Assembly (NCBI GenBank): GCA_946631295.1
Contig: CAMOZY010000005.1
Location: 1 to 64,000, forward strand
Reading direction: 5' to 3'
Source of the DNA: an uncultured Lachnospiraceae bacterium
GTDB lineage: Bacteria > Bacillota > Clostridia > Lachnospirales > Lachnospiraceae
DNA: 64,000 nucleotides
Positions 1 to 64,000 of this stretch are shown piece after piece (within the stretch, counting starts at the first letter, position 1; the number at the start of each line of letters is the position of its first letter). The notes under the pieces were generated by a model. That model had not been told where the DNA came from. It worked only from the letters and a program-made list of their open reading frames with translations, and did not search any database. A program made the translations under genes and the position numbers.

Positions 1-88
1 AGAAGAAAAGCACGACGATATCCCCGAGAGCTTCTTCCTCAACAAGGGATCGATCGATGACGTCGTAGAAGCTTACAACGCAAAATAA
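1..88 (+). CDS. atpD: F1 ATP synthase subunit beta, C-terminal fragment (truncated by window start)
   Basis: Reads ...EKHDDIPESFFLNKGSIDDVVEAYNAK* directly before atpC; typical beta-subunit C-terminus and gene order. Confidence 0.85.
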   Translation, partial: EEKHDDIPESFFLNKGSIDDVVEAYNAK

Positions 89-101
89 GGATTAAGACTA
101 A

Positions 102-503
102 ATGGATAAGTTCAAAGTCAGGATTGTCACTCCCGAGAGAGTCTTCTACGAGGGAGAGGCGGACATGGTAGAAATGAATACCACTGAAGGGCAGATCGGC
201 TGTTATCCGGGACATATACCGCTTACAGTCATAGTTAAGCCGGGCGTCCTGAATATTCATGATAACGGCGAGATCAAGACCGCTGCTCTTCATGCCGGAT
301 TTGCCGAAATACTTCCCGATTCCTTCAATATCCTTGCAGAGACTGTCGAGTGGAAGGATGAGATAGACGAGGAACGTGCAAGAGCCGCAATGGAGAGGGC
401 AAAGAAGAGACTCGAAAGTAAGACCGATGTTGATGATCTTGAACGCTCACGCTATGAGACAGCTCTTCAGAGAGCGATCACCAGGATCGATGCACTGAAA
501 TGA
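102..503 (+). CDS. atpC: F1 ATP synthase epsilon subunit
   Basis: 133 aa, MDKFKVRIVTPERVFYEGEADMVEMNTTEGQIGCYPGHIPLT motif. Confidence 0.95.
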   Translation: MDKFKVRIVTPERVFYEGEADMVEMNTTEGQIGCYPGHIPLTVIVKPGVLNIHDNGEIKTAALHAGFAEILPDSFNILAETVEWKDEIDEERARAAMERAKKRLESKTDVDDLERSRYETALQRAITRIDALK

Positions 504-518
504 TAAGAACAGATTAAA

Positions 519-556
519 GAAGACCCGCGATCTGCCTTTGTAGACCGCGGGATTCT
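519..556 (+). terminator. intrinsic terminator after atpC
   Basis: CCCGCGATCT...AGACCGCGGG stem followed by T-rich run. Confidence 0.7.
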
Positions 557-579
557 TTTGTTTTATAATACTTTCTGTT

Positions 580-3129
580 ATGAAAAAATTACTCTTGAAA
601 ATACTGGTCTACACAGCGGTATTCTTCATTTTCCTTCTGATCTTCGGGAAGATTGCGAGCCGTGAGCAGATCAATAATACCGTCGACATGGATCCGGCAT
701 CCCAGCCGGTCATTTACATGTCTATCGGCGATATAACCTATAACATGATGCGCGGCTATTCCGGAAGCAGGGATCTGTCCTATGAAAGGAATTCCCTTTC
801 CTATCTCGATGAAAACAGGGAGCTTCCATTTGTTATCAATACCTTCGGTCAGAAGGTTTCATCTGCAGTATACGAGCTCAGAAACATCGAGGACGGCAGA
901 CTTATTGAAGACGGTGAGACTGAGCTTGGACTGAACATGATAGGAAATCCCGAGGGAAGGATCGTTTTCAAGGATCTGATGATACCCGGCGCGGAATATT
1001 CTCTTTCGATCAGGCTCGGAATGGAGGACGGAAGAGAACTGTATTATTATACCCGTGTCGTTTCGGGGGACAACTCCCTTGCCTATGATAAGATCGCCTA
1101 TGCAAAGTTTTTCCATGACTGCCTGTTTGACAAGCATGAAGCCGAGAAGATCAAGAAGCATCTTGAGACCAATTCATCTCTCAATGATAATTCCACCTTC
1201 GCACATGTGGACATTCATTCCTCATTTTCACAGATAACATACGGAGAGCTTGAAGTGTCTCCGTACGGTGAGCCTCTCATCTATCTTAGAGAGGATAACG
1301 GCACCAATGCCACCATATGTATCGATTACATGCTCCGTAACGGATATGGTACCGACATGACTGTATATATGGCCCATGAAGCGATAACCGTAAGATATAC
1401 GGATAAGTCCGTATACATCATGGCTTATGACAGGACAATGGAACAGATAACCAATCCTTTGAATATGTGCGTAAATGATAAGATCGTGCTCGGCATTGCA
1501 GGCGAAGATCCCGAGATGATGGAGAGTGCGGAGGGCGGATGCATAGCTTTCGTATCGGGCGGAAGACTCTTTTTATACAATGAGGCTTCGGGTAAGCTTG
1601 CATGTGCATACAGCTTCTACGATTACGGTGCATTCGACGTCAGGAACATCTGTGAAAAGCATGATATCAGAGTCCTCAGGGTCGAAGATAACGGCGATAT
1701 GTTTTTTGCCGTTTACGGCTATATGAACAGAGGAAAGCATGAAGGTGATGTCGGTATCGCACTGTATTCCTATAATGACCGCTACAATGAGATCAGTGAG
1801 ATCCTGTATATTCCGTATGACAAGTCGGCTGATATACTCGTCGAGGAAATGGAAAGACTCCTTTATATGAACTCATCGAACCATATCTATATGGCGATGG
1901 AAAATGCGGTTTATATGGTCGATATTGAGGCTATGACAGTATCCGCGACCGGTATGTACAGATCGGTGGATGCACTTCAGACAAGCGATGACCAGAGATA
2001 CATAGTTACTGCGGGAGAACCCGGGGTGGCCGTTAATGAGCTTACGGTAACTGATCTTGAAAATGAAACCGCAGTCAAGATCTCAGCGGGAAGCAGTGAG
2101 TATATAAGATTCCTCGGCTTTATAGGGGAAGACATGATATACGGCATGGTCCGCTACAACGATGTTCAGGTAGAAACCAGCGGAAATCTCCTGATGCCCA
2201 TGTACAGGATCTGTATCTGTGACGGAACGGGCAAGCTGATCAAGTATTACGAAAAGGACGGATTCTTTGTGACAGACGTGTCGATCGAACCCGGACATAT
2301 CCAGCTTACAAGATTATCCGGAACCACCGGTTCATATCAGATGGCATCTGATGACACCATCACGGCAAGCAGAGAGGATGAGTCCGGAAGAAACTATCTT
2401 TCCGTTGCGGTCATCGATAAGTTCGAAAGATATGTTCAGATCCAGACAAGGACAGCAATAAAGGTCAGGTCATTAAAGGTAACGACTCCAAGTGAGATCA
2501 TATCTGACAGTCTCTGCATTCTCGAACCTGACAAACCCGCGTCGGTAAAAAGATTCTATGTATATAACGCCGAAGGAATCTGCGGTATTTTCGTTACCGA
2601 AGCAGCAGCTGTTGAAGCTGCATATGAGATAGGCGGAACAGCGGTAGAAGAAAGCGGAAATGTTATCTGGAAATATGCTTCGAGAAAGACAGTAAGCCAG
2701 ATAATGGAGATAAAGGGAACGGGGATCGATGAAGGTGAAAGTTCCCTGAGCGTATGCATGGACGTGATGATGGGATACGAAGGTATCATAAGGAATTCTG
2801 AGGTCCTTCTTTCATCGGGAGATCCTGTCAGTGATATCCTTGCGGAAAATATGAATGACGTCACGGTGCTCGACCTTACCGGATGCACGATAGACCAGCT
2901 GTATTTTTATATCGACAATGATATTCCTGTAATGGCACTGTTACAGGGCGGAGGTGCGATCCTCATAACCGGACATAATGATAAGGAGCTTGTGATCATG
3001 GATCCTTCAACAGGCGAACTCGTTAAGAAGGATATTGAAAAAATGGAAAGCTTCTTTGAAAATAACGGCAATCAGTTCATAACATATGCATACTCCGGCG
3101 CAGAAGTCTGGGCGCGTAAGACGGCATAG
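580..3129 (+). CDS. membrane-anchored protein with beta-propeller-like middle and C39-like peptidase C-terminal region
   Basis: 849 aa; N-terminal TM helix; C-terminal ...SVCMDVMMGYEG...VMALLQGGGAILITGHNDKELVIMDPSTGE resembles C39-like Cys/His/Asp motifs. Confidence 0.55.
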   Translation: MKKLLLKILVYTAVFFIFLLIFGKIASREQINNTVDMDPASQPVIYMSIGDITYNMMRGYSGSRDLSYERNSLSYLDENRELPFVINTFGQKVSSAVYELRNIEDGRLIEDGETELGLNMIGNPEGRIVFKDLMIPGAEYSLSIRLGMEDGRELYYYTRVVSGDNSLAYDKIAYAKFFHDCLFDKHEAEKIKKHLETNSSLNDNSTFAHVDIHSSFSQITYGELEVSPYGEPLIYLREDNGTNATICIDYMLRNGYGTDMTVYMAHEAITVRYTDKSVYIMAYDRTMEQITNPLNMCVNDKIVLGIAGEDPEMMESAEGGCIAFVSGGRLFLYNEASGKLACAYSFYDYGAFDVRNICEKHDIRVLRVEDNGDMFFAVYGYMNRGKHEGDVGIALYSYNDRYNEISEILYIPYDKSADILVEEMERLLYMNSSNHIYMAMENAVYMVDIEAMTVSATGMYRSVDALQTSDDQRYIVTAGEPGVAVNELTVTDLENETAVKISAGSSEYIRFLGFIGEDMIYGMVRYNDVQVETSGNLLMPMYRICICDGTGKLIKYYEKDGFFVTDVSIEPGHIQLTRLSGTTGSYQMASDDTITASREDESGRNYLSVAVIDKFERYVQIQTRTAIKVRSLKVTTPSEIISDSLCILEPDKPASVKRFYVYNAEGICGIFVTEAAAVEAAYEIGGTAVEESGNVIWKYASRKTVSQIMEIKGTGIDEGESSLSVCMDVMMGYEGIIRNSEVLLSSGDPVSDILAENMNDVTVLDLTGCTIDQLYFYIDNDIPVMALLQGGGAILITGHNDKELVIMDPSTGELVKKDIEKMESFFENNGNQFITYAYSGAEVWARKTA

Positions 3130-3142
3130 AGTTTAAAAAATT

Positions 3143-3191
3143 AAGGGACGATTCTTCGTTTTGAAAAAACAAGGAATCGTCCCTTTGCTGT
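3143..3191. terminator. intrinsic terminator between convergent genes
   Basis: AAGGGACGATTC...GAATCGTCCCTT perfect 12-bp stem with T-rich flank. Confidence 0.75.
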
Positions 3192-3210
3192 TTTTTATGT
3201 GATTTACGTT

Positions 3211-3783
3211 TTATACTTTTGCCTTAGGTGTATCCGTACTTTTTGCTTCCTTTGCTGGAATACCGAAAATCTGGCTTCTGAAAGGGAAGAGTGCATTGTA
3301 GAGTGCAAGTCCGAGAACCATGCAGCTGATGATCTCACCTGCGCCAACGGTCAGCATGAAGAACCAGATGGAACCTTCGAACTGGTAAACGAATGCAAGA
3401 ACGAAAGGTACGATCAGAGTATTTGCCACTATAGGAGGGATGGGAGCAAGGAACATGCTCTTTTTTCCGGGAATAAACTGCCGGTTTCCGTCTGCACGCT
3501 TATGTGTGAGCAGATAGGTAAATACTGCGCCGAGCAGAGTTGCGAGCGATCCGAAGATGACATCGAGAGGATGACAGCCTGTCAGGATATTGCTGACGAT
3601 ACATCCTACATAAAGTCCCGGTATTGCCGCGGGTGTGAATGCGGGAAGAATGGTAAGTGCTTCGGAGAAACGGACCTGGATAACCCCGCTTGCGAGGTTG
3701 AGTGAACCGGCTATAACGGTCAGCACGGTGTAGAGAGCAGCGATCACTGCACCCTGAGTGAGAAGTAGTACTTTTTTGTTCAT
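3211..3783 (-). CDS. QueT-type (COG4708-like) ECF transporter S component
   Basis: 190 aa, MNKKVLLLTQGAVIAALYTVLTVIAG...VRFSEALTILPAFTPAAIPGLYVGCIVSNILTG; multi-TM. Confidence 0.8.
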   Translation of the reverse strand: MNKKVLLLTQGAVIAALYTVLTVIAGSLNLASGVIQVRFSEALTILPAFTPAAIPGLYVGCIVSNILTGCHPLDVIFGSLATLLGAVFTYLLTHKRADGNRQFIPGKKSMFLAPIPPIVANTLIVPFVLAFVYQFEGSIWFFMLTVGAGEIISCMVLGLALYNALFPFRSQIFGIPAKEAKSTDTPKAKV

Positions 3784-3976
3784 TTTTCTTTTCCTCTAGT
3801 TTTGTTTTTTAGGAACAGTACGAAAAAAATTACTTTTTAGGACTGTTCCGAAGTCAGGAAGGTTTCGAACTGACTTGATTAATGTGCTATAATGTCTTAT
3901 TAAAGACACAAGGGACATATTATAGTATATAGAAGATTATGTCTACTAAAATATCTGTAAACTGTATTTTTGGAGA

Positions 3977-5377
3977 ATGATCATGTACACAATAGATTTT
4001 TCAAAGCCTGTTAAAGTTTACTTCGTGGGTATCGGCGGAATAAGCATGAGCGGACTTGCGGTTATCCTTAAGCGTGCGGGCTTTGACGTATCAGGATCGG
4101 ACCGTGACAGATCCGAGATGACCGAAAATCTTGAAAAGGAAGGCATCAGGGTCTTCTACGGACAAAAGAAGGAAAATATCTCAGCTGATACGGATGTTGC
4201 CGTACTGACCGCTGCGATCCGTCCTGATAACCCGGAATTCATGGAACTCGACCGCCTGAATATTCCCCGCCTTACAAGAGCGGAGCTTCTCGGCCAGCTG
4301 ATGCGCAACTACGGCACTTCCATCGCAATAAGCGGAACACACGGCAAGACTACCACAACGTCAATGATAAGCGAGATCCTTCTGGCAAAGGACTGTGATC
4401 CTACCATCTCCGTAGGCGGAATGCTCCCTGCAATCGGCGGAAATATCAGAGTCGGCGGAAGGGACTATTTTGTAACGGAAGCGTGCGAATATACCAACAG
4501 CTTCCTTTCTCTTTTCCCGGATATAGCTCTTATACTCAATGTTGAAGAAGATCATCTCGACTTTTTTAAGGATCTGGACGATATCAGGGCTTCGTTCAGA
4601 AAATTCGCCGATCTGATTCCCGAAAAAGGAACCCTCATAATCAATTCACATATTGAGAATCTGTCCTATTTTACCGAAGGGCTAAAGTGCAATATCCTTA
4701 CCTTCGGAAAAAAGAATGAAGACGGAGAAGCACCTGATTATACTGCTGAAAACATCACAACGGATTCGCTTGGAAATCCTTCCTTTGACATTATCGTTAA
4801 AGGTGAAAAGGCATTCAGGGTTCAGCTTTCGGTTCCCGGAGAGCACAATATCCTTAATGCACTTGCTGCATGTGCGTTTGCTGATGCTGCGGGCATTGAC
4901 AGATCTGTTACCGCCGCGGCACTTGAAAAATTCGAAGGAACCGACAGAAGATTCCAGAAAAAGGGTAAGATTTCAGGCGGTGTGACACTCATAGACGATT
5001 ATGCACATCATCCCACTGAGATAAGAGCTACCATGAAAGCTGCTCTTAACATGGAAAGAAAGACTCTCTGGGTTGTCTTCCAGCCCCATACATATACAAG
5101 GACCAAGGCCTTTTTCGACGATTTTGCAGATGCATTAAGCCTTGCCGACAAGGTGGTCCTTGCGGATATTTATGCTGCGAGGGAAACGGATACGCTCGGC
5201 ATGAGTTCGAAACTTCTGGCCGAAGCGATTGAAAAGAAGGGTACCGAAAGTTATTATTTCCCATCTTTTGAAGAAATTGAAAAATTCCTCCTGAAAAATT
5301 GCCAAGAGGGAGATGTGTTGATAACTATGGGAGCCGGAGATGTGTATAAAATAGGCGATTCGCTCCTCGGAAAGTAA
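3977..5377 (+). CDS. murC: UDP-N-acetylmuramate--L-alanine ligase
   Basis: 466 aa, VYFVGIGGISMSGLA, SGTHGKTTTTSM, DDYAHHPTEI motifs. Confidence 0.97.
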   Translation: MIMYTIDFSKPVKVYFVGIGGISMSGLAVILKRAGFDVSGSDRDRSEMTENLEKEGIRVFYGQKKENISADTDVAVLTAAIRPDNPEFMELDRLNIPRLTRAELLGQLMRNYGTSIAISGTHGKTTTTSMISEILLAKDCDPTISVGGMLPAIGGNIRVGGRDYFVTEACEYTNSFLSLFPDIALILNVEEDHLDFFKDLDDIRASFRKFADLIPEKGTLIINSHIENLSYFTEGLKCNILTFGKKNEDGEAPDYTAENITTDSLGNPSFDIIVKGEKAFRVQLSVPGEHNILNALAACAFADAAGIDRSVTAAALEKFEGTDRRFQKKGKISGGVTLIDDYAHHPTEIRATMKAALNMERKTLWVVFQPHTYTRTKAFFDDFADALSLADKVVLADIYAARETDTLGMSSKLLAEAIEKKGTESYYFPSFEEIEKFLLKNCQEGDVLITMGAGDVYKIGDSLLGK

Positions 5378-5379
5378 AA

Positions 5380-5537
5380 ATGTCCACCTTATCCACGGGT
5401 TTTCGATTTAAGTAAATTGAAAATACCGTGGATTATTTAATTAACAGGTGGATATCTTTTTTCAGGACTTATGCGGACATTGCAGGTGTTATCCACCTTA
5501 TCCACCTAATCCACTTTTTTTATGCAGTTTTTCCACA
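5380..5537. promoter_or_regulatory. cluster of DnaA-box-like 9-mers upstream of dnaD/dnaC-like genes
   Basis: TTATCCACG (5389-5397), TAATCCACG on minus (5427-5435), ATATCCACC on minus (5447-5455), TTATCCACC (5489-5497), TTATCCACC (5498-5506), TAATCCACT (5507-5515), TTTTCCACA (5529-5537). Confidence 0.6.
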
Positions 5538-5690
5538 GAGCCGTGATGAAATATAAATCGTCATTTTGTCCATTTAAAAGGACTGTCCCTATGTGGTATA
5601 AAAGATGATGTCGTTTCAGCGTGTATTGTTTGTCTCAGGGGGTGAGCTTACGAAAAATGCTGAGAGATTCAGCGACCAGGGGGACATATT

Positions 5691-6824
5691 TTGTCACAGC
5701 TTACGATCTATCAGGACAGTTATATAAATGCGACGATCCTTTCGAACAGGTTCATCGATGAATATATGACGGATGCCAATGATGCCCAGCTTAAGGTGTA
5801 TCTGTATCTCGTACGTATGATGAGTGCAAATCTCGAAACCTCCGTCAGCGATATCGCGGACAGATTCAACTATACCGAGAAGGATGTCATCAGGGCGTTT
5901 AAATACTGGAAGGGCAAGGGGATACTTGACCTTGACACCGATGCAGCCGGCAATCTGACAGCCGTTCATCTTAAGAACCTTTGCAAGTGCGAGAGCATAG
6001 GCCCTTCGGTTGAAGAGACCCATCTTCCACAGTCGATCGTCACTCCCCAGACCATAGTTTCTTCCCTTGGAAGACAGACAGTTTTTGAGGAAAGAAATGA
6101 GGAAACAGCTAAAGCGGTGATCCCTGAGAAGCCTTCATATTCTTCACAGCAGATCAGGGATTTTAAGTCTTCTCATACTGCTTCCGAAAGCGGGATCGAT
6201 ATTTTCTATCTCGCCGAGGAATACCGGAAGAAGCCTCTTTCTCCGTCTGATGTAAGCACCATAATATATATCTGTGATGAGCTCGGATTTAACGATGAAC
6301 TTTTTGATCACCTCCTCCAGTACTGTGCATCAAGAGACAAATCCGATTTCAGATATATTGAAAAGGTTGCCATCTCATGGAAGGAGAAGGGGGTAACTAC
6401 ACCGGAAGAGGCTGATAACGCACCCGGCAGATATGACAGGAAGGTATATGAGATAATGAGGCATCTGGGAAAGACCGGCAATGCCCCTACCGACAGGGAA
6501 GTCTCCTATATCACGAGGTGGACAGGTGAATACGGTTTTTCGGATGATATAATACTGGAAGCCTGCGGAAGGACCGTTATGGCAACCGATAAGAACAGAT
6601 TCCAGTATGCGGACAGGATACTTAAGAGCTGGAAGGATAATGGTGTCGGAAGCCTGAAGGATGTTGAAGAACTCGACAGGGAGTTCAGCTCCAGGGAAAA
6701 GCCTAAGACGGGCAAGACCGATTCATCGGCAGCCGGTGCAAAATCCACCAATAATTTCAACAAGTTCTCCCAGAGAACCGATTATGATATGACAGAGCTT
6801 GAAAAAAAGCTCGTAAAGAATTAA
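5691..6824 (+). CDS. DnaD-domain replication protein (TTG start)
   Basis: 377 aa; N-terminal wHTH-like region; two DnaD-type segments (DELGFNDELFDHLLQYC...YIEKVAISWKEKGVTT; YGFSDDIILEACGRTV...YADRILKSWKDNGV); followed by DnaC-like gene. Confidence 0.9.
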   Translation: MSQLTIYQDSYINATILSNRFIDEYMTDANDAQLKVYLYLVRMMSANLETSVSDIADRFNYTEKDVIRAFKYWKGKGILDLDTDAAGNLTAVHLKNLCKCESIGPSVEETHLPQSIVTPQTIVSSLGRQTVFEERNEETAKAVIPEKPSYSSQQIRDFKSSHTASESGIDIFYLAEEYRKKPLSPSDVSTIIYICDELGFNDELFDHLLQYCASRDKSDFRYIEKVAISWKEKGVTTPEEADNAPGRYDRKVYEIMRHLGKTGNAPTDREVSYITRWTGEYGFSDDIILEACGRTVMATDKNRFQYADRILKSWKDNGVGSLKDVEELDREFSSREKPKTGKTDSSAAGAKSTNNFNKFSQRTDYDMTELEKKLVKN

Positions 6825-6858
6825 AGAACGTAGATGTCTGAAAAAACGGAGTTATCAG

Positions 6859-7830
6859 ATGGCACTTCAGAATGCGTCCTACGACAAGATACAGGAAGAA
6901 TATCTGCAGATAAGGCGTGAGAACGACCTGCTCTATGAAGAGAGGCTCACGGGTATCTATAAGGCACATCCGGAGCTTAAGGAAATTGATGACCGCATGG
7001 CGGATCTGCTCCTTAAGAAGGCTTTTGTCGCACTGAAGACAGATGAGGGACAGACTGCCGTAAAAAAGGTTGATGAAGAGATTGCCGCTGTTCATGCCAA
7101 AAGAGAGAGTCTGGCAGAGGCAGCAGGCGTTGATCCTTCATACCTCAGCAAGATATACACTTGTCCTTACTGTCACGACACCGGATACATTGAAAAAGAG
7201 GACGGCCCTGCCGAAAAGTGCAGATGTTTCAGGAAAAGAGAGTCCGAGATACTCCTTAAGGAATCGGGGATGTCCCAGATGCTTGAGAAGAACAATTTCT
7301 CCGTGATGAGGACGGATATCTTCGACGGCGAGACAAAAGAGCATTTTCTGAAAGCGGTTGATTTTTGTAAAGGTTTTATAAACTCCTTCGATACCGACTA
7401 CCGAAATATCATGTTTTGTGGTACAGTAGGTACCGGCAAAAGTTTCCTGAGCTCATGTATTGCCTCGGAGCTTCTTGCAACATATCACAGCGTCATATAT
7501 ATGAGTGCCAAGACACTCTTCGATACACTTGCAGAGGCTCAGTTTTCACCTGAGAAGGTGCCTGAGACCGAAGCCGTAAAAGAGCGTATATATGAATGCG
7601 ATCTTCTCATAATTGACGATCTTGGCACCGAGATGACGAATTCTTTTGTGGGAACAGAGCTTTTTACGATCATAAATGAGAGATATAACTCCAGAAGATC
7701 CGTGATAATCTCCACGAATCTCGAGCTTTCTCTTTTAAGAGACCGTTATTCCGACAGGATCTTTTCAAGGCTGACGGGCTCATATGATATATTAAAACTT
7801 AGCGGACCGGACCTGAGGTCTGCGCTATAA
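6859..7830 (+). CDS. DnaC/DnaI-like helicase loader ATPase
   Basis: CPYCHDTGYI...CRC zinc-binding motif, CGTVGTGKSFLSSCIA Walker A, LLIIDDLGTE Walker B. Confidence 0.92.
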   Translation: MALQNASYDKIQEEYLQIRRENDLLYEERLTGIYKAHPELKEIDDRMADLLLKKAFVALKTDEGQTAVKKVDEEIAAVHAKRESLAEAAGVDPSYLSKIYTCPYCHDTGYIEKEDGPAEKCRCFRKRESEILLKESGMSQMLEKNNFSVMRTDIFDGETKEHFLKAVDFCKGFINSFDTDYRNIMFCGTVGTGKSFLSSCIASELLATYHSVIYMSAKTLFDTLAEAQFSPEKVPETEAVKERIYECDLLIIDDLGTEMTNSFVGTELFTIINERYNSRRSVIISTNLELSLLRDRYSDRIFSRLTGSYDILKLSGPDLRSAL

Positions 7831-7844
7831 CAGGAGATTTATCA

Positions 7845-9041
7845 ATGCCCAAGCGCGAAGAAAAAAGAAACCTCGAAAGTATTCCCGTAGGATCTCTCGG
7901 GATCATCACTTTAGACGGATGCCGCCCCCTTGCGGAGCAGGTTGATTCGTATCTGGTAAAGTGGCGTCAGGAAAGAGAGAGTGAACACAAGGGATCGCTT
8001 GCATTCTCGGGATATCAGAGAGATTCATACCTTCTTAAGGCCAGGGTTCCGAGATTCGGTTCCGGTGAAGGTAAGGGAGAGATACTTGAATCCGTAAGAG
8101 GTACCGATCTTTATATTCTCGTTGATGTTTTAAACTATGCAGAGACATATTCACTCTGCGGACATGAAAATCACATGTCACCCGATGATCACTTCCAGGA
8201 TCTTAAGAGGATCATCGCAGCGGTCGGAGGCAAGGCCCGCAGGATCACTGTTATCATGCCCTTCCTCTATGAGAGCCGTCAGCATAAGAGAACCGCAAGA
8301 GAGTCTCTCGACTGCGCCATAGCACTTCAGGAACTCGTACATATGGGAGTCGACAACATCATCACATTCGATGCTCATGACCCCAGAGTACAGAATGCCA
8401 TCCCTCTCAACGGATTTGAAACTGTACAGACTCCTTACCAGTTCATCAAGGGTCTTCTCCGTCATGTTAAGGGACTTCAGATCGATTCCGATCATATGAT
8501 GGTCATTTCCCCCGATGAAGGCGGAATGCGCAGGGCAATCTATATTGCCAACGTGCTCGGCATCGACATGGGTATGTTCTATAAGAGACGTGATTACAGG
8601 AAGATCGTAAACGGAAGAAATCCCATCATTTCACACGAATTCCTTGGAAGTGATGTTTCCGGCAAGGATATGATCATCGTCGACGATATGATCTCCTCAG
8701 GTGATTCCGTTCTCGAGGTTGCGGCCATGCTGAAGGAAAAGAATGCAAGGAACATATTCGTATTCTCAACCTTCGGACTCTTCACCGGCGGACTTGCCAA
8801 GTTCGATGAAGCATATAAGAGAGGCGATATCTCCAGAATACTTACTACAAACCTGATCTACCAGACTCCCGAGCTTCTCGAGAAGGAATGGTACATCAGC
8901 TGCGATCTCAGCAAGTACATCGCATATATTATCGATACCCTTAATCACGATTCATCGATCTCGGATCTCCTCAATCCCAACAAGAGGATTCAGGACATTG
9001 TACAGAGATACAATTCCGGCGAGCTTGAGATGGAAGTATGA
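7845..9041 (+). CDS. prs: ribose-phosphate pyrophosphokinase
   Basis: 398 aa; phosphoribosyl-binding DMIIVDDMISSGDSVLE; FDAHDPRVQNAIP. Confidence 0.88.
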   Translation: MPKREEKRNLESIPVGSLGIITLDGCRPLAEQVDSYLVKWRQERESEHKGSLAFSGYQRDSYLLKARVPRFGSGEGKGEILESVRGTDLYILVDVLNYAETYSLCGHENHMSPDDHFQDLKRIIAAVGGKARRITVIMPFLYESRQHKRTARESLDCAIALQELVHMGVDNIITFDAHDPRVQNAIPLNGFETVQTPYQFIKGLLRHVKGLQIDSDHMMVISPDEGGMRRAIYIANVLGIDMGMFYKRRDYRKIVNGRNPIISHEFLGSDVSGKDMIIVDDMISSGDSVLEVAAMLKEKNARNIFVFSTFGLFTGGLAKFDEAYKRGDISRILTTNLIYQTPELLEKEWYISCDLSKYIAYIIDTLNHDSSISDLLNPNKRIQDIVQRYNSGELEMEV

Positions 9042-9057
9042 TCTTGAAGAGTTGTAT

Positions 9058-9091
9058 AAAAAATGCAGGTCTGTAAGGACCTGCATTTTTT
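9058..9091. terminator. bidirectional intrinsic terminator
   Basis: AAAAAATGCAGGTC-TGTAAG-GACCTGCATTTTTT perfect 14-bp stem between convergent genes. Confidence 0.9.
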
Positions 9092-9109
9092 GCTTATTCT
9101 TTGGAGTAT

Positions 9110-11377
9110 TTACTGCATCAGTGCGCCGGTTTCCTCGTCAAAATGACAAAGTACTCCGTCTATCAGGAGATCGCCCTTGGCCATGATACCGGTCTTGGTG
9201 TCATAGTAATATGTATTTCCTGCCTGATCGGGGTAGAGCTGGGCAAGAGTACCGGTTATGTGAACCCATCCCTTGAGCATCTTGCCGTTTTCGTCGTAGC
9301 GTACCCACTTACCGGTTTTGTTTATAATGCAATAATAGACGTAGATCTCCATTCCTTCATCGGAATTCTTGGCTTCATTCCAGATCACTGAATTATCCCA
9401 TCCACCTTCGCCCTGATAAACGTAAGGCATCCAGACTTCCTTACCGACTGCCTTTGCTCCGCCATAGACAGAATCGAGCCAATACCAGCCGTCTGATGCG
9501 GGATCATAGATCTCTCGTCCGCGTACTGTACCGTCGCCCACCACACCTTTTGGATCGCCGGAGGTTCCCTGGCGTACTCCGCGTTCGTACCAGTAGCTCT
9601 TTCCGTCCGTATGAATCCATACACAGTCAGGCACGGAGGAACCGGATCCGTTAGAATCTCCGCCATTCGCAGGCATTCTGTTAGAAACTCCGTCGCCCGA
9701 AGGGATTCCGTTACCGTGTACTATAGATGAATATGAAGCCGCTTCATCAAGATTGAAGATCTTATCGGCACCGGCTGCGAGCTCTTCGATTGTTATTCTT
9801 CCATGAGGATAGCAGTTAGTTCCGTTGTTTCCGAGTACTTCGAACTGGATGGCCCAAGTAAAAGCTCCCCATCCGTAATATTCTATGGAAAAGAAATCAT
9901 TGAACCAGTCGGTCCGTCCGTAGTCAAAAGATGTGCCGAGTTTCATATATCCCGCAAGTCTGTGGGCCATAAGCGCAAAATCTTCTCTGTTGATAAGCTC
10001 ATCCGGACAGAAACTATCGGAACAGATGCTGGGATAGCCGAAACAGATATTATTGGCTTCACCCCATCTGATCGCAGATTCATAGGGAGAGCCCGATATA
10101 TCGGTAAAGCGTGTGCCTGATCCTGCGCCCGGGCAGCCGGCTTTCTCCCAGAGTAGTTCTATGGCCTGGCCTCTTGTTGCAAACTGCTCAGAATCTGAAT
10201 GGCCGTCATTTGTATCGTAATAGCATTCGGGAACGACTGCCGGATTGCCACCGTCTGTTATGACCGGTTTTCCGTCATCAACTACGAGGCAGTGTGTAAG
10301 ATCTTCGAAGTATTCCTCGCTTCCGCCGTATTCAATGGTATATGAATGAACATACCCGAGCTGGGGCTCGTCCATATACACGCCGGTTTCTAATGTCCTG
10401 ATCAGATAGGGATTATTACTGATATCTACGGAAGGAAGATCCCTGAGCCCGAATGCATACAGATTATAGAGCTGATGATTGTTCGAAAGGTCAAGGGCCG
10501 GAAGCTGATAATCACATTCAAGACGAAGATCGGCAAGTCTGGGATTGGCTGTGACATTGAGATATCTGAGATCCTCGTTATATCCGCAGATGAGAATTTG
10601 AAGCTGCGGGTTATTGCTCATATCAAGGCTTGTTACGCCGTTATTTGCACAGTTATAGAATTCGAGTCCGGTAAGGAAGCTGATGTCCACATCACCGAGA
10701 TTCTCATTATCCCAGATATCAAGTCTCTTGAGCATAGTGTTACCAGCCAGTTCAAGCGAAGTGAGGTGGTTCTTGAATGCATCCAGCTCACAGAGAAGGG
10801 GATTGCCTGACAGATCGAGAGAGGTAAGTCCGCATTTGCTGCAGAACAGATTCTCAAGATCGTGGTTCTGGCTGAAGTCGATGCTTGTCAGGTTGGGATT
10901 GGAATTACATTCAACATATGCAAGCTTCGGGTTGTTTGTGAAGTTGATGGATGTAAGGTTGCAATCGAAGCAGTATACCCATTCGAGCTTATCAAGACCT
11001 GTAAAGTCAAGATAAGTAAAGTCATTTTCAGAGCACCATATTCCCACAAGGTCGGTATTGTGTGACAGATCCCAGTCGGAAATATGATTTCGAAGGCACC
11101 AGAGTCCCTGGATATAAGGGAAGTATTCGATGCCTTCCACTGAATAGATATTGCAGCCTTCACAATGGATGTTCCTGACAGACTCTCTTTCGTATGTGGA
11201 AAGATAACCGTTTCCGTCACGGTCGTAAGCTCTTATGGCTTCCCTGAAGCCGTAGTCCGGGAAATGATTCTCATCGATGGGAATGTCTCCTTCGGCATGG
11301 ACCGGAAAAGAAGGTAAGATTGGCAGAAGCATGGCTGCCGCAACCAAAAGTGCAAGAAGTCTGGATCTTTTTTTCAT
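9110..11377 (-). CDS. secreted leucine-rich repeat protein with SLH-like region and C-terminal cell-wall-binding-type repeats
   Basis: 755 aa; signal peptide; many LTSLDLSGNP-type LRRs; SLH-like FTDISGSPYESAIRWGEANNICFG; C-terminal YYYDTKTGIMAKGDLLIDG. Confidence 0.8.
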   Translation of the reverse strand: MKKRSRLLALLVAAAMLLPILPSFPVHAEGDIPIDENHFPDYGFREAIRAYDRDGNGYLSTYERESVRNIHCEGCNIYSVEGIEYFPYIQGLWCLRNHISDWDLSHNTDLVGIWCSENDFTYLDFTGLDKLEWVYCFDCNLTSINFTNNPKLAYVECNSNPNLTSIDFSQNHDLENLFCSKCGLTSLDLSGNPLLCELDAFKNHLTSLELAGNTMLKRLDIWDNENLGDVDISFLTGLEFYNCANNGVTSLDMSNNPQLQILICGYNEDLRYLNVTANPRLADLRLECDYQLPALDLSNNHQLYNLYAFGLRDLPSVDISNNPYLIRTLETGVYMDEPQLGYVHSYTIEYGGSEEYFEDLTHCLVVDDGKPVITDGGNPAVVPECYYDTNDGHSDSEQFATRGQAIELLWEKAGCPGAGSGTRFTDISGSPYESAIRWGEANNICFGYPSICSDSFCPDELINREDFALMAHRLAGYMKLGTSFDYGRTDWFNDFFSIEYYGWGAFTWAIQFEVLGNNGTNCYPHGRITIEELAAGADKIFNLDEAASYSSIVHGNGIPSGDGVSNRMPANGGDSNGSGSSVPDCVWIHTDGKSYWYERGVRQGTSGDPKGVVGDGTVRGREIYDPASDGWYWLDSVYGGAKAVGKEVWMPYVYQGEGGWDNSVIWNEAKNSDEGMEIYVYYCIINKTGKWVRYDENGKMLKGWVHITGTLAQLYPDQAGNTYYYDTKTGIMAKGDLLIDGVLCHFDEETGALMQ

Positions 11378-11562
11378 GATTTCCCCCCTGAAACAATATC
11401 AGAATATATAACAGAATACATTATATCATTCTATGTTGAAAAGTCTGATGGATAAATTTATGAATGTGACAAAGTGACTGCACATCTTTTATTTTGCGAT
11501 TATCATTTTGTAAGTATGTTAAAATAAGTCCATGAGGGTTATTTTCTGGGGAGGCTAACAGC

Positions 11563-12321
11563 ATGGAAGAAGAATATAAAGTGAAGAAAGAGTATTTTGA
11601 GGTTGTTAACGGACGGAATCAGACCATAAGGGGCGTGCTGTTCAGACCTGATGAAGAGGGAGTGAAATTTCCGACCGTGATCTTTTCACACGGATTCGGC
11701 GCATGCTACGAGATGTTCCTGCATCATGCACAGTGGTATCCGGAAACTGGGATTGCCATCGTGTTCTTCGATTTCTGCGGCGGCGGAATGAATACAACGA
11801 GTGATGGACAGCTGAATGAAATGACTGTCCTGACTGAAGCAGATGACCTTGAAACCGTGATAGATAAGGTAAAGACAATGCCCTTTGTCGATGAGGATAA
11901 TCTTTTCCTTCAGGGTGAGAGCCAGGGAGGATTCGTATCGACCATAATAGGCGTAAGGCGAAGAAGTGAGATAAAGGGACTTGTTCTGTGGTATCCGGCA
12001 TTTGTCATTCCCGATGATGCCGGGAAAAGACTTGCAAAGGGCGAAACCAATGTATTCGGAATTGAGCTTTCTCCCAATTATGACACGGATGCCGTTTCCA
12101 TCGATGTCGAAAAGATTCAGAAGAGCTTTGGAAATCCTGTGATCATCATACACGGCGATGCAGATCCCGTGGTTCCTGTCGATTATTCAAGAAGAGCCGT
12201 GAAAAATTTTGCTGATGCTTTACTGATAGAGATTAAGGATGCCCAGCACGGCTTCAATGAAATTGATGGTACCGATGCAAGGAATGCATCCATTAAGTTT
12301 ATAAAGGATAATATCGGGTGA
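11563..12321 (+). CDS. alpha/beta hydrolase
   Basis: 252 aa; VIFSHGFGACYEMF, GESQGGFVS nucleophile elbow, IHGDADPVVPVDYS, AQHGF. Confidence 0.9.
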   Translation: MEEEYKVKKEYFEVVNGRNQTIRGVLFRPDEEGVKFPTVIFSHGFGACYEMFLHHAQWYPETGIAIVFFDFCGGGMNTTSDGQLNEMTVLTEADDLETVIDKVKTMPFVDEDNLFLQGESQGGFVSTIIGVRRRSEIKGLVLWYPAFVIPDDAGKRLAKGETNVFGIELSPNYDTDAVSIDVEKIQKSFGNPVIIIHGDADPVVPVDYSRRAVKNFADALLIEIKDAQHGFNEIDGTDARNASIKFIKDNIG

Positions 12322-12324
12322 TAA

Positions 12325-12363
12325 AAAAGATTCCGGCAGTTCACGGCTGCCGGAATCTTTTTA
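12325..12363. terminator. bidirectional intrinsic terminator
   Basis: AAAAGATTCCGGCAG...CTGCCGGAATCTTTT between convergent genes. Confidence 0.88.
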
Positions 12364-12915
12364 TGATAAGGGAATAAATCGTCTCAGTTTTTGCGTAAGC
12401 GTAAGAGCCAGGACTATCTTGATGATATCCGGAAGGATAAAAGGAAATACGCACCATGAAAGAGCTGTTAGGATACCTACCGGCTCTTTTGTTTTCGTGT
12501 AAAGAATGATGAACCATGCAGTTCCGAATGCATAGCAGATAATGAGTCCCGCTGCCATCGAGATTGCAAGGATGAGAGTTTTTTGTTTTGCTTTTTTACG
12601 TGAGATGATCTCAAACATCCACATCACAAGTGCTGCGAAGATGAAGCCTATTATGTATCCGCCCGTTGTTCCGATGATTGCACCGATTCCACCCTTAAAA
12701 CCCGAAAACACAGGCAGTCCCACCATTCCAAGAAGAATGTAGATGAGTACTGTGACAGTGCCGCGCTTTCCTCCCAGCAAACCTGCAGTAAGGAAAACAG
12801 CAAAAGTCTGCATGGTGAACGGAACCGCAGCGGGAATCTGTATCCACGAGCATACTGCGATCATTGCAGCGAACATCCCTGTATAAACAATATTCTGTAA
12901 CTTTGTATTTTTCAT
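12361..12915 (-). CDS. bioY: BioY biotin ECF transporter S component
   Basis: MKNTKLQNIVYTGMFAAMIAVCSWIQIPAAVPFTMQTFAVFLTAGLLGGKRG; start set at 12915 because the longer ORF runs into the operator. Confidence 0.9.
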   Translation of the reverse strand: MKNTKLQNIVYTGMFAAMIAVCSWIQIPAAVPFTMQTFAVFLTAGLLGGKRGTVTVLIYILLGMVGLPVFSGFKGGIGAIIGTTGGYIIGFIFAALVMWMFEIISRKKAKQKTLILAISMAAGLIICYAFGTAWFIILYTKTKEPVGILTALSWCVFPFILPDIIKIVLALTLTQKLRRFIPLS

Positions 12916-12961
12916 TTTTTTTAACTGAAGTGATATTGAGTAAAGTGTAAATCCGACAAAA

Positions 12962-12994
12962 AATGTTAACCCGACAGAAAGAGATGTTAACATT
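12962..12994. promoter_or_regulatory. BirA-like biotin operator 1
   Basis: AATGTTAAC-N15-GTTAACATT, perfect dyad upstream of bioY. Confidence 0.75.
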
Positions 12995-13004
12995 GATTGC
13001 TTGA

Positions 13005-13037
13005 AATGTCAACCAAATGAAAAAAAGAGTTAACAAT
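13005..13037. promoter_or_regulatory. BirA-like biotin operator 2
   Basis: AATGTCAAC-N15-GTTAACAAT, same architecture and spacer as operator 1. Confidence 0.6.
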
Positions 13038-13206
13038 CCTCCGATATTCCCGGCCAGCCCTTTTATCCATCGATATTCCGGCAGCATATCCCTGAAAACG
13101 CCTTCATCCCATCCGGTTTCGTCTTGTGCTTTTTTCCACGATTACCACTAAATATTGTAATATTTCAGATATTTCATAAATTGTTAGACAATTTTTGAGA
13201 AAACTA

Positions 13207-13235
13207 TTCAATTTTTCAGATTATAGTGCTATAGT
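13207..13235 (+). promoter_or_regulatory. putative sigma70/A promoter for glgCD
   Basis: TTCAAT-N17-TATAGT. Confidence 0.45.
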
Positions 13236-13384
13236 AAATTATGCAATACGTGTAATGCCCGATGGGAACTGCGAGAAAACGTATTCCAAGCACTTCGGGA
13301 AAAATATAGAAAATAACTGTTCCGGGTTCTCTTTTCCGGGAAGGGGTATTCCATAAAACATCAAGATCGGGGAGGCTTTCTCAC

Positions 13385-14653
13385 ATGGTAAAGAAGGAAA
13401 TGATAGCCATGCTTCTGGCAGGTGGACAGGGATCCAGACTGGGTGTGCTTACGTCCAAGGTTGCAAAGCCCGCTGTTTCCTTTGGCGGAAAATACAGGAT
13501 CATCGATTTCCCGCTGTCTAACTGTATCAACTCGGGTGTTGATACGGTCGGCGTGCTGACACAGTATCAGCCCCTCAGACTCAATTCACATATAGGTATC
13601 GGTATCCCATGGGACCTTGACAGAAATATCGGCGGCGTCAGCGTTCTGCCGCCTTATGAGAGTGTTCAGGGAAGTGAATGGTATTCCGGTACAGCTAACG
13701 CCATCTACCAGAATATGGAGTATATCGAGAACTATAATCCCGATTACGTCCTTATCCTTTCCGGGGACCATATCTACAAGATGGATTATGAGGTTATGCT
13801 CGATTTTCATAAGGCAAAGGGTGCGGATCTTACCATCGCGGTCATGCCTGTCCCCATTGAAGAGGCATCCCGCTTCGGTATCATGATCACCGATGAGGAC
13901 AGAAGGATCGTGGACTTCGAGGAAAAGCCCAAGAATCCCCGCAGCAATCTCGCTTCCATGGGTATCTATATCTTTAACTGGAAAACACTTCGCGACGGAA
14001 TGCTCGCCCTCAAGGATCAGCCGAACCTGGATTTCGGTAAGCACATAATCCCTTACTGCAGGGATAAGGGTGCCGGACTTTATGCGTATGAGTTTAATTC
14101 CTACTGGAAGGATGTTGGAACTCTTCATTCCTATTGGCAGGCCAACATGGAGCTTATAGACATCGTTCCCGAATTCAATCTCTACGAGGAATACTGGAAG
14201 ATCTATACCAAGAGTGATATCCAGCCGCCGCAGTATTTTTCTGCAGAGTCGGAAGTTTCAAGATGCATCATCGGTGTAGGAAGTGAGATAGAAGGCAAGG
14301 TCTACAATTCAGTCATCGGATGCGGCGTAAGGATCGGAAAAGGCACGGTTGTCAGAGATTCGATCATCATGAACGAGACGGTGATCGGTGAAGGCTGTGA
14401 CATCAATAAGGCGATCATCGCAGAGAAGGTTCGTGTCGGTAACAATGTTGTGATGGGCATAGGAGACGAAGTTCCAAACGACACCGCACCTCAGATATAC
14501 ACTGACGGACTTGTCACCGTCGGTGAAAAGAGTGATATACCTGACGGAGTTAAGATAGGCAAGAACTCCGTTGTATATGGTGTCACAACTAAGGAAGATT
14601 ATCCTGATTCATATCTTGGATCAGGCAAGACCCTTATCACGGCAGAGGATTGA
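13385..14653 (+). CDS. glgC: glucose-1-phosphate adenylyltransferase
   Basis: 422 aa; [38 protein letters not shown]. Confidence 0.97.
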
Positions 14654-14663
14654 GGAGAAGAAT

Positions 14664-15785
14664 ATGAGAGCAATCGGAATTATACTTGCCGGCGGTAACA
14701 ATCACAGAATGGCTGAGCTTTCGCAGAGAAGAGCGGTATGTGCCATGCCCATAGCGGGCAGCTACAGAAGTATCGATTTCACCCTCAGTAACATGTCCAA
14801 TTCCCATGTTCAGAAGGTTGCGGTCTTTACCCAGTATAATGCTGGAAGTCTTAACAGACATATGAACTCTTCGAAATGGTGGGATTTCGGACGTAAGCAG
14901 GGCGGATTATATGTCCTTACACCTGCCATGACATCCGACAACAGCAGCTGGTACAGAGGTACAGCGGATGCGATATATCAGAATCTCAGTTTCCTTAAGG
15001 AAAGCCATGAGCCCTATGTAATAATCGCTCCCGGTGACTGCGTGTACAAGATGGATTTCAATACTCTTCTTGAGTATCACGTGGACAAGAAGGCGGATAT
15101 CACCGTTGTCTGCAAGGATATGCCGGAAAGTGCGGATATGTCCCGCTTTGGAACTATCATGATGAATGAGGAGATGAGAGTCGTCGGCTTTGAGGAAAAG
15201 CCTCTGCAGCCCAAGACAAGGACTATCTCCTGCGGTATCTATATCATCCGCAGAAGACTTCTTATCGATGTGATAGAAAAATGCGCAGAAGAAGACAGAT
15301 ACGATTTTGTACGTGATGTTATCATCAGATACCGTGACGTAAAGAGAATCTTCGGATATAAGATCACTTCCTTCTGGAAAAATATTGCATCCGTTGAGGA
15401 TTACTACGACACCAATATGGATTTCCTTAATCCTCAGGTCAGGGATTACTTCTTCAATCAGTATCCCAACGTATATTCCAAGGTTGATGATCTTCCTCCC
15501 GCAAAGTACAATCCCGGTGCACAGATGCGCAATGCGCTTGTATCCAGCGGATGTATCGTAAACGGAACCGTTGAGAATTCAATCCTGTTCAAGTCAAGCT
15601 ACATCGGCAATAATACGATCATCAGGAATTCGATAATACTCAATGATGTCTACATCGGTGATAATGCTGTCATCGAAAACTGTATCGTGGAGAGCCATTC
15701 CACTCTTAATGGAGGAGAGGTTCATCGTGGAGAGGATGGACGCATTAAGGTTGTGGTTGAGCAAAGAGAGAGATTTGTGATGTAG
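14664..15785 (+). CDS. glgD: glucose-1-phosphate adenylyltransferase subunit GlgD
   Basis: MRAIGIILAGGNNHRMAELSQRRAVCAMPIAGSYRSIDFTLSN, directly after glgC. Confidence 0.93.
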   Translation: MRAIGIILAGGNNHRMAELSQRRAVCAMPIAGSYRSIDFTLSNMSNSHVQKVAVFTQYNAGSLNRHMNSSKWWDFGRKQGGLYVLTPAMTSDNSSWYRGTADAIYQNLSFLKESHEPYVIIAPGDCVYKMDFNTLLEYHVDKKADITVVCKDMPESADMSRFGTIMMNEEMRVVGFEEKPLQPKTRTISCGIYIIRRRLLIDVIEKCAEEDRYDFVRDVIIRYRDVKRIFGYKITSFWKNIASVEDYYDTNMDFLNPQVRDYFFNQYPNVYSKVDDLPPAKYNPGAQMRNALVSSGCIVNGTVENSILFKSSYIGNNTIIRNSIILNDVYIGDNAVIENCIVESHSTLNGGEVHRGEDGRIKVVVEQRERFVM

Positions 15786-15804
15786 TTCTTATCAAAGGGG
15801 GATT

Positions 15805-15836
15805 AAAAAGGTGCAGCCTTTCGGTTGCACCTTTTA
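15805..15836 (+). terminator. intrinsic terminator after glgD
   Basis: AAAAGGTGCAGCC-TTTC-GGTTGCACCTTTT. Confidence 0.85.
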
Positions 15837-16029
15837 TAATGCAGATCTCTTTTATAATGCAGATCGTATGACTGCAGCAATGCAGGTCTTGTTTGCTGCC
15901 ATGCTATATATGCAAATTTGTTATTGACGTAACTGTTCACAGAATATAGTCTTAATATGTCGAAAAAGAAAACGTACGGACGGGGTGAAGAGCCCGGTCC
16001 GCATATCCACATGTCCGGAAGGAGTAAAA

Positions 16030-16611
16030 ATGAAAATGATCGTAGGCCTGGGAAACCCGGGCAGAGAATATGAACATACACGTCATAATGTAGGATTTGA
16101 TGTGATAAGCGCTCTCGCAGAAAAGCTTGGCATAGGAGCAGGTATGTGGAAGGCTGAACACCGCGCTCATACCGCAAGAGGAATGATAGGGACCGAGAAG
16201 GTGATCCTTGTAAAGCCTCAGACCTTTATGAATCTGTCGGGGGAAGCGGTAAGAGAACTTAACGATTACTATAAGCTTGACGGAGTAAGTGACATCATTG
16301 TCATTTCTGATGATGTTGCTCTGCCCACAGGACATATACGTATCCGCACAAAGGGCAGTGCAGGAGGACATAACGGTCTTAAGAATATCATCCTTCACAT
16401 GGGAAGCGAGGAATTTGCAAGAGTAAGAGTCGGTGTCGGAGAATCCGGAGGTGACATGGTGGGACATGTTCTCGGACATTTTTCCTCAGAGGATTCCAAA
16501 CTGATGAATGAAGCTTATAAGAATGCTGCTGATGCCATATGCTGCATGATCGAAAACGGAACAGACATTGCAATGAGCAGGTTCAATACAAGGAAAAATG
16601 ATGAACATTAA
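16030..16611 (+). CDS. pth: peptidyl-tRNA hydrolase
   Basis: MKMIVGLGNPGREYEHTRHNVGFDV; LVKPQTFMNLSGEAV; SAGGHNGLKN. Confidence 0.97.
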   Translation: MKMIVGLGNPGREYEHTRHNVGFDVISALAEKLGIGAGMWKAEHRAHTARGMIGTEKVILVKPQTFMNLSGEAVRELNDYYKLDGVSDIIVISDDVALPTGHIRIRTKGSAGGHNGLKNIILHMGSEEFARVRVGVGESGGDMVGHVLGHFSSEDSKLMNEAYKNAADAICCMIENGTDIAMSRFNTRKNDEH

Positions 16612-19600
16612 CAGCAGTTTGCTTAAGCCGCTTGAAGATATAGCGGATATCGACTATTTAAGAACAGTGATTAAAGGCGGCAGCGCACGGTTTCCGAAGG
16701 GGACGGTGTCTGTTGCCGGCTGCGGTGATTCGCAAAAGCTTCACATGATAGCAGGACTGTCTCCTGATGTAAAATGCCGTATCATCCTGACATATGATGA
16801 TATAAGGGCGAGAGCGATCGCTGATGAATTCCGTCTGTATGATGAAAATACGTTTTATTTTCCTGCAAAGGATCTGATCTTTTTCCAGTCGGATATAAAC
16901 AGTAACGACCTTGTAAGAGACAGGATCAGAACATACAGAGCACTTCTTGAACGTGACAGCCTTACTGTTGTCACGACTTATGCTGCAATGATGACAAGAC
17001 AGGTGCCGATGAATAATGACATGTCTGTCATAAAGATTGAAGCAGGCGGTACAGTGGATCCTGACGAGCTCAGGAAAAAGCTTATGTTCCTTGGGTATGA
17101 CAGATGTGCGGAGGCACAGAGCCCCGGGCAGTTCTCAATCCGCGGAGATATCATAGATATATTCGATCTTACGGAAGATAATCCCTATCGTATAGAACTT
17201 TGGGGAGATGATGTTGAATCTGTAAGGGTATATGATCCATACTCGCAAAGATCCATTGAAAACCTTGAGAGTATCTGTATTTATCCTGCATCAGAGCTGC
17301 TGATGGGAGATGAGAGATTAAAGCGCGGACTTGATCTCATAATGAAGGATGCCGAAAAGCAGTCGGAAAGACTCAGGAAGATATTTAAGACCGAGGAAGC
17401 CCACAGGGTTAAGACTGATGCAGAGAGACTGAAAGAGGATCTTACCGAGATTGGCCGTAAGCTTAACCTCGAAAGCTATCTTCTGTATTTTTATCCGGAT
17501 GAAACTCTTTCTTTTCCGGAATGGGTAAAGTCGATCTTCGGTGACGGAGTAAGGTTCTTTGCTGATGAGCCCGCAAGATGTATCGGACAGGGCAAGGCGG
17601 TCGAAATGGAATTCAGGGAGAGCATTTCATCCAGACTTGAAAAGGGGTATGCGCTTCCCGGTCAGGCCGATCTTCTTTGCAGACAGGCACTCATACTCGA
17701 AGAAATGGAGAGCATGGGACTGACAGGACTTTCTGTATTCGATTCATCCCAGGAAGGCTTTTCTCCTTTGTATAAGACCGATATAGGCGGACGGAATGTC
17801 CAGGTGTATAACGGAAATGCAGAGCTATTAAAGAAGGATCTTATCTCATTCAAAAAACGCGGATACAGAACTGTTATCTTCTCGCAGTCCCGCACAAGAG
17901 CCGACAGAATGAGACAGGAACTGGGAGATGACGGGATTGTCTGCTCATATACGGAGGATACGGAAACACCTCTTGAAGCCGGAAGCATAACTATCATGTA
18001 CGGATACGTGGAAAGGGGCTTCGAGTATCCGATGCTGAAGCTTGTTGTTATCGCTGAAAATGACATCTTCGGCGGACGCATCCGCAAAAAGAAAAAGAGA
18101 AAATCATCGACTTATTCCGGCAATAGAATCACATCCCTGGACGATCTGCATCCCGGCGATTACGTTGTGCATGAGACATATGGTCTCGGAGTGTATAAGA
18201 GTATTGAAAAGATCGCATCCGGTGATTCGGTCAAGGACTATATAAAGCTCGAATATAACGGCGGAGGAGTGCTGTATGTCCTTGCGACCGAGCTGGATAT
18301 GGTGCAAAAGTACGCATCCGCTGATATTGATAAAAAGCCCAAGATAAACAGACTTGGAACAAAAGAGTGGGAGAGGACCAAGAGTAAGGCCAGGGAATCT
18401 GCTGAGGGTATAGCAAGAGATCTGGTGGAGCTGTATGCAAAAAGACAGGCTGCACCCGGATTTATATATGGTCCGGATACAGTCTGGCAGAGAGAATTTG
18501 AAGAAACGTTTCCTTTTGAAGAGACCGAGGATCAGCTTGATGCAATAAGGGATACCAAGGCTGACATGGAAAGCGGAAAGGTCATGGACAGACTTATCTG
18601 CGGAGACGTCGGCTTCGGAAAGACCGAGATAGCGATAAGAGCAGCTTTCAAGGCAGTGCAGGAAGGAAAGCAGGTTGCATGTCTTGTGCCTACGACCATC
18701 CTTGCACAGCAGCATTTTGCGACATTTACACAGAGGATGAAGGACTTTCCCGTAAGCATCGGTCTGCTTTCGAGATTCAGGACCACTAAGGAGATCAAAA
18801 AGACTATTGAGGATCTCAGAAAAGGTCTCGTTGATATCGTGATCGGAACACACAGACTTTTATCCGATGATGTTGCATTTAAAGATCTCGGACTGCTGAT
18901 CATAGATGAGGAGCAGAGATTTGGTGTTGCGCATAAGGAGAAGATCAAGAAGCTCCGTGAAAATGTTGATGTCCTTACTCTTTCTGCAACTCCCATTCCC
19001 AGAACTCTGGAGATGAGTCTTGCAGGGATCAGGGATATGAGTCTTCTTGAAGAGCCACCCACGGACAGGCAGCCCATCCAGACCTTTGTCTGCGAATATA
19101 ATGAAGAGATAGTAAGAGAAGCAGTATCGAGAGAACTTGCAAGAGGCGGGCAGGTTTATTATCTGTACAACAATGTCAGAACCATACCCGATCATACCGA
19201 TGCACTCAGACAGTTCCTTCCCAATGCCCGTATAGAATATGCCCACGGTCAGATGAAGGAGAAGGAACTTGAGGATGTCATGTATGATTTCATTAACGGT
19301 GACATTGATGTGCTTGTAAGTACGACCATCATCGAAACCGGCATGGATATTCCGAATGTTAACACTCTTGTCATCTATGATGCCGATAAATTCGGACTTT
19401 CACAGCTCTATCAGCTGAGGGGAAGAGTCGGAAGGTCATCAAGAGTTGCATTTGCATTCCTGATGTACAGGCAGAACAAGATCCTTTCAGAGGTTGCTGA
19501 AAAGAGACTCGGAGCGGTAAGGGAGTTTACCGACCTTGGAAGCGGATACAGGATTGCGCTCAGAGATCTTGAGATAAGAGGTGCGGGAAACCTTCTCGGA

Positions 19601-20176
19601 AAAACACAGCATGGTCATATGGAGGCTGTCGGTTACGATCTTTACTGCAAGATGCTCGGCGAAGCTGTCGGAAGGCTTAAAGGCGAAGAGATAGTCACTA
19701 ATTTTTCAACTGTGATCAATCTTGATATCGATGCATTTTTGCCGAGGGAATACATAATCAACGAAGAACAGAAGCTTGATATGTATAAGCGTATCGCATC
19801 GATAGAAAACGAAGATGACATGGGTGAGATGAGGGATGAACTTCTCGACAGATTCGGGAAGGTTCCCCGCAGTGCGGAAAATCTCCTCCGCGTCGCTTAT
19901 ATGAGGCGCCTCGGACATAATGTATACCTTACGGAGATAAAAGGCGGAAAAGGAAATATCGTCTTTTCCTTCAAGGCTGATGCCAAGGTGGATCCTTCCA
20001 AGATTCCCGAGGTGGTTGCAAAGCATAAAAAGCATCTGAGTTTTTCTGCAACAGGTAAAGTGCCGGTATTCAGGTACACTTATGAATGTGAGACCCTTGC
20101 GGAAAAAGAAGAACAAAACCTTATGGAACTGACCGAGCGTCTGCTCCTTGATATGCAGGTTATGAGAACTGAATGA
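16598..20176 (+). CDS. mfd: transcription-repair coupling factor
   Basis: 1192 aa; UvrB-like N-terminus, CarD-like RID, DEAD helicase GDVGFGKTEIAIRAAFKAV, DEEQRFGV. Confidence 0.97.
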   Translation: MMNINSSLLKPLEDIADIDYLRTVIKGGSARFPKGTVSVAGCGDSQKLHMIAGLSPDVKCRIILTYDDIRARAIADEFRLYDENTFYFPAKDLIFFQSDINSNDLVRDRIRTYRALLERDSLTVVTTYAAMMTRQVPMNNDMSVIKIEAGGTVDPDELRKKLMFLGYDRCAEAQSPGQFSIRGDIIDIFDLTEDNPYRIELWGDDVESVRVYDPYSQRSIENLESICIYPASELLMGDERLKRGLDLIMKDAEKQSERLRKIFKTEEAHRVKTDAERLKEDLTEIGRKLNLESYLLYFYPDETLSFPEWVKSIFGDGVRFFADEPARCIGQGKAVEMEFRESISSRLEKGYALPGQADLLCRQALILEEMESMGLTGLSVFDSSQEGFSPLYKTDIGGRNVQVYNGNAELLKKDLISFKKRGYRTVIFSQSRTRADRMRQELGDDGIVCSYTEDTETPLEAGSITIMYGYVERGFEYPMLKLVVIAENDIFGGRIRKKKKRKSSTYSGNRITSLDDLHPGDYVVHETYGLGVYKSIEKIASGDSVKDYIKLEYNGGGVLYVLATELDMVQKYASADIDKKPKINRLGTKEWERTKSKARESAEGIARDLVELYAKRQAAPGFIYGPDTVWQREFEETFPFEETEDQLDAIRDTKADMESGKVMDRLICGDVGFGKTEIAIRAAFKAVQEGKQVACLVPTTILAQQHFATFTQRMKDFPVSIGLLSRFRTTKEIKKTIEDLRKGLVDIVIGTHRLLSDDVAFKDLGLLIIDEEQRFGVAHKEKIKKLRENVDVLTLSATPIPRTLEMSLAGIRDMSLLEEPPTDRQPIQTFVCEYNEEIVREAVSRELARGGQVYYLYNNVRTIPDHTDALRQFLPNARIEYAHGQMKEKELEDVMYDFINGDIDVLVSTTIIETGMDIPNVNTLVIYDADKFGLSQLYQLRGRVGRSSRVAFAFLMYRQNKILSEVAEKRLGAVREFTDLGSGYRIALRDLEIRGAGNLLGKTQHGHMEAVGYDLYCKMLGEAVGRLKGEEIVTNFSTVINLDIDAFLPREYIINEEQKLDMYKRIASIENEDDMGEMRDELLDRFGKVPRSAENLLRVAYMRRLGHNVYLTEIKGGKGNIVFSFKADAKVDPSKIPEVVAKHKKHLSFSATGKVPVFRYTYECETLAEKEEQNLMELTERLLLDMQVMRTE

Positions 20177-20239
20177 AAATCATAACTGAATAATATATGT
20201 AATGAATATGCACCGGAGCTGTTTTCCATGATATCTGCT

Positions 20240-20280
20240 CCCTTTTCCCGGACACTCGGGAGAAGGGGGTATTTTTTATG
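20240..20280 (+). terminator. intrinsic terminator after mfd
   Basis: CCCTTTTCCCG...CGGGAGAAGGG stem followed by TATTTTTT. Confidence 0.7.
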
Positions 20281-20326
20281 TCTGAATTGCACAAATCATG
20301 GAAACTATTTTTGGCAAAACGCGTTC

Positions 20327-20386
20327 TTGCACCCTTGAAACCCTTTATTTTATAATGGAAACTGTAAACTAAATATTCGTTTCCAT
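20327..20386 (+). promoter_or_regulatory. promoter plus TetR-type operator
   Basis: TTGCAC-N18-TATAAT with ATGGAAAC (20355-20362)-N16-GTTTCCAT (20379-20386) overlapping the -10. Confidence 0.6.
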
Positions 20387-20414
20387 AGTTTTCTATCGAA
20401 AGGATACAGGAAAA

Positions 20415-20987
20415 ATGCAGGATCAGAATAAGCTTAAAGAGATAATTTTGGCAGGCACCGTAGAGGTATATGGTGAGAAGGGAATCAAGTTCACTATGGA
20501 TGATCTTGCCAGACACCTCGGAATGAGCAAGAAAACAATCTATACCGTTTATCGCGAGAAGAAAACTCTCTTTATGGCGATGGTTGATTATGTTTTTGAT
20601 TCCATCAAGGAAAGTGAAAGAAAAGTAGTCGAGGACAAATCTCTTGACACTGTAGAAAAGATCCGACGCATCCTAGGTGTTCTCCCGGACAGCTATAAAA
20701 ATGTTGATCTCGGACAGCTCTATATTCTCAGAGAAAAATATCCCGACATATATGTGAAAGTTGAAGAAAGACTTGAGACAGGATGGGACCAGACCATCGC
20801 GCTTATCGAACAGGGTATAAAAGAGGGCGTCATAAGACCCGTAAATATAAAGCTTGTAAAGATGATGTTTGAAGCATCGATCGAGCAGTTCTTCTCAAGA
20901 GATATCCTGGTAAGAAACGGCATTGGTTATCTCGATGCACTTGATGAGATCGTAAACATAATCGTTGACGGAATCGCGGTCAGATAA
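20415..20987 (+). CDS. TetR/AcrR family regulator
   Basis: 190 aa; IILAGTVEVYGEKGIKFTMDDLARHLGMSKKTIYTVYREKKTLFMAMV. Confidence 0.92.
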   Translation: MQDQNKLKEIILAGTVEVYGEKGIKFTMDDLARHLGMSKKTIYTVYREKKTLFMAMVDYVFDSIKESERKVVEDKSLDTVEKIRRILGVLPDSYKNVDLGQLYILREKYPDIYVKVEERLETGWDQTIALIEQGIKEGVIRPVNIKLVKMMFEASIEQFFSRDILVRNGIGYLDALDEIVNIIVDGIAVR

Positions 20988-21003
20988 AAGATCCGGAGGC
21001 AAA

Positions 21004-23430
21004 ATGAGAGAAAGATATTATCTGAATGAAAACTGGAGATACACATCTGAGTATGAAGACAGGATGCTTTTTCCTGAGTATGACGATTCGAATCTTGAAA
21101 CGGTAAGAATTCCCCATACCGTTAAGGAGACCGCATTCAACTATTTTGATGAATCGGAATACCAGAAGCTTTCACTGTACAGAAAATGGATCGATATCCC
21201 TTCAGAATGGGAGGGCAGGTGCATAAAGCTTACGTTTGAAGGTGCTGCGCATTATGCCGATGTGTATATAAACGGAGACAGGGCAGGACGTCACTATTGC
21301 GGGTATACTGCAATGACTATTGATATTTCCGGTCTCGTAAAGTACGGATGCAGGAACCTGATCTCGGTAAAGCTTGACAGCAGGGAAGAACTTGATCAGC
21401 CTCCTTTCGGCCACGTTATTGATTATATGACATATGGCGGACTTTACAGAGATGTTCATCTTGATGTATATGACCGCATACATATGGAAAGACTCTTTGT
21501 ATTTCCCGTAAAAGAAGAAGGCGGTATAAAGCTTAAGACCAGTGCCTTTGCAGAGGGCGAATATGAAGGCGGTCTTTTTGTCAGACAGTATATAAGGGAA
21601 CACGACTCAGACAACGAAAGACTTATCGCAGAATGGGACCTTCCTGAAAAGGCATCTGCAATCCTGTTTGACTGTGATCCCGGAAATGTTAATCTCTGGT
21701 TCCCGGAAGTGCCTTTCCTGTATGACGTACGGACAGAACTTCTTTGCAGGGATTCCGGTGATGTGATCGACGAAGAGACCATCACCACAGGTATCAGGAC
21801 CGCGGAGTGGAAGAGCGACGGCTTTTATCTTAACGGTGAAAAGTATCTGATAAGGGGACTGAACCGTCATCAGAGTTTTCCTTACGTGGGATATGCGATG
21901 CCTGATTCTCTTCAAAGAGAAGATGCAAGGATACTGAAGGAAGAACTCGGAGTAAATGCAGTCAGAACTTCTCATTATCCCCAGTCCCATGCATTTATTT
22001 CGGAATGTGACAGACTCGGACTTCTTGTTTTCATGGAGATACCCGGATGGCAGCATATCGGAGGGGATGCATGGAAAGAGCAGGCTGTAAGCAATGTCAG
22101 TGATATGGTGCTTCAGTACAGAAATCATGTATCAATTGTACTTTGGGGCGTAAGGATCAATGAATCCGGAGATGATCACGATTTCTATGTGAAGACCAAT
22201 GAGTGTGCAAGAAGTCTTGATCCTTCAAGACAGACCGGAGGAGTAAGATGCTTTAAGAAGAGCGAACTTCTTGAGGATGTATATACATATAACGATTTTT
22301 CACATACAGGTGGGAAAACTGACGGATGTGTCACAAAAAAGAGTGTGACTCCGGATGCCGGAAAACCTTATCTGGTCACAGAGTACGGAGGACATATCTT
22401 CCCAACAAAGAGTTTTGATGATGAACCTCACAGGACGGAGCACTCTCTCAGACATGCAAAGGTTTTAAGCGATGTTGCTGCAGCGGGTGACATAGCCGGA
22501 AGTTTTGGATGGTGCATGTTTGACTACAATACGCATAAGGATTTCGGAAGCGGAGACAGGATATGCTATCACGGTGTTCTCGACATGTTCCGTAATCCCA
22601 AAACTGCGGCTTACGTATATGCAGCACAGGGATCTTCGGAACCCGTCCTTGAACTCTCATCGTCAATGGATATCGGTGAGCATCCCGAGAGCAGGGTCGG
22701 TGAGGTCTGGATCTACACTAATGCTGACAGTGTAAAGATGTATAAGAATGATGTTCTTATCAAGGAGTACTTCCCTTCAGATTCTCCTTATTCCTATCTT
22801 CCTCACGGTCCGATACTGGTTGATGATTATGTTGGAGATGCGATCAGGAAGGGCGAGGATTTTACTCCCGCACAGGCAGAGGACGTCAGATTCCTTCTCA
22901 ATCAGTACTCACTGTACGGCATGGACAATCTGAGTGCAAAGGCTAAGGCCGTTGCTGCAAAGTGTCTTACGGTATACAGGATGAGCATGGATGATGCCAA
23001 CAAGCTCTACGGAAAATATGTTGGCAACTGGGGCGGTGAAGCACTTCAGTACAGATTCGATGCGATCAAAGGCGGTCAGGTTGTAAAGAGTGTTGTAAAG
23101 GAGATAGTCAGACAGGTGAAGATAGTTGCTGAGTGCCACCATACGATTCTTACCGAAGACAAGACCTATGATGTGGCTGCTGTAAGGATCAGGGCGGTGG
23201 ATCAGAACTCAAATATACTTCCCTATTTTAATGAGCCTCTCCTGCTTAGAACCGAAGGACCCATCAGACTTATCGGGCCTGCGGCAATATCTCTCAAGGG
23301 AGGAATGGGAGGAACATTCGTAAGAACCACAGGTGAAACCGGTGAGGCAACTCTTCAGATAGTGAGTGCCCAGGCAGGCGAAACCAGACTCACATTCAGC
23401 ATAAATACCGGCACAGCACCTCAGATCTGA
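21004..23430 (+). CDS. glycoside hydrolase family 2 (beta-galactosidase-like)
   Basis: GH2 sugar-binding and TIM domains; WGVRINESGD acid/base and LVTEYGGH nucleophile motifs. Confidence 0.9.
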   Translation: MRERYYLNENWRYTSEYEDRMLFPEYDDSNLETVRIPHTVKETAFNYFDESEYQKLSLYRKWIDIPSEWEGRCIKLTFEGAAHYADVYINGDRAGRHYCGYTAMTIDISGLVKYGCRNLISVKLDSREELDQPPFGHVIDYMTYGGLYRDVHLDVYDRIHMERLFVFPVKEEGGIKLKTSAFAEGEYEGGLFVRQYIREHDSDNERLIAEWDLPEKASAILFDCDPGNVNLWFPEVPFLYDVRTELLCRDSGDVIDEETITTGIRTAEWKSDGFYLNGEKYLIRGLNRHQSFPYVGYAMPDSLQREDARILKEELGVNAVRTSHYPQSHAFISECDRLGLLVFMEIPGWQHIGGDAWKEQAVSNVSDMVLQYRNHVSIVLWGVRINESGDDHDFYVKTNECARSLDPSRQTGGVRCFKKSELLEDVYTYNDFSHTGGKTDGCVTKKSVTPDAGKPYLVTEYGGHIFPTKSFDDEPHRTEHSLRHAKVLSDVAAAGDIAGSFGWCMFDYNTHKDFGSGDRICYHGVLDMFRNPKTAAYVYAAQGSSEPVLELSSSMDIGEHPESRVGEVWIYTNADSVKMYKNDVLIKEYFPSDSPYSYLPHGPILVDDYVGDAIRKGEDFTPAQAEDVRFLLNQYSLYGMDNLSAKAKAVAAKCLTVYRMSMDDANKLYGKYVGNWGGEALQYRFDAIKGGQVVKSVVKEIVRQVKIVAECHHTILTEDKTYDVAAVRIRAVDQNSNILPYFNEPLLLRTEGPIRLIGPAAISLKGGMGGTFVRTTGETGEATLQIVSAQAGETRLTFSINTGTAPQI

Positions 23431-23444
23431 TGAAAGGAGATCAT

Positions 23445-24872
23445 ATGGATAACAAAAGATTATCTTCAAAAGAAAAACTGGCTTACGGCGTCGGAGCGGT
23501 AGGTAAGGACATGGTCTATATGCTTTCTGCGAGCTATGTTCTTTACTATTTCCAGGATCTGCTCGGAGTAAATTCCGTTGCTATGGGAATCATACTTCTT
23601 GCAGCAAGAGTATTTGATGCTTTTAACGATCCCATCATGGGAATCGTGGTTGCCAAGACTCATACAAGATGGGGAAGATTTCGCCCCTGGCTTTTTATCG
23701 GAACACTGACCAATGCAGTTGTTCTGTTTGTGATGTTTGCATGCCCGCCTGACCTGAGCCCGAGCGGACTTGTGGCATATGCTGCAGTTACCTACATCCT
23801 CTGGGGTGTTACATATACCATGATGGACATTCCCTACTGGTCAATGATCCCTGCATTTACAAAAGGCGGAAAGGAAAGAGAAGGACTTACCACACTTGCA
23901 AGAAGCTGCGCAGGTGTAGGAAGCGCACTTGTAACGATCTTCACCGTCAAATTTGTACAGATGATCGGTAATTCCGCAGCAGCTGCGGGAGCGAGTGATA
24001 CCGCAAGAGAGATCCTTGGTTTTAAGTGGTTCTCATTGATCATCGCAGTTCTCTTTGTTCTTTTCATTGTTATTACATGCGTTGCCGTAAAGGAGCAGAG
24101 TCTTGTTGATATGAAGTCCGCATCGGTCGGTGAGATGTTCAAGGCACTCATTTCAAACGATCAGGCAATGACAATAGTTATCACGATAGTTCTCATCAAC
24201 TGCTCGATCTACATCACATCAAACCTTGTAATCTATTTCTTTAAGTATGATTTCGGCGGAACCGGATGGGGTGACAGCTACACACTCTTTAATATGTTCG
24301 GAGGCGGAATACAGATCCTTTCCATGATGATATTCTATCCGATCCTCAGAAAGTTCCTCAGCAATGTGAAGATCTTCTATGTGTGTCTCGGAAGTGCGAT
24401 AACAGGATATGTAACACTCTTTATCATCGCTTTTGTAAATATGAGTTCCGTAGTTATCCTGTTTATCCCTGCATTCTTCATTTTCGCTGCTAACGGAGTT
24501 CTTCAGGTTATTACCACAGTATTCCTTGCAAATACCGTAGACTACGGTGAACTGAAAAATTCAAGACGTGACGAGAGTGTCATTTTCTCAATGCAGACAT
24601 TTGTTGTCAAGCTTGCAAGCGGTGTTGCTGCATTCATCGCATCAATCTGTCTTCAGATCAACAATCTGCAGGGAGGCACCGCAGATACTGCAGAGAAGGT
24701 TGATTATTCGCTTGCTGTTTCAGCATCTGCCAAGCTCGGACTTCGCATGACCATGACGATCATACCTGTCGTCGGTCTCTTTGTGGCAATCGTAATCTTT
24801 GCAAAGAAGTATATACTTACCGATGCAAAGCTTACAGAGATCTCGAAGGAACTTGAAGTAAGAAAAAAATGA
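23445..24872 (+). CDS. GPH-family sugar:cation symporter (MFS)
   Basis: KLAYGVGAVGKDMVYMLSASYVLYYFQDLLGV, FDAFNDPIMG, 12-TM pattern. Confidence 0.92.
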   Translation: MDNKRLSSKEKLAYGVGAVGKDMVYMLSASYVLYYFQDLLGVNSVAMGIILLAARVFDAFNDPIMGIVVAKTHTRWGRFRPWLFIGTLTNAVVLFVMFACPPDLSPSGLVAYAAVTYILWGVTYTMMDIPYWSMIPAFTKGGKEREGLTTLARSCAGVGSALVTIFTVKFVQMIGNSAAAAGASDTAREILGFKWFSLIIAVLFVLFIVITCVAVKEQSLVDMKSASVGEMFKALISNDQAMTIVITIVLINCSIYITSNLVIYFFKYDFGGTGWGDSYTLFNMFGGGIQILSMMIFYPILRKFLSNVKIFYVCLGSAITGYVTLFIIAFVNMSSVVILFIPAFFIFAANGVLQVITTVFLANTVDYGELKNSRRDESVIFSMQTFVVKLASGVAAFIASICLQINNLQGGTADTAEKVDYSLAVSASAKLGLRMTMTIIPVVGLFVAIVIFAKKYILTDAKLTEISKELEVRKK

Positions 24873-24966
24873 TAATGATGATCCTAATGTAGAGTCAGTG
24901 ATTCTATAAAGCAGTGATGCAGATGTAAATAATTAACATGTGCATGACATGTATCCGGGAGAAAAA

Positions 24967-26466
24967 ATGGAAGATAAGAGCAAGGTAATATTCGGTAATG
25001 AAATAAGCGCTAAGGATTATAAGAAGGCTGTTAAATCCAAGGCAAAGTATGCAAAGAAATTCGGCGATGATTCAAATGCCGACTATCCTGTGAAGATAGA
25101 GAAGAATAAATACATCGGTGACAGCCTCGGCGTAAATAATGTACTTGTCGGAGATCTGTCCAAGAATGCACACTATGTTGCGGAGGATAATCTTCCGGCA
25201 CTTGAATGGGATGAAGACAAAGGGATTATAGTCGGTAATATCAGAATGGGATTCGGACATTACAGGATCTCAATGGCCATCGCATCTGCTGCACATTCGA
25301 TGGGATATACTCCGTACTGGATGGATCTTAATTCATACGGTGAGACCACATGTACCAAGGTCATCGGAGCACAGAATGATCTCTATTCGATGGGATCCAG
25401 ACTTTCGAAGAACCCCATATTCAATAAGCTTGTCTGGGAACCGCTGAATTACGAGGGCTTCAGAGCTATATCCTATAATTCATCCGATCAGAAGAATGCG
25501 GAACTTATGGCTCCTGTATATAGGAATGTTCCAAAGGATATACCTGTTGTCGGAACCCATGTATGGCCGGCACAGGCTGCAATCCATGCGGGAATGAAGA
25601 ATGTTGTGAATGCAATTCCCGATAACTGGCCGATGGCACTTCATTTTGCTGAAGGCGCGGTTCATACCATTCAGTGCCATAATGCATATATGGGCTACAG
25701 CATCCTTAACGGAATGAATAAGGATAAAGTATGCGCACCGATGCCTGAAGGATCGCTTGCATATACCGGACACTATATAGATCACGAACTTGTAACAAAT
25801 GTCGAAAGCGACTGTCAGGCAAGGAAGGACAGGAAGAGCTGCGGAAAGCCGATGAGATTCCTTCTTACGATAGGCGGTGCAGGAGCTCAGAAGGAAATCT
25901 TTTCAGCAATCATCAAGTATCTGCTCCCTCACGTACGTGCCGGAAAGGTAGCACTTTTTGTTAATGTCGGAGATTACAGAAATGTGTGGGATGAACTGAA
26001 AAAGGAAATTCCTGACATGGGAGCTCTTTGCACAGATCATATGGATGATTGGGAGAATACTGAAAAGTTTGCTGCAGCCGCACTTGATCCCGAGAAGAAA
26101 ATTGCAGGCATTCACGGCTTCTGGCACAGGAATATTTTCGAAGCTGTATATTGTACAAATCTTCTGATGAGAGGATGTGACGTGCTTGTCACAAAACCAT
26201 CCGAGCTCGCGTTTTATCCTGTTCCCAAGCTTTTTATAAAGCGTGTAGGAAAGCATGAGATGTGGGGCGCGATACATTCAGCTGAGATAGGCGACGGAAC
26301 ACTTGAATGCAGGGATATTCCCCATACTCTTCAGATGATCGATATGTTTATGAAGACACATCTGCTTGAAGATATGTGCGACAATATCGTGCAGAATAAA
26401 AAGTCCGGTATCTATGATGGCGCATATAAGGTTGTTGAGATTGCAATGGGCCTTAAGAACAGATAA
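24967..26466 (+). CDS. uncharacterised protein, glycosyltransferase-B/MGDG-synthase-like
   Basis: GIIVGNIRMGFGHYRISMAIASAAHSMG and LLTIGGAGAQKEIF; embedded in galactoside locus. Confidence 0.5.
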   Translation: MEDKSKVIFGNEISAKDYKKAVKSKAKYAKKFGDDSNADYPVKIEKNKYIGDSLGVNNVLVGDLSKNAHYVAEDNLPALEWDEDKGIIVGNIRMGFGHYRISMAIASAAHSMGYTPYWMDLNSYGETTCTKVIGAQNDLYSMGSRLSKNPIFNKLVWEPLNYEGFRAISYNSSDQKNAELMAPVYRNVPKDIPVVGTHVWPAQAAIHAGMKNVVNAIPDNWPMALHFAEGAVHTIQCHNAYMGYSILNGMNKDKVCAPMPEGSLAYTGHYIDHELVTNVESDCQARKDRKSCGKPMRFLLTIGGAGAQKEIFSAIIKYLLPHVRAGKVALFVNVGDYRNVWDELKKEIPDMGALCTDHMDDWENTEKFAAAALDPEKKIAGIHGFWHRNIFEAVYCTNLLMRGCDVLVTKPSELAFYPVPKLFIKRVGKHEMWGAIHSAEIGDGTLECRDIPHTLQMIDMFMKTHLLEDMCDNIVQNKKSGIYDGAYKVVEIAMGLKNR

Positions 26467-26538
26467 ACGATCGAAAAATGGATTAAGGCTGTAGGATATA
26501 TTTGATCACGCAGGATGTTCTGAGATAAGGAGGCAGTT

Positions 26539-28935
26539 ATGATCCGTCACATATATGATGATGCATGGGTTCTTGATACTCCCGGTACGACGTATGCATT
26601 CCGAGTGCTGCCGACAGGGCAGTGTGAGCATCTGTATTACGGAAAGCATATCAGGATCACTGAGGGCGAAGGCTCTCTGGATGCCCTTATCGAAAAGCAT
26701 GCCTTCGCTCCGGGCAATACATGCATATATGATAATGATCATGCAGGATACTCACTTGAAGATATGAGACTCGAGATGAGTTCTTATGGGAAGGGTGATC
26801 TCAGGGATCCGTTCATGGACATGGTATTTGCTGATGGGTCTTCCACATGTGATTTTGTATATGAAAAGTATGAGATAAATGATGAGCAGCCTGCTTCCGA
26901 TACTCTTCCGGTTTCATATGATGAGAACGGAAAGTGTGAACATCTTTGCATCACTTATGTTGAAAAAGTAAAAAAAGTAAAACTTCATCTTCACTATTAT
27001 GTCTATGAAGACTGCGACTGTATTTGCAGGATGAGCGTTTTTGAAAACACTTCGGATTCGTATGTTTCTCTGAAAAAACTCATGAGCGCACAGATCGATC
27101 TCGATATGCCTGGTTATGTCTTTACCACTTTTGGCGGAGCATGGGCGAGGGAAATGCAGAGATCTTCCGTGATGCTCTCGCGCGGTAAGTATGTATCATC
27201 ATCAAGAAGCGGTGAATCCTCTCACAGAGCCAATCCTTTTGTCATGCTTCATCCTCAGGATACTTCCGAAGATTACGGAAACGTGTACGGATTCAATCTG
27301 ATCTACAGCGGAAATCACAGCGAATCTGCAGAAGTCAGTCCTTTCGGAAAAACCAGATTCCTTACCGGGATCAATCCCGACGGCTTTGAATTTAAGATAG
27401 CTCCCGGTGATAAATTCGAAGCCCCCGAAGCTGTAATGACCTATTCCTGCCGGGGCTTCAATGGCATGAGCCACAATATGCACAGGTTTGTCAGAGAACA
27501 TATAGTAAGAGGCGCCTGGAAGAAAAAGGAAAGACCTGTCCTTCTCAACAGCTGGGAAGCAGCATACTTTGACATTAACGAATCCAAACTCGTCAAGCTC
27601 GCAAAAGCTGGAAAAGATGCGGGAATGGAACTCTTTGTCATGGATGACGGATGGTTTGGCGAAAGAAATGATGATCACACAAGTCTTGGCGACTGGGATG
27701 TGAATAAGAAAAAACTTCCCGGCGGACTTAAAAGTCTGACTGATAAGATAACCGGACTTGGCATGGGATTCGGTATCTGGGTAGAACCTGAGATGGTGTG
27801 TGTAAGATCCGGGCTTTACGAGGCACATCCCGAATGGGTTATAGAGATTCCGGGAAGAGAACATTCCGAGGGCAGGAATCAGAGAATACTTGATCTTGCC
27901 AATCCGGAAGTGTGTGAATACATCACGGAAAAAATGAGCGAGGTATTTTCTTCTGCTGATATCTCCTATGTCAAGTGGGATATGAACAGGACATTTACGG
28001 ATGTTTATTCCAAATATCTTCCATCTGACAGACAGGGTGAAGTGTTCCACAGATATATATGCGGACTTTACTCCGTGATGAAGAAACTTACGGAGAAATT
28101 TCCGGATATTCTTTTCGAAGGATGTGCATCCGGAGGAAACAGATTTGACCTCGGAATACTGAGTTACTTTCCACAGATCTGGGCAAGCGATGATACCGAT
28201 CCTCTTTGCAGGGCGGCAATACAGACAGGCTATAGCTACGGATATCCACAGTCGGTATTTTCCGCGCATGTATCAGCAAGCCCCAATCATCAGACACTTC
28301 GTGAGACATCTCTTGAGACAAGGTTTAATGTTGCGGCATTTGGTGTGTTCGGGTACGAATGCAATCTGTGCGACATGAATAAAGAGGATATCGCATCGGT
28401 CAAAGCCCAGGTGGAACTTTATAAGAAATGGCGGAAGATTCTTCAGTTCGGTGAGTTTTACCGCGGAAGGAGCGGGGGATATCTTCCTGTTAACGGTGTA
28501 TCATCAGATACTTCATCAGCAGGCAATCTGACTGAATGGACCGTTGTTTCGGAGGATAAGAAAAAAGCAGTCGGGTTCCTGATGCAAAAGCTCGTGGTTC
28601 CTAATTCGCAGTTCCATACTTTTTATGCGAAGGGACTTTCTGCTGATGAGATATATCATTTTTATAACCGCATGCTCAAGATAGATGTGCGTGAATTCGG
28701 AGATCTGGTAAATACTGTCTCTCCCATCCATCTGAAACAGGACGGAGTTTTAGTGGACGTGATCGCAAAATTTGTTAAAATGGATACGGAGTGCGAAGAT
28801 CTTAAGGCATCCGGTGATGCACTGATGTATTCCGGAGTTCATCTTAAGCAGGCATTCGGCGGGACCGGTTTTAATTCCGAGGTCCGTCACTTCCCGGATT
28901 TTGCATCAAGAATATATTTTATGGAACAGGAATGA
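26539..28935 (+). CDS. alpha-galactosidase, GH36
   Basis: 798 aa; FVMDDGWFGERNDD, YVKWDMNR nucleophile, WASDDTDPLCR acid/base. Confidence 0.93.
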   Translation: MIRHIYDDAWVLDTPGTTYAFRVLPTGQCEHLYYGKHIRITEGEGSLDALIEKHAFAPGNTCIYDNDHAGYSLEDMRLEMSSYGKGDLRDPFMDMVFADGSSTCDFVYEKYEINDEQPASDTLPVSYDENGKCEHLCITYVEKVKKVKLHLHYYVYEDCDCICRMSVFENTSDSYVSLKKLMSAQIDLDMPGYVFTTFGGAWAREMQRSSVMLSRGKYVSSSRSGESSHRANPFVMLHPQDTSEDYGNVYGFNLIYSGNHSESAEVSPFGKTRFLTGINPDGFEFKIAPGDKFEAPEAVMTYSCRGFNGMSHNMHRFVREHIVRGAWKKKERPVLLNSWEAAYFDINESKLVKLAKAGKDAGMELFVMDDGWFGERNDDHTSLGDWDVNKKKLPGGLKSLTDKITGLGMGFGIWVEPEMVCVRSGLYEAHPEWVIEIPGREHSEGRNQRILDLANPEVCEYITEKMSEVFSSADISYVKWDMNRTFTDVYSKYLPSDRQGEVFHRYICGLYSVMKKLTEKFPDILFEGCASGGNRFDLGILSYFPQIWASDDTDPLCRAAIQTGYSYGYPQSVFSAHVSASPNHQTLRETSLETRFNVAAFGVFGYECNLCDMNKEDIASVKAQVELYKKWRKILQFGEFYRGRSGGYLPVNGVSSDTSSAGNLTEWTVVSEDKKKAVGFLMQKLVVPNSQFHTFYAKGLSADEIYHFYNRMLKIDVREFGDLVNTVSPIHLKQDGVLVDVIAKFVKMDTECEDLKASGDALMYSGVHLKQAFGGTGFNSEVRHFPDFASRIYFMEQE

Positions 28936-30551
28936 TGAATATCTTTAAAAAGAATAATAAGCTCCTAACCGTAATGACGGCAGTTATCATGACTGCCGCC
29001 CTTTCTGCATGTTCACTTCAGATGAACAGGCTTAATGATGAAAAGCCTCTTTATTCGTCCGATGACAGCTACAGAACAGTATACGAGATTTTTGTATACT
29101 CCTTCTGCGATTCAGATGGTGATGGTATCGGTGATCTGCAGGGCGTGATCAGCAGGCTTGATTATATTGAAGATCTCGGTTTTGATGCGATATGGCTGAG
29201 CCCGATATGTCCTTCACCCACATATCATAAATATGATGTCACTGATTATAAGGCTGTTGATCCTGAGTATGGTGATCTTTCGGACTATGAAGCTCTTATA
29301 GCGGAATGTCATGCAAGAAATATACGCGTGTACAACGATACGGTCATGAACCATTCATCATCCGAACACCCCTGGTTTAAGGAGGCGTGCGACTATCTGA
29401 GATCCCTTGCTCCCGGTGAAGAACCTGATGCATCTGCATGCAGGTATCTGGAATATTACAATTTTACCGATAAGGAGTCCGGAGGATACAGCAGAGTCCT
29501 TGGAACTGATTGGTTCTATGAGGCGAGATTCTGGAGCGGAATGCCGGATCTTAATCTTGATTCTCCTCTTGTAAGGGCAGAATTCAGGGATATTGCCGCA
29601 TTCTGGCTTGATGAAGGATGTGACGGTTTCAGAATGGATGCAGTAACCTCATACTATACAGGTGATAAGAACATGAGCATCGAGGCGCTCGGAAGATTTG
29701 TCAGCGACGTTAAGGAACTTGATCCTGATGCTTACATAGTATGTGAGGGCTGGTCTTCACAGGCGGATTATTCGGAATATTATGCAAGCGGCGCTGACAG
29801 TATGTTTGATTTTGAGTTTGCGGATTCCGACGGTATCATCGCAAATACCCTCAGAGGTTCATGTACTGCTGAAAGATATGTCTCTACCCAGCTTGCAGAA
29901 CAGGGATTATATGCTTCTTTTAATCCGGACTATATCAACGCTCCCTTTTATACCAATCATGATATGGGACGCAGTGCCGGATATTATGCAGGAGAATATG
30001 CAGACGCAAGAGTCAAGATGGCAGGAGCACTCAACCTTCTGATGAGTGGCACCGCATATGTGTATTACGGTGAGGAACTCGGTATGAAGGGCTCCGGTAA
30101 GGATGAGAATAAAAGAGCTCCCATGCAGTGGTCTTCGGATCCGGATGCAACAGGTATGTGCAGCGGTCCTGCCGGCATGGATAATATCTCTATGAAATAC
30201 GGATCATATGAAGATCAGGTGAAGGATGAGAATTCGGTATATAATTACTACAGGGAGGCAATCAGACTCAGAAGGATCTTCCCTGCGATAGCAAGAGGGG
30301 ACATTGCAGCGATACTGCATTCCGATGCGGGATGTGCGGTATATATCAAGGTGGCAGAGGGCTGTGATCCTGTGATGATCGCAATCAATACATCCTCTGA
30401 AGAGGTGACTGTGAAAATTCCGGAAATGTATTGCGATTATTCACTTCTTGCTGGAACGCTTAATACATCATCCGACAAGATCACCTACAGATCCGGGACA
30501 CTGACACTTCCTGCATATGACGTTGCTGTCATTACAAAAGATCAGAAGTGA
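28932..30551 (+). CDS. alpha-amylase-family (GH13) lipoprotein
   Basis: Lipobox AALSACS; YEIFVYSFCDSDGDGIGDLQGVISRLDYIEDLGFDAIWLSPI; DGFRMDAVT; NHDMGR. Confidence 0.92.
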   Translation: MMNIFKKNNKLLTVMTAVIMTAALSACSLQMNRLNDEKPLYSSDDSYRTVYEIFVYSFCDSDGDGIGDLQGVISRLDYIEDLGFDAIWLSPICPSPTYHKYDVTDYKAVDPEYGDLSDYEALIAECHARNIRVYNDTVMNHSSSEHPWFKEACDYLRSLAPGEEPDASACRYLEYYNFTDKESGGYSRVLGTDWFYEARFWSGMPDLNLDSPLVRAEFRDIAAFWLDEGCDGFRMDAVTSYYTGDKNMSIEALGRFVSDVKELDPDAYIVCEGWSSQADYSEYYASGADSMFDFEFADSDGIIANTLRGSCTAERYVSTQLAEQGLYASFNPDYINAPFYTNHDMGRSAGYYAGEYADARVKMAGALNLLMSGTAYVYYGEELGMKGSGKDENKRAPMQWSSDPDATGMCSGPAGMDNISMKYGSYEDQVKDENSVYNYYREAIRLRRIFPAIARGDIAAILHSDAGCAVYIKVAEGCDPVMIAINTSSEEVTVKIPEMYCDYSLLAGTLNTSSDKITYRSGTLTLPAYDVAVITKDQK

Positions 30552-30587
30552 TATGAACTTTTTCTTATAAGGGAGAATGAAACAGAC

Positions 30588-31571
30588 ATGAAAATTTTTG
30601 CTTTTTCGTTAAGACCGTATGATGAGCAGGGATATTTTGAAGATATCTGCTCACGTATGGGAATTGAGTATGGCTTTACAAGTGAATATCCTTCGCTTGA
30701 TAATGCACACCTTGCGAAAGGCTATGATGCTCTTAGCATACTGACAAACACCATGGATCCGGCACTTCTTGACAGATTCAAAGAGCTGGGTATCAGATTT
30801 ATCTCGACACGAACCATCGGTTATGACCACATTGATAATGCCTATGCTCACAGCATCGGTATAAGGACAGCTTCGATATCATACGATCCTACAGGAGTGG
30901 CTGATTATTCGATCATGATGATGCTCATGGGACTTCGTAAGATCATGCCCATCATCGAAAGAGGCAATATCCAGGATTATTCACTTAAGGGAAAGCTCGG
31001 AAGACATATTCAGGACTGTACTGTAGGTATCATCGGAACCGGCAGGATCGGAACCAAAGTGATAGAGCATTTATCCGGATTTGGCTGTAAGATGCTCTGC
31101 TACGACATAAAGCAAAATGATGCCGCAGCAAAGTTTGCAACATATACCGATCTTGAAACCATCTATAGGACATGCGATATCATATCCCTTCACGTTCCCG
31201 GACTTGAGGATAATTACCATATGATCGGAGAAGACCAGATTGCTCTCATGAAGGACGGAGTAATGATCATTAACTGCGCAAGGGGAATGCTCATCGATAC
31301 CGGTGCAATGATCAAGGGACTCGAATCCGGCAAAATAGGCTTCGCAGGACTCGACACCATCGAAAACGAAGCAGGCCTTTACTACCTCGACAGAAAAGGT
31401 GACGTCCTCGACAATCACGACATGGCTGTCCTCAAATCCTTCCCCAACGTTCTCCTCACCTCCCACATGGCCTTTTACACAGATGTCGCCGTCCGTGAGA
31501 TGGTCGAACACTGCGTCGAAGGCATCCTTCAGATGGAAGCAGGAGAAGCTAATCCGTTTGAGATAAAGTAG
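30588..31571 (+). CDS. D-isomer specific 2-hydroxyacid dehydrogenase (D-LDH/VanH-like)
   Basis: 327 aa; TRTIGYDHIDNAYA, VGIIGTGRIGTKVIEHL, INCARGMLIDTGAM. Confidence 0.92.
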   Translation: MKIFAFSLRPYDEQGYFEDICSRMGIEYGFTSEYPSLDNAHLAKGYDALSILTNTMDPALLDRFKELGIRFISTRTIGYDHIDNAYAHSIGIRTASISYDPTGVADYSIMMMLMGLRKIMPIIERGNIQDYSLKGKLGRHIQDCTVGIIGTGRIGTKVIEHLSGFGCKMLCYDIKQNDAAAKFATYTDLETIYRTCDIISLHVPGLEDNYHMIGEDQIALMKDGVMIINCARGMLIDTGAMIKGLESGKIGFAGLDTIENEAGLYYLDRKGDVLDNHDMAVLKSFPNVLLTSHMAFYTDVAVREMVEHCVEGILQMEAGEANPFEIK

Positions 31572-31579
31572 AATTAACA

Positions 31580-31785
31580 GGACTGCGATATGATAGTTAC
31601 ATAAGCGAACCTTGTGAACCCCGTCGGCACTTAGCGAATGCAAACGAAGTGAAGCATGAGCTTAGTACCGTTACGGGGTGAACCAGAGCCGAAAGGCGAG
31701 TGCTGGGCCTGCAAGTACATCCATGTACTTGCGGACAGGCCTTTGATACATCGTGTATCGCGTTGAAACTATCATGGCGCAGTCC
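31580..31785. ncRNA. candidate structured RNA / mobile RNA-like element (unidentified)
   Basis: 19-bp imperfect terminal inverted pair (GGACTGCGATATGATAGTT / AACTATCATGGCGCAGTCC) enclosing at least four internal hairpins including a GCC-GAAA-GGC tetraloop and a GCAAGTACAT-CC-ATGTACTTGC stem. Confidence 0.6.
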
Positions 31786-31795
31786 GTAAATATTC

Positions 31796-33376
31796 ATGGA
31801 AAATTCAAATTCGGATAAACGAATATATTCAGACGATGGTCCGGGACGCCGGACCTTTATTGCCATTGACCTCAAATCCTTCTACGCCTCTGTCGAATGC
31901 ATGGAAAGAGGCCTTGATCCTCTTAAGACCAATCTCGTTGTCGCTGACCCTTCCCGTACGGAAAAAACCATATGCCTTGCCGTTTCACCTTCACTTAAGT
32001 CCTATGGCATCCCCGGCCGTGCGCGCCTTTTTGAGGTGGTGCAGAGAGTCAGGGAAGTAAACGCGGCAAGGAAGCGTGCTATAGGTGGGAAGTCTTTTAC
32101 GGGAAGTTCCTCCTTTGATCCGGATATAAAAAAGGACCCGTTTCTTGAACTCGGTTATGTCATAGCTCCTCCCAGAATGCGCCACTACATGGAATACAGC
32201 TCCAGGATAGTAAGCATATATCTCAGATATGTTGCCCCCGAGGATATGCATGTCTATTCGATCGATGAGGTTTTCATGGATGTAACACATTACCTCGGAA
32301 CATATAAAATGACCGCTCACGAACTTGCCATGAAGATGATCCGGGAAATACGTACCGAAACGGGCATTACAGCCACTGCCGGTATAGGTACCAATCTTTT
32401 CCTGTGCAAGGTGGCTATGGACATAGTTGCAAAGCATATACCCGCGGACAAGGACGGAGTGAGGATTGCGGAACTTGATGAAAGATCCTTCAGAGAGCAG
32501 CTCTGGGATCATAAACCGCTTACAGACTTCTGGCGCATAGGAAGGGGCACTGCCCGCAAGCTTGAAAAAAACGGAATGTACACTCTCGGAGATGTTGCGA
32601 GATGTTCGGTCGGAAGCAGAACCTCCCACTACAACGAGGATCTTCTCTATAAGCTTTTTGGCGTAAATGCAGAACTGATAATAGATCATGCATGGGGATA
32701 TGAGCCCTGCGAGATTTCGGATATAAAAGGCTATGTTCCCAAGGCTACCTCCATCTCAAGCGGGCAGGTACTTAAAACTCCTTATTCTGCAGAAAGCGGT
32801 ATTCTCATCATCAAGGAGATGGCCGAACAGCTTTCACTCGATCTGGTAAAAAAGGGACTTGTTACCGACCAGATAGTACTTTATGTCGGTTATGATGTGG
32901 AAAATGTTCTCGATAAGGACAGGATGAAGAATTATAACGGGGAGGTCATAAAGGATTATTACGGACGTCTTGTTCCCGCACCTGCCGGAGGAAGCATGAA
33001 CCTCGGACACTACACCTCTTCCACAAGGGCTATGGTGAATGCTGCGGCACAGCTTTATGAGCAGATCATCGACATGAACCTTCTCATCAGAAGAGTCAAT
33101 ATCGTGGCAAATCATACTCTCACGGAAGAAGAGGGGGCTTCGGAGGACAGAAAAGAGACCGAGTATGTCCAGCTTGATCTTTTCACGGATTACGAAGCTC
33201 TCGAAAAAGAAAGAGAAGCCGCTCTGACGAGCGAAAAAAAAGACAGGGCTCTTCAGGAGGCGGTTCTTAATATTCAGCAAAAATATGGAAAAAATGCTAT
33301 ACTTAAGGGCATGAATCTCGAGGAAGGCGCAATGACTGCCGAAAGAAACGGTCAGGTGGGAGGTCATAAGGCATGA
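31796..33376 (+). CDS. Y-family DNA polymerase (UmuC/DinB-like)
   Basis: FIAIDLKSFYASVECMERGLDPLKTNLVVADPSRTEKTICLAVSPSLKSYGIPGRARLFEV; YSIDEVFMDVT. Confidence 0.95.
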   Translation: MENSNSDKRIYSDDGPGRRTFIAIDLKSFYASVECMERGLDPLKTNLVVADPSRTEKTICLAVSPSLKSYGIPGRARLFEVVQRVREVNAARKRAIGGKSFTGSSSFDPDIKKDPFLELGYVIAPPRMRHYMEYSSRIVSIYLRYVAPEDMHVYSIDEVFMDVTHYLGTYKMTAHELAMKMIREIRTETGITATAGIGTNLFLCKVAMDIVAKHIPADKDGVRIAELDERSFREQLWDHKPLTDFWRIGRGTARKLEKNGMYTLGDVARCSVGSRTSHYNEDLLYKLFGVNAELIIDHAWGYEPCEISDIKGYVPKATSISSGQVLKTPYSAESGILIIKEMAEQLSLDLVKKGLVTDQIVLYVGYDVENVLDKDRMKNYNGEVIKDYYGRLVPAPAGGSMNLGHYTSSTRAMVNAAAQLYEQIIDMNLLIRRVNIVANHTLTEEEGASEDRKETEYVQLDLFTDYEALEKEREAALTSEKKDRALQEAVLNIQQKYGKNAILKGMNLEEGAMTAERNGQVGGHKA

Positions 33377-33582
33377 GCTCAAAATATGACGACATAATTG
33401 ATCTTCCCGTACATGAACCGGACCCTTCAAGGCATCCCAGGATGCCAAGGGAGGCTAGAGCCGCACAGTTTGGCGCTTTTGCAGCTCTTACAGGCTATTC
33501 CGAGATTGTGGAAGAAACTCAGGACTTTGTTTACAACCGTGTCATGAATGAAACGGAATTCGAAGATATAGAAGATATCTGA
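33373..33582 (+). CDS. small YolD-like partner of Y-family polymerase
   Basis: 69 aa; MSSKYDDIIDLPVHEPDPSRHPRMPREARAAQFGAFAALTGYSEIVEET; overlaps polymerase stop. Confidence 0.8.
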   Translation: MSSKYDDIIDLPVHEPDPSRHPRMPREARAAQFGAFAALTGYSEIVEETQDFVYNRVMNETEFEDIEDI

Positions 33583-33601
33583 CTTAAGGAGATATGAAAA
33601 A

Positions 33602-36040
33602 ATGGCAGCACCAAGAGGAAGACAGACACATGTTACCGGAGGAGGAAAGGGCGTACAGAGAAGAGGCTCAGGGCTTGGAACCGGTCCTGTAGGATCCGGA
33701 AGCTTTGGAGGAAGAAAGCCTTCATCAGGAGGCGGGAGCAGCTTCAGACCATCACTCAATCAGCCTCACTATTCGTCCGGAAATGGATATCCTTCCGGAA
33801 CTCCGCGCAGATCAGGCGGTGGTGGCGGCCTTCTCAGGATTGTCATTATTGTCGTGATACTTATCATATTTGCCGGCGGAGGACTTTCGGGACTCTTCGG
33901 ATCTTCGGGTTCTTCATCCGGAGGCGGATCTTTCCCTTCGCTTGGAAACGTTGCATCGCTTCTCGGAGGGGATTCTTCATCATATTTAGCGGGTGTTTCT
34001 TCAACTTCCGCGTCATGGGGAGCTGACAAGAATGTCGGGGTTTTAGACCGTTCAGTATCACCCGAAGCAAGGGACAGATATACTACGATCCTCGGCGATG
34101 GCAAGGATGTTGTTACCATCATGGTCTATATGTGCGGAACGGATCTTGAATCTAAATCCGGCATGGCAACAAACGACCTTATGGAGATGGCAGCGGCAAG
34201 CCTTTCCTCGAATGTAAATCTGATAGTCTATACCGGCGGATGCAGGGAATGGAAGAACAGTACCATTTCTTCATCGGTCAATCAGATCTACAGAGTTCTC
34301 GGAGACGGAGAGCTCGAATGCCTTGAGAGCGATATGGGAACGCCCTCAATGACAGATCCCGAGACACTTACCGGTTTTATCAAGTATGCTCATAACAGTT
34401 TTCCTGCAAACAGGAATATCCTTATTTTCTGGGATCATGGCGGCGGTTCTGTTTCAGGATACGGCTATGATGAAAAGAATCCGAAGTCAGGTTCGATGGA
34501 TCTTGCAGAGATAAGAAGTGCACTTAAGAACGCAGGCATTAAGTATGATTTTATCGGATTTGATGCTTGTCTCATGGGTACGGTTGAAACCGATCTTATG
34601 GCTGCTGAATTTGCCGATTATCTGATAGGCTCCGAGGAAACAGAGCCCGGAATAGGCTGGTATTATACCAACTGGCTTACATCTCTTTCGAAGAATACTT
34701 CAATGGAGACCATCGATCTTGGTAAGATCATAATCGATGATTTCATTGATACATGTGCAGCAAAATGTGCAGGACAGAAGACGACCCTGTCCCTTGTGGA
34801 TCTTGCAGAACTTCAGGAAACCATAGGTGATGATTTCAGGGAATTCTGCACCAGTACCCAGTCGCTTATCACTGGCGGTGAATATCAGACTGTTTCGAAT
34901 GCAAGAACAGGATCCAGGGAATTTGCGACAAGTTCCAGGATCGATCAGATAGATCTTGTCAATTTTGCGCAGCAGCTCGGAACCGATGAGGGAAGCGCTC
35001 TTGCGGGGACAATACTCTCTGCGGTGAAATATAACCGTACTTCCCAGACAATGACCAATGCATACGGTGTCTCGATATACTTCCCGTATAACAGCAAGTC
35101 TGCGAAGGTTAACCAGGCAATCGATACATATGAACAGATAGGTCTTGATGATGAATATTCGGACTGCATAAGGGAATTTGCAAGTCTTGAAGTGTCCGGA
35201 CAGAGCATTATGGGGTCACAGGTTCAGAGCCCTCTGTCTCTCCTTTCCGGAGATTCGGCTTCCACCGCATATGATGCGCTTTCATCACTTACTTCTTCAT
35301 CTGGAATGTCCGATATGCTCTCTCTGCTTTCATCACTGTCATCCGGTCTTTCTTCGGGAAGAGTCATGACGGATCAGCAGACAGCAGATTACATCTCGGA
35401 TAATCATTTTGATGCATCGGTCCTTTCCTGGAAAAAAGAGAAAGATGAATACTTTATCTCCATTTCGGATGAGCAGTGGCAGCTTTTGAACTGCGTGGAT
35501 CTTGCCATGTATTATGACGACGGAAGCGGATACGTGGATCTTGGTCTTGATAATATCTTCAACATTGACGGTAAGGGCAACCTAATTGCAAAGGTTGACG
35601 GCACATGGCTTTCCATAGAAGGACAGCCCGTTGCATATTATCACACCGACACCGTGGATGACGGTAAGAATTATACGATCACCGGTTACGTGCCCGCATA
35701 TCTGAATGATGTTCTCGTTAAGCTTGAGCTTGTTTTCGACAATGATTCTCCCTACGGTTATATCGCGGGAGCACGCCTTGACTATTCGGATACGGATAAT
35801 GAAACCGAGGCCAGAGGTCTTATTGAACTAAAGTCAGGCGACCGTATTGATTTTGTCTGTGATTACTATACCTATAACGGTGAGTATGAAGACAGCTATT
35901 ACCTCGGAGATACACTTGTTGTCTCTGATCCCGATAATATCGAGATAAGCAACACTTATGTGGGCGGGGACTACATCGCTCTTTACCGCCTGGTTGACAT
36001 ATATAACCAGGAATATTGGACTGAGGCGGTACCTCAGTGA
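33602..36040 (+). CDS. clostripain-related (C11) cysteine peptidase with Gly-rich N-terminus and TM
   Basis: MVYMCGTDLES, ILIFWDHGGGSVSGYGYDE, FIGFDACLMGTVE catalytic motifs. Confidence 0.9.
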   Translation: MAAPRGRQTHVTGGGKGVQRRGSGLGTGPVGSGSFGGRKPSSGGGSSFRPSLNQPHYSSGNGYPSGTPRRSGGGGGLLRIVIIVVILIIFAGGGLSGLFGSSGSSSGGGSFPSLGNVASLLGGDSSSYLAGVSSTSASWGADKNVGVLDRSVSPEARDRYTTILGDGKDVVTIMVYMCGTDLESKSGMATNDLMEMAAASLSSNVNLIVYTGGCREWKNSTISSSVNQIYRVLGDGELECLESDMGTPSMTDPETLTGFIKYAHNSFPANRNILIFWDHGGGSVSGYGYDEKNPKSGSMDLAEIRSALKNAGIKYDFIGFDACLMGTVETDLMAAEFADYLIGSEETEPGIGWYYTNWLTSLSKNTSMETIDLGKIIIDDFIDTCAAKCAGQKTTLSLVDLAELQETIGDDFREFCTSTQSLITGGEYQTVSNARTGSREFATSSRIDQIDLVNFAQQLGTDEGSALAGTILSAVKYNRTSQTMTNAYGVSIYFPYNSKSAKVNQAIDTYEQIGLDDEYSDCIREFASLEVSGQSIMGSQVQSPLSLLSGDSASTAYDALSSLTSSSGMSDMLSLLSSLSSGLSSGRVMTDQQTADYISDNHFDASVLSWKKEKDEYFISISDEQWQLLNCVDLAMYYDDGSGYVDLGLDNIFNIDGKGNLIAKVDGTWLSIEGQPVAYYHTDTVDDGKNYTITGYVPAYLNDVLVKLELVFDNDSPYGYIAGARLDYSDTDNETEARGLIELKSGDRIDFVCDYYTYNGEYEDSYYLGDTLVVSDPDNIEISNTYVGGDYIALYRLVDIYNQEYWTEAVPQ

Positions 36041-36089
36041 TATACTGTATCAGGGGTTGGTACGAATAACATTTCGGAGGTTATTGAAC

Positions 36090-36977
36090 GTGGCTGATTT
36101 TGTTTTGACCAGTTGTTCCACTACCGATCTTTCTCATGAATATTTTGAAAAGAGAAACATCGGAGTAAAATACTTTCACTTCGAGCTCGGTGGAACTGAT
36201 TATCTTGATGATATGGGAAAGAGTGTTCCGCCCAAGGAGCTGTTCGACAGAATGCTCGCAGGTGAAGATACCAAGACAAGCCAGATAACGATGGGAGAGT
36301 ATACTGAATTTTTCGAGCCCTATCTGGAGTCGGGAAAGGATATACTTCATATAGCATTCTCAAGCGGACTTTCGGGATCCTATAATTCGGCAAGGCTTGC
36401 AGCCGAGGAACTGTCTGCCAAATATCCTGACAGAAAGCTTTACGTGATCGATTCACTTGCCGCATCAACCGGACACGGACTTGTACTGGACAAGGCAGCT
36501 GATCTTAGAGATGAAGGTAAGAGCATCGATGAGATCCGTGACTGGATAGAAGCTAACAAGAACAGAGCACAGCACTGGTTTTTCTCAAGTGACCTTACAT
36601 TTTTCATAAGAGGCGGAAGAGTCAGCAAGACCGCAGGTGCAATAGGTACGGTCCTTGGTATCTGCCCGCTTCTCAATGTAAATGACGAAGGCAAGCTCAT
36701 TGCAAGAGAAAAAGTCAGAGGAAAAAAACGCGTAATAAAGCGCATAGTAGAAGTGATGGAGGAACATGCCGAGAACGGGCTTGATTACTCCGGAAAAGTT
36801 TTCATAAGCAATTCCGACTGCTATGAGGATGCAAGAGCGGTTGCGGATCTTATCGAAGAAAAATTCACTAAGATGAACGGCAAGGTAGAGATCTATTCGA
36901 TCGGTGCAACTATCGGAAGTCATACGGGCCCCGGAACTGTGGCACTCTTTTTCTGGGGGGACGAAAGAACCAGATAA
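36090..36977 (+). CDS. DegV family fatty-acid-binding protein (GTG start)
   Basis: ADFVLTSCSTTDLSHEY...KTSQITMGEYTEFFEPYLESGKDILHIAFSSGLSGSYNSA; CGGAGG SD before GTG at 36090. Confidence 0.93.
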   Translation: MADFVLTSCSTTDLSHEYFEKRNIGVKYFHFELGGTDYLDDMGKSVPPKELFDRMLAGEDTKTSQITMGEYTEFFEPYLESGKDILHIAFSSGLSGSYNSARLAAEELSAKYPDRKLYVIDSLAASTGHGLVLDKAADLRDEGKSIDEIRDWIEANKNRAQHWFFSSDLTFFIRGGRVSKTAGAIGTVLGICPLLNVNDEGKLIAREKVRGKKRVIKRIVEVMEEHAENGLDYSGKVFISNSDCYEDARAVADLIEEKFTKMNGKVEIYSIGATIGSHTGPGTVALFFWGDERTR

Positions 36978-36993
36978 TTTCGGAGATTTTCGG

Positions 36994-37641
36994 GTGAAGA
37001 GCGAAACACTTTCATTGAAGAAAATCTATACCGCAGGATCCCAGATGTGGTTTTCCAAGGACTCTCATCTGGACAGACAACTCCGCGGGTACGGATGCGG
37101 AGTTGTTGCATTGCATGATCTTAAGGTTTACAGGGGTTATGCGGATCCTTCCAAAACAAGAAAAGAATACAAGGAGCATATCCGCAGACTGGAAAAGGGA
37201 GGGATCTTCGTTTTCCCGAATCTGGGTATTGCTCCTTATTATTATCCCCTGATGTGTAATTTATATCTGTTAAGACATCACATTCCGCTAAGGCTCGGAT
37301 GGGGACATACCGCAGCTTCGGAACTCAGGTGTAATGCATATCATATCAGGGAGTGCCTGAAAAAGGACATGCCTGTCATATTTGCCGCAGGACCTACATA
37401 TCCCTTTCTCTTTAAAAAGAAAAATGTTCCGCTCTATACAAGGGATCGTAAGAAGGCGGGCGGAAGCGTAAAGGGACATTATATGACGGTTCTCGGCCTG
37501 GCGGATCATGAAGGTGAGATATGGCTTGAGATAGCATCGTGGGGAGAACAGTACAGCATAAAGCTTAAAGATCTTGCACGGTATTCAAAATATACTTTTC
37601 CGTTTACTACCAGATTTTACAGCCCTTACATAAAGAAATGA
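36994..37641 (+). CDS. C39-like papain-fold protein (GTG start)
   Basis: YGCGVVALHDLKVYRG and GGSVKGHYMTVLGLADHEGEIWLEIASWGEQYSI Cys/His motifs. Confidence 0.6.
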   Translation: MKSETLSLKKIYTAGSQMWFSKDSHLDRQLRGYGCGVVALHDLKVYRGYADPSKTRKEYKEHIRRLEKGGIFVFPNLGIAPYYYPLMCNLYLLRHHIPLRLGWGHTAASELRCNAYHIRECLKKDMPVIFAAGPTYPFLFKKKNVPLYTRDRKKAGGSVKGHYMTVLGLADHEGEIWLEIASWGEQYSIKLKDLARYSKYTFPFTTRFYSPYIKK

Positions 37642-37680
37642 TCATTTGATAAGATGTTGCGATAACAGTTTTTTGACGAG

Positions 37681-39042
37681 GTGAAGCGTATGGGACAAAA
37701 CAGACCAGACAAAGCCGGTTTTACAAATTCTCTTGTAACAAAACTGTCCTTGGCGATAGGAGTTGCATTTGTGATCTTCGGGATCATACTTTCCGCCATT
37801 GCGATAAACACTGCCGGAAAGGCAATGTCGTATCTTACTCAGGATGCTTCTGCGGTAAAGGCTGCAATTTCCGAGATGCAGTCCAGGCTCGTACTGACCG
37901 CAGTGCTGCTTCTGATATTTTTTGCCTGCGTATTTTACGGGATCATCACATTTTTGCTGAGACCCATCTCATCACTTATAGAGATCATCTACCAGACTTC
38001 CGATCTTGACTTAAGACATAATCCCAAGTCGGGAGCCCTCTGCTCGAGAAAGGATGAATTCGGACTGATAGCAAATGCGATACGCACAATGAGAGCAAGC
38101 CTGAGGGAGATAGTAGACGGCATTCATTCGGCTGCAAAGGAGATCGATGCCAAGGCAAAGGACCTTGACAGCACCGCAGACATCGTTAACGGAATGTGTA
38201 CCGATAACTCTGCAACCACACAGCAGCTTGCTTCCTCAATGCAGGAATGTGCTGTATCTGCAGGGAATATAAATACTGATATCGGTAATATACAGAATTC
38301 GATGCATCAGATAGAGATGCAGACAAACGACGGATCCACCGTTTCAGATGAGATCATGGACCGTGCGACGGATCTTAAGCTCACAACCGAAAAGGCTTCA
38401 GCATCCACCAGAAGTATATACGAAAATGTTAAATCAAGATCTGACAAGGCTATAAATGATTCCAAGGCTGTTGAGAAGATAAATGAACTGACAGATACCA
38501 TTATGTCGATATCCTCGCAGACATCTCTTCTTGCACTTAATGCTTCAATCGAAGCTGCAAGGGCAGGTGAAGCCGGAAGAGGATTTGCGGTAGTCGCAAC
38601 AGAGATAGGAAATCTCGCAAACCAGACATCCACTGCGGTTGCTGATATAGACGGTATTGTTAAGGATGTTAATTCTGCTGTTTACCAGATGCAGTCATGT
38701 CTTGAAGAGATGGGAACATTCCTCGAGGAAACAGTTCTCAAGGATTATGCCGGTTTCCAGAAGGTCGGTGTCCAGTATCAGGATGATGCGGATATTTTCA
38801 AGGACAGTATGGCAAGTATCAAGAACAGCGTTGATGAACTGACCGAGTTCATAGCAAATATCGTAGACGCCATCGGTTCTATTAATAACACCATAGGAGA
38901 AGCTTCGGACGGAGTCTCTGATATTGCCGGCAAGACTACAGACATTGTTCAGGGAATGAGTGAGACTGAACGTATGGTTTCCGAGTGCAGCCGTCTTGCT
39001 GAAAGGCTGGAAGAACTTGTCGGAAGGTTCATTGTAAGATAG
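37681..39042 (+). CDS. methyl-accepting chemotaxis protein, short periplasmic loop
   Basis: Two TMs, HAMP-like linker, signalling hairpin [37 protein letters not shown]. Confidence 0.95.
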
Positions 39043-39097
39043 GTTTTACTCCCTTTATATTCTTGTCTTTTTGCGGGAAATGCACTAAAGTAAATAC

Positions 39098-39436
39098 ATG
39101 AAGATATCACCTGTTTCCGCTTATGGCGGTTCACAAGTATATATTAATCCGATGCGCTACTCAGTGAATAATACGTCAGGTTTTTCCGACGGTTTTACCG
39201 AAAGCGTAAAACGGAATGCCGGCAGGGATTCGATAGGTGCGGCTAAGCCTGTTGTCTATCCGGATCATCAGGTAATGAGCAGCGGTCCTAAGAAGGGCTC
39301 TAAGGAAGCAAGACAGATAGAAGATGCCTTCAACCGCATTGCAAGTGATCATTACGGAGAAACGGTGTTCTACGGTTCCGGCGGCGAGGGCTACGGATAC
39401 GAAGCTACGGGCCGGGTATTTGATATGTTTGTTTAA
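39098..39436 (+). CDS. hypothetical protein
   Basis: 112 aa ORF between MCP and VWA genes, followed by stem/T-run. Confidence 0.5.
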   Translation: MKISPVSAYGGSQVYINPMRYSVNNTSGFSDGFTESVKRNAGRDSIGAAKPVVYPDHQVMSSGPKKGSKEARQIEDAFNRIASDHYGETVFYGSGGEGYGYEATGRVFDMFV

Positions 39437-39480
39437 CGTGAAAGGAACGCCTGATAACGGCGCTCCTTTTTTCTTTTATC

Positions 39481-40788
39481 ATGAATGATACTGTGAATCC
39501 AAGTGAAGAATATATCCGCGAGTTGGATTCTCTTGCAGGGAAGGTGCTGGAACTTGCAAGGGATGAGATTCTTATGTCCTTCAGGTTTCTTGACAGGAGC
39601 CTTATGGAACTGAAGACTGTGTCAAAACCCGGGCTTGGCGGGATAGCTTCCGCAGAATCGGTTATGTATTACGATCCGGTGTATCTGCTTAAGTGTTCTC
39701 AGAGGGATTTTAAGCTGCCTGCCAGGATACTTTTTCATGTGTTGCTCCATCATATCTTTGCCCATCCCTTTACGGGAAAAAGAACGGATGCAGTGCTGTG
39801 GGACCTTTCCTGTGACATTGCAGCCGAGAGCGTTATAGCCGAACTGCATGAGCCCTGTCTTACAATAGACGATGATCTTCGAAGCGCCGGAATGCTCAGG
39901 GTACTCAGAGAGGATATAGGACCTCTTTCCGCAGAAAAGATATATAAATATTTCAGGAAAAATCCTTTGACGCCTTCGAGAGTTCTTGAGTATGAGCGGG
40001 CATTTAAGCGTGATGAGCATGATCTGTGGCATTCCTCATCGGAGGGAGAACTTGTGATATCCGAAGAGGAGTGGAAGAAGATCGCACGACAGGTTCTTGC
40101 TGAGATTAAGAATTTTTCCGAAAAAGGAAGTGCGGCAGAATCTCTGGAGCGGAATCTTTCGGAAGGCGCTGAGGTTAAGTATGATTATGCAAAGCTTCTC
40201 GAGCACTTTGTCGTGATGGGTGAACAGCTGCGCTTAAGCGACGACGAGTTTGATTATATTTATTACACCTACGGACTTGAGAATTATAACGGAATGCCCT
40301 TTATTGAACCGCTCGAATACAGGGATGAAAAAAGGATAAGGGATTTTGTCATAGCGATTGACACATCCGCATCCTGCAGCGGTGAAACAGTCAGAAAGTT
40401 CATCAGACATACCTTCGATCTGCTGAAAAGAAACGAAAGCTTTTTCCGCAAGGTGAACGTCCACATTATTCAGTGCGACAGTGAAGTGAAAAGCGATGAA
40501 AAGATAACGGACACCTCAGAGCTGGACAGATACCTTTCGGAGATGAAACTTTACGGCGGAGGTGCGACGGACTTCAGACCTGTTTTTTCATACGTTGATG
40601 ATCTTAACGAAAAACGAGAGTTCGATAATCTTAAGGGAATGATCTATTTTACCGACGGGTACGGAATCTATCCCGAAAAGAAACCTGACTTTGATGTCAT
40701 ATTTGCATTTCTGAATGATGATCCCGGAAGACTCAGTCCGCCGGCATGGAGCATGAAGGCGGTCATAGAAGAGGAGGCACTGAATTGA
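39481..40788 (+). CDS. VWA-like protein with degenerate metallopeptidase-like N-terminus (DUF2201-like)
   Basis: RILFHVLLHHIFAHPF...DLSCDIAAESVI; VWA-type DFVIAIDTSASCSGETVRKFI; GGGATDFRPVFSYV. Confidence 0.8.
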   Translation: MNDTVNPSEEYIRELDSLAGKVLELARDEILMSFRFLDRSLMELKTVSKPGLGGIASAESVMYYDPVYLLKCSQRDFKLPARILFHVLLHHIFAHPFTGKRTDAVLWDLSCDIAAESVIAELHEPCLTIDDDLRSAGMLRVLREDIGPLSAEKIYKYFRKNPLTPSRVLEYERAFKRDEHDLWHSSSEGELVISEEEWKKIARQVLAEIKNFSEKGSAAESLERNLSEGAEVKYDYAKLLEHFVVMGEQLRLSDDEFDYIYYTYGLENYNGMPFIEPLEYRDEKRIRDFVIAIDTSASCSGETVRKFIRHTFDLLKRNESFFRKVNVHIIQCDSEVKSDEKITDTSELDRYLSEMKLYGGGATDFRPVFSYVDDLNEKREFDNLKGMIYFTDGYGIYPEKKPDFDVIFAFLNDDPGRLSPPAWSMKAVIEEEALN

Positions 40789-42302
40789 ACATAGCTAACG
40801 CAAAACAGGTCATTAAGGATACCGTTCTCATATATCTCAAGAAAACCGATGACGGGGATTACTGTATTCCTGTCGTAAGACAGCGCCCGATCTTCATGAT
40901 AGGAGCGCCGGGTATAGGTAAAACAGCCATTATGGAACAGATCGCATCAGAGCTGGGGATAGCGCTTGTATCCTATTCCATGACGCATCATACCAGACAG
41001 TCCGCTCTGGGCTTGCCGTATATAACCAAAAAGGAATTCGGCGGTGAGGAATATCCCGTGACCGAATATACAATGAGTGAGATCATTTCATCAGTTTATG
41101 AGACCATAGAAAAGAGTGGGATTAAGGAAGGCATTCTTTTCCTGGATGAGATAAACTGCGTCTCGGAAACCCTTGGACCGTCAATGCTGCAATTCCTGCA
41201 GTATAAGACATTTGGCAGACACTCAGTTCCCGAGGGATGGGTTATCGTAACGGCCGGAAATCCTCCTGAGTACAACCGCTCGGTAAGGGAATTTGATGTG
41301 GCGACACTGGACAGACTGAAAGTGATATCCGTTGATCCCGACCTGAAGATCTGGCGTGAATATGCATACGGACGTAATATCCACGGTGCAGTGCTCGGGT
41401 ATCTTGATGTCAAAAAGGATGACTTCTATGTGATGGAGATGTCACCTCAGGGAAGATCATATGTTACCGCAAGAGGATGGGAAGATCTTTCAGAAATGCT
41501 GAAGCTGTGCGAGGAGGAAGAGATAACAGCGGATGAAACACTTATTTCACAGTATCTGAGATGCGAGCGCGTATCCAAGGACTTTGCGGCATATTATGAC
41601 ATGTATAAAAAGTACAAGAAGGATTATCGCATCGCGGATATCCTTGCGGGCTCGCCTTCTCCCGGAATTATCGGCAAGGCATCGAATGCCGGTTTTGATG
41701 AAAGGCTTTCTGTCCTCGGAATGCTGTTTGATTCTGTTTGCGCTGATATGAGAACAGCTATGGAAAAAGCAGATCTTATAACTGCCGTTAATCCTGTGCT
41801 GAAGTCAGTCAAGGCAAAGTCCTCAGAAGGAGGTAACTGTTCCGAGGTAACGGATATCCTCAGACGATCATCCGAAACTGCCGCAAAGAGAATGCATTCG
41901 CTTAAGACAGCAGGGGCGCTCAGTGATGAGGAAAGGAAGATCCTGAAGGGAAGCGCTGCACTTTATGATGATATGATAAGAGCGTGCAATGATGCATCCT
42001 GCGACAGTGCAAGCGGTGCATTTTCAGTTATTTCACAGGCATATGAGAAGAAGATTTCTTCTCTGAAAAAGGAAGTGGAAAAGAGCGGAAATGAGTTGTC
42101 CAATATGATCTCTTTTGTAAGGGAGGCATATAAGGATGGAAATGAGCCTGTGATACTTGCGACAAAGCTCACATCGGATCCGTGGTCATCGAGATTCATA
42201 GCCTCGTTTGGAAGCAGAGACTACGAGGAACTGGCTAAGGATATGGAACTGTCGGAAAGAGGAAATGATCTGAAGGAGAAAATCCTGAAGCTTGATCTGT
42301 GA
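40785..42302 (+). CDS. MoxR-type AAA+ ATPase (TTG start overlapping VWA stop)
   Basis: PIFMIGAPGIGKTAIMEQIA Walker A, GILFLDEINCVSETLGPSMLQFLQ Walker B, VTAGNPPEYNRS sensor. Confidence 0.9.
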   Translation: MNIANAKQVIKDTVLIYLKKTDDGDYCIPVVRQRPIFMIGAPGIGKTAIMEQIASELGIALVSYSMTHHTRQSALGLPYITKKEFGGEEYPVTEYTMSEIISSVYETIEKSGIKEGILFLDEINCVSETLGPSMLQFLQYKTFGRHSVPEGWVIVTAGNPPEYNRSVREFDVATLDRLKVISVDPDLKIWREYAYGRNIHGAVLGYLDVKKDDFYVMEMSPQGRSYVTARGWEDLSEMLKLCEEEEITADETLISQYLRCERVSKDFAAYYDMYKKYKKDYRIADILAGSPSPGIIGKASNAGFDERLSVLGMLFDSVCADMRTAMEKADLITAVNPVLKSVKAKSSEGGNCSEVTDILRRSSETAAKRMHSLKTAGALSDEERKILKGSAALYDDMIRACNDASCDSASGAFSVISQAYEKKISSLKKEVEKSGNELSNMISFVREAYKDGNEPVILATKLTSDPWSSRFIASFGSRDYEELAKDMELSERGNDLKEKILKLDL

Positions 42303-42310
42303 TGATAACT

Positions 42311-42360
42311 GGTACATTGAATGATTAATAACCGGTCGGACATTCAATGTTCAATGTACC
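42311..42360 (+). promoter_or_regulatory. competing-hairpin leader upstream of LRR gene
   Basis: GGTACATTGAA (42311-42321)/TTCAATGTACC (42350-42360) and CATTGAATG (42315-42323)/CATTCAATG (42341-42349) are mutually exclusive. Confidence 0.5.
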
Positions 42361-42392
42361 GGGATGATTTCTTAGAAAAAAGAGGTCCTGAT

Positions 42393-43268
42393 TTGGAAAA
42401 AGAGATAAGTTATCCCGAAGGTGAACTCATCTTTGATGTAAGAGCGGATGGAGTTTTTCTTACAAGAGTGACGGGAAGCTTTACCGAACTGACACTGCCG
42501 GAAAATCCGGAAGGGATTGGAAAAGTGACAGCGGTGTCAAAAAAAGCATTTCTCGGAAGAAAGACATTAAAAAGGATAAGCCTGCCGCATAGCATTACAT
42601 CAGTTGGTGACTGGTGCTTTACAAACTGCATAAATCTGATCAGCATATCAATGCCTTCATGCATGACGGGGGAGGGAATCTTTAATGGATGCACTTCTCT
42701 TGAAGAGATAATGCTTCCGGGCATTTCAGGAGATATGGGAGCACTCCTTGCAGGCGCAGTAAGATACGGGGCTCCGCCGCATCTTACTGATATCACGAAG
42801 ATAGAAAATGACAGATATGAAAAATGGGATGCGTGGGTAAAAAGACTTCTTGCAGAGCCTGATGATGAAGGCTTTACCAATCAGATCCTCTGCGGTGAAG
42901 AGGATTACGGAAGCTGTGACAAGGATGCCTATGAGAGCAGGAGACGCGTCATGAAGGCATCACTCTGTATTCTGAGGCTTCTTCATCCTGAGAAACTGTC
43001 CGAAGCGAATTCCTCGCTTATGTCGGATTATCTGTACCGTCACAGGGAGGGAAGCCCTGATGGAAATGAAAGCTGGGTTGCAGTCAGGGATCATTTTCCG
43101 GATAAGAAACATTTTGATCTTCTTAGCAGGCTTGAGTGTATTGATGATACCAACAGGGATAAGATGATACGGAGCCTCGGAGATGACAGACAGGAACTGA
43201 AAAGTCTTCTTATCAAAACCTCGGGCTCAGATGCTGCTGACAGGTTTTTCTCGGCATTTGAGTTATAG
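42393..43268 (+). CDS. BspA-type leucine-rich repeat protein (probable TTG start; longest ORF from 42321)
   Basis: AVSKKAFLGRKTLKRISLPHSITSVGDWCFTNCINLISISMPS; AGAGG SD before TTG at 42393. Confidence 0.7.
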   Translation: MEKEISYPEGELIFDVRADGVFLTRVTGSFTELTLPENPEGIGKVTAVSKKAFLGRKTLKRISLPHSITSVGDWCFTNCINLISISMPSCMTGEGIFNGCTSLEEIMLPGISGDMGALLAGAVRYGAPPHLTDITKIENDRYEKWDAWVKRLLAEPDDEGFTNQILCGEEDYGSCDKDAYESRRRVMKASLCILRLLHPEKLSEANSSLMSDYLYRHREGSPDGNESWVAVRDHFPDKKHFDLLSRLECIDDTNRDKMIRSLGDDRQELKSLLIKTSGSDAADRFFSAFEL

Positions 43269-43328
43269 TCGGCATTTGAGTTGTAGCAGGTGTTGATAAT
43301 TCATTGATCATAAGATCATGGTTTAAAT

Positions 43329-44921
43329 ATGAGTAAGAATAAAGAGTACAGAAATATATATGCATCTTTTCCGGATATTGCCATATCACTGATGTATGTT
43401 TTTGCAGCTGCGGGTCTGGCGCTTCTTTCATATTATGCGGTGACAGGCACATATCTCATCAGACGCTTTAATGGGCAGGAATCTGTTTATATTGAAGATG
43501 ATCCTGTAAAGCAGCTGATAGTCTTCGGCATTTTTCTTGCTGTAATACTTGTCTCCGGAGTTTTCTGGGATAAATGCTGCAAAAAGCAGGAAAAGACTGC
43601 AGATCTTGTTCTGGTACTGTGTACATTTGTCATGATATCTGCGGGTCTGGTATATGTTATGAATCACCCTTATTACATGGACGGGGATCAGATCAATACA
43701 TTTTATGCGGCGGTTTATGCATGTCAGGAAGGTTCATCCACCCAGTATGAAATGTTTCAGCCCGGAGGATATATAGGAATCTATCCCCAGCAAAAGGGAC
43801 TGGTTTTTTTCTATTATCTGCTTTATCACATATTCGGTGACAAGATGTTCGAGTCAATACAGTTTCTGCACATACTGTATCCCGGATTCATCCTTCATGC
43901 GGGCTATCAGGCTCTTAAGGAGGAGGATGTGTCTTCTTTTGCAAGGAGCATTTACTGTGTGATGGTTACTGCGTGTCTGCCTCTGTATCTCTATATTCCC
44001 TACATGTACGGCGATCTCGGTTCGGTTGCTTTTACATTCTGCTTTGCATATTTTCTTACGAGATATCTTCATACAGGTGAGAAGATCCATATCATATCGA
44101 TGTGCCTGTTCGGAAGCATGGCCGTTCTTTTGCGTATGCAGATATGGATACTTCTGATAGCTGCATTTATCGTGCTGTTCCTCGAGTACATGCGAAGAAG
44201 GAAGATCATGATCATTATTGCGGGAATATGTGTGGCGGCATCTGCAATCCTTGCTTCCGTGGGAGTTCAGAAGTTCTTCGAAGAAAAGAGCGGATATAAG
44301 GATGTCGACGGAGTTCCCGCCATATGCTGGGTTGCAATGGGCCTCCAGGAAACAGACGGAAATCCCGGCGCCTATAACAGGTATAACCAGGGAACCTTTG
44401 AAGAAAACGGATTTAATGCCGAAGCAGCTTCGGCCGTAGCGAAGGAAGACATCAGACAGATCATAGGGACCATGAAAGAAGAACCCGCTTATATCAAATG
44501 GTTCTTCGGAACAAAGCTCAGGCAGGAGTGGACAGCACCCGATATGGAGGGAATATCCATGACCTCAGTATGGAATGAGCTTTCAGGAACAAATCCGTCG
44601 GATGCTCCGGAATGGCTTGCGGAAATATATTCTTCGGGTGATCTGTATAACACCCTTATCAATTTTGCAAACAGATATCAGTCCGTTGTTTACCTTATGG
44701 CACTTCTTCTGGCAGTGCTCATGATATTCCGCAGAAAAGAAGACCCGAAGCCCGTTATGATCCTTGCACTGATCTATTTTCTCGGAGGACTTATCTTTTT
44801 TACCTTCTGGGAAAATAAGAGCAGATATGTTCTCCCCTTCTTCACAAGCCTTGTTCTTCTCGTGCCGTATTCTGTGGATGAACTGCGAAGGCTGTTTTTG
44901 ATAATGAAGATCAGAGAATGA
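43329..44921 (+). CDS. polytopic membrane protein, GT39/GT-C glycosyltransferase-like
   Basis: 530 aa; ~12 hydrophobic segments; YMDGDQINTFYAAVYA early acidic loop. Confidence 0.6.
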   Translation: MSKNKEYRNIYASFPDIAISLMYVFAAAGLALLSYYAVTGTYLIRRFNGQESVYIEDDPVKQLIVFGIFLAVILVSGVFWDKCCKKQEKTADLVLVLCTFVMISAGLVYVMNHPYYMDGDQINTFYAAVYACQEGSSTQYEMFQPGGYIGIYPQQKGLVFFYYLLYHIFGDKMFESIQFLHILYPGFILHAGYQALKEEDVSSFARSIYCVMVTACLPLYLYIPYMYGDLGSVAFTFCFAYFLTRYLHTGEKIHIISMCLFGSMAVLLRMQIWILLIAAFIVLFLEYMRRRKIMIIIAGICVAASAILASVGVQKFFEEKSGYKDVDGVPAICWVAMGLQETDGNPGAYNRYNQGTFEENGFNAEAASAVAKEDIRQIIGTMKEEPAYIKWFFGTKLRQEWTAPDMEGISMTSVWNELSGTNPSDAPEWLAEIYSSGDLYNTLINFANRYQSVVYLMALLLAVLMIFRRKEDPKPVMILALIYFLGGLIFFTFWENKSRYVLPFFTSLVLLVPYSVDELRRLFLIMKIRE

Positions 44922-44987
44922 AAGAGCTTTCAATGTCAAGTAATTAAAAAAATATAAAAGAAAACGTTTTACATCGCAAAAAACCTA

Positions 44988-45016
44988 TTGAAATAAGGAA
45001 AAACCTGACATAGAAT
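44988..45016 (+). promoter_or_regulatory. promoter for pilin-like gene
   Basis: TTGAAA-N17-TAGAAT. Confidence 0.6.
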
Positions 45017-45067
45017 AAATCTTAAGATTTTATTAATATTTCCAGATTAAACGATTAAGGTGTTTTT

Positions 45068-45490
45068 ATGAAGGAAAACAAAGGTTTTTCCCTTGTGGAA
45101 CTTATAATAGTAATAGCGATAATGTCAGTGCTGATAGGGCTGCTAGCTCCTCAGTTTGTCAAATATGTTGAGCAGTCAAGGAGATCAAGAGATATCCAGA
45201 CTGCTGACCGTATCAGAGAGGCATTTCTTGCGGATATTGCAGAAGGTAACCTTTCTGGTACAAATTCTATTGAGGTGGAGATTAATGCTTCTTATCTGCC
45301 TGGAACTATAAATGAGACTCCTCATGTAGCCGGTCATGTTATAGGACATGGAGATACATTTATGGCTGTTTATGATGCCGATGGTAATGTGGTTGGAGTA
45401 TTTGTTAAATCCGATTATGACAATAATTCTCCAAATCCTCTTTATAACCTCACTACTCAATCGGGGATTGAGGCATACAGGCAGGCTTAA
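45068..45490 (+). CDS. type IV pilin/pseudopilin-like protein
   Basis: MKENKG|FSLVELIIVIAIMSVLIGLLAPQFVKYVEQSR prepilin cleavage/methylation motif with Glu5. Confidence 0.88.
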   Translation: MKENKGFSLVELIIVIAIMSVLIGLLAPQFVKYVEQSRRSRDIQTADRIREAFLADIAEGNLSGTNSIEVEINASYLPGTINETPHVAGHVIGHGDTFMAVYDADGNVVGVFVKSDYDNNSPNPLYNLTTQSGIEAYRQA

Positions 45491-45530
45491 ATCCCAATCG
45501 CCTGAGAATACAAAATTTTATACTTTTTTC

Positions 45531-45563
45531 AGCATCCGGTTCGTTTGAGCCGGATGCTTTTTT
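45531..45563 (+). terminator. intrinsic terminator after pilin
   Basis: GCATCCGG...CCGGATGC followed by TTTTTT. Confidence 0.85.
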
Positions 45564-45621
45564 GTGCTAAAATCTATTAAGTTGTTAAGTGTTATCACTA
45601 CAAAAGAAACGGAGAATTAAG

Positions 45622-46848
45622 ATGACATTAGAAGAAGCAAAAGCAAAACTTGAAAAATACGGACAGATGCAGGTCCTGAAATACTATGACGAACTTGACG
45701 ATGCACAGAAGGCTGCACTTCTTGCACAGATCGATGCAACCGATATGAGCATCCAGGCTAACTGCAAGCACCAGGAGGAACTCGGAAAGCGCGGAGTCAT
45801 CACACCGCTTGACTGCATGGAGATTTCCGAGATTGAAGAAAATAAGGCCGAGTTCGATAAGGTCGGACTTGATGCGATCAAGCAGGGCAAGGTTGCCGCA
45901 CTCCTTCTTGCAGGAGGAATGGGTACAAGACTTGGCTCCGACAATCCCAAGGGAATGTACAATGTCGGCAAGACCAGAGAACTCTATATATTTGAGTGCC
46001 TTTTCAATAACATGAAGGATGTTACCGACAGAGCGGGTGCTCCGATCCACATCTATATCATGACATCCGAGAAGAATAATGACGCCACTGTCGCTTTCTT
46101 TAAGGAGAAGAATTTCTTCGGATATCCCGAGGATCATGTTCATTTCTTCATGCAGGAAATGGCCGCCGCAACCGATTACGAAGGAAGGATCTATCTTGAA
46201 GAAAAGGGAAGAATGGCAACCTCTCCCAATGGAAACGGAGGATGGTTCATTTCACTGGTTAATGCAGGACTTCTTGACAGCGTTCACGAATACGGTATCG
46301 AATGGTTCAATGTATTTGCTGTAGATAACGTGCTTCAGCGCATTGCAGATCCTGTTTTTGTGGGGGCTACCATCGCAAGAAACTGCACTGTAGGAGCCAA
46401 GGTTGTAAGAAAGGCTGCTCCCGATGAGAAGGTTGGAGTTATCTGCCTTGAGGATGGAAAGCCTTCAATCGTGGAATACTACGATCTTACCGAAGAACTT
46501 ATGAATGCGAAGAATGAAAAGGGAGATCCCGCATATAACTTTGGTGTTATCCTTAACTATCTGTTCAAAACAGAACAGCTCGAGAGGATCCTTAACGGAG
46601 CTCTTCCTCTTCACATCGTTGAAAAGAAGATCCCCTGCCTTGATGAAAATGGTAATCTCTTCAAGCCGGAATCTCCCAACGGATATAAGTATGAGAACCT
46701 TGTTCTCGATATGATCCACCAGTGCGACAGCTGCCTTCCTTTTGAAGTCGCAAGAGAGAAGGAGTTTGCACCTATCAAGAATAAGACCGGCGTAGATTCC
46801 GTTGAAAGCGCTCAGGCACTTCTTGAAAAGAACGGAGTCGTTCTGTAA
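45622..46848 (+). CDS. UDP-GlcNAc/UDP-sugar pyrophosphorylase (UDPGP family)
   Basis: VAALLLAGGMGTRLGSDNPKGMYNVG; PNGNGGWFISL. Confidence 0.9.
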   Translation: MTLEEAKAKLEKYGQMQVLKYYDELDDAQKAALLAQIDATDMSIQANCKHQEELGKRGVITPLDCMEISEIEENKAEFDKVGLDAIKQGKVAALLLAGGMGTRLGSDNPKGMYNVGKTRELYIFECLFNNMKDVTDRAGAPIHIYIMTSEKNNDATVAFFKEKNFFGYPEDHVHFFMQEMAAATDYEGRIYLEEKGRMATSPNGNGGWFISLVNAGLLDSVHEYGIEWFNVFAVDNVLQRIADPVFVGATIARNCTVGAKVVRKAAPDEKVGVICLEDGKPSIVEYYDLTEELMNAKNEKGDPAYNFGVILNYLFKTEQLERILNGALPLHIVEKKIPCLDENGNLFKPESPNGYKYENLVLDMIHQCDSCLPFEVAREKEFAPIKNKTGVDSVESAQALLEKNGVVL

Positions 46849-46926
46849 AAATACTTGACCCTTCCCCTGGGGAATCCTTTACGGTTGTAAATACAGGGGG
46901 TACAGAACACTATTACAGGAGGAAAT

Positions 46927-47946
46927 ATGGGTAAGATACTTGTTACGGGCGGTGCCGGATTCATCGGCAGCCACACAGTTGTTGAACTTCAGAATGCGGG
47001 AAGAGAGGTTGTTATACTTGATAACCTTTCCAATGCGAATGAAAAGGTACTTGGAAGGATCGAGGCTATAACCGGAAAAGCACCTGTTTTCTATAAGGCA
47101 GACATCAGGGACAGAGAGGCTCTTGAGGAAATCTTCACAAAAGAAGACATAAACGCAGTCATCCATTTTGCTGGACTTAAGGCTGTAGGTGAATCCGTAG
47201 CAAAGCCCTGGGAATACTATGAGAATAACATTGGCGGAACCCTTACTCTCGTTGATGTAATGAGAAAGCACGGATGTAAGAATATCATCTTCTCATCCAG
47301 CGCAACGGTTTACGGAAATCCCGCATTTGTTCCTATCACCGAGGAATGCCCCAAGGGACAGTGCACCAATCCTTACGGCTGGACCAAGTCCATGCTTGAG
47401 CAGATCCTTTCTGATATTCAGAAGGCTGACAACGAATGGAATGTCATTCTTCTCAGATATTTCAATCCCATCGGAGCTCATAAGTCCGGAACCATCGGAG
47501 AAAATCCCAACGGAATTCCCAACAACCTTATGCCCTATATCACGCAGGTTGCAGTGGGCAAGCTGAAGGAACTCGGAGTGTTTGGAAATGATTATGACAC
47601 TCATGACGGAACCGGAGTAAGAGATTATATCCATGTTGTTGACCTTGCCATCGGACATGTAAAGGCACTTGATAAGATAAGTGATAACCCCGGACTTAAG
47701 ATCTACAACCTCGGCACCGGTCAGGGATACAGCGTTCTTGATATCGTAAAGAATTTCGAGGAAGCAAACGGAGTGAAGATTCCTTATTCAATAAAGGAAA
47801 GACGCCCCGGAGATATTGCAGAGTGCTATGCGGACGCTTCCCTTGCAAAGAAGGAACTTGGCTGGACCGCACAGTACGGTATCAGGGAAATGTGCGAAGA
47901 TTCCTGGAGATGGCAGAAGAATAATCCGAACGGATATGATGATTAA
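46927..47946 (+). CDS. galE: UDP-glucose 4-epimerase
   Basis: [51 protein letters not shown]. Confidence 0.96.
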
Positions 47947-47949
47947 GAT

Positions 47950-48252
47950 ATGATTCAGGGCGTTTGTGGATTTATAATTGTATACCTTCTTGTGAATCTG
48001 GCTGTTTTTGCGATATACGGTCTGGATAAAAAGAAAGCGATAAATGGCGAGTGGAGAACTCCGGAGAGGAACCTTATAGCTGCTGCAGTAATGGGTACCC
48101 CCGGAGCACTGCTCGGGATGATAGTATTCAGACACAAGATCAGGAAGCCGAAGTTTTACATCGGAGTTCCATTGATACTTGTCATTGAAGCGGTGGCAGC
48201 GTTCCTGGTCATCACAAAGACGGATCTTTTCCTGCAGCTGACAGGCATATGA
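47950..48252 (+). CDS. DUF1294 small membrane protein
   Basis: AIYGLDKKKAINGEWRTPERNLIAAAVMGTPGALLGMIVFRHKIRKPKF. Confidence 0.85.
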   Translation: MIQGVCGFIIVYLLVNLAVFAIYGLDKKKAINGEWRTPERNLIAAAVMGTPGALLGMIVFRHKIRKPKFYIGVPLILVIEAVAAFLVITKTDLFLQLTGI

Positions 48253-48257
48253 ATATA

Positions 48258-48530
48258 TTATACCGGGTCCTCTTCGATTACCTGTATCTCCAGGTAGTCG
48301 AAGGGGACTTCTTCTATAAATGATTCTTTCCTGAACCTGCATTTGGATGTGCGTTTGAAATCCTCGATGTTCTTGTCCAGCCAGATAGGTACGGCAAGAT
48401 CGAGGGCATGGCATGCTTTTTCCAGGCTGTTAAAGATCTTATGAGTGCGCGTATCTTCGGTATCGTCCTCTATGACGACGTCCTTTAGCATATGCGTATC
48501 CTGAAATTCTCTTACCCACAATCTGAACAT
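48258..48530 (-). CDS. hypothetical small protein
   Basis: 90 aa ORF convergent to DUF1294 gene. Confidence 0.6.
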   Translation of the reverse strand: MFRLWVREFQDTHMLKDVVIEDDTEDTRTHKIFNSLEKACHALDLAVPIWLDKNIEDFKRTSKCRFRKESFIEEVPFDYLEIQVIEEDPV

Positions 48531-48672
48531 ACCGGTTTTCCTGTCCGAAAATGTATTCTCAATTGAAACTACACATAAACACTTTAATGTGTTAAAATAT
48601 ATTTTGTATGCGTATGTTTAAAACTGAGTTTTTGTATATCAGTGATTATATTTGAAAGACCGGATTTAAGCA

Positions 48673-49338
48673 ATGGATAATGATATCAATGAAATAGTAC
48701 AGGGTAATGGCATAGAGACCTGGCAGGAGGTTACTCTTGTATATAATGCCGCAATGAGACAGGTTCAGACCAAGATTGAGATACTGAATGAAGAATTTCA
48801 GCACATTCATCAGTACAATCCCATCGAGCATATCAAATGCAGGATGAAGACACCTGAGAGCATAGTCAAGAAGCTCAAGCGTCACGGACTGGATTCTACC
48901 ATTGAGAACATGGTTAATAATGTAAACGATATTGCCGGAGTAAGGATCATCTGTTCCTTTTCATCCGACATATATCGTATTGCCGATATGATCGAGCATC
49001 AGCAGGATATTAAGATCCTCACGGTCAAGGACTATATCACTTTCCCCAAGGCAAGCGGATACAAGAGCTATCATATGATAGTCACTGTTCCCGTATATCT
49101 TTCCGACAGGGTTGTGGATACCAAGGTTGAGATACAGATAAGAACTGTTGCGATGGATTTCTGGGCCAGTCTTGAGCACAAGATCCATTACAAGTTTGAG
49201 GGCGATGCTCCTCAGCATATCAAAGACGAACTGGTAGAGTGCGCGCATCTTGTCTCCGATCTGGATGAAAAGATGCTCAGCCTGAACGATGAGATCATCA
49301 AGCTCAGTTCAATAGAAGGGAATCCGGATCTGATATAA
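48673..49338 (+). CDS. small alarmone synthetase (RelQ/YjbM-like GTP pyrophosphokinase)
   Basis: RMKTPESIVKKLKRHG, DIAGVRIICSF, KASGYKSYHMIV, VEIQIRTVAMDFWASLEHKIHYK. Confidence 0.93.
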   Translation: MDNDINEIVQGNGIETWQEVTLVYNAAMRQVQTKIEILNEEFQHIHQYNPIEHIKCRMKTPESIVKKLKRHGLDSTIENMVNNVNDIAGVRIICSFSSDIYRIADMIEHQQDIKILTVKDYITFPKASGYKSYHMIVTVPVYLSDRVVDTKVEIQIRTVAMDFWASLEHKIHYKFEGDAPQHIKDELVECAHLVSDLDEKMLSLNDEIIKLSSIEGNPDLI

Positions 49339-49661
49339 AACTTCCCATAAAATGAGGAGTGCCCGGAAACCTTTCGGCTCCCGGGCTATTATGAAAAAAT
49401 GATCGATTTATTTGCTTTCGTCTGCTTACAAGATGATTATATTCAGATTGTATGAATAAATTATGAACACCATGTAAAGAAATGGTAAATGTTTATAATT
49501 GACGAAGGAAACTGATATATTTTTAGTACAAAATATACAAAAAATACCCGTATCTGGCATGCACTGAACTTTTATTCAGGGGCATTTTGAAGTATAATAG
49601 GCATCAGTCGGTTTTGAAGACCGCACCGGATCAGGGTGCAATCTTTTTTTCGGAGGCAATT

Positions 49662-51344
49662 ATGGATACATTCATGGATCAGTTATCACAGAAGCTGAAT
49701 GCTCAGCAGATCATCCGCGCAAACGGTGAGGCCGAATCCGAGGCTATGGGAGTTATGAGAGCCCAGGTCAGGGAGTATCAGGAGTGCCTTGACAGAATGA
49801 AGACAGTTGCCGATGAGCTCGGAGGACTTCAGCAGACCATAGCTGCTCTTCCGGATCTCAGTGCGGGTGCAAGTGACAGTGCTCTTGAGGGCCTGAAGGA
49901 AGAGATGGCTTCCATGAACAGGGCTAATGAGGATCATCTTCAGCAGCTGCAGAACAATCTTCTTGCAGGCCAGAATGATTTTATCGCACGTCAGCAGGAC
50001 CTTGCCCAGAGCCAGAACGATTTCATGAACAGGCAGAGCGAGATGCTCGAAAGCCGCAGCAATGAGCTCAAGGAGCAGATTGAGGCTATCAGACTTTCAA
50101 ATGAAGAGCATCTTGAAAAAATAAGGAATGATATCGCTGAATCCGGAAATGATGATCTTAAGGAAAGGCTTAACCGCCTTGAAGCACAGATCGGTAATCA
50201 GCTTGGAGATCTTAAACAGGAAGTCAGCCTTCAGATAGATGCTATAAAGGCTGCTAATGACGAAAGACTCGACAGGATCGGAAGCGATATTGCAGGATCT
50301 AGGGATGAGGGCGAACTTAATGCCAGACTTGACCGCCTTGAGGCCCAGATAGGAAGCCAGTTCACAGATCTCAGACAGGATATCAGCACCGAGATGGAAA
50401 TCAGGCTTGATGACCTTAAGCAGGGCATGAATAATGATTCCGACAGCAGATTCGGAACTCTTAAGGAAGATCTCAAAAACGACCTTGCCTCTAATGATAA
50501 TGAAGAGCTTAATGCAAGGCTTGACCGCCTCGAAGCGCAGATTGGCAGTCAGCTTACCGATCTTAAACAGGGTGTCAGTGCAGATATCGAGACAAGACTC
50601 GGAGACCTTAAGCAGGGTTTCAGCACTGATATTGAAACCAAGCTCGGAGACCTGAAGCAGGGCATGTCTTCGGACATTGACACAACTCTTGAACTTCTCA
50701 AGGATGATTTTGGCACTCAGCTCGGTGCGGTAAGGACCGCAAATGAAGAATCTCTTTCCAAATTGAGCGGAGAACTTGTCGCTTCGTCTTCCGATGCCGA
50801 TATTATGGAACTAATTGAGGTCCTCAGGGATGAAGTTTCTGCGATGAAGCTTCAGATGGAAAATGTCAGGTCTAATAATGATCAGTACCTTCAGCAGATG
50901 CAGAGCAATCTGAGAAAGGGACAGGAGCAGATGCTCCAGAGTCAGTCCTCTCTTTCGCAGGCTCTCGGAAATGCCGACATCCATAAGGAATGTGTCCGCG
51001 TATACAGAAATGTTCAGGCATCCATACAGGATGAAAATGCAAAGCAGCTCGAGAGCATCAGACAGGAGAATGCTGCCCAGCTCGAGAGCATCAAGACTGA
51101 CAGCAGCAAGCATATTACCATAATTAAGGACGAAAGTGCGAAATTACTCGGAAGTCTTCGTAATGACAGCAGTAAACAGCTTGAGGGACTCAGGGAAGAA
51201 AATTCCAAGTTCCTTGTAAATGTCAAGTCGGAGACATCCAAAATAGAGGAACAGGTAAAGGGTGTTAAGAAACTTGCAATCTTTGCTCTTATAGCATCGA
51301 TCCTTTCGATCCTTGCTCCCTTTATAGCCAGATTCCTGATGTGA
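49662..51344 (+). CDS. coiled-coil repeat protein with C-terminal TM anchor
   Basis: Repeated LNARLDRLEAQIGSQxxDLKQ blocks, seven 11-residue repeats, terminal LAIFALIASILSILAPFIARFLM. Confidence 0.8.
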   Translation: MDTFMDQLSQKLNAQQIIRANGEAESEAMGVMRAQVREYQECLDRMKTVADELGGLQQTIAALPDLSAGASDSALEGLKEEMASMNRANEDHLQQLQNNLLAGQNDFIARQQDLAQSQNDFMNRQSEMLESRSNELKEQIEAIRLSNEEHLEKIRNDIAESGNDDLKERLNRLEAQIGNQLGDLKQEVSLQIDAIKAANDERLDRIGSDIAGSRDEGELNARLDRLEAQIGSQFTDLRQDISTEMEIRLDDLKQGMNNDSDSRFGTLKEDLKNDLASNDNEELNARLDRLEAQIGSQLTDLKQGVSADIETRLGDLKQGFSTDIETKLGDLKQGMSSDIDTTLELLKDDFGTQLGAVRTANEESLSKLSGELVASSSDADIMELIEVLRDEVSAMKLQMENVRSNNDQYLQQMQSNLRKGQEQMLQSQSSLSQALGNADIHKECVRVYRNVQASIQDENAKQLESIRQENAAQLESIKTDSSKHITIIKDESAKLLGSLRNDSSKQLEGLREENSKFLVNVKSETSKIEEQVKGVKKLAIFALIASILSILAPFIARFLM

Positions 51345-51371
51345 TAAAGCCTTAGTACGTATAGACAAATG

Positions 51372-52940
51372 TTTTTTTCGAAAAAAAGAGAATTTATCTT
51401 CATAGTCTCTTCAGTCATCACGATATTTGTGTGCTTTATTTGGGTACATGGATATTCTCCTTTTTCGGAAGGTTCCGATGACTATTTCCACATGTATATA
51501 AATGATGTGAAGATCGGAGATTTTTCAAGTCACAGAGAGGCGGAAGACCTCTTTCTTGAAGCGCGCCGTAATGTGGCTGCGGGATATCCGGGTATGACCT
51601 TCATGGATTTTGATGTAAGGATCGAATCGGAGAACGTCCTTACGGGAGAACTGACCCCGAAAGATGAGGCACTTTCTGCTGCAGAGCAGGTGTTCGTTTC
51701 TTCACTCAAGGAAACACTTTCTCCCTCTTATACGGTCAAAATGGGTGATTACATGGTCACTCTGGCCGGTAAGTCCGATGTAGAGACTCTTCTTAACGAG
51801 GCAATCGAAAGATATAACCCCGGTGGGAGATTTAAGGTAAGACTTGTAAGGGCACCGGGCTCAGAGTTCAATGTCCTTACTGCGGAGATCTATGATTCCT
51901 TCACGGAAACAGAACGCTCCGGCGGGCTTGAAATTCCTGAAGGCGGTGTGCAGTCATATATTTCTGCCCAGGGAATACAGGATGATGCCGGTGAGGAGAT
52001 CATTACTTTCCAGGATTATGACACGGGACTTATTTCGATAAATTTCGTGGAACCGATCGTTATTGCTGAAGGATATGTTCCTGCTTCACAGCTGACCGAC
52101 CTTTCCGTTGCGATAGAGGATGTTACCAAGGAACACGAAACTGCCTATGAATATACTATCGTTTCGGGAGATACTCTCAGCGGTATCTCACTTAACCTGA
52201 ATATAGCTATCGATGATCTTCTGGCACTTAACTCGGATAAGCTGGAAAATGCAAACTCCACCCTTCACATAAATGATACTCTTGTCATAACAGTTCCTGA
52301 ACCGGAACTTTCCATAGAACATGTAGAGAGAAACTATGTGGATGAGGATTACGACGCAGATGTCATAATAATCCCCCGCGATGACTGGTACACCACAGAG
52401 ACAAATGTCATCCAGCAGCCTTCGGCAGGACATCACAGAGCTATCGTGGACCAGCATTTTATAAATGATACCGAGAGCGAGAGAGTTGTTCTTATAGAAG
52501 AGGTTGATATAGAGGCGGTTCCCAAGATAATGGAGAGGGGAACGAAGATACCACCTACCTACGTAAAGCCTCTCTGGGGCGGAAGGATCAGTTCGTATTT
52601 CGGATACAGAAATGCGCCCAATGCATATGCAACCTCGTATCACAGAGGTATAGACTGGGCAACTCCTACCGGAACTTCCATAATGGCTTCCTGCGGTGGT
52701 ACTGTTGTTCAGGCGGGATGGTCCGGAAGCTACGGATACATGATCCTCATACAGCATCCCGGCGGAATGCAGACCAGATACGCACACCTTTCAAGGATAA
52801 ATGTATCTGTCGGACAGACCGTAAGCCAGGGAGAAGTTATTGCAAGAAGCGGAAACACCGGTAATTCCACCGGTCCTCACCTGCACTTTGAGATGCTGCT
52901 TAACGGCACTCCCGTTAACCCGCTCAACTACCTGTCGTAA
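51372..52940 (+). CDS. M23 endopeptidase with LysM and G5-like region
   Basis: YTIVSGDTLSGISLNLNIAIDDLLALN LysM; HRGIDWATPTGTSIMA...GPHLHFEMLLNGTPVNPLNYL M23. Confidence 0.93.
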   Translation, partial: FFSKKREFIFIVSSVITIFVCFIWVHGYSPFSEGSDDYFHMYINDVKIGDFSSHREAEDLFLEARRNVAAGYPGMTFMDFDVRIESENVLTGELTPKDEALSAAEQVFVSSLKETLSPSYTVKMGDYMVTLAGKSDVETLLNEAIERYNPGGRFKVRLVRAPGSEFNVLTAEIYDSFTETERSGGLEIPEGGVQSYISAQGIQDDAGEEIITFQDYDTGLISINFVEPIVIAEGYVPASQLTDLSVAIEDVTKEHETAYEYTIVSGDTLSGISLNLNIAIDDLLALNSDKLENANSTLHINDTLVITVPEPELSIEHVERNYVDEDYDADVIIIPRDDWYTTETNVIQQPSAGHHRAIVDQHFINDTESERVVLIEEVDIEAVPKIMERGTKIPPTYVKPLWGGRISSYFGYRNAPNAYATSYHRGIDWATPTGTSIMASCGGTVVQAGWSGSYGYMILIQHPGGMQTRYAHLSRINVSVGQTVSQGEVIARSGNTGNSTGPHLHFEMLLNGTPVNPLNYLS

Positions 52941-52995
52941 GTAATTGGTTCCTAAACTCTTAAAAATATCAGAAAAAGGGAATGGAGAAAAAGAA

Positions 52996-54630
52996 ATGCC
53001 TATCACAGATTACCTGGTAAAAAATGCAAAGGAGTTTGGGGATGAAGTTGCTCTTATCGAACTGAATCCCGAACAGAAGGAAAACAGACGAATCAGCTGG
53101 AAGGAATATTCCCTTATCCAACAGACTGAGGACCAGCCTTACAGAAGAGAGATAACATGGAGAGTCTTCGATGAAAAGGCTAACCGTGTTGCCAACATGC
53201 TCCTTGAAAGAGGCGTGAAAAGAAACGATAAGGTTGCAATCCTTATGATGAACTGCCTTGAATGGCTGCCCATCTATATGGGAATCCTTAAGAGCGGTGC
53301 CATCGCGGTTCCCTTTAATTTCAGATATTCTGCTGATGAGATCCTGTACTGTGCCGATCTTGCAGAGGTTGATGTTCTCCTTTTCGGACCCGAATTCATC
53401 GGGCGTATCGAATCAATTGTTGACAAGCTCCAGCAAAACAGACTGCTCATCTTTGTTGGTGAGACCTGTCCTACTTTTGCGGAAAGCTACAGAGAGATGG
53501 TTGCAGACTGCTCCAGCATTGCTCCCGAGATTGAATTAAGGGACACCGATGATGCAGCAATCTATTTCTCGTCCGGAACCACAGGATTCCCCAAGGCAAT
53601 CCTTCATAAGCACCTCAGCCTCATGACTGCTGCAACTGTTGAGCAGCACCATCATAATACCCAGCATGATGACTGCTTCCTCTGCATCCCTCCCCTTTAC
53701 CACACCGGAGCCAAGATGCACTGGATGGGAAGTCTTGTCAGCGGATCAAGAGCCGTGCTTCTCAAGGGAACTAAGCCTTCCTATATATTCGATGCTGTAT
53801 CCCGCGAAAAGTGCACCATAGTCTGGCTGCTCGTGCCCTGGGCTCAGGATATCCTTGATTCACTCGACAGCGGAGACCTTAAGCTTTCCGATTATGAGCT
53901 TGACCAGTGGAGACTCATGCATATCGGAGCACAGCCCGTTCCCCCTTCACTTATCAGAAGATGGATGACATACTTCCCGAATCATCAGTACGATACCAAC
54001 TACGGACTCAGCGAGTCCATCGGCCCCGGCTGCGTACACCTCGGAGTCGAGAATATTCACAAGGTCGGTGCCATCGGAGTTCCCGGATACGGATGGGAAT
54101 GCAAGATTGTTGACGAGAACGGCAATGCCGTAAAAAAGGGCGAAGCCGGAGAGCTCTGCGTAAAGGGTAACGGCGTCATGACCTGCTACTACAGAAATCC
54201 TGAAGCAACCGCAGAGGTGCTCAAGGACGGCTGGCTATACACCGGAGACGTAGCAATGCAGGATGAAGATGGCTTCATTTTCCTCGTAGACCGCAAGAAG
54301 GACGTTATCGTTTCGGGCGGTGAGAACCTTTATCCCGTTCAGATCGAGGATTACCTCAGAAAGCATGACAAGATCAAGGACGTCGCAGTCATCGGACTTC
54401 CTGACCCCAGACTCGGAGAGATTGCCGGCGCCATCATTTCCATAAAGGATGGCATGACCTGCACCGAAGAAGAGATCGAAGAATTCTGCCAGGGCCTTCC
54501 CCGCTACAAGCGCCCCCGTAAGATCATTTTCGACGACGTTCCCCGCAACCCTACCGGCAAGATCGAAAAGCCCGTCCTCCGCAAGCGCTACAGCGTCGAA
54601 GGCCTCGTAGGAAAAGAGAACGAGCTGTAA
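52996..54630 (+). CDS. class I adenylate-forming ligase (acyl-CoA synthetase-like)
   Basis: YFSSGTTGFPKAI, NYGLSESIGPG, YTGDVAMQDEDGFIFLVDRKKDVIVSGGENLYP, PRNPTGKIEKPVLR. Confidence 0.94.
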   Translation: MPITDYLVKNAKEFGDEVALIELNPEQKENRRISWKEYSLIQQTEDQPYRREITWRVFDEKANRVANMLLERGVKRNDKVAILMMNCLEWLPIYMGILKSGAIAVPFNFRYSADEILYCADLAEVDVLLFGPEFIGRIESIVDKLQQNRLLIFVGETCPTFAESYREMVADCSSIAPEIELRDTDDAAIYFSSGTTGFPKAILHKHLSLMTAATVEQHHHNTQHDDCFLCIPPLYHTGAKMHWMGSLVSGSRAVLLKGTKPSYIFDAVSREKCTIVWLLVPWAQDILDSLDSGDLKLSDYELDQWRLMHIGAQPVPPSLIRRWMTYFPNHQYDTNYGLSESIGPGCVHLGVENIHKVGAIGVPGYGWECKIVDENGNAVKKGEAGELCVKGNGVMTCYYRNPEATAEVLKDGWLYTGDVAMQDEDGFIFLVDRKKDVIVSGGENLYPVQIEDYLRKHDKIKDVAVIGLPDPRLGEIAGAIISIKDGMTCTEEEIEEFCQGLPRYKRPRKIIFDDVPRNPTGKIEKPVLRKRYSVEGLVGKENEL

Positions 54631-54697
54631 TACTTATTAGAATAATTAACCAATGCGCGTGCCGCCCGTCACTAAATTGATTTTTTTAAGAAAAGTA

Positions 54698-54726
54698 TTG
54701 ACGCCGCTATGCCTATATGCTAAAGT
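54698..54726 (+). promoter_or_regulatory. extended -10 promoter for rpmG-secE-nusG
   Basis: TTGACG-N17-TAAAGT with TGC immediately upstream of -10. Confidence 0.65.
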
Positions 54727-54792
54727 GACTAAGCGGCTGATGTTTAGGCCTATTTTTTTCGCTCAATATTTTGAGCAGGAAAGGAAAGATAT

Positions 54793-54942
54793 ATGCGTAC
54801 AAAGATCACACTTGCTTGCACCGAGTGCAAACAGCGCAACTACAACACTACCAAGGAAAAGAAGAACATGCCTGACCGCATGGAGATCAAGAAGTACTGC
54901 AGATTTTGCAAGAAGCACACACTTCACAAGGAAACAAAGTAA
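54793..54942 (+). CDS. rpmG: 50S ribosomal protein L33 (absent from supplied ORF list)
   Basis: [49 protein letters not shown]. Confidence 0.97.
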
Positions 54943-54970
54943 TCCTGCATTACTTTAAGGAGAATAGCTG

Positions 54971-55189
54971 ATGGCAGATTCTAATAATAAGGAAAAGAAG
55001 ATCAGCTTCTGGAGCGGCGTGAAGGCAGAGTTTGGCAAGATCGTATGGCCGAACGGTAAGCAGGCCTTCAGGCAGTCTGTTGCTGTTATCCTGATCTCGG
55101 TTGTGGCCGGTATAATCATCGGTCTCATTGATGCTGCGGCTAAGAGCGGCGTTAACTGGATCACATCTTTTCAATCTTTAAATTTCTAA
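54971..55189 (+). CDS. secE: preprotein translocase SecE
   Basis: FWSGVKAEFGKIVWPNGKQAFRQSVAVILISVVAGIIIGLID. Confidence 0.96.
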   Translation: MADSNNKEKKISFWSGVKAEFGKIVWPNGKQAFRQSVAVILISVVAGIIIGLIDAAAKSGVNWITSFQSLNF

Positions 55190-55201
55190 GGAGGACCACA
55201 G

Positions 55202-55762
55202 ATGGGCGAAGCAGAAGCAAAATGGTATGTGGTCCATACTTATTCCGGCTATGAGAACAAAGTAAAGCTGGACCTTGAGAAGACCATTGCCAATAACAGT
55301 AAGATAGCTGACAAGATTCTTGGCGTCGAGGTTCCTACCGAAAGCGTTATCGAGGTAAAGGACGGCAAGAAGAAGGTTGTTGACCGTAAGATGTGCCCCG
55401 GCTATGTCATCGTCCACATGGAGATGAACGACAGCACATGGTATATCGTAAGAAATACCAGAGGCGTCACCGGATTCGTAGGTCCCGGAAGCAAGCCCGT
55501 GCCCCTTACCGAGGAGGAACTTATCAATCTTAAGATAGGTAAGCCCCAGCCCGGAGCAGGCACAGAGGAGAAGGCTCCCAAGAAGGATTACGGCATCAAG
55601 GTCGGAGATCTTATCGCAGTTGTTGACGGTACCTGGAGAGATACCGAGGGCAAGGCTCTTAAGATTGATGACAGTAAGCAGACAGTTACCATTAATGTCG
55701 AGATGTTCGGAAGAGAGACACCTCTCGAAGTTCCTCTCGATAAAGTAAGAAGAATGGGCTGA
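55202..55762 (+). CDS. nusG: transcription termination/antitermination protein NusG
   Basis: WYVVHTYSGYENKVKLDLEK; KMCPGYVIVHMEMND; VDGTWRDTEG. Confidence 0.96.
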   Translation: MGEAEAKWYVVHTYSGYENKVKLDLEKTIANNSKIADKILGVEVPTESVIEVKDGKKKVVDRKMCPGYVIVHMEMNDSTWYIVRNTRGVTGFVGPGSKPVPLTEEELINLKIGKPQPGAGTEEKAPKKDYGIKVGDLIAVVDGTWRDTEGKALKIDDSKQTVTINVEMFGRETPLEVPLDKVRRMG

Positions 55763-55809
55763 TAAACGGTATTTCAGGGCAATGCCCTAAAATATAAATT
55801 TTTAAACCA

Positions 55810-55858
55810 GTGGGAGTGTGCCTCCGGGCACGATCACCACGAACCCGGAGAAATCCGG
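55810..55858 (+). promoter_or_regulatory. candidate L1/L11 operon mRNA leader
   Basis: GTGG...GTGCC-TCCG-GGCAC...CCAC nested stem followed by CCGGA-GAAA-TCCGG, just upstream of rplK. Confidence 0.55.
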
Positions 55859-55880
55859 TGAATAATCAGGAGGTGCCATT

Positions 55881-56306
55881 ATGGCAAAAAAAGTAGAAGG
55901 CTATATCAAGTTACAGATTCCGGCCGGCAAGGCAACACCCGCGCCCCCGGTAGGTCCTGCACTTGGACAGCATGGTGTTAATATCGTTGAGTTCACCAAG
56001 CAGTTCAACGCAAGAACCGCAGACAAGGGTGACACCATCATCCCTGTCGTCATCACAGTTTATGCAGACAGATCTTTCAGCTTCATCACCAAGACTCCCC
56101 CTGCTGCAGTTCTTATAAAGAAGGCAGCAAAGGTCCAGAAGGCTTCAGGCGTACCTAACAAGAACAAGGTAGGAAGCATCACCAAGGCTCAGGTCAGAGA
56201 GATCGCTGAGACCAAGATGCCCGACCTCAATGCAGCTTCCATCGAGGCAGCAATTAGCATGATCGAAGGTACCGCACGCAGCATGGGTATCACTATCAGT
56301 GAGTAA
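55881..56306 (+). CDS. rplK: 50S ribosomal protein L11
   Basis: [38 protein letters not shown]. Confidence 0.98.
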
Positions 56307-56356
56307 CACTTTGGGAGACAGGAAAACTGTCGATTGAACCTAGGAGGAAAATAATA

Positions 56357-57049
56357 ATGAAGCATGGCAAGAAATATTCAGAGGCAGCTAAGCTCGTCGA
56401 GCGCGGAACCTTCTATGATCCCGCTGACGCAGTAGCACTTGTTAAGAAGACTGCTTCCGCAAAATTTGATGAAACTGTAGAACTTCACATCCGCACAGGA
56501 TGCGACGGAAGACACGCTGATCAGCAGATCCGTGGTGCAGTAGTTCTCCCCAGCGGTACCGGTAAGGACGTTAAAGTACTTGTATTCGCTAAGGGTGATA
56601 AGCTGACCGAGGCTCAGAACGCTGGCGCTGATTTCGTTGGTGGCGAGGAACTCATTCCCAAGATCCAGAACGAGGGATGGTTCGAATTCGACGTTGTTGT
56701 TGCAACCCCTGACATGATGGGTGTTGTAGGACGTCTTGGTAAGGTTCTCGGACCTAAGGGCCTCATGCCCAACCCCAAGGCAGGAACCGTTACCATGGAT
56801 GTTACCAAGGCTATCGCCGATATCAAAGCAGGTAAGATCGAGTACAGACTCGACAAGGCTAACATCGTACATGTTCCCGTAGGAAAGGTTTCTTTCACCG
56901 AGGAGCAGCTTAAGGCTAACTACGATGCAGTTATCGATGCAGTTCTCAAGGCTAAGCCCAGCACCCTTAAGGGACAGTATCTCAAGAGCGTTACTCTTGC
57001 TACTACCATGGGCCCTGGCATCCACGTAACTACCGCTAAGTACTCATAA
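56357..57049 (+). CDS. rplA: 50S ribosomal protein L1
   Basis: [44 protein letters not shown]. Confidence 0.98.
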
Positions 57050-57114
57050 TTCTTATCAATATTGAAATGGTCCTTGACACAGGGCAGACATTTATGTTAT
57101 CTTGTGCAAGGTCT

Positions 57115-57225
57115 AAATAAGCCGAAGACAGCAGGCATCGGGAAACCGTTGTAAGTCCAGCCGAGGTGATGACATTACGATTCATCTTCATCTCCCGTGT
57201 CTTCAGATACGGGAGATTTTTTTCG
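57115..57225 (+). promoter_or_regulatory. ribosomal protein L10 leader with terminator
   Basis: GCCGAAGACAGCAGGC...TAAGTCCAGCCGAGG followed by ATCTCCCGT...ACGGGAGATTTTTTT. Confidence 0.88.
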
Positions 57226-57259
57226 GCCTCGTACTAAAAATCTAACAGGAGGTAAGAAA

Positions 57260-57811
57260 ATGGCAAAGATCGAAGAGAAGAAGCCGATCATTGAGGAGAT
57301 CAGTGAATACGTCAAGGACGCCCAGTCCGTTGTTGCGGTTGATTACCGCGGACTCACTGTTGCTCAGGATACCGAGCTTCGTAAGAGCCTTCGTGAAGCA
57401 GGAGTTGTGTACAAGGTTTACAAGAATACTTTCCTTACAAGAGCATTCGAGGGAACTGATTTCGCACAGCTTGACGGCGTTCTCGAAGGACCTACCGCAG
57501 TTGCTATCTCCAAGGATGATGCAACCGCACCTGCAAGAGTCATTGCAAAGTTCGCAAAGACTGCTCCCGCACTTGAGATCAAGGGCGGTGTCGTAGAAGG
57601 AAACTTCTATGATGCAACCGGAATGGCAGCAATTTCCCAGATCCCTTCAAAGGAAGAGCTCCTTTCCAAATTCCTTGGAAGCATTCAGAGCCCTATCACC
57701 AATTTTGCACGCTGCATCAAGCAGATCGCAGAAAAGGGTGGCGAAGGTGCTCCTGCAGCAGAAGCACCTGCTGAGGAAGCTCCCGCAGCTGAGGCTCCCG
57801 CAGAGGCATAA
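57260..57811 (+). CDS. rplJ: 50S ribosomal protein L10
   Basis: MAKIEEKKPIIEEISEYVKDAQSVVAVDYRGLTVAQDTELRKSLREAGV. Confidence 0.96.
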   Translation: MAKIEEKKPIIEEISEYVKDAQSVVAVDYRGLTVAQDTELRKSLREAGVVYKVYKNTFLTRAFEGTDFAQLDGVLEGPTAVAISKDDATAPARVIAKFAKTAPALEIKGGVVEGNFYDATGMAAISQIPSKEELLSKFLGSIQSPITNFARCIKQIAEKGGEGAPAAEAPAEEAPAAEAPAEA

Positions 57812-57865
57812 ACAGCTCTGCACTATCATTTAACAAGTAATCAATCTTTTATGGAGGAAATAAAA

Positions 57866-58237
57866 ATGGCTAAGTTATCTGCACAGGAAATTCTTGATGC
57901 AATTAAGGAGCTCAGCGTTCTTGAGCTCAATGATCTTGTAAAGGCTGTTGAGGATGAGTTCGGCGTATCCGCTGCAGCAGGTATGGTTGTAGCAGCAGGC
58001 CCCGCAGCAGGCCCTGTTGAGGAGAAGACCGAGTTCGACGTTGAGCTTACTGAAGCTGGCGCTGAGAAGGTTAAGGTTATCAAGGTTGTTCGTGAGATCA
58101 CCGGACTTGGACTTAAGGAAGCTAAGGACGCAGTTGAGGCTGCTCCCAAGGTTATCAAAGAGGCAGCTGCTAAGGCAGAGGCTGAGGAGATCAAGAAGAA
58201 GCTCGAGGAAGTTGGAGCTAAGGTTACTCTTAAGTAA
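57866..58237 (+). CDS. rplL: 50S ribosomal protein L7/L12
   Basis: [35 protein letters not shown]...[16 protein letters not shown]. Confidence 0.98.
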
Positions 58238-58259
58238 TCCATTCTTTTTGAACACTGAT

Positions 58260-58287
58260 GCGGGACGCTTATGCGTCCCGCTTTTTT
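58260..58287 (+). terminator. intrinsic terminator after rplL
   Basis: GCGGGACGC-TTAT-GCGTCCCGC-TTTTTT. Confidence 0.93.
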
Positions 58288-58390
58288 ATTTTCAAATGTG
58301 ACTTTTTCAAAAAAAAATCCGTCTGTTACTGTGAAAAGACGCAATCGGTTTAAGAATTGTTTAATATCGTTTAAAAATCCCTTACTTTCC

Positions 58391-58446
58391 TTGCGTTTTA
58401 TACTTACTGTGTTATGATATCAAAGTATGGTTGCGAAAACGTTTTA
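58391..58446 (+). promoter_or_regulatory. promoter plus palindromic site ahead of ABC module
   Basis: TTGCGT-N16-TATGAT then GAAAACGTTTTA at 58435-58446. Confidence 0.5.
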
Positions 58447-58516
58447 ATTAACTAGATATAGTATTTGCTGAATTGCCGGGCTTATACCCCGGGCAGCACT
58501 CACAGAGGATTGATTG

Positions 58517-59458
58517 ATGGAAAAGCCTGTTATACAGGTCAAAAATTTATATAAGATATACCGCATCGGCGAAAACAAAGTACGCGCACTGAATGGCGTC
58601 GATTTTACCATAAAAAAAGGAGAGTTCTGCTGTATAGTGGGAACCTCCGGCTCCGGAAAATCAACACTGCTCAACATGATGGCGGGACTCGAACCCCCGA
58701 CCAAGGGACAGATAGTGATCGCCGGGGAACATATCGAGAAGAAGAACGAAAGCCAGCTCGTAATGTTCAGGCAGGCACATGTCGGATTTATCTTTCAGTC
58801 GTATAATCTGATGCCCAATCTGACCGCGATAGAAAATGTTGCATTACCGCTCACATTCCAGGGAGTTCCCAGGGAGATCCGGGAAAAGAGGGCCGCGAAG
58901 ATGCTCAGAATGGTCGGCCTCGGGAAGTTCATGGATCACAGGCCCGGTCAGATGTCCGGAGGTCAGCAGCAGAGAGTCGGAATTGCAAGGGCATTGGTTG
59001 TAAATCCTGAGATTGTTTTTGCGGATGAGCCCACCGGTAACCTTGATTCGAACACAACTCTCGAAGTGCTGAAACTCATGCAGAGGATCGTCCATGAAAA
59101 AGGCCAGACCATGGTAATGGTAACCCATGATAACTATCTGGCATCGTTCGGCGATAAGGTCATCCATATAAGAGATGGTAAGATAATCAAGGTTGAAGAA
59201 CATCCGGGTGGCGCAGCTGAGAGTATGGAAACCATGACATCGGATAACTTTCCGGGAGGTACGCTTGCAGTACCGGGTGAGACCATCAGCATCACTGATA
59301 CATCGCCACAGACCGTGCAGCAGCCGGCATATACAGCACAGCCCGATATGACTGCAGTACAGCAGCCGGTATATACGGCTGGGCCGGATATAAATACAGC
59401 ACAGCAACCGATTTATACAGTTCCGGGTGAGGAGAATAAGATAAATGAAAACGTATAA
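58517..59458 (+). CDS. MacB-like ABC transporter ATP-binding protein with repetitive C-terminal tail
   Basis: VGTSGSGKSTLLNMMAGLEPP, MSGGQQQRVGIARALV, ADEPTGNLDS; 14-aa QQPxYTAxPDxxTx repeats at C-terminus. Confidence 0.93.
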   Translation: MEKPVIQVKNLYKIYRIGENKVRALNGVDFTIKKGEFCCIVGTSGSGKSTLLNMMAGLEPPTKGQIVIAGEHIEKKNESQLVMFRQAHVGFIFQSYNLMPNLTAIENVALPLTFQGVPREIREKRAAKMLRMVGLGKFMDHRPGQMSGGQQQRVGIARALVVNPEIVFADEPTGNLDSNTTLEVLKLMQRIVHEKGQTMVMVTHDNYLASFGDKVIHIRDGKIIKVEEHPGGAAESMETMTSDNFPGGTLAVPGETISITDTSPQTVQQPAYTAQPDMTAVQQPVYTAGPDINTAQQPIYTVPGEENKINENV

Positions 59459-61172
59459 CAGACTTTTTGCAAAAATAACAGCATTTTTCCTGGCAGTGAT
59501 AGTACTCCTGCTTGTTCCGGCTGCGCAGATGAATGTCCGCGCCGCTTCATTCAGTGATACATATCTGACATCCGGACACACCGGACTGGACATCATAGAC
59601 GATTCCGACAGACAGGCGGCTTACGGATTCCTTACCAATTACATGAACAATCTGATAACCGTCAATAATCCTTCTCAGGCTATCATCGACAGACTCAATG
59701 AAGTCTGGAAGGGTGCCAATACCTATATTGCTGGAACTGAAATAACTGTCTCAAGACTCATCGATTACTGCAACGAGACAGTTGCAAATTTCGATCTTGT
59801 CATGAAGGATCAGGTTGCGGTATCAGGAACCGAGGAATTCCTTTTCATAAGCACCAATTCCATTATCACTACCGCAAAATACGGTGAGTACACATATCTT
59901 ACACTGTCCATCATCAATCTCGGAAAAGCTGATGTTACGGATGTGATCATAACTCCTCACGAGAGCACCGATATCAACAAGTGGCCCTTCGAGATCACCA
60001 CTGCATCCAACGCACTTGTGATTCCAAAGATCTGTGCTTCATCCGATATTTACACAGCTCATGCTCTTGCACAGGAAGCAACCTGGATATTCCTTGTTTC
60101 CAAGGAAGCCAAGACCGGAACCTATCCTCTGACCTTCGATGTTCAGTATTACATGAACGGCGTGATCGCATCGACCGAGCTCACCACATATATCAATATA
60201 AACGGTGCACCCGGAGCCGGAACCCTTAACGACAGCGGACAGGATGACGGAAGAACCTCAACCCCCAGGATAATCGTTACAGGCTTCAGGACCGATCCCG
60301 AGGTTGTCTATGCGGGTGATACATTCAAACTTACGATAAATGTTCAGAACACATCCCTTTCAACAGCTGTTTCCAACATCCAGTTCGATCTGAAGGCAGC
60401 AAGCGAAGGAACCAACAGCGAGACAACTTATGAGGCATTCCTGCCCACATCCGGATCTGCCACCAAGTTCGTATCATCGATCCCTGCAGGCGCGACCGCA
60501 AGCATATCGATTGAAATGACCGCCCGCAGCGATCTGATGCAGAAGCCCTATGTCATCACTCTTAATGCAGCATATGAGGACAGCCAGAGAAATCCTTACA
60601 ACATGTCCTCCAACATTTCCATTCCCATCAAGCAGGAAGCAAGAGTTGACAGCGGTGAGGTTGAGATCCTTCCCGAATCCATTAATGTCGGCGGAAGCGC
60701 AAATATCATGTTCCCCGTCTACAATAAAGGAAAGACCACTCTTTACAATGTGCAGGTCGACTTTATCGGGGACAGCATTGAAGGCGGATCCACATTCCTC
60801 GGAAAACTTGAGCCCGGTGCTACCGGAAATGTCGATGCCATGGTAAACGGTATCGCACCCACCATGGACGACGGCATAATAATAGCTCAGATCTCATACG
60901 AAGACGAAGCAGGCAATGTATCCTATCTGGAAAAAGAAATCTCTCTTTACGTATTCGAGAATTATTATGAGGATCCCGGATATGAGGATCCCGGTTTTTA
61001 CTATGAAGATCCTGAGATGGATGAACCGCAGGGCGTTTTCTGGAAGCCGATAGTTATTACCATCGTAGTTGTTGTGATCATAGCCATCATTGTATGGAGG
61101 ATCATAGCTTCGAAGCGCAAGAAAAAGAGAATGCTCAAAGAACTTGATGACCTTGATGATGAAGAGATTTAA
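59445..61172 (+). CDS. exported membrane-anchored protein with CARDB-like (COG1361-type) domains
   Basis: Signal peptide, repeated Ig-like YVTLSIINLGKADVTDV / FKLTINVQNTSLSTAVSNI segments, C-terminal TM. Confidence 0.8.
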   Translation: MKTYNRLFAKITAFFLAVIVLLLVPAAQMNVRAASFSDTYLTSGHTGLDIIDDSDRQAAYGFLTNYMNNLITVNNPSQAIIDRLNEVWKGANTYIAGTEITVSRLIDYCNETVANFDLVMKDQVAVSGTEEFLFISTNSIITTAKYGEYTYLTLSIINLGKADVTDVIITPHESTDINKWPFEITTASNALVIPKICASSDIYTAHALAQEATWIFLVSKEAKTGTYPLTFDVQYYMNGVIASTELTTYININGAPGAGTLNDSGQDDGRTSTPRIIVTGFRTDPEVVYAGDTFKLTINVQNTSLSTAVSNIQFDLKAASEGTNSETTYEAFLPTSGSATKFVSSIPAGATASISIEMTARSDLMQKPYVITLNAAYEDSQRNPYNMSSNISIPIKQEARVDSGEVEILPESINVGGSANIMFPVYNKGKTTLYNVQVDFIGDSIEGGSTFLGKLEPGATGNVDAMVNGIAPTMDDGIIIAQISYEDEAGNVSYLEKEISLYVFENYYEDPGYEDPGFYYEDPEMDEPQGVFWKPIVITIVVVVIIAIIVWRIIASKRKKKRMLKELDDLDDEEI

Positions 61173-61175
61173 GCG

Positions 61176-62546
61176 ATGAAAGTATCCGACCTTCTCCGGA
61201 TGAGTCTGGAGAGTCTGTTCAAAAGAAAAGTGCGTACAATTCTGACTATCATGGGTGTCGTTATCGGAACGACATCCATAGTGGTCATGCTTTCTCTCGG
61301 ACTCGGAATGAAATCCGCTCTCATTACAGAGATGGAGTCGTGGGGAAGCCTGAGAACGATAGAAGTCAGTACCGCGGGCAGATATTATGACGATTCGTCC
61401 AATAATAAGGATCAGGAGGAACTTCGCCTCGACGATGAACTGGTCACTACGCTGAGTAACTTTGAACATGTCGAAAGTGTCGATCCTTTCCTTGATACTA
61501 ACGTTATCATCAAATGCGGTGTCTATGAAGGAAGTTTCCAGGTGCGTGGTGTTTCCCGTTCCTTTCTTGATGAAAAAAGGGATGAACTGAGTTCCGGAAC
61601 CATTCCTTCCGCCGATGGCGAGATAGAGTTTTTGTATGGCTGTAATATCATTACCGAGTTTATGAATTCCAAGACTAACAGATATGATTATTGGGAAAAC
61701 GGAGAACTTCCCAATATCGATCTTATGAATGATCCTCTGTATGTCATATTCGATACCGAGAAATATTACGCTTCGAAATACCCTTCAGGTGACGGACAGC
61801 CTGTCTCCAATCCCAAAAAATACATCGTGGCCACGGCCGGAGTTCTTGAAGGAATACCCGGAGAGACATGGAACGAAGATTGTTATACGATCTACTGCGA
61901 CATTGATATTCTTAAGGCACTCCTTCAGAGAGAGTTTAAGGGAAGAGTCATTCCCGGACAGCCCACACAGAAAAACGGCAAGCCTTATAAGGAATTATTC
62001 TATTCGACCGTCAATGTAAATGTCGATAATATGGATAATGTCACGGGAGTCCAGGAAATCATCAATAATATGGGCTACAGGACATACGCCAATGCGGAAT
62101 GGCTGGAGTCCGACATGAAGATGATGAACATCATACAGGCAGTGCTTGGCGGTATCGGGGGAATTTCGCTTTTTGTCGCTGCGATAGGTATTACCAATAC
62201 AATGATGATGTCCATTTATGAAAGAACCAAAGAGATCGGCATCATGAAGGTTATCGGATGCAGAATAAGGGATATCCAGATGCTGTTCCTCATAGAGGCA
62301 GGATATATAGGTTTCATTGGAGGCGGAATCGGAATACTATTATCATATGGCATTTCGTATGTGCTTAATAATGTACTGAATCTGGGACAGATGATGTACG
62401 ATGTTGAAACAAATATTTCCATAATCCCGCCTTGGCTTGCGCTTTTGTCCATCGTATTTGCGGCTATCATAGCAATGCTGGCCGGCTTCCTTCCTTCGAT
62501 AAGGGCCATGAAGCTCTCGCCTCTTGCTGCTATCAGGGCAGAATAA
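61176..62546 (+). CDS. MacB/FtsX-type ABC permease
   Basis: RKVRTILTIMGVVIGTTSIVVMLSLGLGMK; FVAAIGITNTMMMSIYERTKEIGIMKVIGCR. Confidence 0.93.
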   Translation: MKVSDLLRMSLESLFKRKVRTILTIMGVVIGTTSIVVMLSLGLGMKSALITEMESWGSLRTIEVSTAGRYYDDSSNNKDQEELRLDDELVTTLSNFEHVESVDPFLDTNVIIKCGVYEGSFQVRGVSRSFLDEKRDELSSGTIPSADGEIEFLYGCNIITEFMNSKTNRYDYWENGELPNIDLMNDPLYVIFDTEKYYASKYPSGDGQPVSNPKKYIVATAGVLEGIPGETWNEDCYTIYCDIDILKALLQREFKGRVIPGQPTQKNGKPYKELFYSTVNVNVDNMDNVTGVQEIINNMGYRTYANAEWLESDMKMMNIIQAVLGGIGGISLFVAAIGITNTMMMSIYERTKEIGIMKVIGCRIRDIQMLFLIEAGYIGFIGGGIGILLSYGISYVLNNVLNLGQMMYDVETNISIIPPWLALLSIVFAAIIAMLAGFLPSIRAMKLSPLAAIRAE

Positions 62547-62567
62547 CAATATATTTGTCTTCTTTCT

Positions 62568-62595
62568 TTTCCGGGGCTACAGGGCCCCGGAAAAA
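62568..62595 (+). terminator. intrinsic terminator after ABC permease
   Basis: TTTTCCGGGGC...GCCCCGGAAAA. Confidence 0.75.
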
Positions 62596-62622
62596 TTATT
62601 TCAGATCTTTTAAAATTCCCCT

Positions 62623-62650
62623 TGACCTGAAAAATTAATAATGATACTAT
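62623..62650 (+). promoter_or_regulatory. promoter for rpoB
   Basis: TTGACC-N16-TACTAT. Confidence 0.5.
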
Positions 62651-62752
62651 GGATGATGCACGTTTCTGCGACGAGCTCTTTTTTTGCACGTCAAAATAAG
62701 AGAAGCGCATTAACCGGAAAAAGTCAACAGAAAGAACGGGGTGAAAGTGTCA

Positions 62753-64000
62753 ATGAACAAGAACAGGATCCGCCCGGAGCAGAGCGCCAAGGCTATGCGT
62801 ATGAGCTACGCAAGACAGCGCGATGTGCTCGAAATGCCAAATCTTATAGAAGTTCAGACGAATTCCTATAAGTGGTTTCTTGATGAGGGCCTTCAGGAAG
62901 CATTCGATGATATTTCTCCAATCGAGGACTTCGCGGGAGCACTCAGTCTTGAGTTCGTGGGATATGATCTCAAGCGCAACGAAGCAAAATATACCATAGA
63001 AGAGTGTAAGGAAAGGGATACCACCTATTCTGCACCTTTGTTCGTGACAGTACGTCTTCACAGTAATGAAGACAAGAATATCCAGGAGTATGAGATATTC
63101 ATGGGAGATCTTCCTCTCATGACTGATACCGGCACCTTTGTCATCAACGGTGCTGAGCGTGTCATCGTATCCCAGCTCGTTCGTTCCCCCGGTATGTATT
63201 ACGGGATCACCAATGATAAGGTAGGTAAGGAACTCTTTTCCTGCCAGGTAATCCCCAACCGTGGTGCATGGCTCGAGTATGAGACCGATGCCAACGATGT
63301 ATTCTATGTAAGGGTCGACAGGAACAGAAAGGTTCCCGTGACCGTTCTTTTGCGTGCTCTTGGTCTTGGAACCAACACCGAGATCAGAGAGAAGTTCGGT
63401 GATGAGATCAAGATTGAAGAGACCTTCAAGAAGGACGCAGCCATCACTCCCGAGAATCCCGAGGGAACATCAGAGGGCGGTCTTCGTGAACTCTACAGAA
63501 AGATCAACCCCAGCGATCCTTATACCAAAGAGAATGCCCAGCAGATGGTGGACAGACTCTTCTTCGATGCAAGAAGATATGATCTTGCAAGAGTAGGACG
63601 TTATAAGTTCAATAAGAAGATGGCCTTCAGGAACCGTATCAGGGGCCTTGTTCTTGCTGAGGATGTCATCGATCCCATGACCGGTGAGGTTATCGCAGCA
63701 GCAGGAACCGAGATCACAACCGAACTTGCTGATCTTATTCAGGATTCCGCAGTTGAGGCAGTTGTTATCCAGACAGATGAGAAGAACGAGAAGGTTCTTT
63801 CCAATATGATGGTTGACATCGCTCATTTCATTGACTGCGATCCCAGAGAAGATTTTGGTATCAAGGACAGAGTTTACTACCCTGTTCTCAGAGAGATCCT
63901 CGATACATACGGAGACGATCCCGAGGCGCTTACCGATGCCATTAAGCAGAACGTTTCCAAGCTTATTCCCAAGCACATTACCAAGGATGATATCTTTGCA
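62753..64000 (+). CDS. rpoB: DNA-directed RNA polymerase subunit beta (truncated by window end)
   Basis: [51 protein letters not shown]...[25 protein letters not shown]; open to window end. Confidence 0.97.

Follow-up and report, generated by a model that had tools for sequence, protein, structure and literature searches.

What is the 206-base element that fills the space between a D-2-hydroxyacid dehydrogenase gene (30588–31571) and an ImpB/MucB/SamB-type Y-family polymerase gene (31796–33376) in this stretch of Lachnospiraceae DNA? The element (31580–31785, + strand) ends 10 bases before the polymerase ATG, and 11 relatives have none at the corresponding position. Reading the 64,000 nucleotides analysed here (the window) from sequence alone, the first-pass annotation proposed a structured RNA not described before, a MITE-like mobile element, or both. 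This general reading holds up: as reported below, homologues exist and covary strongly, their copies are dispersed and have conserved ends, and sites without the element occur. None of the outcomes that the annotation had named against itself (no homologues, no covariation, a known MITE) was observed.

The window element folds stably and belongs to a dispersed family

The inverted ends, helix arms, GNRA hairpin and coordinates given by the annotation were all read correctly. Folded as RNA, positions 31570–31795 reach −93.7 kcal/mol compared with −59.8 ± 4.2 kcal/mol for dinucleotide shuffles (z=−8.1), and the proposed multi-helix architecture is recovered in multi-branched form. Because the helices are long, the opposite strand, folded in the same way, is nearly as stable (z=−8.05). 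We found no convincing promoter or terminator belonging to the element in the window, and no conserved motif in the flanks of the copies.

To search for homologues we used a covariance model, R1, made from 13 other copies with the window copy deliberately excluded. R1 matches the core of the window element (31609–31701; E=2.9e-21) and a second copy in the source genome (G000:C90:78–245, minus strand; E=1.1e-36), which BLAST also finds at 81% identity over 114 bp. The annotation had noticed no second copy, which holds within the window and fails for the genome. BLAST matches occur in 21 of 59 genomes, all of the source genus. R1 extends the family to every one of the 31 genomes in the genus. 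The number per genome, 1 to 25 copies, is a lower bound since only some candidates were scored. A search of 146 genomes of the order added eight genomes outside the genus, in five other genera, all Lachnospiraceae, while 131 genomes from other families of the order gave zero matches. The element is not the orphan that had been suggested: it has copies in its own genome, throughout its genus and in five further genera.

A pattern scan of named genomes, confirmed by the model, returned mostly Lachnospiraceae, comprising rumen and gut metagenome-assembled genomes and the isolates Oribacterium parvum ACB1, Lachnospiraceae FE2018 and Lachnospiraceae V9D3004; a few records are labelled Muribaculaceae or Anaerovibrio, with the names of metagenome-assembled genomes taken as given. 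According to a home-made gene finder, 89 of 91 placed copy groups lie between genes. The adjoining genes are many and unrelated, and are met in both orientations, with no strong bias in the orientation of copies towards them. Plasmid and phage collections contained no match to the element.

Rfam 15 gave no match at E≤5 around the window element and none at gathering score, including for the element in the loci of 15 relatives. Text searches found no description of the family; their coverage left out most subscription papers and all supplementary files, and a 2021 catalogue that lists microbiome RNA candidates by the thousand (PMC8040213) was not compared motif by motif. Taken together, these searches point to a family of dispersed intergenic repeats of Lachnospiraceae that appears not to have been described.

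Covariation defines a three-way junction conserved in one sense

The basic element is about 150 nt long and branched; the window copy consists of this family element and a nested module, described in the last section. A transcript in the sense of the window + strand is predicted to fold as a closed three-way junction, in which an outer stem of variable sequence encloses a conserved long arm and a GNRA hairpin that is short. The outer stem P1 (5' arm, 31580–31604; 3' arm, 31763–31785; both + strand) is about 23 bp long and nearly free in sequence. Pairing of its 5' arm with 31767–31785 is seen directly in the window, and in relatives all P1 pairs vary and are compensated. Its 3' arm ends CAGTCC|GTAA in the window and CCGTNACT in relatives. 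The inner closing stem P1b begins with GCGAAC (31605–31610, + strand), which corresponds to a covarying GCNNAC/GTNNGC stem in relatives; its 3' partner (31700–31703 plus 31760–31762) is split by the module, as comparison of G028 with G007 shows. The long arm P2 (31619–31678, + strand) is conserved and contains the nearly invariant core CGGYACUUARCGA...GAGYUUAGUACCG. The hairpin GCC-GAAA-GGC (31688–31697, + strand) has a stem of 3 bp only: the outer CAG/CTG pairing that the annotation had drawn around it forms no conserved helix in relatives.

Apart from this main form, the core arm recurs in no fewer than three other subfamilies, which have different closing sequences (L010, L016, L031; L012, L013, L017, L019, L021; L014, L023, L028), with extra hairpins inserted at peripheral positions in L014 and L016.

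In an alignment of 13 copies made with MAFFT without use of the structure (A4), 93.9% of cells pair and 41 of the 58 base pairs have changed on both sides; covariation scores 0.609, compared with 0.200 for shuffles and 0.085–0.145 for slid partners. In a second set of 92 distinct loci, most of which lie in other genomes, the score reaches 0.641 compared with 0.147 and 54/58 pairs have changed on both sides, in this case in an alignment fitted to the model. Such covariation could in principle arise from templated inverted-repeat repair at replication (quasi-palindrome correction), with no selection on the fold, and the outer stem does change in blocks and stay paired even where the core hardly changes. 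The interrupted inner helices, however, covary equally clearly, and the G-U excess, the GNRA loops and the conserved core sequence are not predicted by such repair. We therefore consider this explanation very improbable overall and, for the core, largely refuted.

Several observations bear on the strand sense of the fold. G-U pairs outnumber A-C mismatches 28:8 in A4 and 246:85 in A5, a model-fitted alignment; calculated energies favour the sense of the window + strand over its reverse in 108 of 122 copies; and the four-base hairpin loop is GNRA in 111/116 cases, in six versions. Judged from the aligned copies, the fold is conserved in one sense, that of the window + strand. The family could nevertheless be a DNA-only repeat, in which the fold serves as single-stranded DNA for a transposase, as in REP sequences, with no RNA role and with old copies as debris. 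Since G-T also exceeds A-C in stability when single-stranded DNA folds, the strand asymmetry alone does not require RNA. The loops, on the other hand, are GNRA and not merely GNNA, which argues for RNA rather than folded DNA only.

Copies have moved and often lie as head-to-head pairs

Several copies in G013 are 97–98% identical over about 250 bp and lie in different surroundings, and this composite unit has sharp ends at AGTGACGG/CCGTCACT. Across the family, the 3'-end motif CGTNAC is present in 31 of 188 copies (2.3 expected) and the 5'-end motif ACAG in 39 of 188 (9.8 expected), both being found in a minority of single copies. Among close neighbours, 25 of 27 are arranged head-to-head (−+) and none tail-to-tail (+−), with the REP-head end assigned by this analysis. 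Compared across genomes, these copies indicate that the family was once able to move.

The window locus provides an empty-site comparison. The dehydrogenase–polymerase gene order is kept in the 11 relatives that lack the element, and the empty sites, at about 76–78% identity, are too diverged to show a target-site duplication, none of which was established. In nine of these 11, the site holds a hairpin that resembles a terminator and has T's after it (AAAAGGTTCGGG... with CCTTTT). This position, together with the 10 bases that separate the element from the ATG, would fit a leader or terminator that regulates the polymerase gene at this particular site. Against this stand the same element beside many unrelated genes in both orientations and the relatives that have the same gene pair without it; as an account of the element, site-specific regulation is barely credible, and as the general role of the family it is already refuted. 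A local side effect of the window copy on the polymerase gene is possible.

In nine relatives (L151–L159, compared with window 31571–31796), a TAGAAT/TAAAAT box lies a few bases before the polymerase ATG, after the terminator-like hairpin. The box hints at a separate and perhaps leaderless promoter, which would have been lost in the window copy.

Clustering of neighbouring open reading frames revealed no transposase or reverse transcriptase among recurrent neighbours of the copies; the clusters are chiefly housekeeping sites orthologous to one another, plus one broad group with ABC transporters among its members. We also looked for an autonomous parent between widely spaced inverted copies, where the open reading frames resemble, by eye from their sequences, purM, carbonic anhydrase and tRNA nucleotidyltransferase. 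No recurrent mobility gene was thus found near copies or between spaced inverted copies that would mark a parent transposon with the same ends.

Some copies are retained at orthologous sites

Where species share a copy at the same site, the conservation of the core can be compared with that of its surroundings. At the site of an mnmA-like gene, occupied in several species, the core is 86–97% identical and the alignable flanks 78–84%; at another shared site the values are 99% and 86%. At a site beside ribosomal-protein genes, in contrast, the core (82–91%) is not better conserved than its flanks (90–92%). These identities support, at the level of sequence, selection on copies after insertion at some sites, not everywhere. 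At two sites the core is more conserved than adjacent coding DNA, an observation that also speaks against the DNA-only repeat. Changes in P1 within sites are mostly compensated (up to nine) and broken pairs are few (0–3 at these sites), some of these comparisons possibly pairing non-corresponding halves of the head-to-head unit because the unit is inverted in G016.

The mnmA-like site (L058, L032, L302, L304; G012, G028, G007, G016) was also examined for its arrangement. The head-to-head pair is wholly inverted in G016 relative to G028 and G007, and in G012 the core is gone from one half of the pair. Inverted copies thus seem to drive local inversion and decay.

Relation to known structured RNAs and repeats

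HEARO, or IscB-associated omega RNA, is a structured, dispersed RNA that can occur without its gene. The annotation had been loosely reminded of this type, and the two share a structured dispersed RNA of similar length. They differ in that the present element has no Rfam match and its genus no intact IscB: the RRXRR domain is missing from 30 of the 31 genomes and intact in 0/31, so the HEARO/OMEGA assignment was rejected. The single RRXRR (IscB-type) match among the 31 genomes is a lone, broken remnant (G009:C96:6167–6409; L310).

Like REP, BIME and REPIN sequences (PMC3116915, PMC3733652), the element is palindromic and intergenic, often forms head-to-head dimers, carries an unpaired tag at one end and has no autonomous gene. 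REP sequences, however, are simple hairpins of 20–40 bp that are often linked to a RAYT (GTAG type), whereas the Lachnospiraceae element has about 150 nt, is branched and has no linked RAYT; by size, branching and the missing RAYT it falls outside REP. Movement by a linked RAYT was rejected as well, as genes with a Y1 domain occur in 9/31 genomes and no copies lie in the 12 surroundings of such genes that were examined. The dimers and the one-end tag, which recall REP organisation, favour the DNA-only repeat, and the small number of genomes with Y1 transposase genes, together with the lack of flanking copies, weakens it. With the loops and the conserved cores set beside these points, we regard a DNA-only repeat as unlikely, though still a serious contender.

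A further likeness is to structured intergenic MITEs of bacteria such as ERIC/RU-1, Correia/NEMIS, RUP and bcr1–bcr18 of Bacillus cereus, which are likewise 100–200 bp long, intergenic, multi-copy and dispersed, with pairing ends and a stable RNA fold, some in UTRs or between operon genes (PMC2229807, PMC3446304). The present family shows the corresponding MITE features, being short, non-coding, multi-copy (1–25 scored copies per genome) and placed at dispersed intergenic positions. It differs from them in its three-way junction, GNRA loop and nearly invariant core arm, in an outer stem that is almost sequence-free yet paired, in its different phylogenetic family, and in that no terminal inverted repeat or target duplication was established for single copies. 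In kind, the family is a structured non-autonomous intergenic repeat, new in having a branched, RNA-constrained core.

A proposed mechanism

We propose, with somewhat better than even confidence, that the element is a non-autonomous mobile element of about 150 bp, of the MITE/REP kind, constrained as RNA, moved in trans and acting in neighbouring messages. A trans-acting factor, recognising either the folded strand or the ends, would produce new copies of the single element or of the head-to-head pair. Once inserted near gene ends, the element would be carried in the intercistronic or UTR RNA of neighbouring transcripts, where its fold may alter their processing, stability or read-through; such an effect would account for continued selection on copies at several sites. 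In ERIC and some bcr repeats, the fold is reported to influence processing, stability or read-through (PMC2229807, PMC3446304). At the window locus, the element stands where relatives have a terminator, and the polymerase gene may consequently now be joined to the dehydrogenase transcript.

A mobile RNA in the strict sense would go further: like a SINE or an OMEGA RNA, the folded RNA would itself act as intermediate or guide in transposition, with some protein to serve it. RNA-level constraint does coexist with mobility here, but IscB and any relation to Rfam are missing, and no recurrent reverse transcriptase or nuclease gene is found beside copies, which makes this reading improbable. Equally doubtful is a mobile element of a new class, comparable to a bacterial SINE, for which the folded RNA would be the route of copying or the form recognised by some protein, and which would repeatedly be kept as functional RNA at conserved chromosomal sites.

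With the proposed non-autonomous element, a major bacterial family of gut and rumen gains a widespread, strongly structured RNA repeat that Rfam lacks. Its behaviour as a mobile element goes together with a constraint at the RNA level, which lasts at some orthologous sites, so it would offer a tractable example of the passage from mobile DNA to functional RNA.

The complement of a nested 56-bp module carries CsrA-like sites

The annotation had counted the two hairpins at 31706–31741 and 31745–31759 as parts of the element. They belong instead to a 56-bp module (31704–31759, + strand) that is cleanly present or absent between the orthologous copies in G028 and G007 (GTGTTC[56 bp]GCGTTG versus GTGTCCGCGTTG) and is also found alone elsewhere: the module is an insert separate from the basic element. 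A model of the module matches 26 places in 10 of the 31 genomes, mostly outside the main element, and 11 of its 20 pairs covary (score 0.291 versus 0.080); the module constitutes a separate family of dispersed hairpin pairs.

The complement of the first hairpin (GUACAUGGAUGUAC; 31711–31732, minus strand) resembles the CsrA consensus RUACARGGAUGU, in which GGA lies in a hairpin loop (PMC4347634). It reads GUACANGGAUGUAC; the base before GGA varies and GGA is kept in the loop in 23/24 copies, so that ACA-GGA, with GGA in the loop of a hairpin whose pairs covary, is present on the minus strand. CsrA is encoded in 28 of the 31 genomes, including all ten most complete. As in CsrA/RsmA-binding RNAs, there are two hairpins, the first with GUACANGGAUGUAC and a loop GGA, in a host with a CsrA gene. 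Unlike those RNAs, the module is a mobile 56-bp unit, its GGA strand in the window is antisense to both neighbouring genes, and its second hairpin there has CGA. The module complement is therefore a lead, a candidate CsrA-binding site proposed from its sequence. If it does bind CsrA, the module would carry two CsrA sites from place to place and could rewire regulation at each point of insertion.

CsrA-site-like hairpins with GUACANGGAUGUAC and ACAGGAUGU are carried by the module complement in the window (31704–31759, minus strand) and at loci L328–L353. Several free module copies (L330, L329, L331, L338, L344, L350) apparently lie inside a larger element of about 250 bp closed by GCGGGT...ACCCGC, possibly another structured repeat family.
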